A stretch of 40,563 nt of DNA from a virus, in IMG/VR virus record IMGVR_UViG_3300031999_000076, positions 1 through 40,563 of that record, one strand, 5' to 3'. How positions within the stretch are numbered: the first letter of the stretch is position 1; every line of letters begins with the position of its first letter. Below the pieces are notes generated by a model, which was given only the letters and a program-made list of their open reading frames with translations, was not told the DNA's origin and did no database searches. The translations under genes were made by a program, and so were the position numbers. This document shows positions 1 to 40,563 of the stretch, one piece after another.

Positions 1-115
1 AAATGGCTTGATTAAAATCCTTCCGTCTCATGTCGTGGTGCGGGGAATCTTCCGTAAGAAGGCGCAGAAATTCAAGTTTCAGTTTAGCCGCACTAACCAT
101 TGTCTTCTCGCTCAT
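1..115 (-). CDS. Partial small protein, 5' end only
   Basis: Reading leftwards, an ATG at 113-115 opens a frame that runs off the left edge of the window after 38 codons (begins MSEKTMVSAAKL). An AGGAGG ribosome site sits just upstream, and the ATG directly follows the TAG stop of the preceding 33-residue gene, so translation is probably coupled. The visible part is helical and charged with no domain I recognise. The ribosome site and start (GGAAAGGAGGA-TAGATGAGCGAG) are nearly identical to those of the gene starting at 40417, so the two genes may be copies at their 5' ends. Its missing 3' end might be the open frame at the right edge of the window if the molecule is circular. Confidence 0.6.
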   Translation of the reverse strand, partial: MSEKTMVSAAKLKLEFLRLLTEDSPHHDMRRKDFNQAI

Positions 116-217
116 CTACTCCTCCTTTCCCCGGCTCACCATCCACCCGAACAAAAGAGCCATGAGTACACTCAGCCCTAGCCACACAAGCCCGACTTTA
201 ATAATGACGGCTATCAT
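116..217 (-). CDS. 33-residue single-span membrane protein
   Basis: A short frame of 33 codons starts at ATG 215-217 with GGAGG a few bases upstream and stops immediately before the next ATG. Residues 2-27 are almost all hydrophobic (a run of I, V, L, A, G, W and M with one lysine), giving one membrane span and a short charged tail ending RGKEE. It lies one base after the stop of the upstream single-span protein (219-545), so both belong to a leftward unit of small membrane proteins. A lysis accessory or inner-membrane host-takeover peptide is possible, but no family is recognised. The good ribosome site and tight packing support it being real. Confidence 0.6.
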   Translation of the reverse strand: MIAVIIKVGLVWLGLSVLMALLFGWMVSRGKEE

Positions 218-218
218 G

Positions 219-545
219 TTAATCCTCCACGCACGGCTTTCTAAATACATCATCAAAACCAGTAGTGGCGTCAGCAGGAATTCTTGTTATTTTCTGAATG
301 CTCGGCCGCCCATTAAGTTCGGCCCCTTCAAGTTGTCGCCCCTCGGCCAAGCCTTTGATGGTCGTCTGCCAGAAGGCCAACTCTTCATTTGCCTCGGCTA
401 GGCTCGCATTGGCCGTTTCAAGCGCCGCCCGGACATCCATCAGCTCGGTGTCCTTATAGGCTGCCGTCACCTTATGCCCGGCGTAGATCCCGAGAAACAG
501 GAAAAGAATGATTACGATACAAAGTAGCGGTGTGATTCTTTTCAC
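219..545 (-). CDS. Membrane-anchored coiled-coil protein, spanin-like architecture
   Basis: 108 residues. The start is GTG at 543-545 with GGGAGGAAACC upstream, overlapping the TGA of the methyltransferase gene. Residues 4-24 form one hydrophobic segment (ITPLLCIVIILFLFLGIYAG), followed by a soluble, charged region with heptad-like spacing (residues about 30-75: ALETANASLAEANEEL). This N-in anchor plus periplasmic coiled coil is the layout of phage inner-membrane spanins (Rz). It is followed directly by another tiny membrane protein, but no lipoprotein partner is nested within it, so the spanin assignment is only by architecture. It could equally be a phage membrane protein of unknown role. 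Confidence 0.6.
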   Translation of the reverse strand: MKRITPLLCIVIILFLFLGIYAGHKVTAAYKDTELMDVRAALETANASLAEANEELAFWQTTIKGLAEGRQLEGAELNGRPSIQKITRIPADATTGFDDVFRKPCVED

Positions 546-1708
546 GGTTTCCTCCCTTCTATCCCCGCAATTTCCTTGATGATTTCGTATGCGACTTGCG
601 GGACGATGGAATTTCCGAGGGCTTTAAGTCTGTCCACCTGATTGGAAACCCTTGCATCCACTCGACAAAGGCGGGTTGCAACTTCAATCCACGGGATGTC
701 CCAATTCTGCTGTTGAGGTCGATGGTAAACCCCCGCTCCATCTTCCGCTTGAAGTTCCCAGATTCTGGAAAGTCGGGACTCCGATAGTCCCTGGTCTGCG
801 GCGTCGGGAGCATGGAAATTTGGTCCGGTAGGAAGTAATCTACAGGCTTCCTCTTGGACCCTTTCGCCCCCGTCAACCCGCCCTTGTAATCGTTCATTCT
901 GGGGGTTCGGAGCATCGCTATTTGATCGCGGAGTTTGTAATGCCCGTCGCAGCCGGGGCGAATCTCCATCACGCCGCCTTCCGTTTCTACCGCCGAGGGG
1001 GTCTTGAGGAGTCGAATCGCCAATGATAATGGCGGCGTTGCTACTGAGCCAGCGTCCCTCCGCTTTGTCCAGGCCTCCTCTGTTTCGTCCGTCGTTTTTC
1101 CGGCCCTCATGGTGGGCAACAATCCATACCCTATCCCTTCTGTGCGGGGCATTGACGGCGCAAGCTGGAATAATAATCGGCCTGACTTCGTAGCCTTCGC
1201 CTTCCATCTGAGATAACAAATCCTCGAATACCACGCCTTGCTCAAGACTAAGGATTCCAGGAGGGTTCTCAAAGATGGCCCAGGTTGGCTTGACTTCGGC
1301 CAGGACTCTAATAGCTTCCGGCCAGAGCCAACGGTCATCTGCCGTTCCTTTACGCTTCCCGGCGACGGACGCTGGCTGACATGGAACTCCCCCGGTAAGT
1401 AGGGTTGCGCCCCTGAATCGGGTTCCATCGAAGTCTCGGATGTCGGGGATAAGGAGAGGGTTGCCATCCTTGTCGGCAAGGTCATGTCCCCGCCTTCTTT
1501 GGCTATTCGCTCCATCGTCTTTCTGTTTCTTCTCTCGTAACTGTCCTGACCTCTCGGTGTCGGCAACAGCCCCGAATCTGGCCTTGAGGACTTCCTGACA
1601 GAATGGTTCGATCTCACAGAAGGCAATCGTCCTGAACCCCGTCCATTGTGCGGCGAGGGCGAACCCGCCGATGCCGCTAAAGAGATCAATGTGCGTGAGG
1701 TCATTCAC
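542..1708 (-). CDS. dcm: DNA (cytosine-5) methyltransferase, phage Dcm type
   Basis: 388 residues, soluble, transferring methyl from SAM to cytosine C5. Motif I is DLFSGIGGF (residues 8-16), the catalytic Cys lies in GGVPCQ (Cys110), the motif VI equivalent is FENPP (about 146-150, ENP instead of the commoner ENV), motif VIII-like APHRRDRVWIVAH at 187-199, and motif X-like LKALGNSIVPQVAYEI near 364-379. Between motifs it has two long charged stretches (residues 49-88 and about 200-340) where most relatives carry a short variable/target-recognition region. The start is GTG at 1706-1708 with AAGGA six bases upstream. It overlaps the stop of the upstream gene and the start of a second frame inside it (559-1704). 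Likely role: protection of phage DNA from host restriction. Confidence 0.92.
   Translation of the reverse strand: MNDLTHIDLFSGIGGFALAAQWTGFRTIAFCEIEPFCQEVLKARFGAVADTERSGQLREKKQKDDGANSQRRRGHDLADKDGNPLLIPDIRDFDGTRFRGATLLTGGVPCQPASVAGKRKGTADDRWLWPEAIRVLAEVKPTWAIFENPPGILSLEQGVVFEDLLSQMEGEGYEVRPIIIPACAVNAPHRRDRVWIVAHHEGRKNDGRNRGGLDKAEGRWLSSNAAIIIGDSTPQDPLGGRNGRRRDGDSPRLRRALQTPRSNSDAPNPQNERLQGRVDGGERVQEEACRLLPTGPNFHAPDAADQGLSESRLSRIWELQAEDGAGVYHRPQQQNWDIPWIEVATRLCRVDARVSNQVDRLKALGNSIVPQVAYEIIKEIAGIEGRKP
559..1704 (-). CDS. Second long frame inside dcm, with repeated LLPTP motifs
   Basis: A 381-codon frame on the same strand as dcm but shifted, opening with an ATG at 1702-1704 only four bases after dcm's GTG and overlapping the upstream TGA as ATGA. 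It is not random-looking. LPTP-like motifs recur (GLLPTPRGQD near 45-54, GLLPT near 195, MLRTPRMNDYKGG, MLPTPQTRDY), there is a WKAKATKSGRLLFQLAPS segment near 165-182, and the end reads LQPAFVEWMQGFPIRWTD. From memory, this pattern (LLxTPxxxD repeats, then LNPxFVEWxMGFPxGWT) occurs in phage proteins or methylase C-termini linked to Dcm; I could not check this. The two segments where LPTP motifs are densest coincide with the poorly conserved charged stretches of the Dcm frame. Real dual coding is plausible, and a frame-switched ancestral methylase half is the alternative. Confidence 0.45.
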   Translation of the reverse strand: MTSRTLISLAASAGSPSPHNGRGSGRLPSVRSNHSVRKSSRPDSGLLPTPRGQDSYERRNRKTMERIAKEGGDMTLPTRMATLSLSPTSETSMEPDSGAQPYLPGEFHVSQRPSPGSVKERQMTVGSGRKLLESWPKSSQPGPSLRTLLESLVLSKAWYSRICYLRWKAKATKSGRLLFQLAPSMPRTEGIGYGLLPTMRAGKTTDETEEAWTKRRDAGSVATPPLSLAIRLLKTPSAVETEGGVMEIRPGCDGHYKLRDQIAMLRTPRMNDYKGGLTGAKGSKRKPVDYFLPDQISMLPTPQTRDYRSPDFPESGNFKRKMERGFTIDLNSRIGTSRGLKLQPAFVEWMQGFPIRWTDLKPSEIPSSRKSHTKSSRKLRG

Positions 1709-2438
1709 TTTCTATCCTTTTCTCAAAGGGATCGTCTTCTGGGTAGTCCGACATGTTGGAACGAACTTGCCGAACCTGCTCCTCTACCAGTCGCTTGATA
1801 CTGCCTTCAGGGAAGGTGCCCCTTTTCCGAGAAGCGTTGTCCTTAATCCTTCTGGCATCCATCTCGGCAATCTCAGCGCGCTTTGCCGTCATCCATTTTT
1901 CGTGTTCCTCCTTCGTGAGTTCCCAAAACCCGGCGGGGTTTCGCTCGCGCAATCCATGAACAGGGCCGGAACTCGGTGGAAGACGATCAAGCGCTCGCTG
2001 TATTTTCTCCTGACGTTTGCTGTCTCCGCTACGAACGCCCCACGCTGCCTGTCGGAGTCGTCCCTTCTCGCAGTCGCAGAAATGCGCCGTACCTTCCGGT
2101 CCCAGATATAAGCCTTGGTTTCTGCATTGGTCGCAATAATCCAGTATTTCTTTAGACTGGGGGATCCCCGTCTCGCGTCCAGTCTCATCTTCATCTTCAT
2201 CAACAACCCCAAGGGTGGCAATCTTAATGGTCGCTACCGACGGGAAAGGTTCGGATGGATAGGGCTTGAACGTTTCAATCACAGCTTGTATGGCATCATC
2301 AAATATCCGGGGCTTCTCATAACAAAGGGCTGTAAAATATTCCATCCGCAAGGCTTCTTTAAGGGTCTTCCCTTGATTGAATATCCTCTCCAGCCGCTCC
2401 ATTCCTCTATCAAAAATCCTCTTGGTCATTTTTTCCAT
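1701..2438 (-). CDS. Replication accessory protein with a zinc-binding cluster
   Basis: 245 residues. The N-terminal half (residues 15-70) resembles phage proteins next to replication initiators: an amphipathic YFTALCYEKPRIFDDAI stretch followed by a conserved-looking VIETFKPYPSEPFPS. A putative zinc site follows, CDQC at about 102-105 with HFCDC at about 119-123. The C-terminus is charged and helical. ATG at 2436-2438 has GGAGG upstream and lies inside the end of the initiator gene (29-base overlap), so the two are translationally coupled. A helicase-loader or primosome-assembly role is inferred from this position; no ATPase motif is visible, so it is not a DnaC-type loader. Confidence 0.55.
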   Translation of the reverse strand: MEKMTKRIFDRGMERLERIFNQGKTLKEALRMEYFTALCYEKPRIFDDAIQAVIETFKPYPSEPFPSVATIKIATLGVVDEDEDETGRETGIPQSKEILDYCDQCRNQGLYLGPEGTAHFCDCEKGRLRQAAWGVRSGDSKRQEKIQRALDRLPPSSGPVHGLRERNPAGFWELTKEEHEKWMTAKRAEIAEMDARRIKDNASRKRGTFPEGSIKRLVEEQVRQVRSNMSDYPEDDPFEKRIESE

Positions 2439-3294
2439 TTTTCCCCTCCAACTTCTCGCGCCTTTCCTTTTCCTCCTTTTCTTCCATCATCTTGATCCAC
2501 GCGCCCGGTTTTTCGTCTTCCGGGGTTCGGTCAAGGTAGTTGCCCTCAATCACTTTCTGATAGTTCGTTTTATTTATGATCCAATCGAAAGTCGCAAAGA
2601 ACCTAACCCCTCCCGGCTTTGGTTCCGTCTGTCCAAGAAGGAATGGAGATTTCCCCACAGTCTCCAATAGGGAATCGAAATTAAACCCTTTCTTTGCCGC
2701 AAGTTTTCGCAGATGGACTTCTCTTGATGAGCCTTTTTCAATTTCAGTTATCTTGGTTAGTCCATGAGATCCTGCAAAAGAATTCCATTTATCGAATATA
2801 GTAGTAGGTGCATTGCTGATGATATGATTCTTCTTAATTTCAGAAGCATATTCAGAAGCAGAAGCATATTCAGAAGCAGAAGCAGAGAGTAGCTTTCGCT
2901 TTTTCTCTTCCTTTGCTTTCATTTTGCTTTTAGGACGACCACCTTTTCGACCCGATTCAGCCCTTACCTCAGATATATATCCAGTCCTTGCCATCCTTCG
3001 GTTAAATATAATCCCACCATCACCTTGCGAATAGACATTGTGAAGTTTTAATTCAGCGAGAAGCGAATCCACAACGCCAACCTCTTCGCCGACTAATTTT
3101 GCTAACGTTTTGCTTTCCATTTTGCTTTCACCGTCAAGCATAAATCCCACTATTTTGCTTTTCGCCATAATAGAAAGCATCCTCATCCATAACCCCTGAG
3201 CTGCTAAGCTTGATGAAGCCAGGCCAGTGTCTGAAAGGTAATCCGACCAGAACCACTTGACCCAAGGGAATTTATTTTGACGCCCATCGTCCAC
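2410..3294 (-). CDS. Phage replication initiator / replisome organiser
   Basis: 294 residues. The N-terminal domain (about 8-110, FPWVKWFWSDYLSDTGL, then SSLAAQGLWMRMLSIMA and an RRMARTG end) is the winged-helix type found at the start of many phage replication initiators. A charged, serine/alanine-rich linker (about 118-155) carries a tandem ASASEY repeat. The C-terminal part (about 165-270) has a WNSFAGSHGL ... SPFLLGQT ... FFATFDWIINKTNYQKVIEGNY pattern typical of the same family. The start is GTG at 3292-3294, one base after the stop of the 110-residue gene. It lies with SSB, exonuclease and annealing protein. It probably binds the origin and recruits the host helicase; the best origin candidate in this window is the repeat array near 10.5 kb. 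Confidence 0.75.
   Translation of the reverse strand: MDDGRQNKFPWVKWFWSDYLSDTGLASSSLAAQGLWMRMLSIMAKSKIVGFMLDGESKMESKTLAKLVGEEVGVVDSLLAELKLHNVYSQGDGGIIFNRRMARTGYISEVRAESGRKGGRPKSKMKAKEEKKRKLLSASASEYASASEYASEIKKNHIISNAPTTIFDKWNSFAGSHGLTKITEIEKGSSREVHLRKLAAKKGFNFDSLLETVGKSPFLLGQTEPKPGGVRFFATFDWIINKTNYQKVIEGNYLDRTPEDEKPGAWIKMMEEKEEKERREKLEGKNGKNDQEDF
2845..2886. repeat. Tandem AGAAGC/ATATTC repeat coding for a Ser-Ala-Glu-Tyr linker
   Basis: Within the replication initiator gene the plus strand reads ttcagaagcata twice in near tandem and then continues with agaagc units. The encoded linker alternates SASASEY and SASEYASE. Such a short in-frame repeat can change length by slippage and so vary the distance between the two domains of the initiator. 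Confidence 0.7.
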
Positions 3295-3295
3295 G

Positions 3296-3628
3296 TCATC
3301 GTCCTTTCTTCGTTTGCTTCTTCAGTCTGGTGATGACCCCGCGAAGGGACGAGTTGCTATGAGCAAACCAATCGTTCCTTTTCTGGATGTTGTTCTTTTC
3401 GTCGGTGATTGCCTTAACCGCATTCTTGTAAGTTTGGAGACCCGAAATCTCCTTCTGCAGTTCGGCCTTGTCCTTGGTCATGAGTTCCAGGGCGTCGGCG
3501 ATACGGAGAAGCGCTCCGTCTCGTAGAAAATTAGGAGGAGCAATAAGCATTTCTTCTTCATCCTTTTCAAGTTTAATTCCCCAATTCCCCCTTGACCCAT
3601 TCGTGAAAAGATGCCTTTCTTTTTTCAT
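3296..3628 (-). CDS. Coiled-coil protein of unknown function
   Basis: 110 residues, ATG at 3626-3628 with AAGGAG six bases upstream. The N-terminal 40 residues are mixed and basic. Residues about 41-105 are a continuous charged helix with heptad-like hydrophobic spacing (ALELMTKDKAELQKEIS) ending in a basic tail KKQTKKGR. It sits between SSB and the initiator in the replication operon, its stop one base before the initiator's GTG. DNA-binding or adaptor functions are possible; no family is recognised. Confidence 0.6.
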   Translation of the reverse strand: MKKERHLFTNGSRGNWGIKLEKDEEEMLIAPPNFLRDGALLRIADALELMTKDKAELQKEISGLQTYKNAVKAITDEKNNIQKRNDWFAHSNSSLRGVITRLKKQTKKGR

Positions 3629-3656
3629 TCAATTCTCCTTTCATCGGATTAAAAAG

Positions 3657-3738
3657 AGGCCGGGAGGAGGAGCCGCCTGCGTGTGGCCCCCGCCGCCACT
3701 CCCCGCGTGATACGATGCAGCGCATGGACTCCCGGCCT
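3657..3738 (-). other. Structured 82-base element closed by a 10-bp perfect inverted repeat
   Basis: AGGCCGGGAG at 3657-3666 and CTCCCGGCCT at 3729-3738 are perfect inverted repeats enclosing 62 bases. On the minus (transcribed) strand the interior can add small hairpins: ATGC-GCT-GCAT, and GTGGC with GCCAC around a G-rich loop. The size resembles a tRNA, but there is no anticodon arm or TTC loop. It fills most of the unusual 123-base gap between ssb and the next gene. Alternative: a 35-codon frame (3641-3748) rich in Gly, Ala and Pro crosses the same bases; it has no ribosome site and I do not favour it. Confidence 0.45.
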
Positions 3739-3751
3739 TTGGATTCATGAT

Positions 3752-4192
3752 TTAAAAAGGATCATCGTCTTCCCCGGGTTCCCGTCCGGTTTTTTCAAAC
3801 GGCTCTTCGCTTTTTTCTTCCACGAAACCAGTCTCTTTTTCTTGAGGCTCTTCTTTCTTTTCTCTGGCTGTAAGAAAGATTACTTGCTCGGCGGCAACCT
3901 CGGTAAGGCTATGCATTTGTCCTTTTTCATCTGTCCAACTTCTTTCGTGGAGTTTCCCTTCGACGCCAGTAAGCCGTCCCTTATCTCCAAACTCGACCAT
4001 CATGTCTGCCTTATCGCCGAAACAAACCACTCGATGAAAAGACGGTCTCGGCTTTTTTTCATTTCGATAAAGTTCATTTGTGGCGATCTTGAACGATGCA
4101 ACCGGAGTGCCTTTCTTTGATTCTTTTGACTTGATTTCCGTGGCTATCCGCCCGATAAGAACCACCTTGTTAAAACTTCCATAGTCGGCCAT
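3752..4192 (-). CDS. ssb: Single-stranded DNA-binding protein
   Basis: 146 residues. The OB-fold starts at once (YGSFNKVVLIGRI, then VASFKIATNE, HRVVCFGDKAD, VEGKLHERSW), and after a Glu/Lys-rich linker the chain ends in the acidic tip GEDDDPF that bacterial SSBs use to recruit partner enzymes. ATG 4190-4192 is preferred over the TTG one codon earlier because AAAGGA lies at a normal distance. SSB coats single strands produced by the exonuclease and during replication. The neighbouring genes (annealing protein, exonuclease, initiator) make one recombination and replication unit. Confidence 0.93.
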   Translation of the reverse strand: MADYGSFNKVVLIGRIATEIKSKESKKGTPVASFKIATNELYRNEKKPRPSFHRVVCFGDKADMMVEFGDKGRLTGVEGKLHERSWTDEKGQMHSLTEVAAEQVIFLTAREKKEEPQEKETGFVEEKSEEPFEKTGREPGEDDDPF

Positions 4193-4208
4193 CAAATTTT
4201 TCCTTTCT

Positions 4209-5216
4209 TCAAAGTTTAGCGAATACCAGTTTTATGCTCGTCCGAAACTGTTCTCTCTGCTTTTGATATTTCAATTTTTCTTGCTCGGGAACGTCATAAT
4301 ACGGAACGAAGTAGGACTTGCTTTCGATAAGATGATCTCCGACATATGCCGTCCGGCCCCGGAACTCGTCTTTGATCTCGTCTTCAAGTTTCTTGAATTC
4401 CTTCGCGGATTTTTGAACCCCGGAATCTATAAGAGTTTGGTACTCCCTGACCCTCAAGAGCCAGTCCTCGTCCGTGACAATCTCGATTTTGCCCGATATG
4501 GCCCCCCTCTGCCGTTCCGGGAAATCAAACTCAGCAAAACCGCAAGATTTACAGACTTCTTTCTCCTCTGCTTTCGGCGGATCGTCCTTTGCGACGCACT
4601 CATTGACATAACGAAGACCATCAAGAAGGCTGGACGCGTAGGATGGGTCAAGTTCGATATCCATGAGGCGCATGGCACCGCCCTCCTTGTCTTTGAACAA
4701 TAGGGCAGAGAGCCTTTTATGCGTCATCAGCATGTAGGCTTGGAGTTGGGCTGGGTAGTGTCGTATCCAGGAGAACGGTGATCTGATAAGATCCTCTTTC
4801 GATTGTGCTCTTGAAACCTTGTTAAACATCGCCGAGGAGCAAGTTTTGTAGTCGATCGGATATTGCTCGCCGTCCACGACGATAAGGTCGTCGAGTTCGC
4901 CCGTTAGTTTCAGCGCCGGCCACTCCAATCTAGGAACATGAATAAGTTCTGCTCCGGCATACGCCAGATCTGCCCTGATCAAGGATTCCTGCTTTGTCCC
5001 TTCCTGGAGCCGAGCTGTCGTTTTCTCGTCGAATCCCTTTCCTTTCTTGGGACAGAGGTGCATCAGGCAAAGTCGCCGTGGACAATCCGAAACCCACCCG
5101 AGTTCGGACGCTCCGGTGAAACCCGGCTTGACAATCTTCTCTCGGGCCTCCGAATCTTCTTTGGCACGGCGCACTCCGGCCTCTTTGAGCAAAGTTGAAA
5201 TTTTCTCGCTGATCAC
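4209..5216 (-). CDS. PD-(D/E)XK exonuclease, Cas4/RecB-like, with cysteine cluster
   Basis: 335 residues. The nuclease core is visible as TGELDDL (105-111), PIDYKT (120-125; the D..D-x-K signature with Asp110, Asp122 and Lys124) and the helix QLQAYMLM (157-164; the QxxxY-type motif). Cysteines before and after the core (Cys45, Cys50 and Cys55 in SDCPRRLCLMHLC; Cys222 and Cys225 in VCKSCGF) suggest a Cas4/AddB-type iron-sulfur cluster. The start is GTG at 5214-5216 with AAGGAG upstream. It lies directly after the RecT-like gene, the usual exonuclease-annealase pairing of phage double-strand break recombination: it would resect ends to give 3' strands for the annealing protein. Confidence 0.8.
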   Translation of the reverse strand: MISEKISTLLKEAGVRRAKEDSEAREKIVKPGFTGASELGWVSDCPRRLCLMHLCPKKGKGFDEKTTARLQEGTKQESLIRADLAYAGAELIHVPRLEWPALKLTGELDDLIVVDGEQYPIDYKTCSSAMFNKVSRAQSKEDLIRSPFSWIRHYPAQLQAYMLMTHKRLSALLFKDKEGGAMRLMDIELDPSYASSLLDGLRYVNECVAKDDPPKAEEKEVCKSCGFAEFDFPERQRGAISGKIEIVTDEDWLLRVREYQTLIDSGVQKSAKEFKKLEDEIKDEFRGRTAYVGDHLIESKSYFVPYYDVPEQEKLKYQKQREQFRTSIKLVFAKL

Positions 5217-5240
5217 TCGGTCTTCTCCTTTGTGGATTTA

Positions 5241-6239
5241 TCAGAATGGGGGTTCGTTATCTTCGCCTGGTCCGCCGTTTTCTGCTCTTTCTTCTGGCTT
5301 GGGCTGATAAAGTTTGGCCCACGCTATGTATTCCTTCGACAACCACTCAAAGTTAACGATAAGGCGATGAAGATCATTCAGATCACCCTCATGGAAAGAA
5401 AGGTTTTTGAATCGGTTGAGCTCGACAAACTTGACCTTGTGAGTCTTGGCGAAATCGTAGAGAAATATTTTGAAATTCTTTGGGTCGAATGTTTTTTCGG
5501 CGAGTTTTGCCTTAATGGTTTCGATCATTATAGCCTTTTCGTCCTTAACGGGCGTGGTTGCCGGTTTCGGCTCCGCCGTAGGTTTCGCGGCTGGCTTCGG
5601 CTCGGTTGCCGGCGTGGGCAAGGTTTCCTTTTCCGGCTCTTCTTTCTTTTCGACCTTGAGTTCTTTCTGAGGTTCGGGTTTCACCTCTACAATTTCGCCT
5701 GCAGCCGGCATGATGAAGTCTTGCGCTTCCTCAGGGAGGTAGAGACCCAGAACTGCATCTGGAGCGATTTGTCGAACCCCCCTTGCCGCAGCTCTGGCGA
5801 AGTACATGTCCTTTGGGTAAGCTTTCCAGTTGTCTTTCTGCAGGAGTCCCGCCGCTTTGGCGTCCCCCTCGTCGAAAACCGACTTCAATGACGACTTGAA
5901 CCCTGGCCGCGAGAAGGTGATGGTGCAACCCTTATCCGTGGACTCGACTTCCCATGTCACGCCAGCTCGTTGATTCGCTACCGCAAGCATGGCCTTGGCT
6001 TCCATCGTAAGTCGGCCGCTCACGATCACTATTGTATTAAGTGCGGCCACAGGGGGGATCCCCAGCTCCCGACCATACTCAATGATGGCGAAGATCCCTG
6101 GGACGCCGTTTGGCTTCAGCTTCGGCCACATGCCGGAGTCCAGCAACATTTTTGAGATCTCCGACATGTTTTTCGCATCCGGGACAAGGGATTCCGTCTC
6201 TCTTCGTGGGACAATCGCCGTCACGGTTTCTTTATTCAT
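5241..6239 (-). CDS. recT: RecT-like single-strand annealing protein with SSB-like tail
   Basis: 332 residues. The core (about 25-180) matches the phage recombinase RecT-type family: MSEISKMLLDSGMWPK, a GIFAIIEYGRELGIPPVAALN block, NWKAYPKDMYFARAAARGVR, and PDAVLGLYLPEE. A Pro/Glu/Lys/Thr-rich linker (about 185-235) leads to a second small folded domain (about 236-315). The chain ends GEDNEPPF, much like the GEDDDPF tip of this phage's own SSB. ATG 6237-6239 overlaps the preceding stop as ATGA. Its role is to pair complementary single strands during recombination or break repair, with the adjacent exonuclease. Confidence 0.75.
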   Translation of the reverse strand: MNKETVTAIVPRRETESLVPDAKNMSEISKMLLDSGMWPKLKPNGVPGIFAIIEYGRELGIPPVAALNTIVIVSGRLTMEAKAMLAVANQRAGVTWEVESTDKGCTITFSRPGFKSSLKSVFDEGDAKAAGLLQKDNWKAYPKDMYFARAAARGVRQIAPDAVLGLYLPEEAQDFIMPAAGEIVEVKPEPQKELKVEKKEEPEKETLPTPATEPKPAAKPTAEPKPATTPVKDEKAIMIETIKAKLAEKTFDPKNFKIFLYDFAKTHKVKFVELNRFKNLSFHEGDLNDLHRLIVNFEWLSKEYIAWAKLYQPKPEERAENGGPGEDNEPPF

Positions 6240-6439
6240 TTTTTCCTCCCAGATTTAATTTTGATGAGATCCTTTTTATTGAAGATTAAACATTTCTCTT
6301 TGCAAAGAATTTCTTGATAATACTTACAGTCTTGATAGGGGAGGAGGCCGGATTTAACGAGCGCCATAACATCGGCAAGTCTCAGCCCTAGGAATTCGGC
6401 GCTCTGTTCTATCGACATTTTTCCTAATTTCTCATTCAT
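6236..6439 (-). CDS. Small helix-turn-helix (excisionase/MerR-like) protein
   Basis: 67 residues from ATG 6437-6439 (AAGAGAGG upstream). Residues 8-35 (MSIEQSAEFLGLRLADVMALVKSG) have the pattern of a HTH_17-type winged helix (x-x-x-AAxFLGxxxxxVxxLVKxGxLP). A Lys-rich tail with a CxxxKC-like pair follows. An in-frame ATG at 6509-6511 would add 24 Arg-rich residues but has a weaker ribosome site. It is coupled by an ATGA overlap to the annealing protein gene. It could be an excisionase-like or regulatory DNA-binding protein; there is no integrase in the window to pair it with. Confidence 0.6.
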   Translation of the reverse strand: MNEKLGKMSIEQSAEFLGLRLADVMALVKSGLLPYQDCKYYQEILCKEKCLIFNKKDLIKIKSGRKK

Positions 6440-6545
6440 GCCTCTCTTGGGGGGATCGCAATTTACCCGGCCCCTTCTACGTACCCACCCTAGTTTTTCT
6501 CCCATCGTCATGCGGTTACTCGTTTTTTCGACAAAAACAGGCCTT

Positions 6546-6827
6546 TCAGTCGCAGTCCGACACTGGTTTTCCGGACCCGAATCGGGCACCCTCCTTAAAG
6601 TTCTCTCTATTGAGGAGTTCTGCGCCCTCCGAATTTCGTCGAAAGGAACAAGGGGGTTTTCCGAAGCGATATGGCCAGAGATTGCAATCCGAGATCGAGC
6701 AATACTTTGCCTCATCAATACTGTCGCCAGCGCACTCAATACAATTCTTTCTTATCCGCCTAAGTATTTCGGCCTTACTATCCTCACGGGCCATGGTTGA
6801 TTTACCGGAGAAATTTACGCCTGTCAT
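6546..6827 (-). CDS. Small conserved phage protein with cysteine cluster
   Basis: 93 residues from ATG 6825-6827, just after the stop of the upstream gene. Residues 20-55 carry CIECAG, then YCSISDCNLWPYRFGKPPC, a Cys-rich pattern (CxxCxG, CxxxxCxLWPYRFG) common in small phage proteins and probably a zinc site. The C-terminus (about 60-93) is poorly structured. It sits in the early operon upstream of the HTH and recombination genes. The function is unknown; a regulatory role is only suggested by size, zinc site and position. Confidence 0.65.
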   Translation of the reverse strand: MTGVNFSGKSTMAREDSKAEILRRIRKNCIECAGDSIDEAKYCSISDCNLWPYRFGKPPCSFRRNSEGAELLNRENFKEGARFGSGKPVSDCD

Positions 6828-6828
6828 T

Positions 6829-7044
6829 TTATTTAACCCCCTCAGCTTCTTTGATCGCCTCCCAGACCGTTTCTCCGAACCCGATAAATTCTTTCTTCTC
6901 CGGATCCTTGGCGGCCCAGGTGCAGAACGATGCGGGAAAAATCCTCCATTCTTTGCCGTCCTTTCCGAGCACGATGATGTATCGGCCGTTCTTAGAGACG
7001 ACGGCTTTCCGGTTATGTTCAATCATTGGCGTTTCGTATAACAT
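6829..7044 (-). CDS. Small conserved phage protein, single beta-rich domain
   Basis: 71 residues from ATG 7042-7044. The chain alternates short strands (KAVVSKNGRYIIVLGKDGKEWRIFP), has a short WAAKDPEKKEFIGFGE segment and ends in an acidic helix. No catalytic motif and no membrane span. It is followed after one base by the Cys-cluster gene. The ribosome site is weak, so it may be translated by coupling to upstream genes. Not recognised. Confidence 0.5.
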   Translation of the reverse strand: MLYETPMIEHNRKAVVSKNGRYIIVLGKDGKEWRIFPASFCTWAAKDPEKKEFIGFGETVWEAIKEAEGVK

Positions 7045-7084
7045 GATTTATTGTCAACCCGTAGCCGGCTGATCTGGCTCCTCG

Positions 7085-7291
7085 TCATATCAATCCTTCT
7101 TCGATTCGCTTCGCCATCAGCCATGCCTGCCTTTGCCATAAGCCTCGCTCTGTTTTTGACAGCCGTTTACGAATAGAATTGAGCGTCATCTTTGTGAGTT
7201 CGGCTGAGGGGCGAATTAACGATAAAAAAGAACGCGCTATGCCGACCTGCGTCGCATAACGTTTATTATGTATATTATAGTTTACTTCCAA
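7085..7291 (-). CDS. Small basic protein of unknown function, uncertain start
   Basis: The open frame runs leftwards from about 7318. The best start is TTG at 7289-7291, because GGAGG lies four to five bases upstream, inside the end of the XRE gene; this gives 68 residues. The protein is basic, with a helical C-terminal half (SIRKRLSKTERGLWQRQAWL). It overlaps the XRE repressor gene end by 10 bases, so it is translated with the repressor. A repressor partner or DNA-binding role is possible but not shown. Confidence 0.45.
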   Translation of the reverse strand: MEVNYNIHNKRYATQVGIARSFLSLIRPSAELTKMTLNSIRKRLSKTERGLWQRQAWLMAKRIEEGLI

Positions 7292-7491
7292 AGTTCCTCC
7301 AATTTTATGCCGAGACAATAACTTATCTTCTCCAGGGCTTTAATTCCCGGACTTTCAATCTGACCGTTTTCAACCTTCAAAATATAGAGGCGGCTACGTC
7401 CGCTTACTTGGGCCAAGTAGTATTGACTCCAGCCGAGTTCGAGTCGTCTTTCTCTTATCTTTTGCCCGATGTGATTGCTTCTTTGTTTCAC
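7282..7491 (-). CDS. XRE-family repressor, Cro/CI type
   Basis: 69 residues with a single helix-turn-helix. GQKIRERRLELGWSQYYLA, SGRSRLYILKVENGQIESPGIK and ALEKISYCLGIKLEEL give the five-helix Cro/C1 pattern (recognition helix near residues 28-45). The start is GTG 7489-7491, three bases after the lipoprotein stop and with AAGGA eight bases upstream. It is the second gene of a small unit driven by a near-consensus promoter at 7939-7966. It may repress that promoter or the early promoter; no operator was proved. It could maintain an immune or lysogenic-like state, although no integrase is seen. Confidence 0.8.
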   Translation of the reverse strand: MKQRSNHIGQKIRERRLELGWSQYYLAQVSGRSRLYILKVENGQIESPGIKALEKISYCLGIKLEELWK

Positions 7492-7494
7492 GAA

Positions 7495-7917
7495 TCAATC
7501 CTTTTCCTTTGCCCTTTCGATTTCCTGTCTTAGGTCATAAATAAGGTTTTCCTTGATTCGTTCAAGTTCATATTTGTAGTTCTGAAGATCGATTTCCCGC
7601 GAGGATTCAATCCAGAGAGACCTCTGAAGAGGCGTCCACGCCTTCCATATATCGGGAGGAACATAATGATCAAGCATGAGCGGGGGATAGTAATATGCGC
7701 TTAATAGGTAGTCGTTTCGTACAGCGGGAGTTGCGCTCGCTAGAGCCAGGATCACCGCCGTTTGGCCTAAGCCGTAAAGCAAATCAAGGCTGGGATTGTA
7801 GGGGTTAGGATCAACGACGGCCGATCCGTCCGATCGATAAGCGCCGTCAAAGTCCATTAGAGAGGCACAAGATATGGTGGGTAGAATCAGGATAACACTA
7901 AAGATTGTGTTTCTCAT
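7495..7917 (-). CDS. Probable lipoprotein in a repressor-linked cassette
   Basis: 140 residues from ATG 7915-7917. A longer start (7929) is possible, but AAGGAAAGG lies just before the inner ATG, and the promoter at 7939-7966 would put the transcript start at about 7932, making the outer ATG leaderless. Residues 1-17 look like a signal peptide ending in the imperfect lipobox LPTIS-C. The mature part has a PLMLDHYVPPDIWKAWTPLQ segment and an acidic helical C-terminus. As the first gene before the XRE repressor it could be a superinfection-exclusion or lysogenic-conversion protein; this is inference from signal peptide and position. Confidence 0.55.
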   Translation of the reverse strand: MRNTIFSVILILPTISCASLMDFDGAYRSDGSAVVDPNPYNPSLDLLYGLGQTAVILALASATPAVRNDYLLSAYYYPPLMLDHYVPPDIWKAWTPLQRSLWIESSREIDLQNYKYELERIKENLIYDLRQEIERAKEKD

Positions 7918-7938
7918 CCTTTCCTTCATGCTAATCTT

Positions 7939-7966
7939 AATATACTACGAAATTTTCAATTGTCAA
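7939..7966 (-). promoter_or_regulatory. Near-consensus sigma-70 promoter for lipoprotein-repressor unit
   Basis: On the minus strand TTGACA (7961-7966) and TATATT (7939-7944) are separated by 16 bp. The transcript would start near 7932, just before the lipoprotein gene. It is much stronger by sequence than other sites in the early block and lets this gene pair be expressed independently. Confidence 0.75.
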
Positions 7967-7986
7967 GTATGATCCTAGGGTTTTTT

Positions 7987-8163
7987 TTACAAGCCAAGCA
8001 AAACTTTTTCCCCCCGCTTATTTTTGAGCCAGGAACTCAGGATCATGGTTAGGAGCTGGGACAGCGGCAACCCATTTTCTTGTCCTATCCTTACGAGTTC
8101 TTCCTTGATCCACATTTTGTTTTTCGGCAATCGGAATTGAATGTCATGGTTTCGGATGGTCAT
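7987..8163 (-). CDS. Ribbon-helix-helix-like small protein
   Basis: 58 residues from ATG 8161-8163, chosen because GAGAGAGGAAA lies just upstream. The N-terminus has a short strand (RNHDIQFRLP) followed by a helix and a second helix (ENGLPLSQLLTMILSSWL), the CopG/Arc layout of a dimeric DNA-binding protein. It is located just ahead of the promoter at 7939-7966 and could regulate that region. The assignment is from fold pattern only. Confidence 0.55.
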   Translation of the reverse strand: MTIRNHDIQFRLPKNKMWIKEELVRIGQENGLPLSQLLTMILSSWLKNKRGEKVLLGL

Positions 8164-8183
8164 TTTCCTCTCTCCTCTCTTCT

Positions 8184-8723
8184 TTAGGCGACCCTTTCGA
8201 CTATCCAATTATCAGCATTGGTATAACACCGTTTGATCCCTTCGGCATCGGCAGAAAAGTAAAATCGCTTTGCCCTATTTCTATCCTCTATCCACCGCGC
8301 AAACCTTCGGGCCGTCCTTAGATAAACAGTAGTGCCGAAATAGTCCTTCTTGACTATATATTTATCCCTCGGCATCTTCGTATATAGGGCTTTTTTCAAT
8401 AAGGCTTCAAATGCTGGCGTTTTCCTGTTAAGGGAAACTTGGTCATAATCAGAGGATCTCCAGTCGAAGTCCGAGTATTCGGGAAGGTGTCGGAGCACGG
8501 CCAGCGGCCTTGCATACTTGCCGGCGTTCCCTTGAAAATTGCCAGACTCAAACTCTCTCAATATTGTAATATCAAGCTTTTCTTGGCCTTCTTCCTGAAG
8601 GATTTTAGTCAGGGACGCACACTCCCATTCTTCATAGGTGCGCGGATAGACGTTGTTCGACGCGGCCTTAACAAAGACTTTTTCATCCTTGATCTTGATT
8701 GATCTAACGATATCGTAGCTCAT
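8184..8723 (-). CDS. Conserved phage protein of unknown function
   Basis: 179 residues, ATG 8721-8723 with AAGGGAG upstream. It starts SYDIVRSIKIKDEKVFVKA and contains ASNNVYPRTYEEWECASLTKIL, a pattern I recall in many phage early genes without a known role. The middle and C-terminus are mixed charged, with RTARRFARWIEDRNR near residues 136-150. No catalytic or membrane motif was found. It is part of the early operon and upstream of the ribbon-helix-helix gene. Confidence 0.65.
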   Translation of the reverse strand: MSYDIVRSIKIKDEKVFVKAASNNVYPRTYEEWECASLTKILQEEGQEKLDITILREFESGNFQGNAGKYARPLAVLRHLPEYSDFDWRSSDYDQVSLNRKTPAFEALLKKALYTKMPRDKYIVKKDYFGTTVYLRTARRFARWIEDRNRAKRFYFSADAEGIKRCYTNADNWIVERVA

Positions 8724-8835
8724 TTTCTTTCTCCCTTAATTGATTTAAACGATTAGAGAAATTGCCCGTAGGTTGACATGGACCTGCAGGAGATCGTCCA
8801 GCCTTGCCCTTCTCAGGTGCCCTGTTTTTGGGCAT
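8704..8835 (-). CDS. Possible 43-residue basic peptide
   Basis: A short frame from ATG 8833-8835 that overlaps the start of the next gene by 20 bases. It is rich in Lys, Arg, Pro and Gly, with no recognised motif. It fills the only gap of this size between two early genes, but GGAAA upstream is a weak ribosome site, so it may not be expressed. Confidence 0.25.
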   Translation of the reverse strand: MPKNRAPEKGKAGRSPAGPCQPTGNFSNRLNQLREKENELRYR

Positions 8836-8848
8836 TTTCCGAATTTCC

Positions 8849-9124
8849 CTATATTTCAAAGTTAATCTCCATCTGACCCTTGACCGGCCGATCTGCCGGG
8901 TCTTGAACTCCGCCCTTAAAGAGCGGCCCAGGTTCCGGCGCCGGGTCCGGGAGCTGGACATCAAGGCGCCCTTGAAATTGACTCGCACCGCATGCCCCGC
9001 AAATAAGGTCCCCAAAGTGTTTGCGTCCGTCCGGTTCGTCCTCGGTCCTCTCATCATAAAAGAAGACTCGACCATGCCCGCAAGCGACGCAATCATCGCC
9101 TGTGATCCACTTTCTTTCGTTCAT
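8849..9124 (-). CDS. Small zinc-ribbon protein
   Basis: 91 residues from ATG 9122-9124 with AGGAGG upstream. Two cysteine pairs, CVACGHG (about 12-18) and ICGACGAS (about 41-48), form a typical zinc ribbon. The C-terminal half is Pro/Gly-rich (LPDPAPEPGPLFKGG) with no fold signal. Such proteins are common in phage early operons; the role is unknown, perhaps protein-protein or nucleic-acid binding. Confidence 0.65.
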   Translation of the reverse strand: MNERKWITGDDCVACGHGRVFFYDERTEDEPDGRKHFGDLICGACGASQFQGRLDVQLPDPAPEPGPLFKGGVQDPADRPVKGQMEINFEI

Positions 9125-9139
9125 CTTATTCTTTCCTCC

Positions 9140-9310
9140 TCAGATCATCCCAAGGATGATCAACCAGGACGGATAACCATGTTGACAAGTCCCGTCCGGC
9201 TCCACCCAGCAGCCGTCAGGCGTTTTGCAGCCGTCCTCTTCCATCCCTTCAACCAGCTCTTCAGATGCTGGAGGCCTAACCATCGTCCCATCCTTTAGTT
9301 TGTAGGTCAT
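9140..9310 (-). CDS. Short conserved protein with CxxPDGCWVEPDGTC motif
   Basis: A 56-residue gene. It starts at ATG 9308-9310 with AAAGGAGG about nine bases upstream and ends in TGA 9140-9142, just ahead of the ribosome site of the zinc-ribbon gene. Its second half (GCKTPDGCWVEPDGTCQHGY, then PSWLIILGMI) closely matches a short conserved motif I recall in small phage and bacterial proteins (TPDGCxVEPDGxCxHGxPSWL). Three cysteines and a histidine suggest a metal site. Function unknown; the RBS, position and motif make it real. Confidence 0.7.
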   Translation of the reverse strand: MTYKLKDGTMVRPPASEELVEGMEEDGCKTPDGCWVEPDGTCQHGYPSWLIILGMI

Positions 9311-9326
9311 GTTTCTCTTTCCTCCT

Positions 9327-9524
9327 TTAGATTGCGACGTTGATTTGTCTAAGCCCGTCGTATGCTTGCAGGATGATTGCCAGGGTGACAGCGCCGCTGT
9401 CGCTGAGGATTAGTTTCCAACTCTTCAGATTGGCCGGTACGGGGTGATACTTGCACATCTTTTTGTAATATCTGACCTCCTCTCTGGCGATCTTGTCGAG
9501 TTCCGCTCTTGTGTACTCTGTCAT
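9327..9524 (-). CDS. Small hypothetical protein
   Basis: 65 residues, ATG 9522-9524 with GAGGAAAG upstream. Basic N-terminal helix (RAELDKIAREEVRYYKKMCK) and hydrophobic C-terminus (GAVTLAIILQAYDGL). No catalytic signature. It lies between radC-like and the 56-residue gene in the early operon, spaced by a few bases on each side. Confidence 0.5.
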   Translation of the reverse strand: MTEYTRAELDKIAREEVRYYKKMCKYHPVPANLKSWKLILSDSGAVTLAIILQAYDGLRQINVAI

Positions 9525-9537
9525 TTTCTTTCCTCCT

Positions 9538-10035
9538 TCATCTCACGTTCATATAGGACGCCGCCGCCATTGAGTAACTTTCGATCTCGTCATGATCCGC
9601 CATGGAATAGAAGGACACCTTGTCCCCCGCGTTGCCCGCTCCAATAATGACATGATCGAGTACCTTGATCCCCATCGTCGCCGCCGCGAACACAATCGCC
9701 TTTGTGATTTCCTTGTCACAGTAGGACGGCTCCGGATCTCCTGAAGGATGATTATGTGCCAGGATGAGACAGGCGGCGCCGCACTGGAGGGCCGTCACGA
9801 TAATCTCTCTCGGATAGACCGGCGAACTGTCAATGGTGCCGAGAAATTCCAGCTTATTGAGAATGACCTTGTTTTTTGAATTAAGATATAGAACCCTGAA
9901 CCATTCGCGGATTGCCCGGGCATCATCCTGGAAGTAATTCGCCACCGCTGCCGCACTCCCGACCATCGGCCCCGACGAATCGCAGACCCGAAGGACTACG
10001 ACCTCGCCCGACGACCAATGATTTGATCTTGCCAT
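9538..10035 (-). CDS. radC: RadC-type JAB/MPN metalloprotein
   Basis: 165 residues. The JAMM signature is complete: HNHPSGDPEPSYCD (His94, His96, Ser98, Asp107). An upstream FLGTIDSSPVYPREI strand-helix and a downstream GIKVLDHVIIGA and SFYSMAD match RadC proteins. The N-terminal helix-hairpin-helix of full-length RadC is missing, as in most phage and plasmid versions. ATG 10033-10035. It is metal-dependent and probably acts on DNA or protein in repair or anti-restriction roles; the activity is not established for phage RadC. Confidence 0.85.
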   Translation of the reverse strand: MARSNHWSSGEVVVLRVCDSSGPMVGSAAAVANYFQDDARAIREWFRVLYLNSKNKVILNKLEFLGTIDSSPVYPREIIVTALQCGAACLILAHNHPSGDPEPSYCDKEITKAIVFAAATMGIKVLDHVIIGAGNAGDKVSFYSMADHDEIESYSMAAASYMNVR

Positions 10036-10044
10036 GACCTCCTC

Positions 10045-10356
10045 TTATATTTTCCTTTGCCTTTTGCTCTCCGTTCGTGATGCCGTGAGCGTGAACCTTC
10101 GACCCAGCCCGTCTGCCAGGGGTTTTAACCTTTTAGGTAATGCGTCGGCTATTTCGCGGATCGTCTCTTCCGTGATTCCATGAGGATGTCGGTCGGTTCG
10201 TTCCGGCTTTTCAAGTCTGAAGCAGTAATACGCCCCTCCGTGCTCATAGGTTAATGTCGCCGTCCAGGTAACATCAACTTTCTCTTTCCAAGAATCATCC
10301 TCAGCCGACCGCAAGACCGTTCCCATAATTCCATCAAGGGTGTTCTTGCTTTCCAT
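10045..10356 (-). CDS. First gene of leftward early operon, unknown function
   Basis: 103 residues from ATG 10354-10356 (AAGGAGG upstream). The protein has a beta-rich middle (VDVTWTATLTYEHGGAYYC) with a helical stretch (EETIREIADALPKRL) and a basic tail. It is the first gene after the promoter at 10415-10442 and so is expressed earliest. A DNA-mimic, anti-restriction or host-takeover role is possible but not supported by motif. Confidence 0.5.
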   Translation of the reverse strand: MESKNTLDGIMGTVLRSAEDDSWKEKVDVTWTATLTYEHGGAYYCFRLEKPERTDRHPHGITEETIREIADALPKRLKPLADGLGRRFTLTASRTESKRQRKI

Positions 10357-10414
10357 CTTTCTTTTTCCTCCTTGAAGACTATTTGAAGACTTCCTGTCTC
10401 CTCTGTCCATCTTG

Positions 10415-10442
10415 ATCGTAACATGCCTTTCTCGTTTGTCAA
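10415..10442 (-). promoter_or_regulatory. Leftward early promoter
   Basis: TTGACA (10437-10442) and TACGAT (10415-10420) on the minus strand with a 16-bp spacer. It lies about 60 bases upstream of the first early gene and just beside the repeat array (10465 onwards), so factors bound there could control it. Confidence 0.65.
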
Positions 10443-10464
10443 TCCCCCTCCAGCTTTTAATCCC

Positions 10465-10625
10465 TACAATCTAGAGAGTACAATCTAGAGAGAAGAAGAC
10501 AATCTATAAGGGGAAGGGGGGGTAGGGGGGAAAGAGGAAGAAGAAGATACAATCTAGAGAGAAGATACAATCTGGGATGATGGGAGAGAACTTGCTAAGA
10601 GAAGGGAAGAGAGCAATCTATAATG
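10465..10625. repeat. Iteron-like array of ACAATCTAGAGAG repeats
   Basis: TACAATCTAGAGAG occurs twice in perfect tandem (10465-10478, 10479-10492) and once at 10548-10561. Diverged copies are ACAATCTATAAG (10499-10510), TACAATCTGGGA (10566-10577) and GCAATCTATAAT (10613-10624). The common core is (A)CAATCT. Between copies is a G-rich purine tract (10510-10530: GGGG, G7 and G6 runs). The block sits in the gap between divergent operons, upstream of the early promoter, with no gene across it. This is the best candidate for a replication origin bound by the initiator, or an operator array. Confidence 0.6.
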
Positions 10626-10693
10626 AATCAGCTGGCAAGGTGCTATCATCCCTGGGTTCTCAGGCGCATAATCAAGCCGATGATCATAAGTCA

Positions 10694-10731
10694 TTGACAT
10701 CATTGACCCTAGGGGGATTACGTAGTTGACA
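10694..10731 (+). promoter_or_regulatory. Phased TTGAC direct repeats
   Basis: TTGAC occurs at 10694, 10704 and 10726, i.e. spaced by about one and two helical turns. The last could be a -35 (TTGACA) with a CACAAT 17 bases on, followed by AAGGAGG and an ATG at 10771, opening only a 23-codon frame that I do not believe is a gene. The repeats may be activator or repressor half-sites. Apart from these and the array, 10626-10946 holds no convincing gene. Confidence 0.35.
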
Positions 10732-10946
10732 GATCGGCTCTTATGCGACACAATCAAGGAGGGGGGGCGTATGGGCACTTTCCGGAAGGGGGTAGGTCTT
10801 GTAGGTCATCCCTTTCTCCGTAACTCATCAAATTTCTCATAATAGGTTTTTATATCCAAGGATACCAGCAAGGCTGACACCAGTAAAACGGATACCAATA
10901 AATTTCAGAAATCGGAGTTAATACGTTCCAGTACATTATTTCTCCA

Positions 10947-11129
10947 TCAATTCGGCTCCACAAAAGAAGAGACCCGTTTCTCAAGTTTCCTGAGTCGTCG
11001 CCGGTCCTCTCGGACAATATGGTAGAGGTTGAGGAGTGAGCGGCGGTAGCGAAAGAGCTTATGAAAGATGACATTGAATGCCCGCCGCACCCTTGTTTCG
11101 TACTCGGTTTCAAACCTTAGCTCTTCCAC
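10947..11129 (-). CDS. Small basic helical protein with leaderless-looking GTG start
   Basis: 60 residues, strongly basic and helical (ETRVRRAFNVIFHKLFRYRR, then REDRRRLRKLEKRVSS). The GTG at 11127-11129 lies only six bases after the -10 hexamer (TACAAT, 11136-11141) of a very good promoter, so the mRNA would begin at or near the start codon, and no ribosome site is seen. No other start exists in the frame. The position in the control region and the charge suggest DNA or RNA binding. Product unknown; an alternative is that this promoter makes a short RNA. Confidence 0.45.
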   Translation of the reverse strand: MEELRFETEYETRVRRAFNVIFHKLFRYRRSLLNLYHIVREDRRRLRKLEKRVSSFVEPN

Positions 11130-11135
11130 GTCTTT

Positions 11136-11163
11136 ATTGTAAACCCGAAAACGCCAATGTCAA
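11136..11163 (-). promoter_or_regulatory. Strong leftward promoter
   Basis: TTGACA (11158-11163), 16 bp, TACAAT (11136-11141) on the minus strand. The -35 is inside the left arm of the inverted repeat at 11158-11198. It would drive the small basic protein gene and possibly the whole leftward operon. Confidence 0.7.
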
Positions 11164-11198
11164 TATACTTGGGCTATTTTATCTTCATCATATTGACA
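11158..11198. promoter_or_regulatory. Inverted repeat TGTCAATAT...ATATTGACA between divergent promoters
   Basis: TGTCAATAT (11158-11166) and ATATTGACA (11190-11198) are perfect 9-bp inverted repeats with 23 bp between. Each arm contains a TTGACA pointing outward. The left one belongs to a good leftward promoter. The right one faces the terminase operon, where a TATTAT at 11219-11224 is 20 bp away (too far for a good promoter). A dimeric regulator binding both arms would control both directions. Confidence 0.5.
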
Positions 11199-11229
11199 GC
11201 CGGGGGGTTTGTATGCCTTATTATTAATT

Positions 11230-11784
11230 ATGGGCGTGTTGAAAGAATATTCGGCCCGGGGACTCAAAGCCGTGGTTCGTGAGATTGACGGGATACCGGT
11301 CTGTGTGGGTCAGGAGAGGATTGCCCGGTATCGCAGGGGGAAGAAGCCCAAGGCGCGGATGGCGGAGCTGGGGATTGAAAAACTCAAACCGCAACAGAAA
11401 TTGGCCCTCAGAAACAAATTCGAGTTGGGGATGTCGAACCGCCAGGCCGCAATTCAGGCCGGCTATGAGGAGACGAATGCCGCTCGCGTTCTTCCCCGTC
11501 TTCTCCAGAGAAAGCCGATCCAGGATGCGCTTATAACCAGGGGCATAACGGATTTCAAGATAGCCGAGGTCATCGCCGAAGGGTTTGAAGCCATGCACCC
11601 GTTAAGACCGGGACAGCCGGACCATCACGCCAGGGTGAAATTCGTCTCGGAAGCCAACAAGGTGCTCGATAATTATCCCGCCAAAAAGATCGAGGTCGAG
11701 GAAAAATCCATCAATATTCACTTGGGTAAAGATGACTATATCGCCCTTAAAAAGTATGAAGAACTCAGACGAAGGAAAGAATGA
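11230..11784 (+). CDS. terS: Terminase small subunit
   Basis: 184 residues from ATG 11230-11232; no clear ribosome site, and the upstream TTATTATTAATT could hold a -10, so this gene too may be leaderless. The middle (LKPQQKLALRNKFELGMSNR, QAAIQAGYEETNAARVLPRL, LQRKPIQDALI) is the helix-turn-helix of small terminases. C-terminal residues form an oligomerisation or TerL-contact region rich in Lys and Glu. It overlaps the large subunit start as ATGA. Its role is to recognise the packaging site and start DNA translocation. Confidence 0.8.
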   Translation: MGVLKEYSARGLKAVVREIDGIPVCVGQERIARYRRGKKPKARMAELGIEKLKPQQKLALRNKFELGMSNRQAAIQAGYEETNAARVLPRLLQRKPIQDALITRGITDFKIAEVIAEGFEAMHPLRPGQPDHHARVKFVSEANKVLDNYPAKKIEVEEKSINIHLGKDDYIALKKYEELRRRKE

Positions 11785-13391
11785 TAAACATCATCTCGGG
11801 CGAGGGCATTCCCGAAGGTTTTCAGGGCAAAGACCCGCAGTGGTGGCGAAATAAAATCCTCAACGACCTATTCTTTCTCTGCAGCATCGTCCTGAGGCAC
11901 GACAAGACCGTAGAGTATCGGGACCTAAATTGGGTCCATGAGGAACTCTGTGATTTTCTTGACCCGAAGCGAAATCCCATCCAGCAACTTCTTGTCATTA
12001 TGGCCCGGGATATGCTCAAGAGTTCCATAGGTCGAGCTATGATGATTCAGTGGTTTCTTCAACAGGCCTACGGCAAGAGGGAGGGCAAAGCCTTTATCTT
12101 TTCGGGAGTTTTTGAATTGGCCCAGGATCATCTTGAAAAAACAATAAACGAGATCCTCAGAAATCAACTCATCCAGGCGTTTTTTCAAGAATATATTCCC
12201 AATAAAAAAGAACAATTCGATATTTGTCGATTGGACGAAGGGAAAGTTCGATACAAGAGGATTGAGATAGACATAGGTTCGCCGGATAAAACCCTTACCG
12301 GTCGTCACTATGAACTCGGCATGATCGATAATCTCTGCAATGAACTCAACACACAGAGCTTTGAGATGCGGAAAAAGACGAACAAACGCTGGCAGCAACT
12401 TGAATCCGTCTTTGCCGAAGGAGCGAGAGAAGTCATTTTTGAAACTCCTTGGGCCATCGACGACGTTTCAGGCATTATTCTTCACCCTGAGGGAAAGTTC
12501 GATTATAAAAAACTCTGGCGGAATCCCTGTTATCGCTTCATTTCAGACACGGGGTATGCCGTGTTTTCATGCCCGGCGGCAAAAGGACCCGGCGAAATCG
12601 GAGAGCCTGTCTTTCCGGAGAAAATTGACCGTGAATATCTTGATCGAAAAAGACGCAAGCAGGGAAGATACATCTACAGTTGTCTCTACGAACTTTTACC
12701 GATCCCCGACGAAGATGTCATTATCCGACCGGAGTGGTGGCAGACTTATTATGAAAATCCCCCGATGCCTTTTGTGAGGAACATCTGTGTTGACGCAGCC
12801 GGCGGAACCGACAAATCGAAATCTTTTTCCGGCGTAACCATCGGGGAATGGGATTCGGCGGGAACCCTGTATATTCCCTATGCGTCCAAGCGGGACATTC
12901 ACCCGGGACAGGTGGCGGATTGGATTATAGAGCTTTTTGATATGAGTCAAGCGGAAGGCAGGCCTGTAACGATTGTCGGCATCGAGGCCGAAAAATACGG
13001 GATCGCCATAAAGGAAATAATCGAAGAGGATAGAAAAAGAAAAGATATCGCCGTCTCTTTATGGCCGACGCATGGATGGAGCCGGGGAAAAAGACAGGAA
13101 CAACTCGTTCCTTACTTTGAGAGAAGAAAAATTCTCCTGCACCGGGGCCTTCCGGATTTCGAGGACGAACTTATAAGTTTTTACAAGGGAAAAGACATAA
13201 ACGTCGATATTCTGGACAGCCTTTGGGGCCAATTTCAATTCCAGATTCCTCCCACGGCGGCCAAGTTTATGACGCCCCGGGATGAGGCCCATCTTCAGCT
13301 TGAAAAAGAAGTCGAGGATTTTGAACGACAGTCCAGCAGAGACAGGGATCCCTACTTTCGTGAGCGAAGGGGCATAGCGTCAAGGTTCTAG
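11781..13391 (+). CDS. terL: Terminase large subunit (packaging ATPase-nuclease)
   Basis: 536 residues. Walker A is the divergent ARDMLKSSIG (75-84), with a Walker B candidate ELGMIDN (178-184). The RNase H-like nuclease shows ICVDAAGG (Asp338), IVGIEAEKYG (Glu402) and DILDSLWG (Asp476/479). The length is typical. It drives DNA into the prohead and cuts the concatemer. The unusual Walker A (KSS where GKS/GKT is expected, preceded by RDML) is still within the known range of phage terminases. The C-terminal end is RRGIASRF. Confidence 0.93.
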   Translation: MINIISGEGIPEGFQGKDPQWWRNKILNDLFFLCSIVLRHDKTVEYRDLNWVHEELCDFLDPKRNPIQQLLVIMARDMLKSSIGRAMMIQWFLQQAYGKREGKAFIFSGVFELAQDHLEKTINEILRNQLIQAFFQEYIPNKKEQFDICRLDEGKVRYKRIEIDIGSPDKTLTGRHYELGMIDNLCNELNTQSFEMRKKTNKRWQQLESVFAEGAREVIFETPWAIDDVSGIILHPEGKFDYKKLWRNPCYRFISDTGYAVFSCPAAKGPGEIGEPVFPEKIDREYLDRKRRKQGRYIYSCLYELLPIPDEDVIIRPEWWQTYYENPPMPFVRNICVDAAGGTDKSKSFSGVTIGEWDSAGTLYIPYASKRDIHPGQVADWIIELFDMSQAEGRPVTIVGIEAEKYGIAIKEIIEEDRKRKDIAVSLWPTHGWSRGKRQEQLVPYFERRKILLHRGLPDFEDELISFYKGKDINVDILDSLWGQFQFQIPPTAAKFMTPRDEAHLQLEKEVEDFERQSSRDRDPYFRERRGIASRF

Positions 13392-13400
13392 GAACGTTAA

Positions 13401-13688
13401 ATGTTGGAAGAATCCGTAAAGAAAAGATTTAGGCGGGCGATCATATCGGCGGAAAGAATTCTTTCCACGCCTATCGGAAACGCAAGAACAATAAGACTTG
13501 AAAGCGAAGTATTCAATATTGAGAGCATAAGGAAAAAAGAGATAAGGAAAATAAGGATCGTTTTAGGAAAAATAAATGAAGTCGATAGAAAATTAGTTAA
13601 GGATTTTGAATTGCCGGAAATATGCACAAAAGAAATATGGAGTAGAAAACTGAATGGTGGTTTTGAAATAGAAACCATCGATAATTAA
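13401..13688 (+). CDS. Small basic helical protein, unknown
   Basis: 95 residues, ATG 13401 with AGGAACG upstream. Basic N-terminus (SVKKRFRRAIISAERIL) and a long helical middle (ESIRKKEIRKIRIVLGKINEVDR). Base composition is visibly AT-richer than terL, which suggests later acquisition. It lies between terminase and portal-side genes, where homing endonucleases or small structural proteins are often found. No HNH or GIY motif is visible. Not recognised. Confidence 0.5.
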   Translation: MLEESVKKRFRRAIISAERILSTPIGNARTIRLESEVFNIESIRKKEIRKIRIVLGKINEVDRKLVKDFELPEICTKEIWSRKLNGGFEIETIDN

Positions 13689-13712
13689 AATCTCTGTCAA
13701 TTCACTTTTCCG

Positions 13713-13775
13713 GACACCCTAAGGGGTAGCGCCCTCGGACACCCCCGCCGTCCATTTCAGACACCTCCGCCGTCC
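13713..13775. repeat. GACACC direct repeats in a gene-free gap
   Basis: GACACCCCCGCCGTCC (13738-13753) and GACACCTCCGCCGTCC (13760-13775) differ by one base, and a third shorter GACACCC lies at 13713-13719. They occupy the 178-base gap 13689-13866, which has no gene. The rest of the gap ends in the ribosome site GAGGAGATAACAA of the next gene. Packaging-site or regulator-binding repeats are possible, as it is close to terminase. Confidence 0.45.
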
Positions 13776-13866
13776 TGCCCTAAAAACCCGGTCTTATATT
13801 GTCATCGTAATGAAAGACGATTTGTCTGGGCCGAGGATGGGTGTTGTTTCTTTGAGGAGATAACAA

Positions 13867-14145
13867 ATGCTTTTTCTATTCATCGCTCTCATGGCGGTTC
13901 TTATCATTCTCGGAGGGATCGTTTTTTATCAGGTTAAGCAAGTGTCGAAAATCCAGGAGCTTCATTACAAGGAAAAAGAAGAAATCTTCAACCGCTACAT
14001 GGCGGGCGATTATCGAGGCTATAGATATTTCAAAGATGAAAGTCCGGTCATTGTGGACGACATGAAGAAAACAATGGAGAAGGAAAGGGAAGGGACAAAA
14101 ACACAGGCGGAGACTGAAAAAGAGAAGATGGCTTCAAGGTTCTAA
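13867..14145 (+). CDS. Single-span membrane protein before portal
   Basis: 92 residues, ATG 13867, GAGGAGAT upstream. Residues 2-22 are a membrane segment (LFLFIALMAVLIILGGIVFY), followed by a charged helical tail with FNRYMAGDYRGYRYF near 41-55 and a Glu/Lys-rich end. The chain ends EKMASRF, so it shares the last four residues (ASRF) with terL. Small N-anchored proteins of this type occur near portal genes in some phages; role unknown, perhaps packaging at the membrane or host interference. Confidence 0.6.
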   Translation: MLFLFIALMAVLIILGGIVFYQVKQVSKIQELHYKEKEEIFNRYMAGDYRGYRYFKDESPVIVDDMKKTMEKEREGTKTQAETEKEKMASRF

Positions 14146-14147
14146 AA

Positions 14148-16085
14148 ATGGCCGATAAATTTAAACCCCTGGGTCCAAGAGACCTCAGCGGAGACCAGAA
14201 AGAAGTCGTTGAGGAAACGAACTGGTATTGGCTTAAACATCCCGTCGTAGAAAATTATCACGGCCCTTGGACCGAATATATCGCCTACCTCGAAGGCGAC
14301 CAGTATTGCTATTACAGCGAAACGCTGCAATCGCTTCAGGACATCACGCCGTTGGTCGAGAGAGAAGTCAAGAACGTCTATAACCGCATCCTGCCGCTCA
14401 TTCGCCAGCAATGGGCCGAAATCCGTTATCCCCATTCTTTCTATGTTGTCCCGAACACAACCGAATCCGAAGATAAAAAAGCGGCGGCCATGGCCTCCGT
14501 TCTTGTCGAATACACAAACGTTCTCAGGAATTTTAACCACAAGGTTAATTTCGCCAAACTTTGGGCCTTGGTCACGGGAAATGTTTTTTGGAAGGAATGG
14601 TGGAACAAAGACCTTTTCGGTTATGTCGAAGGGAAAGACAAAAAGCCGGTCAAGGAACCCGGCGACGTTGACTGTAACTGGGTCAATCCCTTTAACGTGC
14701 GCCCAGATCCGCAAGGCAAAACAAGGGAAGAATGGCGCTGGCTCATCGAAGGAAAACTCGTTCCCAAATCTTCCGTAGAAGAAGAATTCGGACTTGAGAA
14801 AGGCGATCTGCCGGAAGAGTCATTCGTCCAAGCCGAGAGAGGGCTTTTTCAGAGGTCGAATGCCGTCGAACCGAAAGAAGCGATGATTGTCCGCAAGGAA
14901 CGATGGGAAAGGCCGTCAAAGAATTATTCTGAAGGCAGATTCATTGTAACCGCAGGGGGGTTTCTTCTTTACGAAGGAGAAAGTCCTGCGCCGGAAGGCG
15001 ACATTCCCTATTTCCACATCCAGGGATTAATGCCCATTTTGGATGAACAATGGGGAGATTCATCGGTAAGGATAGCCCAGGCCGCACAGCGCCAGTTTAA
15101 CCGATTCGGTTCTATGGTCGATGAGCACGTTCAATATTTCAGACCGAAGGCGATGATTCCAAGGGGAGCGCTCACCCATAGAGAGAAAGCCGCTTTTTGC
15201 CGATCCGGAATTGATTTTGTCGAGTTTAATCCGACCGGCTACGGCAACCCTTACTGGCAATCCCCGCCGCCGCTGCCGGAGATCGTCGTCAGGTGGCTTT
15301 CTTTCCTTGAAAATGAAATTGAGCAGGAAACGTCCGTCAGAAAAACCCTCCAAGGGCAACTTCCGAAATATGCCACCAGGGCTTCCGGCGACCTCTTCCA
15401 GGGACTTTTGGGCCAGGACCAGAAAGTTCTCTATCCGGCCATTGAGGACCAGGAGGTTCAACTTCAGGCGGCCATGAAATATAGACTTCAACTCATCCAG
15501 AAGCATTATGGTCAGGAGAGGATGGTCAAAATCACCGGAAAGAATAAAGAGCCTTCCGTAGCTTATATCAAGGGCGCAGAGATAAGGAATAACACCGACG
15601 TTAGAATTCACTCCGGCATTGACCTCATGAGGAGTACTGAAGCCAAGAGAGGTGTCGTCGATGCCATGATTCAAAAAGGACTTATTGCGGATCCGAAAAA
15701 AGCCTTTGAACTTCTTGATGTCAAGGGACTCGAAGAATACATGGAAGACGAATATATCGATGAGCGTCAGGCTCAAAGGATCATCGACCTCTTTAAGCAG
15801 GGGAAGGCCTATATAGCGGTCAGCAAAGACGATAATCACGACATTCATTTCAAGGTTTTCAATAATTTCAGGAAGACGGAGGAGTTCGATATTCTTCCTG
15901 AGAAAATTCAGGGGATGATTCTCAAGAGAATAGAAGAACACAAATCTTATATGGCTCAAGCGACAGCGGCGGCTGCGCCTCAGCCTCAGGTCGGGGTTCC
16001 GGGCGTAGGGACGGAACAAAAACTTCCCGACGATGTTTTGAATGAGGCGATTCGGCAAGAACTTCAAGCTGGAGGAATGGCATGA
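14148..16085 (+). CDS. Portal protein, podovirus type
   Basis: 645 residues. The features of the large portal family are visible: N-terminal helical LVEREVKNVYNRILPLIRQQ, WALVTGNVFWKEWW, VNPFNVRPDP (about 178-187), the central WGDSSVRIAQAAQRQFN stem region (about 303-322), and a C-terminal Gln/Ala-rich tail. It forms the 12-subunit ring at the capsid vertex through which DNA enters and leaves. The start lies two bases after the previous stop (TAAAAATG), and its TGA overlaps the next start as ATGA. It precedes scaffold and capsid, the standard order. Confidence 0.88.
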   Translation: MADKFKPLGPRDLSGDQKEVVEETNWYWLKHPVVENYHGPWTEYIAYLEGDQYCYYSETLQSLQDITPLVEREVKNVYNRILPLIRQQWAEIRYPHSFYVVPNTTESEDKKAAAMASVLVEYTNVLRNFNHKVNFAKLWALVTGNVFWKEWWNKDLFGYVEGKDKKPVKEPGDVDCNWVNPFNVRPDPQGKTREEWRWLIEGKLVPKSSVEEEFGLEKGDLPEESFVQAERGLFQRSNAVEPKEAMIVRKERWERPSKNYSEGRFIVTAGGFLLYEGESPAPEGDIPYFHIQGLMPILDEQWGDSSVRIAQAAQRQFNRFGSMVDEHVQYFRPKAMIPRGALTHREKAAFCRSGIDFVEFNPTGYGNPYWQSPPPLPEIVVRWLSFLENEIEQETSVRKTLQGQLPKYATRASGDLFQGLLGQDQKVLYPAIEDQEVQLQAAMKYRLQLIQKHYGQERMVKITGKNKEPSVAYIKGAEIRNNTDVRIHSGIDLMRSTEAKRGVVDAMIQKGLIADPKKAFELLDVKGLEEYMEDEYIDERQAQRIIDLFKQGKAYIAVSKDDNHDIHFKVFNNFRKTEEFDILPEKIQGMILKRIEEHKSYMAQATAAAAPQPQVGVPGVGTEQKLPDDVLNEAIRQELQAGGMA

Positions 16086-16348
16086 GCGTTTTAGTCAGTT
16101 TAAAGCAGATCGTCGAGAAACTTAACTTTTCCGAGGAAGAGGTCATGGAACTCGTCAGACAGAAAAGAATACCTTACCTCTATTTTCCAGAGAAAGACGA
16201 ATATGCTTTTCCGAAAGAAGAGGTTTTAAGCCAGATTACGCCCAGGCCGAAAGCCAAAGAGGAATCGCCGTTCGGGCCTGAATTGACCGATAAAAACGAA
16301 ATAAAGGAGCCTGTAGTCGTAAGACGAGGCCGACCTAAAAAAACATAA
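16082..16348 (+). CDS. Small HTH protein with AT-hook-like tail
   Basis: 88 residues, ATGA overlap with the portal gene. Residues 5-50 look like a helix-turn-helix domain of the excisionase/MerR type (VSLKQIVEKLNFSEEEVMEL, then VRQKRIPYLYFPEKDEYAFP). The C-terminus VVRRGRPKK is an AT-hook (Gly-Arg-Pro core), as found in small phage genes near portal. The likely role is DNA binding, in packaging or late regulation, but it is unproven. Confidence 0.55.
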   Translation: MSVLVSLKQIVEKLNFSEEEVMELVRQKRIPYLYFPEKDEYAFPKEEVLSQITPRPKAKEESPFGPELTDKNEIKEPVVVRRGRPKKT

Positions 16349-16358
16349 GGAGATTTCT

Positions 16359-17387
16359 ATGGAAACGGAAAGAGAACCTTTAGAGGACAAATCCCAAATT
16401 GCTGGGCCGTCCGGTATAGGGGGGATCGCCGAAGGGGTGAGGAATTTGGTCGCTGAAACCACTGCCGGCCCCAAGAAAAAAGAGGCAGTTGCGGAAGGCG
16501 AAAAGGAACCCTGCAAACCTTGCGGTGAAGGAAAAACCGACGAGGAGATTTTAGGGGAAGCTCCGAAAACCCGCTTTTTTATCGTGGACAAAGAAACAGG
16601 ACGGGAAATTCCCGCTGTCTTCAAGTCCGAAGGCAAAGACTATACCCCCGATTCGGTTGACAAGATTCTCACTTGGACCGGGCTGGGGATTCACTACAAC
16701 AAGCGGGCGGAGCAGATCAAGGGCTACGAGGAGTTCGTGAAAATGCTTTTGAAGGCCAAAGAAGAAGGGCGCTTAGTCATCAAGGACGAGGAAATCGCTT
16801 CGCGCTCCGGAAAGGAAAACGTGGAGGAACCGATATCCGAAGATGATGAAATCCTTACCGACCCGGCTCTTCTCGCCGAGAGAAAGAAGAGAACCGTTTT
16901 AGAGGGCGAGATGAAAGAGCTTCGCAAGACGGTTGATTCGCTCAAATCTTTCGTCATCAACGCAAAGACAAGCGAGATGAAAAAAGAGATTGAGACCGAA
17001 ATCGATCAGTTCTCCAAGCAATATCCGTTGGGGAAGAAAAGGGCGAATCAGGTCTGGAAGAATCTTGCCGAAATCGATGAGGACGGCAAACCCGTTTATA
17101 CGGTCGAACAGGCTATGAAGAAAGTTCACGAAGAAAGCATTATCGAACTCAAGGACTGGGTTAAAGAGCATCCTGAATTTGTTGAAGAGGACAAGATCAA
17201 GAAAGAAGCGGTTGTCGAATACCTGAAGGACAAAGAAGAGAAAGAAAAGGCTCCGGTATCCGCTCCCTCCGGCGCACCGGCGCGCACGGGCGGCAGTCCG
17301 AAAGACGAAATTAAAGGCATAGCCGACATTCCCATCAAGATTAAACAACTCCTTGAATCATCGAAGGCGGCAGGGAAAAAGTTATGA
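16359..17387 (+). CDS. Capsid scaffolding protein
   Basis: 342 residues, highly acidic and helical, with no Cys-rich or enzymatic motif except CKPCGEG near 46-52. Coiled-coil stretches lie in the middle (ERKKRTVLEGEMKELRKTVD, about 171-190) and towards the C-terminus. The chain ends in a basic helix (PIKIKQLLESSKAAGKKL), as in scaffolds that contact the coat protein. It lies directly between portal and capsid genes with AGGAG upstream. Position, charge and coiled coils support scaffold; no protease domain is present. Confidence 0.8.
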   Translation: METEREPLEDKSQIAGPSGIGGIAEGVRNLVAETTAGPKKKEAVAEGEKEPCKPCGEGKTDEEILGEAPKTRFFIVDKETGREIPAVFKSEGKDYTPDSVDKILTWTGLGIHYNKRAEQIKGYEEFVKMLLKAKEEGRLVIKDEEIASRSGKENVEEPISEDDEILTDPALLAERKKRTVLEGEMKELRKTVDSLKSFVINAKTSEMKKEIETEIDQFSKQYPLGKKRANQVWKNLAEIDEDGKPVYTVEQAMKKVHEESIIELKDWVKEHPEFVEEDKIKKEAVVEYLKDKEEKEKAPVSAPSGAPARTGGSPKDEIKGIADIPIKIKQLLESSKAAGKKL

Positions 17388-17401
17388 TTTAGGAGAAAGA
17401 A

Positions 17402-18661
17402 ATGTTCGACATCGAGACTGAGTATAAGATCTTTAACGAGATCGTATCGCCCGGTGTCGTCTCCGAGGTTAAGTCCATTTCAAAACTTGCCGAAAGGATC
17501 AAAAAGGTGTTCGACACAATCGACGCCAAGGGCAAGTATGCTTCTCAGAAGATGAACTTCGGCGGATCGCAGGCTTACGGCGCTCGGTCGAATGATTACT
17601 ATCCTACTCCTCAAGAAGTCACCCCGGACGAAGCCCTGCTTAGGGTGAAGAGGATGGAGATGTTCTCACTCGGCTTTGAAGGCCTGTCACTTGAGCTTGC
17701 GAAAAGCCAGGGGTCGCCTATAGACCCGGTCGCTTTTGAGCAGCAGGAGATGATCAAGGGTCTTGGGGACGACATGAGCCGACAGCTCATGGGTGACGGA
17801 TCAGGAAGAATCGCGGACTGTAATGCCACCTCCAATAGCGCAACGCTCGTAGTGGATTCAGAATATTATAAGAAACCAGCTCCGTTATTCTTCAAACCTA
17901 AAAGGGTCATCGAAATCTATACCCCTGGAGGTTCTCAAAAGGGAGTCGCTAGACACATAGATAGTGTCGACTCGGACACTCAGGTCACACTTTCAGGCGC
18001 TATAGATTATGTTGCGGATGATGCTGTTTATTCCGAAGGCGCCTACGCGGCGGCAGAGGCCGTCGGCAAAGGCGAAATCATGGGGATCCTGGGAATTGTC
18101 CGTGACACAAACCCGCCAGCACCCAATTATTCAAGCGGATTGCAGGCGATTACGCTTGCCGCGCACCCCGAATGGGCGGCCAAGGTCTGGGCAAATGGCG
18201 GCACGGCAAGACCTTTCGATGAAGACCTGCTCGTCAAGGCACTGCTTTACCACGAGAGATACGGAACCAAGATCAGTGTCATGCTCATCACCCAGGGAAT
18301 CTTCAGACTTTGGAAGCAGCACCTTGAATCTTTCAAGGTTCTTGGCCCAGGCAAAGGCACGATGTGGGGTGGGTGGGATGCTCTGCCCTTCTACTACGCA
18401 GGAAAAGAAATCCCGATGGTCGCAGACCTCTTCAGTCCCGACGGACAGATCGTTGCATTAGCCGAAAGCGAATTCACGCTCCATCTGACAAACAAGAGTT
18501 GGATCACCTGGGAGTCCGGTTACGGCGGAGACGGAAGAATTCTCCAAAAGGTTGCAGGCCGAAACGCCTATGTCGCCGAGGGTCATATCTTCGGTAACTT
18601 GGGTGTGAGAAGCCGGGCAGGATCGGGTTTCAGGATCACCGACATCGAAGAGCCTGACTGA
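17402..18661 (+). CDS. Major capsid protein, HK97-fold type
   Basis: 419 residues, start ATG 17402 with AGGAG nearby. The N-arm helix (ISKLAERIKKVFDTID), the SNDYYPTPQEVTPDEALL region and the long spine helix (GFEGLSLELAKSQGSP) are typical of tailed-phage coat proteins. The C-terminal ITWESGYGGDGRILQK and GNLGVRSRAGSGF segment fits the A-domain end. No N-terminal protease-cleaved delta domain is apparent. It builds the icosahedral shell with scaffold and portal. Confidence 0.85.
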   Translation: MFDIETEYKIFNEIVSPGVVSEVKSISKLAERIKKVFDTIDAKGKYASQKMNFGGSQAYGARSNDYYPTPQEVTPDEALLRVKRMEMFSLGFEGLSLELAKSQGSPIDPVAFEQQEMIKGLGDDMSRQLMGDGSGRIADCNATSNSATLVVDSEYYKKPAPLFFKPKRVIEIYTPGGSQKGVARHIDSVDSDTQVTLSGAIDYVADDAVYSEGAYAAAEAVGKGEIMGILGIVRDTNPPAPNYSSGLQAITLAAHPEWAAKVWANGGTARPFDEDLLVKALLYHERYGTKISVMLITQGIFRLWKQHLESFKVLGPGKGTMWGGWDALPFYYAGKEIPMVADLFSPDGQIVALAESEFTLHLTNKSWITWESGYGGDGRILQKVAGRNAYVAEGHIFGNLGVRSRAGSGFRITDIEEPD

Positions 18662-18672
18662 AATTAAGTGAG

Positions 18673-18693
18673 GGGGGAGGGGAAGCCTCCCCC
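18673..18693 (+). terminator. Hairpin after capsid gene
   Basis: GGGGGAGG (18673-18680), loop GGAAG, CCTCCCCC (18686-18693): eight perfect pairs, followed by TTCCTTC instead of a clean T-run. It lies just after the capsid stop. It may act as a partial terminator or mRNA stabiliser that sets high capsid expression. Confidence 0.55.
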
Positions 18694-18707
18694 TTCCTTC
18701 GATTACC

Positions 18708-19130
18708 ATGAAGGCTCCAAGGTGGATTACAGCGGAACTCAAACTTATGAACTCCGAACTCTATCCTTTTTTCTTCAGCCGATATCAAAAGTGGATGATC
18801 GTCAGGAATTTTCCCCGCAGGATCGGCGGAGTGACGGACTATGACCCGATATCGGGAAAAAACTTTGTGGTGGAGATGGTCATAGAGGATAACCGGCATC
18901 GTCCACTTCCGCTCGATGGGAATTCCCTTGAAGCGGCAAGGGAATGTTTTTACGACAAGCACAGCCGCCCATTTTCCTTCTATTACCAGCGGCTAAAGGA
19001 AAAGCAGAGAAAAAGGGAAAGCGAGGCGGCCAGAGACAGGGAACTGAGGCTTAAAGATGCGGGCAAGGAGATTCATAAGTCTATGACAAGCGAAACTTTT
19101 CTATTAGGAGGTCAAAATGCCTTTAATTAA
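18708..19130 (+). CDS. Conserved structural-region protein
   Basis: 140 residues. N-terminal SELYPFFFSRYQKWMIVRNF, then NFVVEMVIEDNRHRPLPLDG and NSLEAARECFYDKHSR form a small mixed fold; the last 40 residues are a charged helix (RLKEKQRKRESEAARDRELR). It follows the capsid gene and overlaps the next gene by 14 bases. Ribosome site not obvious. A head-completion or minor head protein is plausible from position. Confidence 0.6.
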   Translation: MKAPRWITAELKLMNSELYPFFFSRYQKWMIVRNFPRRIGGVTDYDPISGKNFVVEMVIEDNRHRPLPLDGNSLEAARECFYDKHSRPFSFYYQRLKEKQRKRESEAARDRELRLKDAGKEIHKSMTSETFLLGGQNAFN

Positions 19131-20034
19131 AGGTCCAAAAGTAAAAGGTTATATCGAGGTCGATGAAAATGTCAGGTTCATGCGAAACGTTGCTACTAGG
19201 TATGCACTACCATGGTCTCAAATCTTTTTCGTTGATGGGGTAAACGGCAGCGACACAAAAAATACGGGAAGAACGCCGGACAGGGCCTTTGCCACTATCG
19301 CTAAAGCCGTTTCCGTGGCCGCTCGCGGTGATGTTATTTATGTTAGACCCCTATTGGCCACCTACACACATGGATTTGACCGTTACACGGAACAGGTTAC
19401 GGTTCCCTTGGCAAAGCATGACCTTAGTATCATCGGCGTTACGAACTCTCTTAATCCAGAGTTTGGTCCGAAGTTAGCATGGACAACGCCTGCAGGGGTC
19501 TGCTTGACAGTTGATGCCCCAGCTCTTCATGTTGAAAACTTGGGATTTTTTGCCGAGGGTGTTACCACTGGTGCGGCTGTCTTATTGACTCACGATGCAA
19601 CGGCCTATCTGAAAAGAGGTGGCGATGCTGCAACATTCTACAATTGCACGGTTAAAGCTGGCCTAATCAAAACGCAGGGCGGAGATGGGTTGTATATTCG
19701 GAATTGCATATTTAATGCCATGTGGGATGGGACATATGCTGGTGGGATATATGCCGTCTCTGATTCCGGCCACAATCCTAGGAGATTGAAAATTCGCGAT
19801 TGTACTTTCCAGGGCGGAAACATCGTTCCCTCGGCGGCGGCCTACATCACCGTTACAAGCTTCGGGGCGGTTCTTATTGCGGATTGTATTTTTGATGCGT
19901 GTGACGTTGATGCCATTATCGCCGATGACAGTACCGGCGTAATTTCTTGTTGCCACTTTATCGGCGCCGACGATGATGCCGTTATTACCAAGGGCGGACT
20001 TCTCGTCACTGGTTGTACGTATCTTCAGACCTAA
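19117..20034 (+). CDS. Right-handed beta-helix head or tail protein
   Basis: 305 residues, AGGAGG upstream of ATG 19117. Residues about 36-300 show the beta-helix pattern: IFFVDGVNGSDTKNTGRTPD, FATIAKAVSVAARGDVIYVR, then repeated VENLGFF, FYNCTVKAG, LYIRNCIF, LKIRDCTFQGG, VLIADCIFDACD, ISCCHFIGAD. This is the pectate-lyase-like fold of phage decoration proteins and tailspikes. No catalytic residues of a known lyase are obvious. Coming right after capsid it is likely a capsid decoration or head fibre; a tailspike is the alternative. Confidence 0.7.
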   Translation: MPLIKGPKVKGYIEVDENVRFMRNVATRYALPWSQIFFVDGVNGSDTKNTGRTPDRAFATIAKAVSVAARGDVIYVRPLLATYTHGFDRYTEQVTVPLAKHDLSIIGVTNSLNPEFGPKLAWTTPAGVCLTVDAPALHVENLGFFAEGVTTGAAVLLTHDATAYLKRGGDAATFYNCTVKAGLIKTQGGDGLYIRNCIFNAMWDGTYAGGIYAVSDSGHNPRRLKIRDCTFQGGNIVPSAAAYITVTSFGAVLIADCIFDACDVDAIIADDSTGVISCCHFIGADDDAVITKGGLLVTGCTYLQT

Positions 20035-20048
20035 ACGTAAGTTAAGTG

Positions 20049-20066
20049 GGGATGGGCAACCGTCCC
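20049..20066 (+). other. Intergenic hairpin with GCAA tetraloop
   Basis: GGGATGG (20049-20055), loop GCAA (GNRA type), CCGTCCC (20060-20066), with one T-G wobble. It is preceded by TTAAGTG like the capsid hairpin and comes 24 bases before the next ATG. It could attenuate or stabilise the mRNA. Confidence 0.5.
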
Positions 20067-20090
20067 TACTCTTATCGCAGAGGAGGATGG

Positions 20091-20291
20091 ATGGCGAACA
20101 TCATCATCAAGGGCAAGTCGAATTTCGGCAGGACGCGCTCAGAACAGGAGCAGAATCTCCGGAAGGAGTGGGGAAGTACGATCACCGATGAGCAACTCGA
20201 CAAGATCAAACATCTTGAGAGAAAAGCGAAAGACAAGTTTGGCTCAAACCCAAACTTTGTCAGCCCCATCGATGCCGACGAAGTAAAGTGA
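20091..20291 (+). CDS. Small basic protein of structural region
   Basis: 66 residues from ATG 20091 with AGAGGAGGATGG just upstream. Basic N-terminus (ANIIIKGKSNFGRTRSEQEQ), a charged helix (TDEQLDKIKHLERKAKDKFG), and a short C-terminal SPIDADEVK. It lies between two hairpins in the head-to-tail gene region. No family recognised; a small head or connector protein is possible. Confidence 0.55.
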   Translation: MANIIIKGKSNFGRTRSEQEQNLRKEWGSTITDEQLDKIKHLERKAKDKFGSNPNFVSPIDADEVK

Positions 20292-20299
20292 ACGAAAAG

Positions 20300-20321
20300 G
20301 GGGAGGGTCAATGCCCTCCCC
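20300..20321 (+). terminator. Hairpin before module-bearing protein gene
   Basis: GGGGAGGG (20300-20307), loop TCAATG, CCCTCCCC (20314-20321): eight perfect pairs. No T-run follows; it ends just before the ribosome site TTAGGAGG of the next gene. As with the two other hairpins of this region, an mRNA-level control of late genes is more likely than full termination. Confidence 0.5.
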
Positions 20322-20344
20322 ATACTTTAACTTAGGAGGTTTTT

Positions 20345-20911
20345 ATGAAAAGCCAGGGGATTAAACTATTCAGCGGAACAAAAACGGCGAGCGGGGACAC
20401 AAAGGGAATCGCGGCGAGTGCACATCGCGCAAGAACCAGCGACGTGGCTACAATTGGAACCGCTGCCGCTCATGGGTTAGCAGTCGGCGATGGAATTATC
20501 ATTTCCGGTATGGGTGCCGCCAGATACAATGGAACATGGGTGGTTGCTTCCGTCCCGGATACCACGCATTTCACATACGCCAATACCGGCACAAATGAAA
20601 CCGAGACTGCCGATACGGCCGGGACAATAACAAAAGTCGCCTTCATCGATGTAGCAGAATTTAAAGGCGGGTTATTCTTCCTTAAATGCACGGCCAAATC
20701 AGGAACGCCGACCCTCGTTGTAACAGTTATCACTTACGACAAGAAGACAGACGACTGGTATGATCTTGTGGCGTTCACTCAATTGTCAGATGTTGGAAAG
20801 GAAATAAAGGCAATAACCGACGTAGGAAGCAGGATCGCCATCAGTTACGTCATAGGCGGAGGAACACCGAGTTTGACGTTTACCGTGAGTGCAATCCTTA
20901 AAAACGTATAA
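20345..20911 (+). CDS. Virion protein with Ig-like/adhesin module
   Basis: 188 residues, TTAGGAGG upstream of ATG. Residues 21-96 are the module (starting GIAASAHRARTSDVA, containing YNGTWVVASVPDTTHFTYAN and ending ETADTAGTIT) that also occurs in the gp10-like protein 1.4 kb downstream. The remainder (FKGGLFFLKCTAKSGTPTLV, then TFTVSAILKNV) is a beta sandwich. Small beta-structured virion proteins here are usually decoration or adhesion parts. Head decoration or tail fibre subunit are both possible. Confidence 0.6.
   Translation: MKSQGIKLFSGTKTASGDTKGIAASAHRARTSDVATIGTAAAHGLAVGDGIIISGMGAARYNGTWVVASVPDTTHFTYANTGTNETETADTAGTITKVAFIDVAEFKGGLFFLKCTAKSGTPTLVVTVITYDKKTDDWYDLVAFTQLSDVGKEIKAITDVGSRIAISYVIGGGTPSLTFTVSAILKNV
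20405..20632 (+). repeat. Adhesin-like module, copy 1
   Basis: A 228-base, 76-codon block repeated in frame at 21830-22057 with no length change; about 85 per cent identical by my manual count, and over the last 106 bases only three differences. Both copies start at a codon boundary. Confidence 0.85.
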
Positions 20912-20922
20912 GGAAATAAACC

Positions 20923-21636
20923 ATGAAGAGAGGAGAACTTAGGGATTACATAAGGCTTCTGGCGGATGAACTTACCGAAGCACCCAAGGGGCTTTTCACG
21001 AACATCGAACTAAACTTGCTCATCAACATATCTCAGCAGAACATAGCCCTGGCCCTTGCTCCCCATATTCCTTGGGCCGTTACAAAAACCTTCCTCATTT
21101 CAATAACCGCAAACAAAAGAGAATACATCATAGAGACCGACTTCGGTTTAACCGACTTCTTTATGATGGATGGAATCTTTCACAACGAATCGGGATATGA
21201 ACGAACGGAACTTCTTTATGTCGAGAGAGACCAGCTCGTCGAGTATAATGCAATAGGGGAGACCGGTGATCCCAAAGTTTGGTCTTGGGAATCCATAGGA
21301 ACAATTGCCTTTGACCCATGTCCGGATGAAGCGGTAGCCAATAAATATAAGGGCGCGTATATCCCGATTTTCAAAGACCTGAACGATGACACCACGCACG
21401 ACCCAGTTACCAGCAAATACTCCATTCCATTTAACGGTTCGTCTATCCTTACGCCGGCTCATCCTTTAATTGCTTTCGATGTTTTGAAGCAATGGCATAT
21501 TCGAGGTGAAGAAGAAAACGCTGATATTAAGGAGAGATATAAAGATACTTTTGCCGATGTCCTTTTTACCATGCAACAGGCGCAGGGGGTCAACTGGAAA
21601 GGAAGACTGCCGGTAAGAGAGATGATTAAGAGGTAG
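20923..21636 (+). CDS. Head-tail adaptor protein (P22 gp4-like position)
   Basis: 237 residues. N-terminal helical (RGELRDYIRLLADELTEAPK, FTNIELNLLINISQQNIALA), then a beta-rich middle (REYIIETDFGLTDFFMMDG) and a long C-terminal helix with PLIAFDVLKQWHIRGEE and MQQAQG. The layout and position just ahead of the hub protein correspond to phage adaptors that dock under the portal. ATG 20923 with AAGGAAATAAACC upstream, 4 bases before the next gene start. Confidence 0.6.
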   Translation: MKRGELRDYIRLLADELTEAPKGLFTNIELNLLINISQQNIALALAPHIPWAVTKTFLISITANKREYIIETDFGLTDFFMMDGIFHNESGYERTELLYVERDQLVEYNAIGETGDPKVWSWESIGTIAFDPCPDEAVANKYKGAYIPIFKDLNDDTTHDPVTSKYSIPFNGSSILTPAHPLIAFDVLKQWHIRGEEENADIKERYKDTFADVLFTMQQAQGVNWKGRLPVREMIKR

Positions 21637-21640
21637 TGAA

Positions 21641-23695
21641 ATGTATCCGCATAGTGCCAAGGGTCTACACAGATTCGACGGCATTAAGAGTTTTGCCGGG
21701 ACCCTGAACGAACTTGCTCCCCCAACCGAAGTCCCCGAAAGTCAGGTTATAAAGTGTCTTAATTTCAAAGCCCATGCAGACGGAATCAGCCGAGTAAAAA
21801 GACTCGGTTACTCAAAATTCGATACCCTCGGAATCACGGCGAGTGCACATCGCGCAAGAACAAACAACGTATCTACGATTGGGACTGCCAGCGCTCATGG
21901 GCTAGTGAGTAATGACGGAATTATCGTTTCCGGCATGAGCGGGACCGGGTACAATGGAACATGGGTGGTTGCCTCTGTCCCGGATACCACGCATTTCACA
22001 TACGCCAATACCGGTACAAATGAAACCGAGACTGCCGATACGGCCGGGACAATAACATTCAAAAAATTTGGAGGATTACCGATAAGAGGGCTTTTTGATT
22101 ACTGGGATGAAACGCCAGTCAATAGATATGCCGTCATTACGTCGAAAAAAATTTTCAGTCGAGCTGTAGGAGCAGGATCATGGTCCGAGCTTTATTCTCA
22201 AGCCACGGAACTCGCTTTTCCCGTAAAGCCTGTAGTCTATCTTCGGGAGAGACCGATTGTCGTAGGTTTTGACACAAACAGACTTGTTGAGCCGACAACG
22301 ACCTATGGTCTGGGAATCGAAGCACCGACCGGAAAGCCGACACTTACCCCGGTGGACGACGGAGGAAAGCTCACGGGGACATATAAGTATGTCATCACTT
22401 ATTTTAGAAGCGGAAATTATCAAACAGAGAGCAATCCCAGCGACGAATCATTGCCGATAACGGTTACTGCTAAGAAAATCAAACTTTCATCAATCCCGGT
22501 TTCAGGGGATCCAAAAGTAGATAAGAAGCGAATCTATAGGACAACCGAAGGCGGCGCAGTATTTTTTTGGGTGGCCGACATAGAACATGACACAGTAGAT
22601 TACGAAGACAATATCACGGAACTTGGAGACGAGGTGAGTTATGACCGTTATCCGCCGCCTGTAGCAATATGCGCTGAGTCCTGGGATGACAAGGTTTGGT
22701 TCGTTCCCAAAAGCGATAGGAATCAACTTCAGTTCACGAATACGGGCTACGCTGAAGAAATGGCCTATGACAATATCATCCAGGTCAAGGGAAAAGACTC
22801 GGATGAAATAATGACGATAAAAGCATACATGGATTCGCTCTATATTTTGAAACACAGGTCAATCTGGAGGCTTGATAAAGTAGGGGAATCATCTTACTTG
22901 CTGACAAGACTTCCGTTCAGCACGGGGACGGATGCGCCGGCAACGGTTGCCGTAGGCGGCGGTCTTATGATGTGGCTTTCAAAAAGAGGAATAGAGGTTT
23001 TTAACGACCAAGTTATTTTTGAACCCCCTGTTTCAAGTTTAATTCCGACGACAGCGGCGAGTATCTATCAGCCTGCAATCGCTAAATCTTTTGGAGAGAT
23101 AAATGAAAAAGAATGCGAATATTGGCTTGCGGTTCCGACTGGAACATCAGCAGAGCCGAATCTTATCTTAGTCTTTGATTACATTAGGGCGAAAACAAAC
23201 AAATACGAGTTTGCCAAAAACTTTTCAGCAATGCACAACATCAGGGATGCCAACTCGAAACTTCAATTTATCACGGGAAGTTCTGATGGAAATCTTTACG
23301 TTCAAAGCTCCGGATATACGGACGATAGCACGCCGATTGAGGCTGAGTTCATGACGAGACAATACTGCTCCCTGACCGACGAGAAGGGATTGTGGAATGT
23401 CCTTCGCAGACTCTTTGCTGAATATATCTGTCCGACTGGAAGCAAGGTTATTCTGAACATTTATAAAAATCAGGAGAAAATCCCGTTTGTTTCAGTCTCC
23501 CTTGAGGGAGGAACGCCGTCGGACCTGGATGAGGCAAGGCGGGTCATAATGAGAAGGGTGAACCTTGGGGTGCCATGCGCCTACTTTTGCCTTGAGTTTA
23601 TTCACGATGAGACAGCCAGCGGTGAGGTAAGAATTCTTACGCCTGAGATTTATTTTAAGCGAAGAACCTGGAAAAAAGACATCGAGGCCGACTGA
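21641..23695 (+). CDS. Tail hub / DNA stabilisation protein (P22 gp10-like)
   Basis: 684 residues, made largely of beta repeats: PIRGLFDYWDETPVNRYAV, KPVVYLRERPIVVGFDTNR, YVITYFRSGNYQTESNPSDE, and late repeats such as IYQPAIAKSFGEIN and NLYVQSSGYTDDSTPI. This is typical of the long nozzle or hub protein that seals the tail. Between residues 64 and 139 the adhesin-like module (GITASAHRARTNNVS to ADTAGTIT) appears inserted in the first blade; in relatives the flanking text (GYSKFDTL... PIRGLFDYW) would be close together. A stabiliser that plugs DNA and holds the fibres is the likely role. Confidence 0.75.
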   Translation: MYPHSAKGLHRFDGIKSFAGTLNELAPPTEVPESQVIKCLNFKAHADGISRVKRLGYSKFDTLGITASAHRARTNNVSTIGTASAHGLVSNDGIIVSGMSGTGYNGTWVVASVPDTTHFTYANTGTNETETADTAGTITFKKFGGLPIRGLFDYWDETPVNRYAVITSKKIFSRAVGAGSWSELYSQATELAFPVKPVVYLRERPIVVGFDTNRLVEPTTTYGLGIEAPTGKPTLTPVDDGGKLTGTYKYVITYFRSGNYQTESNPSDESLPITVTAKKIKLSSIPVSGDPKVDKKRIYRTTEGGAVFFWVADIEHDTVDYEDNITELGDEVSYDRYPPPVAICAESWDDKVWFVPKSDRNQLQFTNTGYAEEMAYDNIIQVKGKDSDEIMTIKAYMDSLYILKHRSIWRLDKVGESSYLLTRLPFSTGTDAPATVAVGGGLMMWLSKRGIEVFNDQVIFEPPVSSLIPTTAASIYQPAIAKSFGEINEKECEYWLAVPTGTSAEPNLILVFDYIRAKTNKYEFAKNFSAMHNIRDANSKLQFITGSSDGNLYVQSSGYTDDSTPIEAEFMTRQYCSLTDEKGLWNVLRRLFAEYICPTGSKVILNIYKNQEKIPFVSVSLEGGTPSDLDEARRVIMRRVNLGVPCAYFCLEFIHDETASGEVRILTPEIYFKRRTWKKDIEAD
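21830..22057 (+). repeat. Adhesin-like module, copy 2
   Basis: In-frame second copy of the block at 20405-20632 inside the hub protein gene. The identity is concentrated in the second half (from TACAATGG onwards), which suggests recent gene conversion or transfer of only that part. Confidence 0.85.
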
Positions 23696-23696
23696 C

Positions 23697-24176
23697 ATGA
23701 CCTATGAAGAATTTCTGCTTATGTTGCAGACAAGAAAGAAAATAAGGTCCGGAAGTATAACTGGATTAAAACTGGCGGAAAATTCAATAACAATAGAAAA
23801 GATTACTGACCCTGCGATTAATGAAATAAAATTGATAACACAGAGGGCCGTCATCGAGGAAAAGAAAGACGACTATTCGGTTCTTAAATCTGACTTCGGG
23901 AAGTTGCTCCTGATGAACGCAACCACGGCAAAAATGTTCCGCCTTCCAGAAGTAATAATAGAGGACATCGGTCTGCCCTTGGCGATCATGAAGCGCGGTA
24001 TCGGTGCACTGACAATAAAAGCTGGAGGGACCGATACGATACAGGATTCGACCGCCGGGGGGACTTTATATAACGATCTTACGGAAGAAACCTTTGCTCT
24101 CATTAACCTTCGCATTATTGCGGTGGCAAAGTGGATGATTGAATATTTTTCAGGATCAGGATGGAGGACATCATGA
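23697..24176 (+). CDS. Fibre-associated or tail-tip protein
   Basis: 159 residues, starting one base after the hub stop. The N-terminal half is helical and charged (LQTRKKIRSGSITGLKLAEN). The C-terminal half (about 56-159) is beta-rich and Ile/Thr-rich: KSDFGKLLLMNATTAKMFRL, then AGGTDTIQDSTAGGTLYNDL and NLRIIAVAKWMIEYFSGSGW. This last pattern is seen in small phage fibre or tail-adapter domains. No catalytic motif. Confidence 0.55.
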   Translation: MTYEEFLLMLQTRKKIRSGSITGLKLAENSITIEKITDPAINEIKLITQRAVIEEKKDDYSVLKSDFGKLLLMNATTAKMFRLPEVIIEDIGLPLAIMKRGIGALTIKAGGTDTIQDSTAGGTLYNDLTEETFALINLRIIAVAKWMIEYFSGSGWRTS

Positions 24177-24400
24177 AATTTGAAATCAACTTAAAGGATG
24201 CCATTGTCTTCGCGCTCATCATCGCCCTCGCGGTGACGTGCCTTGTGCGGTTCGCTAAGATCGAAGCGGCCATGCAGACGACGGCGCTGGTTAAGGCGGT
24301 GAGCGACCAGGGCGCGGCGATTCAGCAGATTGTTACGTTCCTCAACGCAAAGCAGACCGGTACAACGGGTGCGCCCGCAAAAGCTCCCGAAATCAAGTAA
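24173..24400 (+). CDS. Small membrane protein before the fibre gene
   Basis: 75 residues from ATG 24173 (GGAGG just upstream), overlapping the previous stop as ATGA. Residues 9-26 are hydrophobic (AIVFALIIALAVTCLVRF), then a short amphipathic helix (KIEAAMQTTALVKAVSDQ) and a Gly/Thr/Pro tail. A single-span protein with cytoplasmic or periplasmic coil. It might form a holin-like or fibre-assembly partner; unproven. Confidence 0.5.
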   Translation: MKFEINLKDAIVFALIIALAVTCLVRFAKIEAAMQTTALVKAVSDQGAAIQQIVTFLNAKQTGTTGAPAKAPEIK

Positions 24401-24411
24401 AGAAGTAAGCC

Positions 24412-27400
24412 ATGAACAAAAAGCGATTCGCGGCCATAGTGCTTACGGCACTTGTGGTGGTCGGACTTCTTTTCGGCCAGGGTCCGGTCCAGAAGGTGCG
24501 CCTCTGGGATACGAATCTCAGTCATTCGCTACTGCTGAACTGGAACGAGGATAGGACTGCAGGATACACGCTCAACTGGATAGGCATTACTGCGGATCGA
24601 ACTATAACTTTGCAGGGCAATCCGACGCTCGACGACTGGTTCGACCAGAGCGTCAAGACAACGTTCTCACCGACATTTGTGACCGTTAAACTTTCGGTAC
24701 TGACGGATGGATATTTTCCGTACCACGTAGCCGATGCGACAGGGTTGGCGAATAGTGTGATCCGCACGGACGGTACGCTTGTCGGAGTGGGGATGCTTCC
24801 GACCGTCGCTCAGTTGGAAGTCAATACAAGCCAGATAATCACATCCACGACGGCGGCTCCATACCTAAAACTTATCAATTTATCCGACACAGCGCGAGAC
24901 CCGATAATCCAGTTCGCCGTCGGGGCGACGCCTGTCACGAAGTTCACGATGGGCGTGGATGACAGCGACAATGATACATGGAAATTGTCCGTAGGCGACA
25001 TACTCGGAGATGACCATGATGTCATCATCATATCGTCCGATGGCGGGGTTCCGGGCCTTGATGAGTTTACACTGATCGATACGTTCACAGGCGTCTCTGA
25101 TGTAGAGGGCATATGCACGGATGGGACTTATATTTATTGCAGTCGCTCAACAGACAAAAAACTTTATAAATTCGACATAACCGATGGAACTCAGTTAGCG
25201 GTATCACTGGAGGTAGACACGACGGATGTCGGACGGTGCGCAACCGACGGAACCCACGTTTATGTAATTTGCTGGGGCGCACACGTAGTCAAGCAATATC
25301 TCTGTACTGATTTATCATACGTTGCCAGCTCTGATGTTTGGACTGGGTTAAGTTATCAAGACGGCGTTTCCTATCGAGCCGGTTATCTTTATGTTACCAA
25401 CATGAATACTTGCAACGTTCGGAAAATCCGTTGTTTGGACATGGGGACAATCTGGACTACGAACTTTACGCTCGGGGCAGGGATAAATCAAACAGCCCGC
25501 GCTCTGGATGTCGCAACTGATGGGCAATTCGTTTACGTCCAAGACAGTAGTTATGACAATAACAGAATCGTCCGACTCAATATGGATGGAACCTGGTACG
25601 ATGCGACGAACGTTGTTAAGTATATGTCTTATGATTATCACGCCCTATGGTGTGCCGGAGATTATCTTTACGATATGGCAGCATATGTTGCGGGCGACTA
25701 TTATGTAGAGAAGAGAAATAAATCCGATTTAAGTATTTCGGAAACTTTTGATGTCCTCAATAAAGCAACCCAGGGGTGCCAATGGGGAGATTATCACTAT
25801 CTGGTTTCGAGTGCATCTACCGGCATTTATAAGTATCAATACGCGACTTCGAGCGCATCCGCCCCAGCGAAAACCAGGTTCAGGCTGAAGGATGCATATG
25901 GGCAATACATCGATATTGCTACACTGACAGCGGATGTCCGGCTCGGCATAGGCACGACCATCCCCTCCGAGACCATAGAGGCCATTGGGAACATCAAAGC
26001 GACGGCGGGGCAGTTTATCAGCACGAAGGCGACCGGGACGGCCCCGGTCGTCGTGTCCTCGACGACGGTCTGTACGAACCTTAACTCGGATCTCGTTGAC
26101 GGATACCACCACAACCAGAGCCTGCTTACTACCGCCGCGCCCGCCTTCGATCACCTGCACCTGAGCGCGACGAGTAATCAGATCGTCCTGCAGAGCGCGG
26201 GCGTGACGGGCACAATCACGGCAACGCCTGCCAGCACGAACAAGGTCTGGACGCTCCAGGATGTCACGGGGACGATCTATCAGAGCGCAGGGACGGACGT
26301 TGCCGTGGCCGATGGTGGTACGGGGCTATCTTCTTATGCCGTTGGCGACTTGCTTTACGCCTCTGCCGGGACGACGCTGGCGGGCTTGGCCGATGTAGCG
26401 GTGGGGTCGTACCTGGCGAGTGGTGGTGTGACGACGGCTCCCGCATGGGCGACGCTGAACCAGGCGGCGGTAGCGGGGCTGACCACGGCGGACTCCCCGG
26501 CCTTCGTGACGGTTAAATGTTCCGGTCTGACGGACGGGTATGTTCCGTATCACGTTGCTGACGCGACTGGGCTAGCGAATAGCGTTATCTATACGGACGG
26601 AACGAAGATTAGCGTAAATGCGGTATATGCACCAAGAACGAGATTGCACGTTTACGAGGGGGCAGTTGAGACATACACGCCGTCGCTAACTACTGACAAT
26701 GGAATATTTACAATAACTCAAGGCGCAATAACTAATGAGGTGCAGTTTGGGGCATACGTTGCCGACCCGTATGGAATGTGGATTCAGGTAAAACAAAGTA
26801 ACAATTCGGGGGCGTCTTTTCCGTTAATTCTCAATCCCCTTGGCGGCAACGTCGGCATCAACGACCCTGCCCCTGCTGAGAAACTAGACGTGGACGGCAA
26901 TATAAATGTTACCGGTGGATATAAGATTGACGATGTTTTAATAGCTCAAAAAGACATAACTGGTCTGACGACGGCTGACAGCCCGACGTTTTCCGGCTTA
27001 CAAGCTGGAACATTAGCACATGCTTATGGCGGGACAACCATTACTGCTGAAACACAATTGGAAGTACGCGGAGCAACCGGTAATTTCTTTATGTATGCAT
27101 CAGGAGATAACAGCGCATTTGGAATGGCTACAAATCATAATTTGAACATAAGAACAAACAATACTAATTGGATTACGATATTAAAAACCGGCAACGTCGG
27201 CATCAACGACCCCGCCCCTGCCGAAGTCCTAGACGTAACGGGGAACATCAACGTCACTGGCGCATACAAGGTCGATGATGTGCAGGTGGTCAAAGAGCAA
27301 CAGGCCCACATCGCGGACCTGAACGCCGCTTATGCGGCGGGCGACCTCGACACAGAGGCCGAAATCATCACGGCCATAAATGCGACCAACGCCAAAATTA

Positions 27401-27450
27401 ATGCGATTCTGGCGATGCTCGAAGCGCATGGGCTAGTGGCGGGTTTATAG
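24412..27450 (+). CDS. Long tail fibre with signal-type N-terminus and beta-propeller
   Basis: 1012 residues. Residues 5-22 are hydrophobic (RFAAIVLTALVVVGLLFG), an unexpected signal or anchor for a fibre. Fibre repeats come next (SPTFVTVKLS..., DGYFPYHVADATGLANSVIR). Residues about 216-483 are a propeller-like domain with NHL/YVTN-type repeats (EGICTDGTYIYCSRSTDKKL, ATDGTHVYVICWG, VATDGQFVYVQDSS). Repeated fibre units follow (DGYVPYHVADATGLANSVIY, GNVGINDPAPAEKLDV and GNVGINDPAPAEVLDV), and a helical C-terminal bundle (EIITAINATNAKINAILAML). The host-binding fibre role is clear; the propeller may bind a polymer. Local base composition shifts (25.1-25.9 lower GC, 26.0-26.5 higher) suggest mosaic assembly. 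Confidence 0.8.
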   Translation: MNKKRFAAIVLTALVVVGLLFGQGPVQKVRLWDTNLSHSLLLNWNEDRTAGYTLNWIGITADRTITLQGNPTLDDWFDQSVKTTFSPTFVTVKLSVLTDGYFPYHVADATGLANSVIRTDGTLVGVGMLPTVAQLEVNTSQIITSTTAAPYLKLINLSDTARDPIIQFAVGATPVTKFTMGVDDSDNDTWKLSVGDILGDDHDVIIISSDGGVPGLDEFTLIDTFTGVSDVEGICTDGTYIYCSRSTDKKLYKFDITDGTQLAVSLEVDTTDVGRCATDGTHVYVICWGAHVVKQYLCTDLSYVASSDVWTGLSYQDGVSYRAGYLYVTNMNTCNVRKIRCLDMGTIWTTNFTLGAGINQTARALDVATDGQFVYVQDSSYDNNRIVRLNMDGTWYDATNVVKYMSYDYHALWCAGDYLYDMAAYVAGDYYVEKRNKSDLSISETFDVLNKATQGCQWGDYHYLVSSASTGIYKYQYATSSASAPAKTRFRLKDAYGQYIDIATLTADVRLGIGTTIPSETIEAIGNIKATAGQFISTKATGTAPVVVSSTTVCTNLNSDLVDGYHHNQSLLTTAAPAFDHLHLSATSNQIVLQSAGVTGTITATPASTNKVWTLQDVTGTIYQSAGTDVAVADGGTGLSSYAVGDLLYASAGTTLAGLADVAVGSYLASGGVTTAPAWATLNQAAVAGLTTADSPAFVTVKCSGLTDGYVPYHVADATGLANSVIYTDGTKISVNAVYAPRTRLHVYEGAVETYTPSLTTDNGIFTITQGAITNEVQFGAYVADPYGMWIQVKQSNNSGASFPLILNPLGGNVGINDPAPAEKLDVDGNINVTGGYKIDDVLIAQKDITGLTTADSPTFSGLQAGTLAHAYGGTTITAETQLEVRGATGNFFMYASGDNSAFGMATNHNLNIRTNNTNWITILKTGNVGINDPAPAEVLDVTGNINVTGAYKVDDVQVVKEQQAHIADLNAAYAAGDLDTEAEIITAINATNAKINAILAMLEAHGLVAGL
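24679..24777 (+). repeat. Fibre repeat unit, first copy (second at 26506-26604)
   Basis: A 99-base unit encoding VTVKLSVLTDGYFPYHVADA and following residues recurs at 26506-26604 with the same length and reading frame, flanking the propeller domain. Confidence 0.75.
26845..26940 (+). repeat. C-terminal fibre repeat, first copy (second at 27190-27285)
   Basis: A 96-base unit encoding GNVGINDPAPAEKLDVDGNI and on to IDDV recurs 345 bases later in frame at 27190-27285 with mostly synonymous differences. Confidence 0.75.
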
Positions 27451-27457
27451 GAGACGC

Positions 27458-27745
27458 ATGATATACATCATCATCCTTTTCGCACTCGCCCGGATGGTCG
27501 ATACGGCGACGACTCTTTTCGCCCTGCATCACGGGTTCAAGGAACTGAACCCCCTAATGAAGTGGATTGTCGCCAACGATGCGCGGGCATGGGTATTTAC
27601 CATCCTTGAGATTATGGCCATATCTTTTCTGGTTTCGTCAGTGCCGGAGACTATCGGACTTTTGATTATCGTTCCCGGTGCGCTTATTCAGACAGGCGTA
27701 GCAATACGGGGAATTCTTTTATTGAGGAAACATCATGTTCGCTGA
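27458..27745 (+). CDS. DUF5658-like membrane protein
   Basis: 95 residues, AGGAGACGC ahead of ATG. Three to four hydrophobic segments: residues 1-12, about 45-60 (AWVFTILEIMAISFLVSSV) and 63-85. DTATTLFALHHGFKELNPLM near 15-34 (Asp15, Thr18/19, Glu29, Asn31-Pro32) is the signature of the DUF5658 family. It overlaps the next gene by 11 bases, so it is coupled to the papain-fold enzyme. Its function is unknown; it could anchor the cassette products in the inner membrane. Confidence 0.6.
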   Translation: MIYIIILFALARMVDTATTLFALHHGFKELNPLMKWIVANDARAWVFTILEIMAISFLVSSVPETIGLLIIVPGALIQTGVAIRGILLLRKHHVR

Positions 27746-28340
27746 CGACAAATGTGGTATGGGTTGGGGCCGCCTCGTGCCGGACCTGGACCTCCACCCT
27801 GGCGATGTTATCGTCATCTGGAGCAGCCGCTTAATCGCTTTCATGATTAACGCAGTATTTGGTATCCGCGACCCGGCAACGCATGCCGAGATGGTCTACG
27901 ACAATTTTTACAACATTTCGTCTTCCATCGGCGGGGTCAAACTGAGGCCGACTTCTCGCTTGTTCACAGCCCGGAAGTGGGTCGTTCTTAGGAACAAAAA
28001 GACACCGATGATTAGAGCTGTTCAAGAAGCGGCGAATAAATACATTGGGTGCGGCTATGATTATTTCCTCTACGTCCTGTGGGTCATGCGGCTGTCGCTC
28101 GTCCTTCAACCTCTGGTATGGATATTCCTACAACCTTTCCGCAACTGGCTGAAACGCAAAGAAGCGAAAACATTCGGCTGTTCCGAACTTGTCGTTCAGA
28201 TACTGAAAGACCTGGGCATCGACACCGGCATCGACGAGCCATGCAACGCCCCGCCGGATAACCTCTTGCAGACCGCCCGATCCTGCGTCCACGACTGGGA
28301 ATTTATCGCAAGTGGCGGAACTCTTAGGAGGATAAAATGA
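27735..28340 (+). CDS. Permuted papain-fold (YiiX/NlpC-like) hydrolase
   Basis: 201 residues. The permuted order is visible: LHPGDVIVIWSS at the front, THAEMVYDN with the candidate His50, and later TFGCSELVVQIL with the nucleophile Cys149. Between them lies a long hydrophobic stretch (LYVLWVMRLSLVLQPLVWIF, about 112-131) that may be membrane-associated. Such enzymes cut amide or ester bonds in peptidoglycan or lipids. Coupled to the DUF5658-like gene upstream and the protease downstream (ATGA overlap). It could be a cell wall amidase active at infection or lysis. Confidence 0.7.
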   Translation: MFADDKCGMGWGRLVPDLDLHPGDVIVIWSSRLIAFMINAVFGIRDPATHAEMVYDNFYNISSSIGGVKLRPTSRLFTARKWVVLRNKKTPMIRAVQEAANKYIGCGYDYFLYVLWVMRLSLVLQPLVWIFLQPFRNWLKRKEAKTFGCSELVVQILKDLGIDTGIDEPCNAPPDNLLQTARSCVHDWEFIASGGTLRRIK

Positions 28341-29332
28341 ACGATATTATTAAATCAATCTTTGATCGAGTGAAACTTGACCTGCTCCGTAAGACCGGTG
28401 TGGTGGCGGTGGGGATCGGCTACAAAACCGTTGGTGGCGCGAAGACCCCCGCCCTTGCCATCGTCTGCTCGGTTATTAAGAAGTTGCCGGTCGAGAGCAT
28501 CAAGGCAGTAGACCTCATACCCAAATTGGTCGAAGGGGTATCGACGGATGTCATCGAGACGGGCATTATCAGGGCACTCGAAGATCGCACGAAACGATGG
28601 CGGCCAGCACCCGGGGGAGTGAGCATCGGCCATGAAAAGATCACGGCCGGCACCCTGGGTTGCCTTGTGGAGAAAGGCGGCAAAAAATACATCCTTTCCA
28701 ATAATCACGTGCTGGCGAACATGAACGAGGGGGCGATCGGGGATGCGATTCTGCAGCCCGGAGCGTATGATGGGGGCACATTCCCATACGACAGGATCGC
28801 CACCCTCGCGGAGTTCGTCAAGATCAACTTCATCGGGGGGGATAGCGGGTGCGCGGTGAGCAAGGCGATAACGAAACTACTGAACTTCATCACAAAGTCC
28901 ATCAAGAGCGGGTCGAGGTTTGCCACGTCGAGGGCGGAGTTACCAGAAAATCGGGTCGACGCGGCGATCACAGAACCTCTGGACGCGAGCTGGGTCTCAG
29001 ATGAGATTCTTGAAGTCGGCAAACTGCTGGGTATCGGTGAGGCGACGCTTGGTCTCGGCGTGAAGAAATCCGGCCGCACTTCCGGCCTCACTCGTGGAAC
29101 CATCGACGTTATGAACGTGGCGGTCCAGGTCCAGTATGGCGACACCAAAGTCGCCTACTTCGTTGATCAATTACAAGCGGGTGCCATGAGTGAAGGGGGA
29201 GATTCGGGGTCGGCCGTTGTCGATAACGAGAATCGCCTTATTGGGCTTTTGTTCGCTGGGTCAGATGCGACCACGATCATCAATCCCATCGGCGAGGTGT
29301 TCTCGGCACTTCAACTCGATCCGTGGAGATAG
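28337..29332 (+). CDS. Trypsin-like serine protease (bacterial S1-type)
   Basis: 331 residues. Catalytic triad candidates: SNNHVLA (His124), NRVDAA (Asp208) and EGGDSGSAVV (Ser290). Flanking text (KTPALAIVCSVIKKLP, RPAPGGVSIGHEKITAGTLG, LQPGAYDGG) strongly resembles chromosomal bacterial proteases of the Nal1-like/trypsin clan. A second GGDSGCAV (Ser170) lies between His and Asp. No signal peptide. Chymotrypsin-fold proteases are rare in phage genomes. It is coupled to the papain-fold gene (ATGA). It may process fibre or ejection proteins, or host surface proteins; function unproven. Confidence 0.75.
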   Translation: MNDIIKSIFDRVKLDLLRKTGVVAVGIGYKTVGGAKTPALAIVCSVIKKLPVESIKAVDLIPKLVEGVSTDVIETGIIRALEDRTKRWRPAPGGVSIGHEKITAGTLGCLVEKGGKKYILSNNHVLANMNEGAIGDAILQPGAYDGGTFPYDRIATLAEFVKINFIGGDSGCAVSKAITKLLNFITKSIKSGSRFATSRAELPENRVDAAITEPLDASWVSDEILEVGKLLGIGEATLGLGVKKSGRTSGLTRGTIDVMNVAVQVQYGDTKVAYFVDQLQAGAMSEGGDSGSAVVDNENRLIGLLFAGSDATTIINPIGEVFSALQLDPWR

Positions 29333-29367
29333 GTAGTGGGAAGAAACTATGTAAGTAGGAGGACAAA

Positions 29368-29799
29368 ATGCCTATAAATCCAAACTGGAATCCAACTTTT
29401 GGTTTAACATCACCGGATTATGGGACGACACCGGTAGGCGGAACGACAAAGACTGAAGCATTTCCCTGGGCGATCGTCATACCGATTGTAGTTTCGCTTC
29501 TTCAGACTATGTTTAAGAAAAGCCCAACCCAAGAAGCGGAAGACCTTAAAAAGCAGATGGCAGTTCTCGGTCTCCAAGCTCCATATCAGAGTCCTTATAT
29601 GTCAACCATGGACCCCGTTGTAGTTAAGGCTCTTTTGGCGCAACTTGGGCGGACGTCCAATTGGGGGTGGCCTGCCGGGAAGGGAATTGACACAAGTTTT
29701 ATTCAAGATGCCCTGAAAAACATCGGAAACATTAATCCTCTAGGAATAGGAACGGGTCAAACGATGCCTACCTTTCTAGAGAGATTAAGGCAAGGGTAA
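29368..29799 (+). CDS. Ejection-region protein with one membrane span
   Basis: 143 residues, AGTAGGAGG upstream. Proline-rich N-terminus (NPNWNPTFGLTSPDYGTTPV), a hydrophobic segment at about 34-48 (AIVIPIVVSLLQTMF), then a mixed soluble part with GRTSNWGWPAGKGIDTSF. Located first in the block of large internal proteins. Small Pro-rich proteins of this type occur among phage internal virion genes. Not recognised in detail. Confidence 0.5.
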   Translation: MPINPNWNPTFGLTSPDYGTTPVGGTTKTEAFPWAIVIPIVVSLLQTMFKKSPTQEAEDLKKQMAVLGLQAPYQSPYMSTMDPVVVKALLAQLGRTSNWGWPAGKGIDTSFIQDALKNIGNINPLGIGTGQTMPTFLERLRQG

Positions 29800-29813
29800 T
29801 TAGGAGGTTAGAG

Positions 29814-30887
29814 ATGGCACAAAACACTTTGATTTCATCGACACCAACACCAATACCGAAGACGGCAGAAGAAGACCCCGTAAAAAAGTGTTTTGATAAA
29901 TGCGGGGGATATGTCGAACCGTGTTTCAGCCAATGCCTTTATGGAAGAGACTTGGGTTCTTGCAAAACGACTGCCGATTGTCCGACTGGATATGAATGCA
30001 TTGGTGGGGTATGCAAAAAGAAAAGCGAGGTTCCGGTAAATACATGTGAAAGCAAAACAGGGAAGGCTTGCGTAAACAGTTCAGAGTGCGGATACAACGG
30101 GGAATGCGCGGGGGCTTACGTTGACCCCGTTAATAAACGCATTGTGGGCGGAAGATGTCAATGTAAGAAAGGGGAGGGGCATATCTGCAGCGGGGACAAG
30201 GATTGTGCGGCTGGAACCCATTGTGTAAACGGAGCGTGCGTAGCCCTCACGGGCAACAATTGTGTTCGAAATACCGATTGTGCAACCGGAAAAAAATGCG
30301 TCGATGGGATATGCGTTGGCGGTGGCGGTGGCGGTGGCGATGGTGGTGGGGGTGGTGGGGGAGTGGGGGAACAGTTCGGGTGGAGTCCGGAAATCCAGGC
30401 ATTACTCTCCCGTATTCTTGATAGGGCAAATAGTCTCCTTGACCAGCCACTCGGCTTAACCGATGCAGAAAGACAGGCTATTTACAACCGCATCTTTGAA
30501 AGAATCAAGGGAATGGAAAGACCGGCGATTCAATCGATGATGAACGTAGCTTCGCGTCAGGGACTTTTAGGCAGTCCTTATGCGGAAAGAGGAGTTACCG
30601 AAATTCAAAGGGGAACAAGAGAACAACTTGCCAACGCTGAAAGAGACATCGAGATCCAAGAGGCGCAGGACAGATATCAACAACTAATGGGAACGACGGG
30701 AATGGCGCAGAGCCTCCTTGGCACGGGAATGGGTGCGGAACAACTTGTCGAGGCGGCGAACGCCGCGAGAAGGGGAGAGGGAACGTCGTCCATGAATGCA
30801 GTACTTCAATATCTTATTGCGACGGGAGGGCAAAACAGCACTTACTATCAGGCGCTTTTGAACTGGTTGACACAGCATGGAGGGTAA
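29814..30887 (+). CDS. Internal virion protein with cysteine-rich N-terminal domain
   Basis: 357 residues. Residues 26-167 hold 22 cysteines. After an initial CxxxC...CxxxC unit there are three perfect C-x5-C-x5-C-x4-C units (Cys50-67, Cys125-142, Cys150-167; e.g. CKTTADCPTGYECIGGVC). A poly-Gly linker (168-184) joins a helical C-terminal domain (about 188-350) that resembles phage ejection proteins (AERQAIYNRIFERIKGMERP, then SMMNVASRQGLLGSPYAERG). The Cys repeats look like Dickkopf/EGF-style secreted repeats of bacteria such as myxobacteria. Disulfides would only form outside the cytoplasm, so this domain may act at the surface or periplasm. Confidence 0.7.
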   Translation: MAQNTLISSTPTPIPKTAEEDPVKKCFDKCGGYVEPCFSQCLYGRDLGSCKTTADCPTGYECIGGVCKKKSEVPVNTCESKTGKACVNSSECGYNGECAGAYVDPVNKRIVGGRCQCKKGEGHICSGDKDCAAGTHCVNGACVALTGNNCVRNTDCATGKKCVDGICVGGGGGGGDGGGGGGGVGEQFGWSPEIQALLSRILDRANSLLDQPLGLTDAERQAIYNRIFERIKGMERPAIQSMMNVASRQGLLGSPYAERGVTEIQRGTREQLANAERDIEIQEAQDRYQQLMGTTGMAQSLLGTGMGAEQLVEAANAARRGEGTSSMNAVLQYLIATGGQNSTYYQALLNWLTQHGG

Positions 30888-30891
30888 TAAA

Positions 30892-31800
30892 ATGGCCGAT
30901 ACAAGAAACAAAATAAGTTATTTTTTAGAACAAGTGCAACGCTGGTTGCCCTATATTATCCAAGATGAAACGCAGAAGCAACGGCAAAAGCAGGAACTTG
31001 AGAACGCCCTTAGAAAAATTCTCGCAGGAGGAGAAGAGGAGAGAAAAACAAAATCATTCGGAACTGGCGAAGATATAGTAAAAAGTCTTTTTGATCCCAG
31101 TTATTTCAATAAACTAAATCTTCCTGCGCAACAGGCACTTGCGCAACTTGTTAAGATTTATCCGCAGTTAATCCAAGAGAAGGGGATTCAGGTCCCACCT
31201 AATTTGAACCAAGAAATAGAAAATGCAAGTGCGGTTGCATGGCAAGCTGAGAAAGACAGGATGGGGGGTAATTTTCCTACCGAGAACATTGGGCAAGCAT
31301 ACTCAGGTTATTTTGGACCGGAGATGATGGAGAAGTTAGCATCTGGGGCTAGTGCGGTGAGCGAAACCGCAAAAGAAAGACCGCTGGAGGAAAGAAGGGT
31401 AGTGGTGGAAGAAAAGAAGCTTCCACTAGAGGAAAGAAAGGTAGCTGTAAGTGAGAGAGAATCAACCCAAAGACGGAAAGAATTTGAAGCAGGACTCAAG
31501 GACATGACGCCAAAGAGTGCTAGGGATATTTTACTCGACTTTGACAAGGAAAGAAGAGGAAATCAAAAAGACCTGGCGAAGAAAACTGATGCGTGGGGAG
31601 AACCCCTCAGTGAAGATCAACTTCGTGGACTAAAATCAAACATTGATGAGCTTAAGTGGAAAGCAAGTAGAATCGAGAAAAAGTTTCCTCAGATATGGAA
31701 TGAACCGGATGAATTCGGATTCAAGTTCGGGGAAATTCGGACATCGCCTAGGGGGCGGGCTAGATATGTCGGAAACAATCAATGGGAATTAGTTGATTAA
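30892..31800 (+). CDS. Internal virion coiled-coil protein
   Basis: 302 residues from ATG 30892 with GGAGGGTAATAAA upstream. Long charged helices (QRQKQELENALRKILAGGEE), a repeated PLEERRVVVEEKKLPLEERK unit near 164-185, and a short beta end. Lies between the Cys-rich protein and the 1902-residue protein. Likely part of the ejection complex that passes through the portal. Confidence 0.6.
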   Translation: MADTRNKISYFLEQVQRWLPYIIQDETQKQRQKQELENALRKILAGGEEERKTKSFGTGEDIVKSLFDPSYFNKLNLPAQQALAQLVKIYPQLIQEKGIQVPPNLNQEIENASAVAWQAEKDRMGGNFPTENIGQAYSGYFGPEMMEKLASGASAVSETAKERPLEERRVVVEEKKLPLEERKVAVSERESTQRRKEFEAGLKDMTPKSARDILLDFDKERRGNQKDLAKKTDAWGEPLSEDQLRGLKSNIDELKWKASRIEKKFPQIWNEPDEFGFKFGEIRTSPRGRARYVGNNQWELVD

Positions 31801-31802
31801 AA

Positions 31803-34800
31803 ATGCTTGATCAAACCTTTTCCACGGAGGAACTTTTCCCATCGACGGGAGAGCGGGTCGAAGAGCAAAGGAAGATGTTTTCCACGGAAGAACTTTTCCC
31901 GTCCATTGGCAAGTCAGATGAATACAGATTGGACGGGACAAAGAAGGGGCCGGGATTTCTGGGGACACTTAAACGTCCAGACGGGAAGGTATCAACCGAA
32001 CTTTCTATTGGGGTTAATATGGATGGAAAAGAAATCCAAATTCCGTCTCTCGTTCCAACCTTAACGAAAGAAGAAATTAATAGGCTTTTAGCCAATGGGC
32101 CAATGACGGATGCAATAGTTAAAAAAGCAGTAGAACATGCTAAACAAAGAATGGCATCCGGAAAAAGTCCATTTTTAGAACCATCAAGGAAAACATTCTC
32201 TACGGAAGAGATTTTCTCTGATCTTCGCCCAGAAGAGATGCCTGTCGGTGGAGAAATCGGACAAATTATCGGAAGAGAACCGCTTGAGATTGAGAAAAGG
32301 CCTGGCTTAGGATACATCGCCGGAGAGACGATCAAAGGAACGGCTGGTGATCTTTTAAAGACTCTAAAAAGACTAGCCCAACAGTCAAAAGAATTTCTCG
32401 GGACTACAGTTGAACAAATGGCCGTGCCGCCTATGCCGGGACAAAAAGGATTTATACCATACCTGAAAAGGCCGCCGACGACCCTAAAAGAAGTAGGCCA
32501 GGGCGCTAAAGGACTTATTGAGTTCTTCCCCAAAATAGCTGTTAATTTAGTTGAGAATCCCTACAAGCAAATAACAGAAGATCCGTTTGGAACACTTTGC
32601 TTCTTATCGATAGTAGGCGGGTTTGTTTTCAAGGGACTTAAATTAAAATCTTCGATGGGAGAACTTTTAACAAAAGAAGACTTATCAAGTGCTTTTAAAG
32701 AAGCCTCAAAAACCGTCCCTGAATTTCAATTTGATCCTGCGATTTTAAATCAAGATATCGTCAATAAATACAATGCCACATTAAGACAGATGCTTCCGAC
32801 CTCTGCACGAAGCCCCGAGGAAATCACAACTTGGGCCGAGATGCCGAGAGAACCAAAGATAGAACCTTCTCCATGGAAGACGTCCCCTCCTGTTGCCGCA
32901 GGTGCTGTACCGGAGGCAGGAAAAGAGTTTTCTATCAACGTAAAGCCCGAGGCGGACGGTTCAATGACCATTACTAGGAAGACCGAGATCCCAAAGGTTC
33001 CCGAAGTTCCGAAGGTCATCGCGCCGATACCGGATGTATTTATGAGGATGCCGATAGATGAGCTAACGAAGATGGCTGACAAAGGGGTTGAGGGTGCGAA
33101 AAGGGCGTTAGTGGCCCGGAAAGCTCCCGGAATCCCCACGGAAGCCTCCGGAATAGGTCCGGGAAGGCAAAACGTGCCTGTAAAAACGCCCGTAGAACCA
33201 AAAACTACCCCTACCCCCGCCATACCCACGGGGGAACACCCCTTTCCCCTTCCCACACGAGCCGTAAAAAGGCAGGGACTTGAGCCGGAAGAATTAACCG
33301 GATTAGCCAAGTTTGAATATGAAGAAAAAATGGGCGGCGCACAAAAAAGGAAAGAGCCAACCCGCCCGGCTCTAAAAGGGACGAAGAGAACGGAGCGGGA
33401 ATACTACGAAGAAAAGGGGGCGCAGGGGATAGCGGAAGAGATCGAAAAAGGCGAGATCCGCTGGGTGGATCTAGACCCGGAAACTCAGGCCATGATGGAG
33501 AGAAACCATCTTCCCGCAAAGATCGAAGAACTCAAGGCGATAACTGCGGAAAGCCAGAAACAGAGAATCATTGATACCTACAAAGAAACGACCCTGAGGA
33601 CGAAGGTCGATGAACTGTTTGCGAAGACCGGACTCTCCGACGAGCAGATCAACGAGTTTAAGGCCAATGCTTTCATGGATGCGGAAGAAGCCCGACGTAT
33701 CACCGGAGATGTGCTTGCCGGGAAGAAAACCGAGGCCTCCGCCGTAGATGAACTCCGCCAGGCTGTTGAGGATACGGTCGCCCCGGAAAAAGTGATTGAA
33801 GCGCCTGTTCCCAAAAAGGAGAACTGGGAAGTCGGCGCGGATCGACCTTTTGAATTTGACCCGAATTCCACTACAAACGAGGGAAGATTCAGATTGCTTC
33901 CGCCGGACAAAATCAAACCTAAGACGTACTTCAGAAGACAATCATCTACCCCTGGTGTTTCTTACCTGATGGGAAAGGACCTAGAAACAGGAAAGACAAA
34001 ACCTCAAGCCATTCGTTTCGATAAAAAAACGATGCCAAAGGAAAAGGCTAGGGCATGGTGGGAAACAAACAAAAATCGGTTCCAGTTCTATAGGGAAGGA
34101 GAAAAGGTCACGGAGACCCCCACCCCGACCCTGCCACCCGTGGAAGAACCGTTTGCTACTGCCCCAAAGGGGACATCTGCTTTTGCCAATTATCTCGCGG
34201 ATCTGAAGGAAGCGGGTCTTTCAGATAAAGAGTTAGCGCGCCACGAGGGTATTATTCGTTCAAGGGCTGAGTTTACCGGCATGAATCTTGACGAGTATGT
34301 TGTTAAAAATATAACCGGGATCACGAGGGAAAGAACGGAATTCTTTGAAAAGGAAATCGAAGAGAGGATTATAAGTCAAAAAGAACTAACGCCTGAACAG
34401 AAGGAATATCTCAAGAAGAAAGGAATGTATGAGGAAGTTGAAGCGCCGCCGGAGAGACCCCCGGAAGAAAAAATGCCCGTTGAGGAGAAGGTGGGCGCAC
34501 CAAAAGAGAGATTGGTTAAGGTTACTATAAAAACACCTTCGGGAGATTTCACGCAAGAAATCACGGAATCCTCGATTGAAAAAATCAAGGTCTACGCAAA
34601 AAAGTTCAAAGCTGAAGACAGTGTTACGGTCGGCAAGCCTTATTATGGAAAATGGAAAGATTATTTGCCGCCCGTCCAAATTGAGACGCTTCTCAAAGAA
34701 GTGATAAGGGATGTCAAAACGCTGAAGCCCGACACTTGGGAAAAGTATGCGGGATATCCATTCTGGGACGAAATTAAAAAGGCTTATAAGGGTCTCAAAG

Positions 34801-37511
34801 CAGGCCAGAGAATAAAAAAGGCGGTTACGTTGACGGAAATACAGAAAGAGCTTCAGAAGACGCCGGAAGGGAAAGTCGAGTGGATGTATCTTGAATCGCA
34901 GAGACAGCTGAAAGAGAAAAGGACGCCGACCTTTAAGAAAGCGATTCAGGAAGCCAAGGCCGCCCTTGTGGACACAAGCGGAAATATTAAAAGAAAGCTT
35001 CTCAAAGAACTCGGAGAAGAGGGAAAGCAGGCCGTAATTCAACACGACCTTATCGCCGGGACTTCGGCAAAGGCGGAACGGATTTTTAAAAGCGCGGAAG
35101 GCGAAATCTACAAGGGTCTGTCTAAAGAAGAAGAGGGTCTATTGAACAGGGCTATTCAATCCAGGAGAACAATAGCGATTTCAAAATACAAGCCTGAAGT
35201 AAAACATCCGATGGAACTGACAGGGGAAGAACACCAAGCTTATTTGAAGAAAATTTCCGATCCTATTCAAAAAAGGGCAGACATATATTTTGCCGAAATG
35301 AGAAAGGCGCTTGACCGACTCCATGACGAAGGCTTGGTGACCGATGAGGCTTACCAAGATTTGGCCGCCAAGGGTGATTATTCACCACGAAAATTTATTC
35401 AATACATTGACCCTGAGAGCACTTATACCGTAGGTGGAAAGACGATCACGGTTCCCGATAGTGGAATCAAGGCGCTTGATGAGGGAAGTTATCGGGTTAT
35501 GGAGACCGATTCCCGCAACCTACTTAACACCGTTATATCAAGGACGGAAGGAAGGATTTTCAGAAACAAGGCAAACAGAGCGCTTTATGAATTAGCCGAC
35601 AAGGTTCCCGATAATGGAATTGTCAAAATGGCGGAGGTTTATAAAGAGACTAAAGCAGGCAAACTTATCTACCCGAAACCCTCGGCGAAAGAAATGCTCA
35701 TGCCTGATGAGTATGCAAAAGGCAAACCCGTCTATCAGGAAGCTCCAGCTGGACAGACAAAGATCAAGGTAATGATTGAGGGGCAAGCAAAAGAAATGCT
35801 TATGCCGGATGAGTTCGCAAAAGAATGGATAACAAAAGATCCGCTTATAAATCAAAGTTTGGCGAATTTTATCGGTTGGGCGTCCACCAGTAAAATATTA
35901 AAGCCGATGGCGACGGGAATAAACCCCGGATTTGCCATAACGAACCTTCCCCGCGATCTCATCCATGTCTGGCTTACGACAAACGAATATTCAAGTTTCC
36001 TCCCTAAATTCGGCGCTCAAATTGCAAGAGACTATTTAACCGTTGCAAAAGATGCCTTTTCGAGGAAGGGAAGGTGGGGTGATTATATTGACGAAGGCGG
36101 GGGAATGAGTTTTTTGACCTATCAGGGAAGGTCAATCGGCAAGGGTCTTCCCGGCCTTGCAAAAGTTCAGGAGGTTCTTGGCTATGTCGGAGAAACATCG
36201 GAAATTTGGACAAGATTGGCATTAAGAGAGAGAGCCATAAGAAACGGCAAGCCGCCTACCGAGGCCACCTGGATAGCGAGAAATTATCTCGATTTTTCTC
36301 AGGGGGGGAATGTTTCTAAGGCTGTCGATTCGGGGATACCCTATCTCAACGCCTCTATTCAGGGAACCAGGGGAATCTTCCGGGCTGTCGGCGACAGACC
36401 CGCGCAAACAACCTGGAAGATGGCGCAACTTGGAACCCTGGCAAGCGGCCTCTTGTTGGCAAATAGATTTGTAAACCCCGAGTGCTGGGATAGTATTCCC
36501 GACAGGGAAAAAGTCAATAACTTCATCATAACAACCCCATTCAAGATAAAAGACAAGGCTGGGAATGAAAGACATTTTTATTTTAAGATCGCAAAGGATC
36601 AGGCCCAAAGGATTCTCTGCACGGTTTTTGAAAATCTCATGGGCAAGGCGCTCGGCGATAAAGTTAATGGCGATCAGATTGCCGCAGCGGTTCAAGATTT
36701 TATTCCCATCGTTCCGGAGCAGAACATCCCTCCCAGCGTTTCTGCGTTTCTCGGTTATACTGCAAACAAAGATTTCTGGAGAAATGAGGATATTTGGAAG
36801 GGGCCGAAAATAACAGCGCGGGAGGAATATACGGTTTACACGGACTCGGCGATTAGGGAAATTGCCAAGAAGGTCGGGGCTTCACCCGAAAGACTGAATT
36901 ATGCCCTGGGTGAGGTTTTTACAAAGGGAAATGTTTATACAAGCCTTGTAAGGGGTGGACTTAATTCTTTATTTGACAACCTTCCCAAGGCAGATAAAAA
37001 AACGATAACGGAAAAAATATTATCAGCTGTTCCCGACATCAAAAGAGTTTTTAACATGACCCCGCCATACAAACCTCAAGAACTCAAGGAGGCCAAGGAA
37101 GCGACGGTCGAGGAATCCACAAGACGATATAAGCAGCGGAGAGAATTGGAAACCACGGCTTCTCAGTTCTATAAGAAACTATATGAAGAAAAAACAAGAG
37201 ATCAGGAATTAATCGGCAAGGCAAAAGATTTTGTCAAAAACCAACCGCAGGAGGACAGGGAAAGACTTGCCCGATGGTTTGTAAATTATGGAAAAATCTA
37301 CAACATTCCCGACCGCTCTTGGTGGCTGGAACTCGTAGAAATGCCGCCGGAGACAAAGGCTACTGTTTTCTGGACTAAATATATCCAGTCAAGCGAAAAA
37401 GAAAAAGAAGAGATGAAGAGTATAGCCAGAAAGGTTCCCGGTATTTTATCTGAAAGATTCAGTCTAAGGTTCAACGCTTTGTTGAACAAGTGGAAAAATG
37501 AGAACAAGTAG
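31803..37511 (+). CDS. Giant internal (ejection) protein with LPD38-like domain
   Basis: 1902 residues. The N-terminus carries three FSTEE(L/I)F motifs (residues about 6-12, 26-32 and 133-139). Then comes a VSTELSIGVNMDGKEIQIPS, LVPTLTKEEINRLL block (about 61-95) seen in large phage polyvalent proteins. The middle is Pro/Lys/Glu-rich, disordered. The part near 1345-1720 (FIGWASTSKILKPMATGINP, AITNLPRDLIHVWLTTNEYS, EIWTRLALRERAIRNGKPPT) matches the large polyvalent protein domain LPD38. The C-terminus is helical. Enzyme motifs such as a transglycosylase are not obvious. It would be ejected into the host with the DNA. Confidence 0.75.
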   Translation: MLDQTFSTEELFPSTGERVEEQRKMFSTEELFPSIGKSDEYRLDGTKKGPGFLGTLKRPDGKVSTELSIGVNMDGKEIQIPSLVPTLTKEEINRLLANGPMTDAIVKKAVEHAKQRMASGKSPFLEPSRKTFSTEEIFSDLRPEEMPVGGEIGQIIGREPLEIEKRPGLGYIAGETIKGTAGDLLKTLKRLAQQSKEFLGTTVEQMAVPPMPGQKGFIPYLKRPPTTLKEVGQGAKGLIEFFPKIAVNLVENPYKQITEDPFGTLCFLSIVGGFVFKGLKLKSSMGELLTKEDLSSAFKEASKTVPEFQFDPAILNQDIVNKYNATLRQMLPTSARSPEEITTWAEMPREPKIEPSPWKTSPPVAAGAVPEAGKEFSINVKPEADGSMTITRKTEIPKVPEVPKVIAPIPDVFMRMPIDELTKMADKGVEGAKRALVARKAPGIPTEASGIGPGRQNVPVKTPVEPKTTPTPAIPTGEHPFPLPTRAVKRQGLEPEELTGLAKFEYEEKMGGAQKRKEPTRPALKGTKRTEREYYEEKGAQGIAEEIEKGEIRWVDLDPETQAMMERNHLPAKIEELKAITAESQKQRIIDTYKETTLRTKVDELFAKTGLSDEQINEFKANAFMDAEEARRITGDVLAGKKTEASAVDELRQAVEDTVAPEKVIEAPVPKKENWEVGADRPFEFDPNSTTNEGRFRLLPPDKIKPKTYFRRQSSTPGVSYLMGKDLETGKTKPQAIRFDKKTMPKEKARAWWETNKNRFQFYREGEKVTETPTPTLPPVEEPFATAPKGTSAFANYLADLKEAGLSDKELARHEGIIRSRAEFTGMNLDEYVVKNITGITRERTEFFEKEIEERIISQKELTPEQKEYLKKKGMYEEVEAPPERPPEEKMPVEEKVGAPKERLVKVTIKTPSGDFTQEITESSIEKIKVYAKKFKAEDSVTVGKPYYGKWKDYLPPVQIETLLKEVIRDVKTLKPDTWEKYAGYPFWDEIKKAYKGLKAGQRIKKAVTLTEIQKELQKTPEGKVEWMYLESQRQLKEKRTPTFKKAIQEAKAALVDTSGNIKRKLLKELGEEGKQAVIQHDLIAGTSAKAERIFKSAEGEIYKGLSKEEEGLLNRAIQSRRTIAISKYKPEVKHPMELTGEEHQAYLKKISDPIQKRADIYFAEMRKALDRLHDEGLVTDEAYQDLAAKGDYSPRKFIQYIDPESTYTVGGKTITVPDSGIKALDEGSYRVMETDSRNLLNTVISRTEGRIFRNKANRALYELADKVPDNGIVKMAEVYKETKAGKLIYPKPSAKEMLMPDEYAKGKPVYQEAPAGQTKIKVMIEGQAKEMLMPDEFAKEWITKDPLINQSLANFIGWASTSKILKPMATGINPGFAITNLPRDLIHVWLTTNEYSSFLPKFGAQIARDYLTVAKDAFSRKGRWGDYIDEGGGMSFLTYQGRSIGKGLPGLAKVQEVLGYVGETSEIWTRLALRERAIRNGKPPTEATWIARNYLDFSQGGNVSKAVDSGIPYLNASIQGTRGIFRAVGDRPAQTTWKMAQLGTLASGLLLANRFVNPECWDSIPDREKVNNFIITTPFKIKDKAGNERHFYFKIAKDQAQRILCTVFENLMGKALGDKVNGDQIAAAVQDFIPIVPEQNIPPSVSAFLGYTANKDFWRNEDIWKGPKITAREEYTVYTDSAIREIAKKVGASPERLNYALGEVFTKGNVYTSLVRGGLNSLFDNLPKADKKTITEKILSAVPDIKRVFNMTPPYKPQELKEAKEATVEESTRRYKQRRELETTASQFYKKLYEEKTRDQELIGKAKDFVKNQPQEDRERLARWFVNYGKIYNIPDRSWWLELVEMPPETKATVFWTKYIQSSEKEKEEMKSIARKVPGILSERFSLRFNALLNKWKNENK

Positions 37512-37517
37512 GCCATT

Positions 37518-37907
37518 ATGAATTACTTCAAAGCCATAGAGTTTGCCTGTCGCGATCATTGCGGTCTGGATGCCTTTGATCCTAAAATGCTAAAAATACT
37601 CAATGAGGTCCGAGAGGAGCTTGGTTTTCCGATCATCATCACCAGCGGGTGTCGCTGTGAAAAACACAACGCCGCGATCGGGGGTGCGAAACATTCAGCC
37701 CATCTTCCGGGACCCGATGGATTTTGTCATGCAGTCGATATTAAGTGCCTGTGGGATGTGACCAGGGGTCGATTACAGGAGGCTCTTCAGAAGCGGGGCA
37801 TCCATCGTTTTGAGGCTTCAAACCTTCATCTTCACGCCGATGACGCTACCTGGTTGCCGAGTCCGGTTCTGGCATCGGTGAATTTCCGGGGACAAAGTGA
37901 AACATGA
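37518..37907 (+). CDS. Endolysin, M15-type L,D/D,D-peptidase
   Basis: 129 residues. Zn-binding and catalytic residues visible: HSAHLPGPDG (His62), HAVDIK (His71/Asp74), NLHLHADDA (His104/His106), plus the SGCRCEKHNAAIGG turn. The length is normal for phage M15/VanY-like peptidases that cut peptide cross-links of peptidoglycan. There is no signal peptide or separate binding domain, so a holin is needed for release. It starts the lysis cassette. Confidence 0.85.
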   Translation: MNYFKAIEFACRDHCGLDAFDPKMLKILNEVREELGFPIIITSGCRCEKHNAAIGGAKHSAHLPGPDGFCHAVDIKCLWDVTRGRLQEALQKRGIHRFEASNLHLHADDATWLPSPVLASVNFRGQSET

Positions 37908-37922
37908 GGAGGTAAAGAGAAA

Positions 37923-38111
37923 ATGAGCGACCTGTCGGCTATTTTAAAAATTTTAGAAGAGATTATCCGGCTTGAAAAAAAGGTTGAGGAGACAATCGCT
38001 TCAGAGACGGATAAATCAAGGAGGGAAAAAATTGAGAAAGCATTTAAAGACAAAAACCTTACTACGGAGCAACGCCGCATTCTTATTGCTGATATTCTTT
38101 ATAACAATTAG
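37923..38111 (+). CDS. Small helical protein overlapping lipoprotein gene
   Basis: 62 residues, GAGGAGGTAAAGAGAAA upstream of ATG 37923. Fully helical and charged (SAILKILEEIIRLEKKVEET), no membrane span or signal. The lipoprotein gene starts inside it (TTG 38032) in another frame, giving an Rz/Rz1-like overlap of about 80 bases, but this product is soluble, so it is not an i-spanin. Possible lysis regulator. Confidence 0.5.
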   Translation: MSDLSAILKILEEIIRLEKKVEETIASETDKSRREKIEKAFKDKNLTTEQRRILIADILYNN

Positions 38112-38304
38112 CCCTGCCTGCCACAAATATAATCCGGCTCTCTATCCCTCTTATGATTGTCTGAATCCGGGTCCGGAGGTGCGAATGAATCCGCTTGCCT
38201 TCGACAAAGACGGGAATGCAGTTGTCAATCAGGCATTCATTCTTTGGGTTTATGAACTAAAGCAGGAGATAATCAAACTCAGGAAACAAATAAAGGAGAA
38301 GTGA
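38032..38304 (+). CDS. Small lipoprotein, o-spanin-like
   Basis: 90 residues from TTG 38032-38034; GGAGG lies about seven bases upstream, whereas earlier in-frame ATG (37972) has no such site. Basic N-terminus (RKHLKTKTLLRSNAAF), hydrophobic core (LLLIFFITIS) and Cys in ISPAC (imperfect lipobox), then a Pro/Tyr-rich mature part and a helical end. The C-terminal text (FDKDGNAVVNQAFILWVYEL) is unlike common Rz1. Probably an outer-membrane lysis lipoprotein. Confidence 0.55.
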   Translation: MRKHLKTKTLLRSNAAFLLLIFFITISPACHKYNPALYPSYDCLNPGPEVRMNPLAFDKDGNAVVNQAFILWVYELKQEIIKLRKQIKEK

Positions 38305-38519
38305 TGAATAATCTTAATACCGTTGGGTTATTAGCGCTTGGTCTATTAATTTTAATCAAGGATGTTGTCGCTCCGCTGATTAGGAAAATGAATCACAAAA
38401 CAGCAAATCCCATAAGCCTTGAACGTTTGTATCAAGAATTCAAAGACTTCAAGGAGACCCAGAAAGAGTGGAACGATAAGACAGATGAACGATTAGAAAA
38501 ACTTGAGGAAAAGAAATAA
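38304..38519 (+). CDS. Membrane-anchored coiled-coil protein (spanin- or holin-like)
   Basis: 71 residues from ATG 38304 (AAGGAG five bases before), sharing a base with the lipoprotein stop. Residues 6-20 are a membrane span (VGLLALGLLILIKDV), followed by a charged helix (about 32-70) with heptad spacing (LERLYQEFKDFKETQKEWND). The best partner for the preceding lipoprotein: an inner-membrane anchored coil and an outer-membrane lipoprotein side by side make a two-component spanin. A holin/antiholin is the alternative. Confidence 0.55.
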   Translation: MNNLNTVGLLALGLLILIKDVVAPLIRKMNHKTANPISLERLYQEFKDFKETQKEWNDKTDERLEKLEEKK

Positions 38520-38533
38520 AGTGGAGAAAATAA

Positions 38534-38722
38534 ATGCCTTATAAAATTGTAAAGGAAAAAGGAAAATTCTGCGTGGTGAACAAGGACTCCGGAGAGAATA
38601 AGGGTTGCTCGAAATCGGAGCACGAAGCGATCGCCCACCTCCGCGTTTTATATGGGGTCGAAGGGGGAATGAAGCCGACCGGAGAAAAGGGCAAACCTTT
38701 CAGGGTCCGACACGGGAAATAA
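38534..38722 (+). CDS. Small conserved phage protein, last plus-strand gene
   Basis: 62 residues, GGAG upstream of ATG 38534. Begins PYKIVKEKGKFCVVNKDSGE and contains CSKSEHEAIAHLRVLYGVEG, a pattern I recall as a small domain present in many phages with no assigned role. C-terminus basic. Its end overlaps the tail of the opposite-strand RusA gene by 23 bases; no terminator lies between. Confidence 0.65.
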   Translation: MPYKIVKEKGKFCVVNKDSGENKGCSKSEHEAIAHLRVLYGVEGGMKPTGEKGKPFRVRHGK

Positions 38723-39077
38723 TTATCTCGGTCCTGTTGTTTTTCCTTTTCTTCTCAATCTTCTGTTCATACTTATCGTCAAGAAATTCCGGCGAGTCAT
38801 CATAGATGAGTTTCAATTCTTTGATCGCATCTATGAGCGGCTTCAGTCCACCTATAAAGTTATCCTTATCCAAAAAAGATTTTCTGTAAGAGACGATATT
38901 TAGTCTCATTTTTCGAGGTTTTGTAATCACTTCATAGTCAGGATTCTGTTCCCGTAGTTCGGCAAAAACTTCCCAGGCAAAATCATCCTTTAATTCAAGT
39001 CTTTTAAAACGGCACATTCTGAGAAGTGGGTTAAGACTTGGTGTCAAACTTCTGATAACTATTTTCACTTCATCCAC
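38700..39077 (-). CDS. rusA: RusA-family Holliday junction resolvase
   Basis: 125 residues. The RusA signature is complete: SFLDKDNFIGGLKPLIDAIK (Asp70, Asp72, Asn73, Lys79, Asp83) and LIYDDSPEF (Asp93/94). Catalysis is metal-dependent cleavage of branched DNA. The start is GTG 39075-39077. It overlaps the upstream 69-residue gene by 13 bases and the opposite-strand gene end by 23. It serves recombination or packaging by resolving junctions, together with RecT, exonuclease and SSB encoded in the left block. Confidence 0.88.
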   Translation of the reverse strand: MDEVKIVIRSLTPSLNPLLRMCRFKRLELKDDFAWEVFAELREQNPDYEVITKPRKMRLNIVSYRKSFLDKDNFIGGLKPLIDAIKELKLIYDDSPEFLDDKYEQKIEKKRKNNRTEIIISRVGP

Positions 39078-39274
39078 GACTTTCTCTCTTTCTTCCCCTT
39101 GAATACAAAACAGATAAACTTCGATTTTATTTTGGAACCACCGCTTGACCTAAGCACCTTGCAATCCCGCTGGCATTTTTCACACAGCTCCTGAACTCCC
39201 CGTTCTTTGACCCGCAAGTCCCAAGTCCTTTTTCTGTTCGCCGCGCTTTTCCAAAGGCTAAATTGATTGCTCAT
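39065..39274 (-). CDS. Small cysteine-containing basic protein
   Basis: 69 residues, ATG 39272-39274, weak ribosome site. CEKCQRDC (about 31-38) and strongly basic stretches (KKERKSWMK). The CxxCxxxC arrangement suggests a zinc knuckle of the kind found in phage genes next to RusA or NinG. Coupled to rusA. Function unknown; nucleic-acid binding is likely from charge and metal site. Confidence 0.55.
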   Translation of the reverse strand: MSNQFSLWKSAANRKRTWDLRVKERGVQELCEKCQRDCKVLRSSGGSKIKSKFICFVFKGKKERKSWMK

Positions 39275-39298
39275 TATGTCATGCGACCTTATTTTTCT

Positions 39299-39418
39299 AC
39301 CTCGCCCTGCCTCACCCAGCCTTGCCTCACCCTACCTGGCCAAACCCGACCTTGCCAATCCCGACCCCGCCGCACCTAACCTCACCGTGCCCCACCATAC
39401 CAGACCGTGCCATGCCGT
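39299..39418. repeat. Perfect 5-base periodic RCCNN array, 24 units
   Basis: From 39300 CC occurs at every fifth base (39300, 39305, ... 39415) without a slip, 24 times. The base before each CC is a purine in 23 of 24 units; the other two positions vary freely. On the minus strand this is (NNGGY)x24. It lies in the 235-base gap between the holin-like gene's terminator and the 69-residue gene, so it would be in the 5' part of the rusA transcript. No gene crosses it convincingly. Units are too diverse for simple slippage, so only the frame of CC plus purine is kept. Confidence 0.95.
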
Positions 39419-39489
39419 TTTCTATTTTCATTCAATCATTGCTCCTTGTCTCCTACAGCCCCGGAAAGGGGCCAGGCGAAAGGAGGAGC

Positions 39490-39508
39490 AAAACCCGGCC
39501 CCCCGAGG
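39490..39508 (-). terminator. Terminator after holin-like gene
   Basis: On the minus strand CTCGG, loop GGGG, CCGGG (one T-G wobble), then TTTTG, just after the holin-like stop (39510-39512). It is specific to the minus strand because the wobble would be a mismatch on the plus strand. It separates the holin-like gene from the array and rusA. A second hairpin, GCCCC-GGAAA-GGGGC, lies at 39458-39472. Confidence 0.5.
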
Positions 39509-39509
39509 C

Positions 39510-39857
39510 TCAATAACTTTTTTTGACCGCTTTGAACTTTGCTCCGAACAGCACGCTCATGATGATAGTGAGCGCCGTAATGATGGTCTCGGCTGGCAGA
39601 TTCAGACCGAGTTCCTTGTTCAAGGCCGCGAGTATCACGCACACGAACGCAAGTAAGAACTTCGGATCCTTCCAACGTCCAGCCTGAGCACCGATCTTCT
39701 TCAGGTCGAGCTTGGCCTCGAAGAGGACGTAGAGGACCACGGCCGTCAGACCACCCAGGACCGTCATCGCGTCCATCCCCAGGCCGAACTGCTCCTTGAA
39801 GAATGCCAGGATCGCCGTGATGACGCCCAAGACCGCAAGCAACGTTTTCCTGCTCAT
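39510..39857 (-). CDS. Holin-like membrane protein with internal duplication
   Basis: 115 residues from ATG 39855-39857 (AGGAGG eight bases away; a GTG three codons earlier would abut the site). Four hydrophobic segments. The two halves are alike: LLAVLGVITAILAFFKEQFG with TVLGGLTAVVLYVLFEAKLD, and LLAFVCVILAALNKELGLNL with TIITALTIIMSVLFGAKFKA. The C-terminus is basic. Small multi-span protein by a lysis-type block; holin is the most likely function, but no family signature is recognised. Confidence 0.6.
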   Translation of the reverse strand: MSRKTLLAVLGVITAILAFFKEQFGLGMDAMTVLGGLTAVVLYVLFEAKLDLKKIGAQAGRWKDPKFLLAFVCVILAALNKELGLNLPAETIITALTIIMSVLFGAKFKAVKKSY

Positions 39858-39869
39858 GGTGAGCACCTC

Positions 39870-39959
39870 CTATTGAGAATTTTTATCTCGGCTGATCTCG
39901 TAGGCTCCTCCACAGACCAACGCGAGGATGTAAACAAAGATGATGAATATGTTTTTCAT
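39870..39959 (-). CDS. 29-residue membrane peptide
   Basis: ATG 39957-39959 overlaps the upstream stop as ATGA. Begins KNIFIIFVYILALVCGGAYE, a single hydrophobic segment with a short polar tail (ISRDKNSQ). Precedes the holin-like gene with 12 bases between. A ribosome site is not obvious, but translational coupling to the upstream gene is likely. May be a holin partner or antiholin-like peptide. Confidence 0.5.
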   Translation of the reverse strand: MKNIFIIFVYILALVCGGAYEISRDKNSQ

Positions 39960-40417
39960 TTTGGGAACTCCTTCCCCTCGTAGCCGGCGATGGCCTTGCG
40001 AAGATCGTCGTTGGACTTCACGTTAATCGGACGTTCGAGGAATCTGTGAGTTAATGTCTCAAAATCCCCACCGTGGTATCCCATTTTTTTCGCCGCCGCG
40101 CACAGCACGTCCCCCGCCCGGAGTCGGGCATCGTATTCTGCCCTTACATGGTCTTCGAGAATCTTAGCCGCACTAAATGATACCTCCAAGTCCGCCGCTA
40201 GTTTCATCAGGCTCTTGTTTTTTAGGTTATCCGCCGCCCGGAGTCGGGCGATGATGATTGATTTTATTCTTTGAGTAAGTTCCTTTATTGTCGGAGCCAT
40301 CTTTGTTAATCGTTCATCCCCACTTTTGGTATAGCCATCGTCAATGCTTTCTATCCTAGCCTCAAATGCCACGGTTATTTCTTCTACCAACTCCTCCGTG
40401 CTGTATTTCTCGCTCAT
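39956..40417 (-). CDS. Helical protein with internal repeat, unknown
   Basis: 153 residues, AAAGGAGGAATAG before ATG 40415-40417. Helical and charged; the text ARLRAADNLKN and ARLRAGDVLCA is repeated 40 codons apart, and 16 bases (40114-40129 and 40234-40249) are identical. C-terminal FETLTHRFLERP and KAIAGYEGKEFPK. Its end is nearly copied in the 15-residue remnant upstream. No family recognised. Confidence 0.55.
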   Translation of the reverse strand: MSEKYSTEELVEEITVAFEARIESIDDGYTKSGDERLTKMAPTIKELTQRIKSIIIARLRAADNLKNKSLMKLAADLEVSFSAAKILEDHVRAEYDARLRAGDVLCAAAKKMGYHGGDFETLTHRFLERPINVKSNDDLRKAIAGYEGKEFPK

Positions 40418-40465
40418 CTATTCCTCCTTTCCCTCATAGTCGGCGATGGCCTTGCAGATATTCAT
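40418..40465 (-). pseudogene. 15-codon remnant resembling the tail of the next gene
   Basis: ATG 40463-40465 overlaps the upstream TGA; the frame (NICKAIADYEGKEE) stops right before the next ATG. It is close to the end of the downstream protein (DLRKAIAGYEGKEF). It is probably the leftover C-terminus of a duplicated gene, or a coupling peptide. Confidence 0.5.
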
Positions 40466-40563
40466 TTAGAAAACTCAATATTTCCACTCATTATGGATAG
40501 AATATTGTAAGAATTTAGACCGTATTGATCCTTAATTTCCGAGGCCACCTCATTGAATCTGGG
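40462..40563 (-). CDS. Partial small protein, 3' end only
   Basis: An open frame enters from the right edge and stops at TGA 40462-40464; 33 codons are visible (begins PRFNEVASEIKDQYGLNSYN). Charged/helical then mixed. The start is outside the window, or, if the molecule is circular, could be the gene at 1-115. Direct joining of the two edges is out of frame by one base, so bases are missing or they are different genes. Confidence 0.5.
   Translation of the reverse strand, partial: PRFNEVASEIKDQYGLNSYNILSIMSGNIEFSK

Follow-up and report, generated by a model that had tools for sequence, protein, structure and literature searches.

The window analysed here was an entire IMG/VR virus contig, 40,563 bases long; the record was linear, without terminal repeat, and encoded lysis, head, packaging and replication genes. 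An array of 24 pentamers was located 1.1 kb from the contig end (Table 1). On the minus strand, a holin-like gene and a terminator-like stem lay upstream of the array, and downstream of it there was a 69-aa ORF followed by the rusA gene. A preliminary description made from the raw letters had put the array between the holin-like gene and rusA, and this arrangement was confirmed, with the 69-aa ORF as an additional element between array and rusA. Part of a block conserved in one of the relatives of the holin-like gene (L135), at about 39456-39486, was right beside the terminator-like stem. No sigma-70-like promoter was found before the array. The remaining 1.1 kb on the side away from rusA contained the holin-like gene and a 153-aa ORF. 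Elsewhere in the window, a Cas4-domain exonuclease-like gene adjoined a gene for a RecT-like annealing protein (4209-5216 and 5241-6239, both on the minus strand), and a GC-rich hexamer repeat (GCGGTG, 7 copies) was present within an ORF at 30313-30370.

Table 1. Features in and around the pentamer array (window coordinates)
Feature	Position	Strand	Remark
RusA-like Holliday junction resolvase gene, downstream of the array	38700..39077	-	PHROG 1682, E 1.5e-6
69-aa ORF, directly 3' of the array, between array and rusA	39065..39274	-	no family match
Sequence 3' of the array	39240..39296	-	no strong hairpin; AAGG and ATG of the 69-aa ORF
24-unit GGYNN array (probable vrRNA-type guide region)	39297..39416	-	read 5' to 3' from 39416 to 39297
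Sole Y-less unit, GGATT (unit 12)	39357..39361	-	splits the array under strict GGY matching
Terminator-like stem, flanked by the holin-like gene and the array	39494..39507	-	consensus match only
Holin-like gene, upstream of the array	39510..39866	-	PHROG 9987, weak, E 0.003; relatives L130-L136

On the plus strand, 24 successive CC dinucleotides followed one another at 5-base steps from 39300 to about 39416 with zero steps missed. Our recount at 39300-39416 agreed with the initial reading of a slip-free array of 24 units with two free positions and a purine before CC in 23 of them, the exception being TCCCG at 39359. The minus-strand unit was GGYNN, with Y present in 23 of 24 units, and under strict matching the array broke at the GGATT unit, giving two runs that each had 12 GG steps. 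Both free positions ranged over most dinucleotides. Their letters on the minus strand were AT AC CT AT GG AC GA TA GC GG CG TT for units 1-12 and AA CG TT CA AG GA AA TG GA AG GA AG for units 13-24. A coding role was rejected for both strands: the plus-strand reading was a repetitive Pro/Ala peptide, the 34-aa minus-strand reading hit a stop within the array, and neither was gene-like. An Rfam search of the array produced no real match, and blastn against named phages gave no match.

The regularity of the array was compared with all dinucleotides in the window at periods 4 to 15, array harmonics set aside, and the runner-up was a run of 9 (GG, period 6, at 30318). When sequences were simulated with a first-order Markov model of the whole window, 300 runs gave at most 5 steps versus the 24 observed, and sequences modelled on the array's own composition gave at most 9 steps in 5000 runs. 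With the frequency of Y at the free positions taken as background, the probability of finding Y in at least 23 of 24 units was about 2e-10. Chance, or a low-complexity repeat produced by microsatellite-like slippage, did account for a few matches of the survey described below, where four of the 120 listed loci (L103, L110, L117, L118) were plain microsatellites. For the window array this reading was refuted by the diversity of the units, the lack of indels, the simulations and the Y-constraint counts, and we gave it practically no weight. The preliminary description had reached the same view on chance and on recent slippage.

The form of the minus strand was the one described for VIPR (Viral Interference Programmable Repeat) systems, phage relatives of CRISPR that were first described in April 2026 (PMC13142463, bioRxiv). 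A VIPR system consists of the RAMP protein Vipr and of vrRNAs, which are made of 9-16 tandem YNNGG units and then a tail; the GGY triplet does not vary, and the NN letters pair noncontiguously with double-stranded DNA, one base being skipped per step (PMC13142463). The published systems repress competing phages, and the described examples are Escherichia phage SUSP1 and a Pseudomonas fulva prophage (PMC13142463). VIPR types with staggered overlapping arrays and with hammerhead-interspersed arrays were also mentioned, and a structured invariable 3' tail was described for the SUSP1/type II clade (PMC13142463). Like a vrRNA, the window array was built of pentamers in tandem, GGY being constant and NN hypervariable, and it occupied a noncoding stretch of a phage genome on the strand of the neighbouring operon. 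On the strength of this exact match to the GGY/NN repeats of vrRNAs (PMC13142463), the minus strand of the array is very probably a VIPR guide array of the vrRNA type, whose own Vipr is absent from the record. The initial statement that no element of this form had been described therefore did not stand.

There were also differences from the published vrRNAs. The window array had 24 units rather than 9-16; arrays of 20-43 units were also held by Vipr-bearing records. It had no obvious structured 3' tail, with the first 40 nt 3' of the array folding at an MFE of -2.3 kcal/mol (z -0.13). However, many arrays of Vipr-bearing records also lacked such a tail, and therefore it does not define all VIPR types. 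Finally, the window contained a single array between the holin-like gene and rusA, its record encoded neither Vipr nor a recognised vap gene, and its target was not found in the contigs scanned.

The preliminary description had proposed to look for RCCNN arrays of 10 or more units in other phage contigs. IMG/VR viral contigs were scanned for ten consecutive RCCNN units, and at least 120 loci of the same form were found, the 120 considered here being the first matches listed by the scan and thus a non-random set. These loci contained 316 GGYNN arrays of at least 8 units with an NN entropy of 3.90 of 4 bits; their G+C ranged from 0.39 to 0.73, and several arrays per locus were often present. Among 44 control viral records, none had an array of 8 units. 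Two of the loci had a peculiar layout. In L011 (640-1220), arrays of 10-17 units alternated with a near-identical stretch of about 50-60 bp bearing a strong hairpin, an inverted CRISPR-like arrangement where the spacers were constant and the arrays variable. In L096 (4601-5060), a short constant stretch, CCCATTAGCC, was located between successive arrays at steps of about 68 bases.

When the ORFs around the arrays were clustered with the arrays masked, one dominant family was obtained, with proteins of about 200 aa and a RAMP fold, whose genes typically adjoined the arrays. This family corresponded to PHROG 4652 (phrog_4652), of unknown function in the PHROG library. It was present in 93 of the 120 listed array records (39/50 and 24/40 in two search sets plus 30 other records found earlier) versus 0 of the 44 control records, and wherever adjacent genes were called, its gene was always on the GGY strand. 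A profile of 43 family members matched the entry 'SUSP1 Vipr protein' (PDB 36pp) at E 6e-40; for the AlphaFold model of the family (pLDDT 96.8), the closest folds in the PDB were those of Csm3/Cas7 RAMP subunits. Because of this match and this fold, the family is the Vipr of VIPR systems. The initial suspicion that the frame of the units is constrained, or that some machinery stands behind the array, was right. The GGY arrays of the named phages wV8, LESphi2 and LittleE adjoined their Vipr genes. In phage wV8 (L239), repeats that the depositors named 'DR_4' and left unexplained (2253-2310 and 3646-3703) overlapped or adjoined vrRNA arrays.

A second family, PHROG 15946 (phrog_15946), with proteins of about 165 aa and the motif LHxxFEWDDxxAAxxxRxxQARxLI, was found beside arrays in 15 listed loci (L013, L018, L050, L075, L089 and others). 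Its recurrence beside arrays makes it a candidate Vipr accessory protein (vap). The search for vap genes in the window covered this cluster, and no member was found.

The presence of a guide-binding protein beside other arrays also bears on the two other functions that had been proposed initially. The first of them was G-quadruplex formation, considered here as a G-quadruplex or i-motif element with a role in the mRNA of rusA or in DNA, since GG at every fifth base could in principle give two-tetrad quadruplexes. However, such quadruplexes require neither the exact 5-base period nor the Y after GG, whereas both are explained if a RAMP protein forms a filament along a guide of GGY/NN units. The local folding energy of the array strand was that of shuffled sequences in a secondary-structure model that leaves tetrads outside, and in other listed records the same array form tracked a RAMP guide-binding protein. 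The second proposal, sites for a protein that binds double-stranded DNA or a packaging or recombination site, would fit units that follow one another at every half helical turn. In other loci the strand sense of the arrays followed the adjacent vipr gene, a behaviour that fits an RNA better than a DNA site, and no family of DNA-binding partners recurred beside the arrays as Vipr did. We consider both proposals very improbable. As the preliminary description had it, the strand that matters is the minus one, which is also that of rusA.

Under the guide-array reading, a transcript of the form (GGYNN)24 would be the RNA on which the Vipr RAMP oligomerises, presumably with one Vipr subunit per 5-nt unit. 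The protein would hold on to the constant GGY and present the NN dinucleotides to DNA as a noncontiguous guide (NNxNNx...). Through the relation of Vipr to Csm3/Cas7, this resembles the Class 1 CRISPR effectors, in which RAMP subunits form a filament on an RNA guide. In contrast to CRISPR loci, the window array had no palindromic repeats and spacers and no adjacent cas effector genes, and its guide would be noncontiguous. Another regular RNA is bound by TRAP, whose NAG-repeat targets carry triplets at a spacing of about 5 nt along an mRNA leader. The window array shared this spacing, in what may be an mRNA leader, but it differed in the triplet (GGY) and in having more units, and the protein fold is different.

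The array was located in the putative leader of the 69-aa ORF, whose start was preceded by a Shine-Dalgarno-like AAGG. A gene start came right after 49 of 155 surveyed arrays, about a third, versus 9% at random places, and for this reason the place of the window array may be an mRNA leader. Arrays directly in gene leaders were seen, for example, in L028, L034, L083, L105 and L033, and several times the leader was that of vipr itself. The leader position suggests that guides are cut from mRNA leaders or that there is self-regulation.

Target sites were sought by decoding the NN letters with one skipped base (NNxNNx...); five 8-unit blocks served as queries for viral contigs, and for genome contigs a single 9-unit block was used. 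There was no convincing target among the matches of either scan, and the matches extended at the chance rate. The best of them, in L150, covered 13 of 24 units, which was within chance over the matches inspected. It lay in frame within a small protein, with the skipped base at wobble positions, and this protein had no further relatives in the collection; as a target, L150 is suggestive at most. The block of units 5-12 gave 49 matches, most of them in a single redundant phage protein that has KRPAYSVP at its end, where no more than 1-2 further units matched.

In the 40,563-base record, which is possibly incomplete, no Vipr or other RAMP was found with the family profile A1, the phrog_4652 model, an unfiltered six-frame search and the Pfam RAMPs (PF03787). 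The array was also absent from the relatives of the holin-like gene (43-59% identity), and it is therefore an accessory element of its own phage lineage. The preliminary description had named such an absence in related phages as the sign of a local accident. The absence was indeed observed, but the accident was not borne out because more than 100 other phage records carried the same array form. Three Vipr-bearing records (L022, L056, L108) had very long or staggered arrays of up to 43 units between vipr and rusA (L022:6311-7391, L056:7248-9152, L108:3965-5142), in the order vipr, arrays, rusA on one strand. In these records rusA started 40-75 bp after the last array. The window array resembled them in being a long GGYNN array 5' of rusA in the same order and on the same strand, with the holin-like gene in the place of vipr. 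It differed in that the three loci had 6-17 array segments and a vipr gene about 100 bp or less from the arrays, while the window had one array and no vipr.

Two explanations of the missing Vipr accept the vrRNA-type reading and differ on how the gene came to be absent. According to the first, the contig end has interrupted an ordinary VIPR locus: vipr and more arrays would lie past base 40563, or in some stretch missing from the record, and the window array would simply be the last one. The array was close to the end of a linear record without terminal repeat, and most listed array records encoded Vipr. However, in L022, L056 and L108 vipr and further arrays, opposite the rusA side, were kept within about 2.5 kb of rusA, where the window had the holin-like gene and the 153-aa ORF. 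Moreover, with the lysis, head, packaging and replication genes already in the record, little may be missing, and 23 other listed array records also lacked Vipr. A cut locus therefore deserves real consideration, even if we think it is not the likelier case. The second explanation is a degenerating relic, where a former rusA-side VIPR locus lost vipr and its other arrays and the remaining array no longer works. The place and orientation relative to rusA, the single unit without Y and the lack of an obvious tail would agree with this, but 23 of 24 GGY triplets were intact at unchanged spacing, a state hardly to be expected if drift had been relaxed for long. We regard the relic as rather unlikely.

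The 23 further listed records with arrays and no recognised Vipr included several of 35-105 kb; some of the 23 were fragments and some of their arrays were perhaps not genuine. Degenerate GGYNN arrays without a Vipr or RAMP match were present in records of 35-105 kb such as L016, L025, L029, L032, L060, L101 (31 units), L112 and L123, and these are possible orphan arrays.

Thus, the vrRNA-type array of the window may be a guide unit served by a Vipr encoded elsewhere, be it the other contig end, the host or a co-resident prophage, or alternatively it may be a remnant of a VIPR-rusA locus. Tentatively, and with less weight than the cut locus, we put forward that a lone long vrRNA array could act in trans on the Vipr of a host, a co-resident prophage or a co-infecting phage, either redirecting it to the array's own targets or jamming it as an RNA decoy (anti-VIPR). 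RNA anti-CRISPRs are built from solitary repeats, and an RNA anti-VIPR decoy is comparable in idea. The 23 other Vipr-less records would be candidates for the same class.

The form of the array has been known in kind since April 2026, and it is its lone state without Vipr that is noteworthy. The raw sequence independently supports the GGY/NN guide-array form, in at least 100 uncultivated viral records. Arrays without a vipr gene represent a state that was not discussed in the main text of the VIPR preprint (PMC13142463). The recurring site directly 5' of rusA provides a concrete handle for finding more arrays. If arrays of this orphan type do work in trans or serve as decoys, the outcome would be a second layer of conflict added to that of VIPR, and a source of natural inhibitors.
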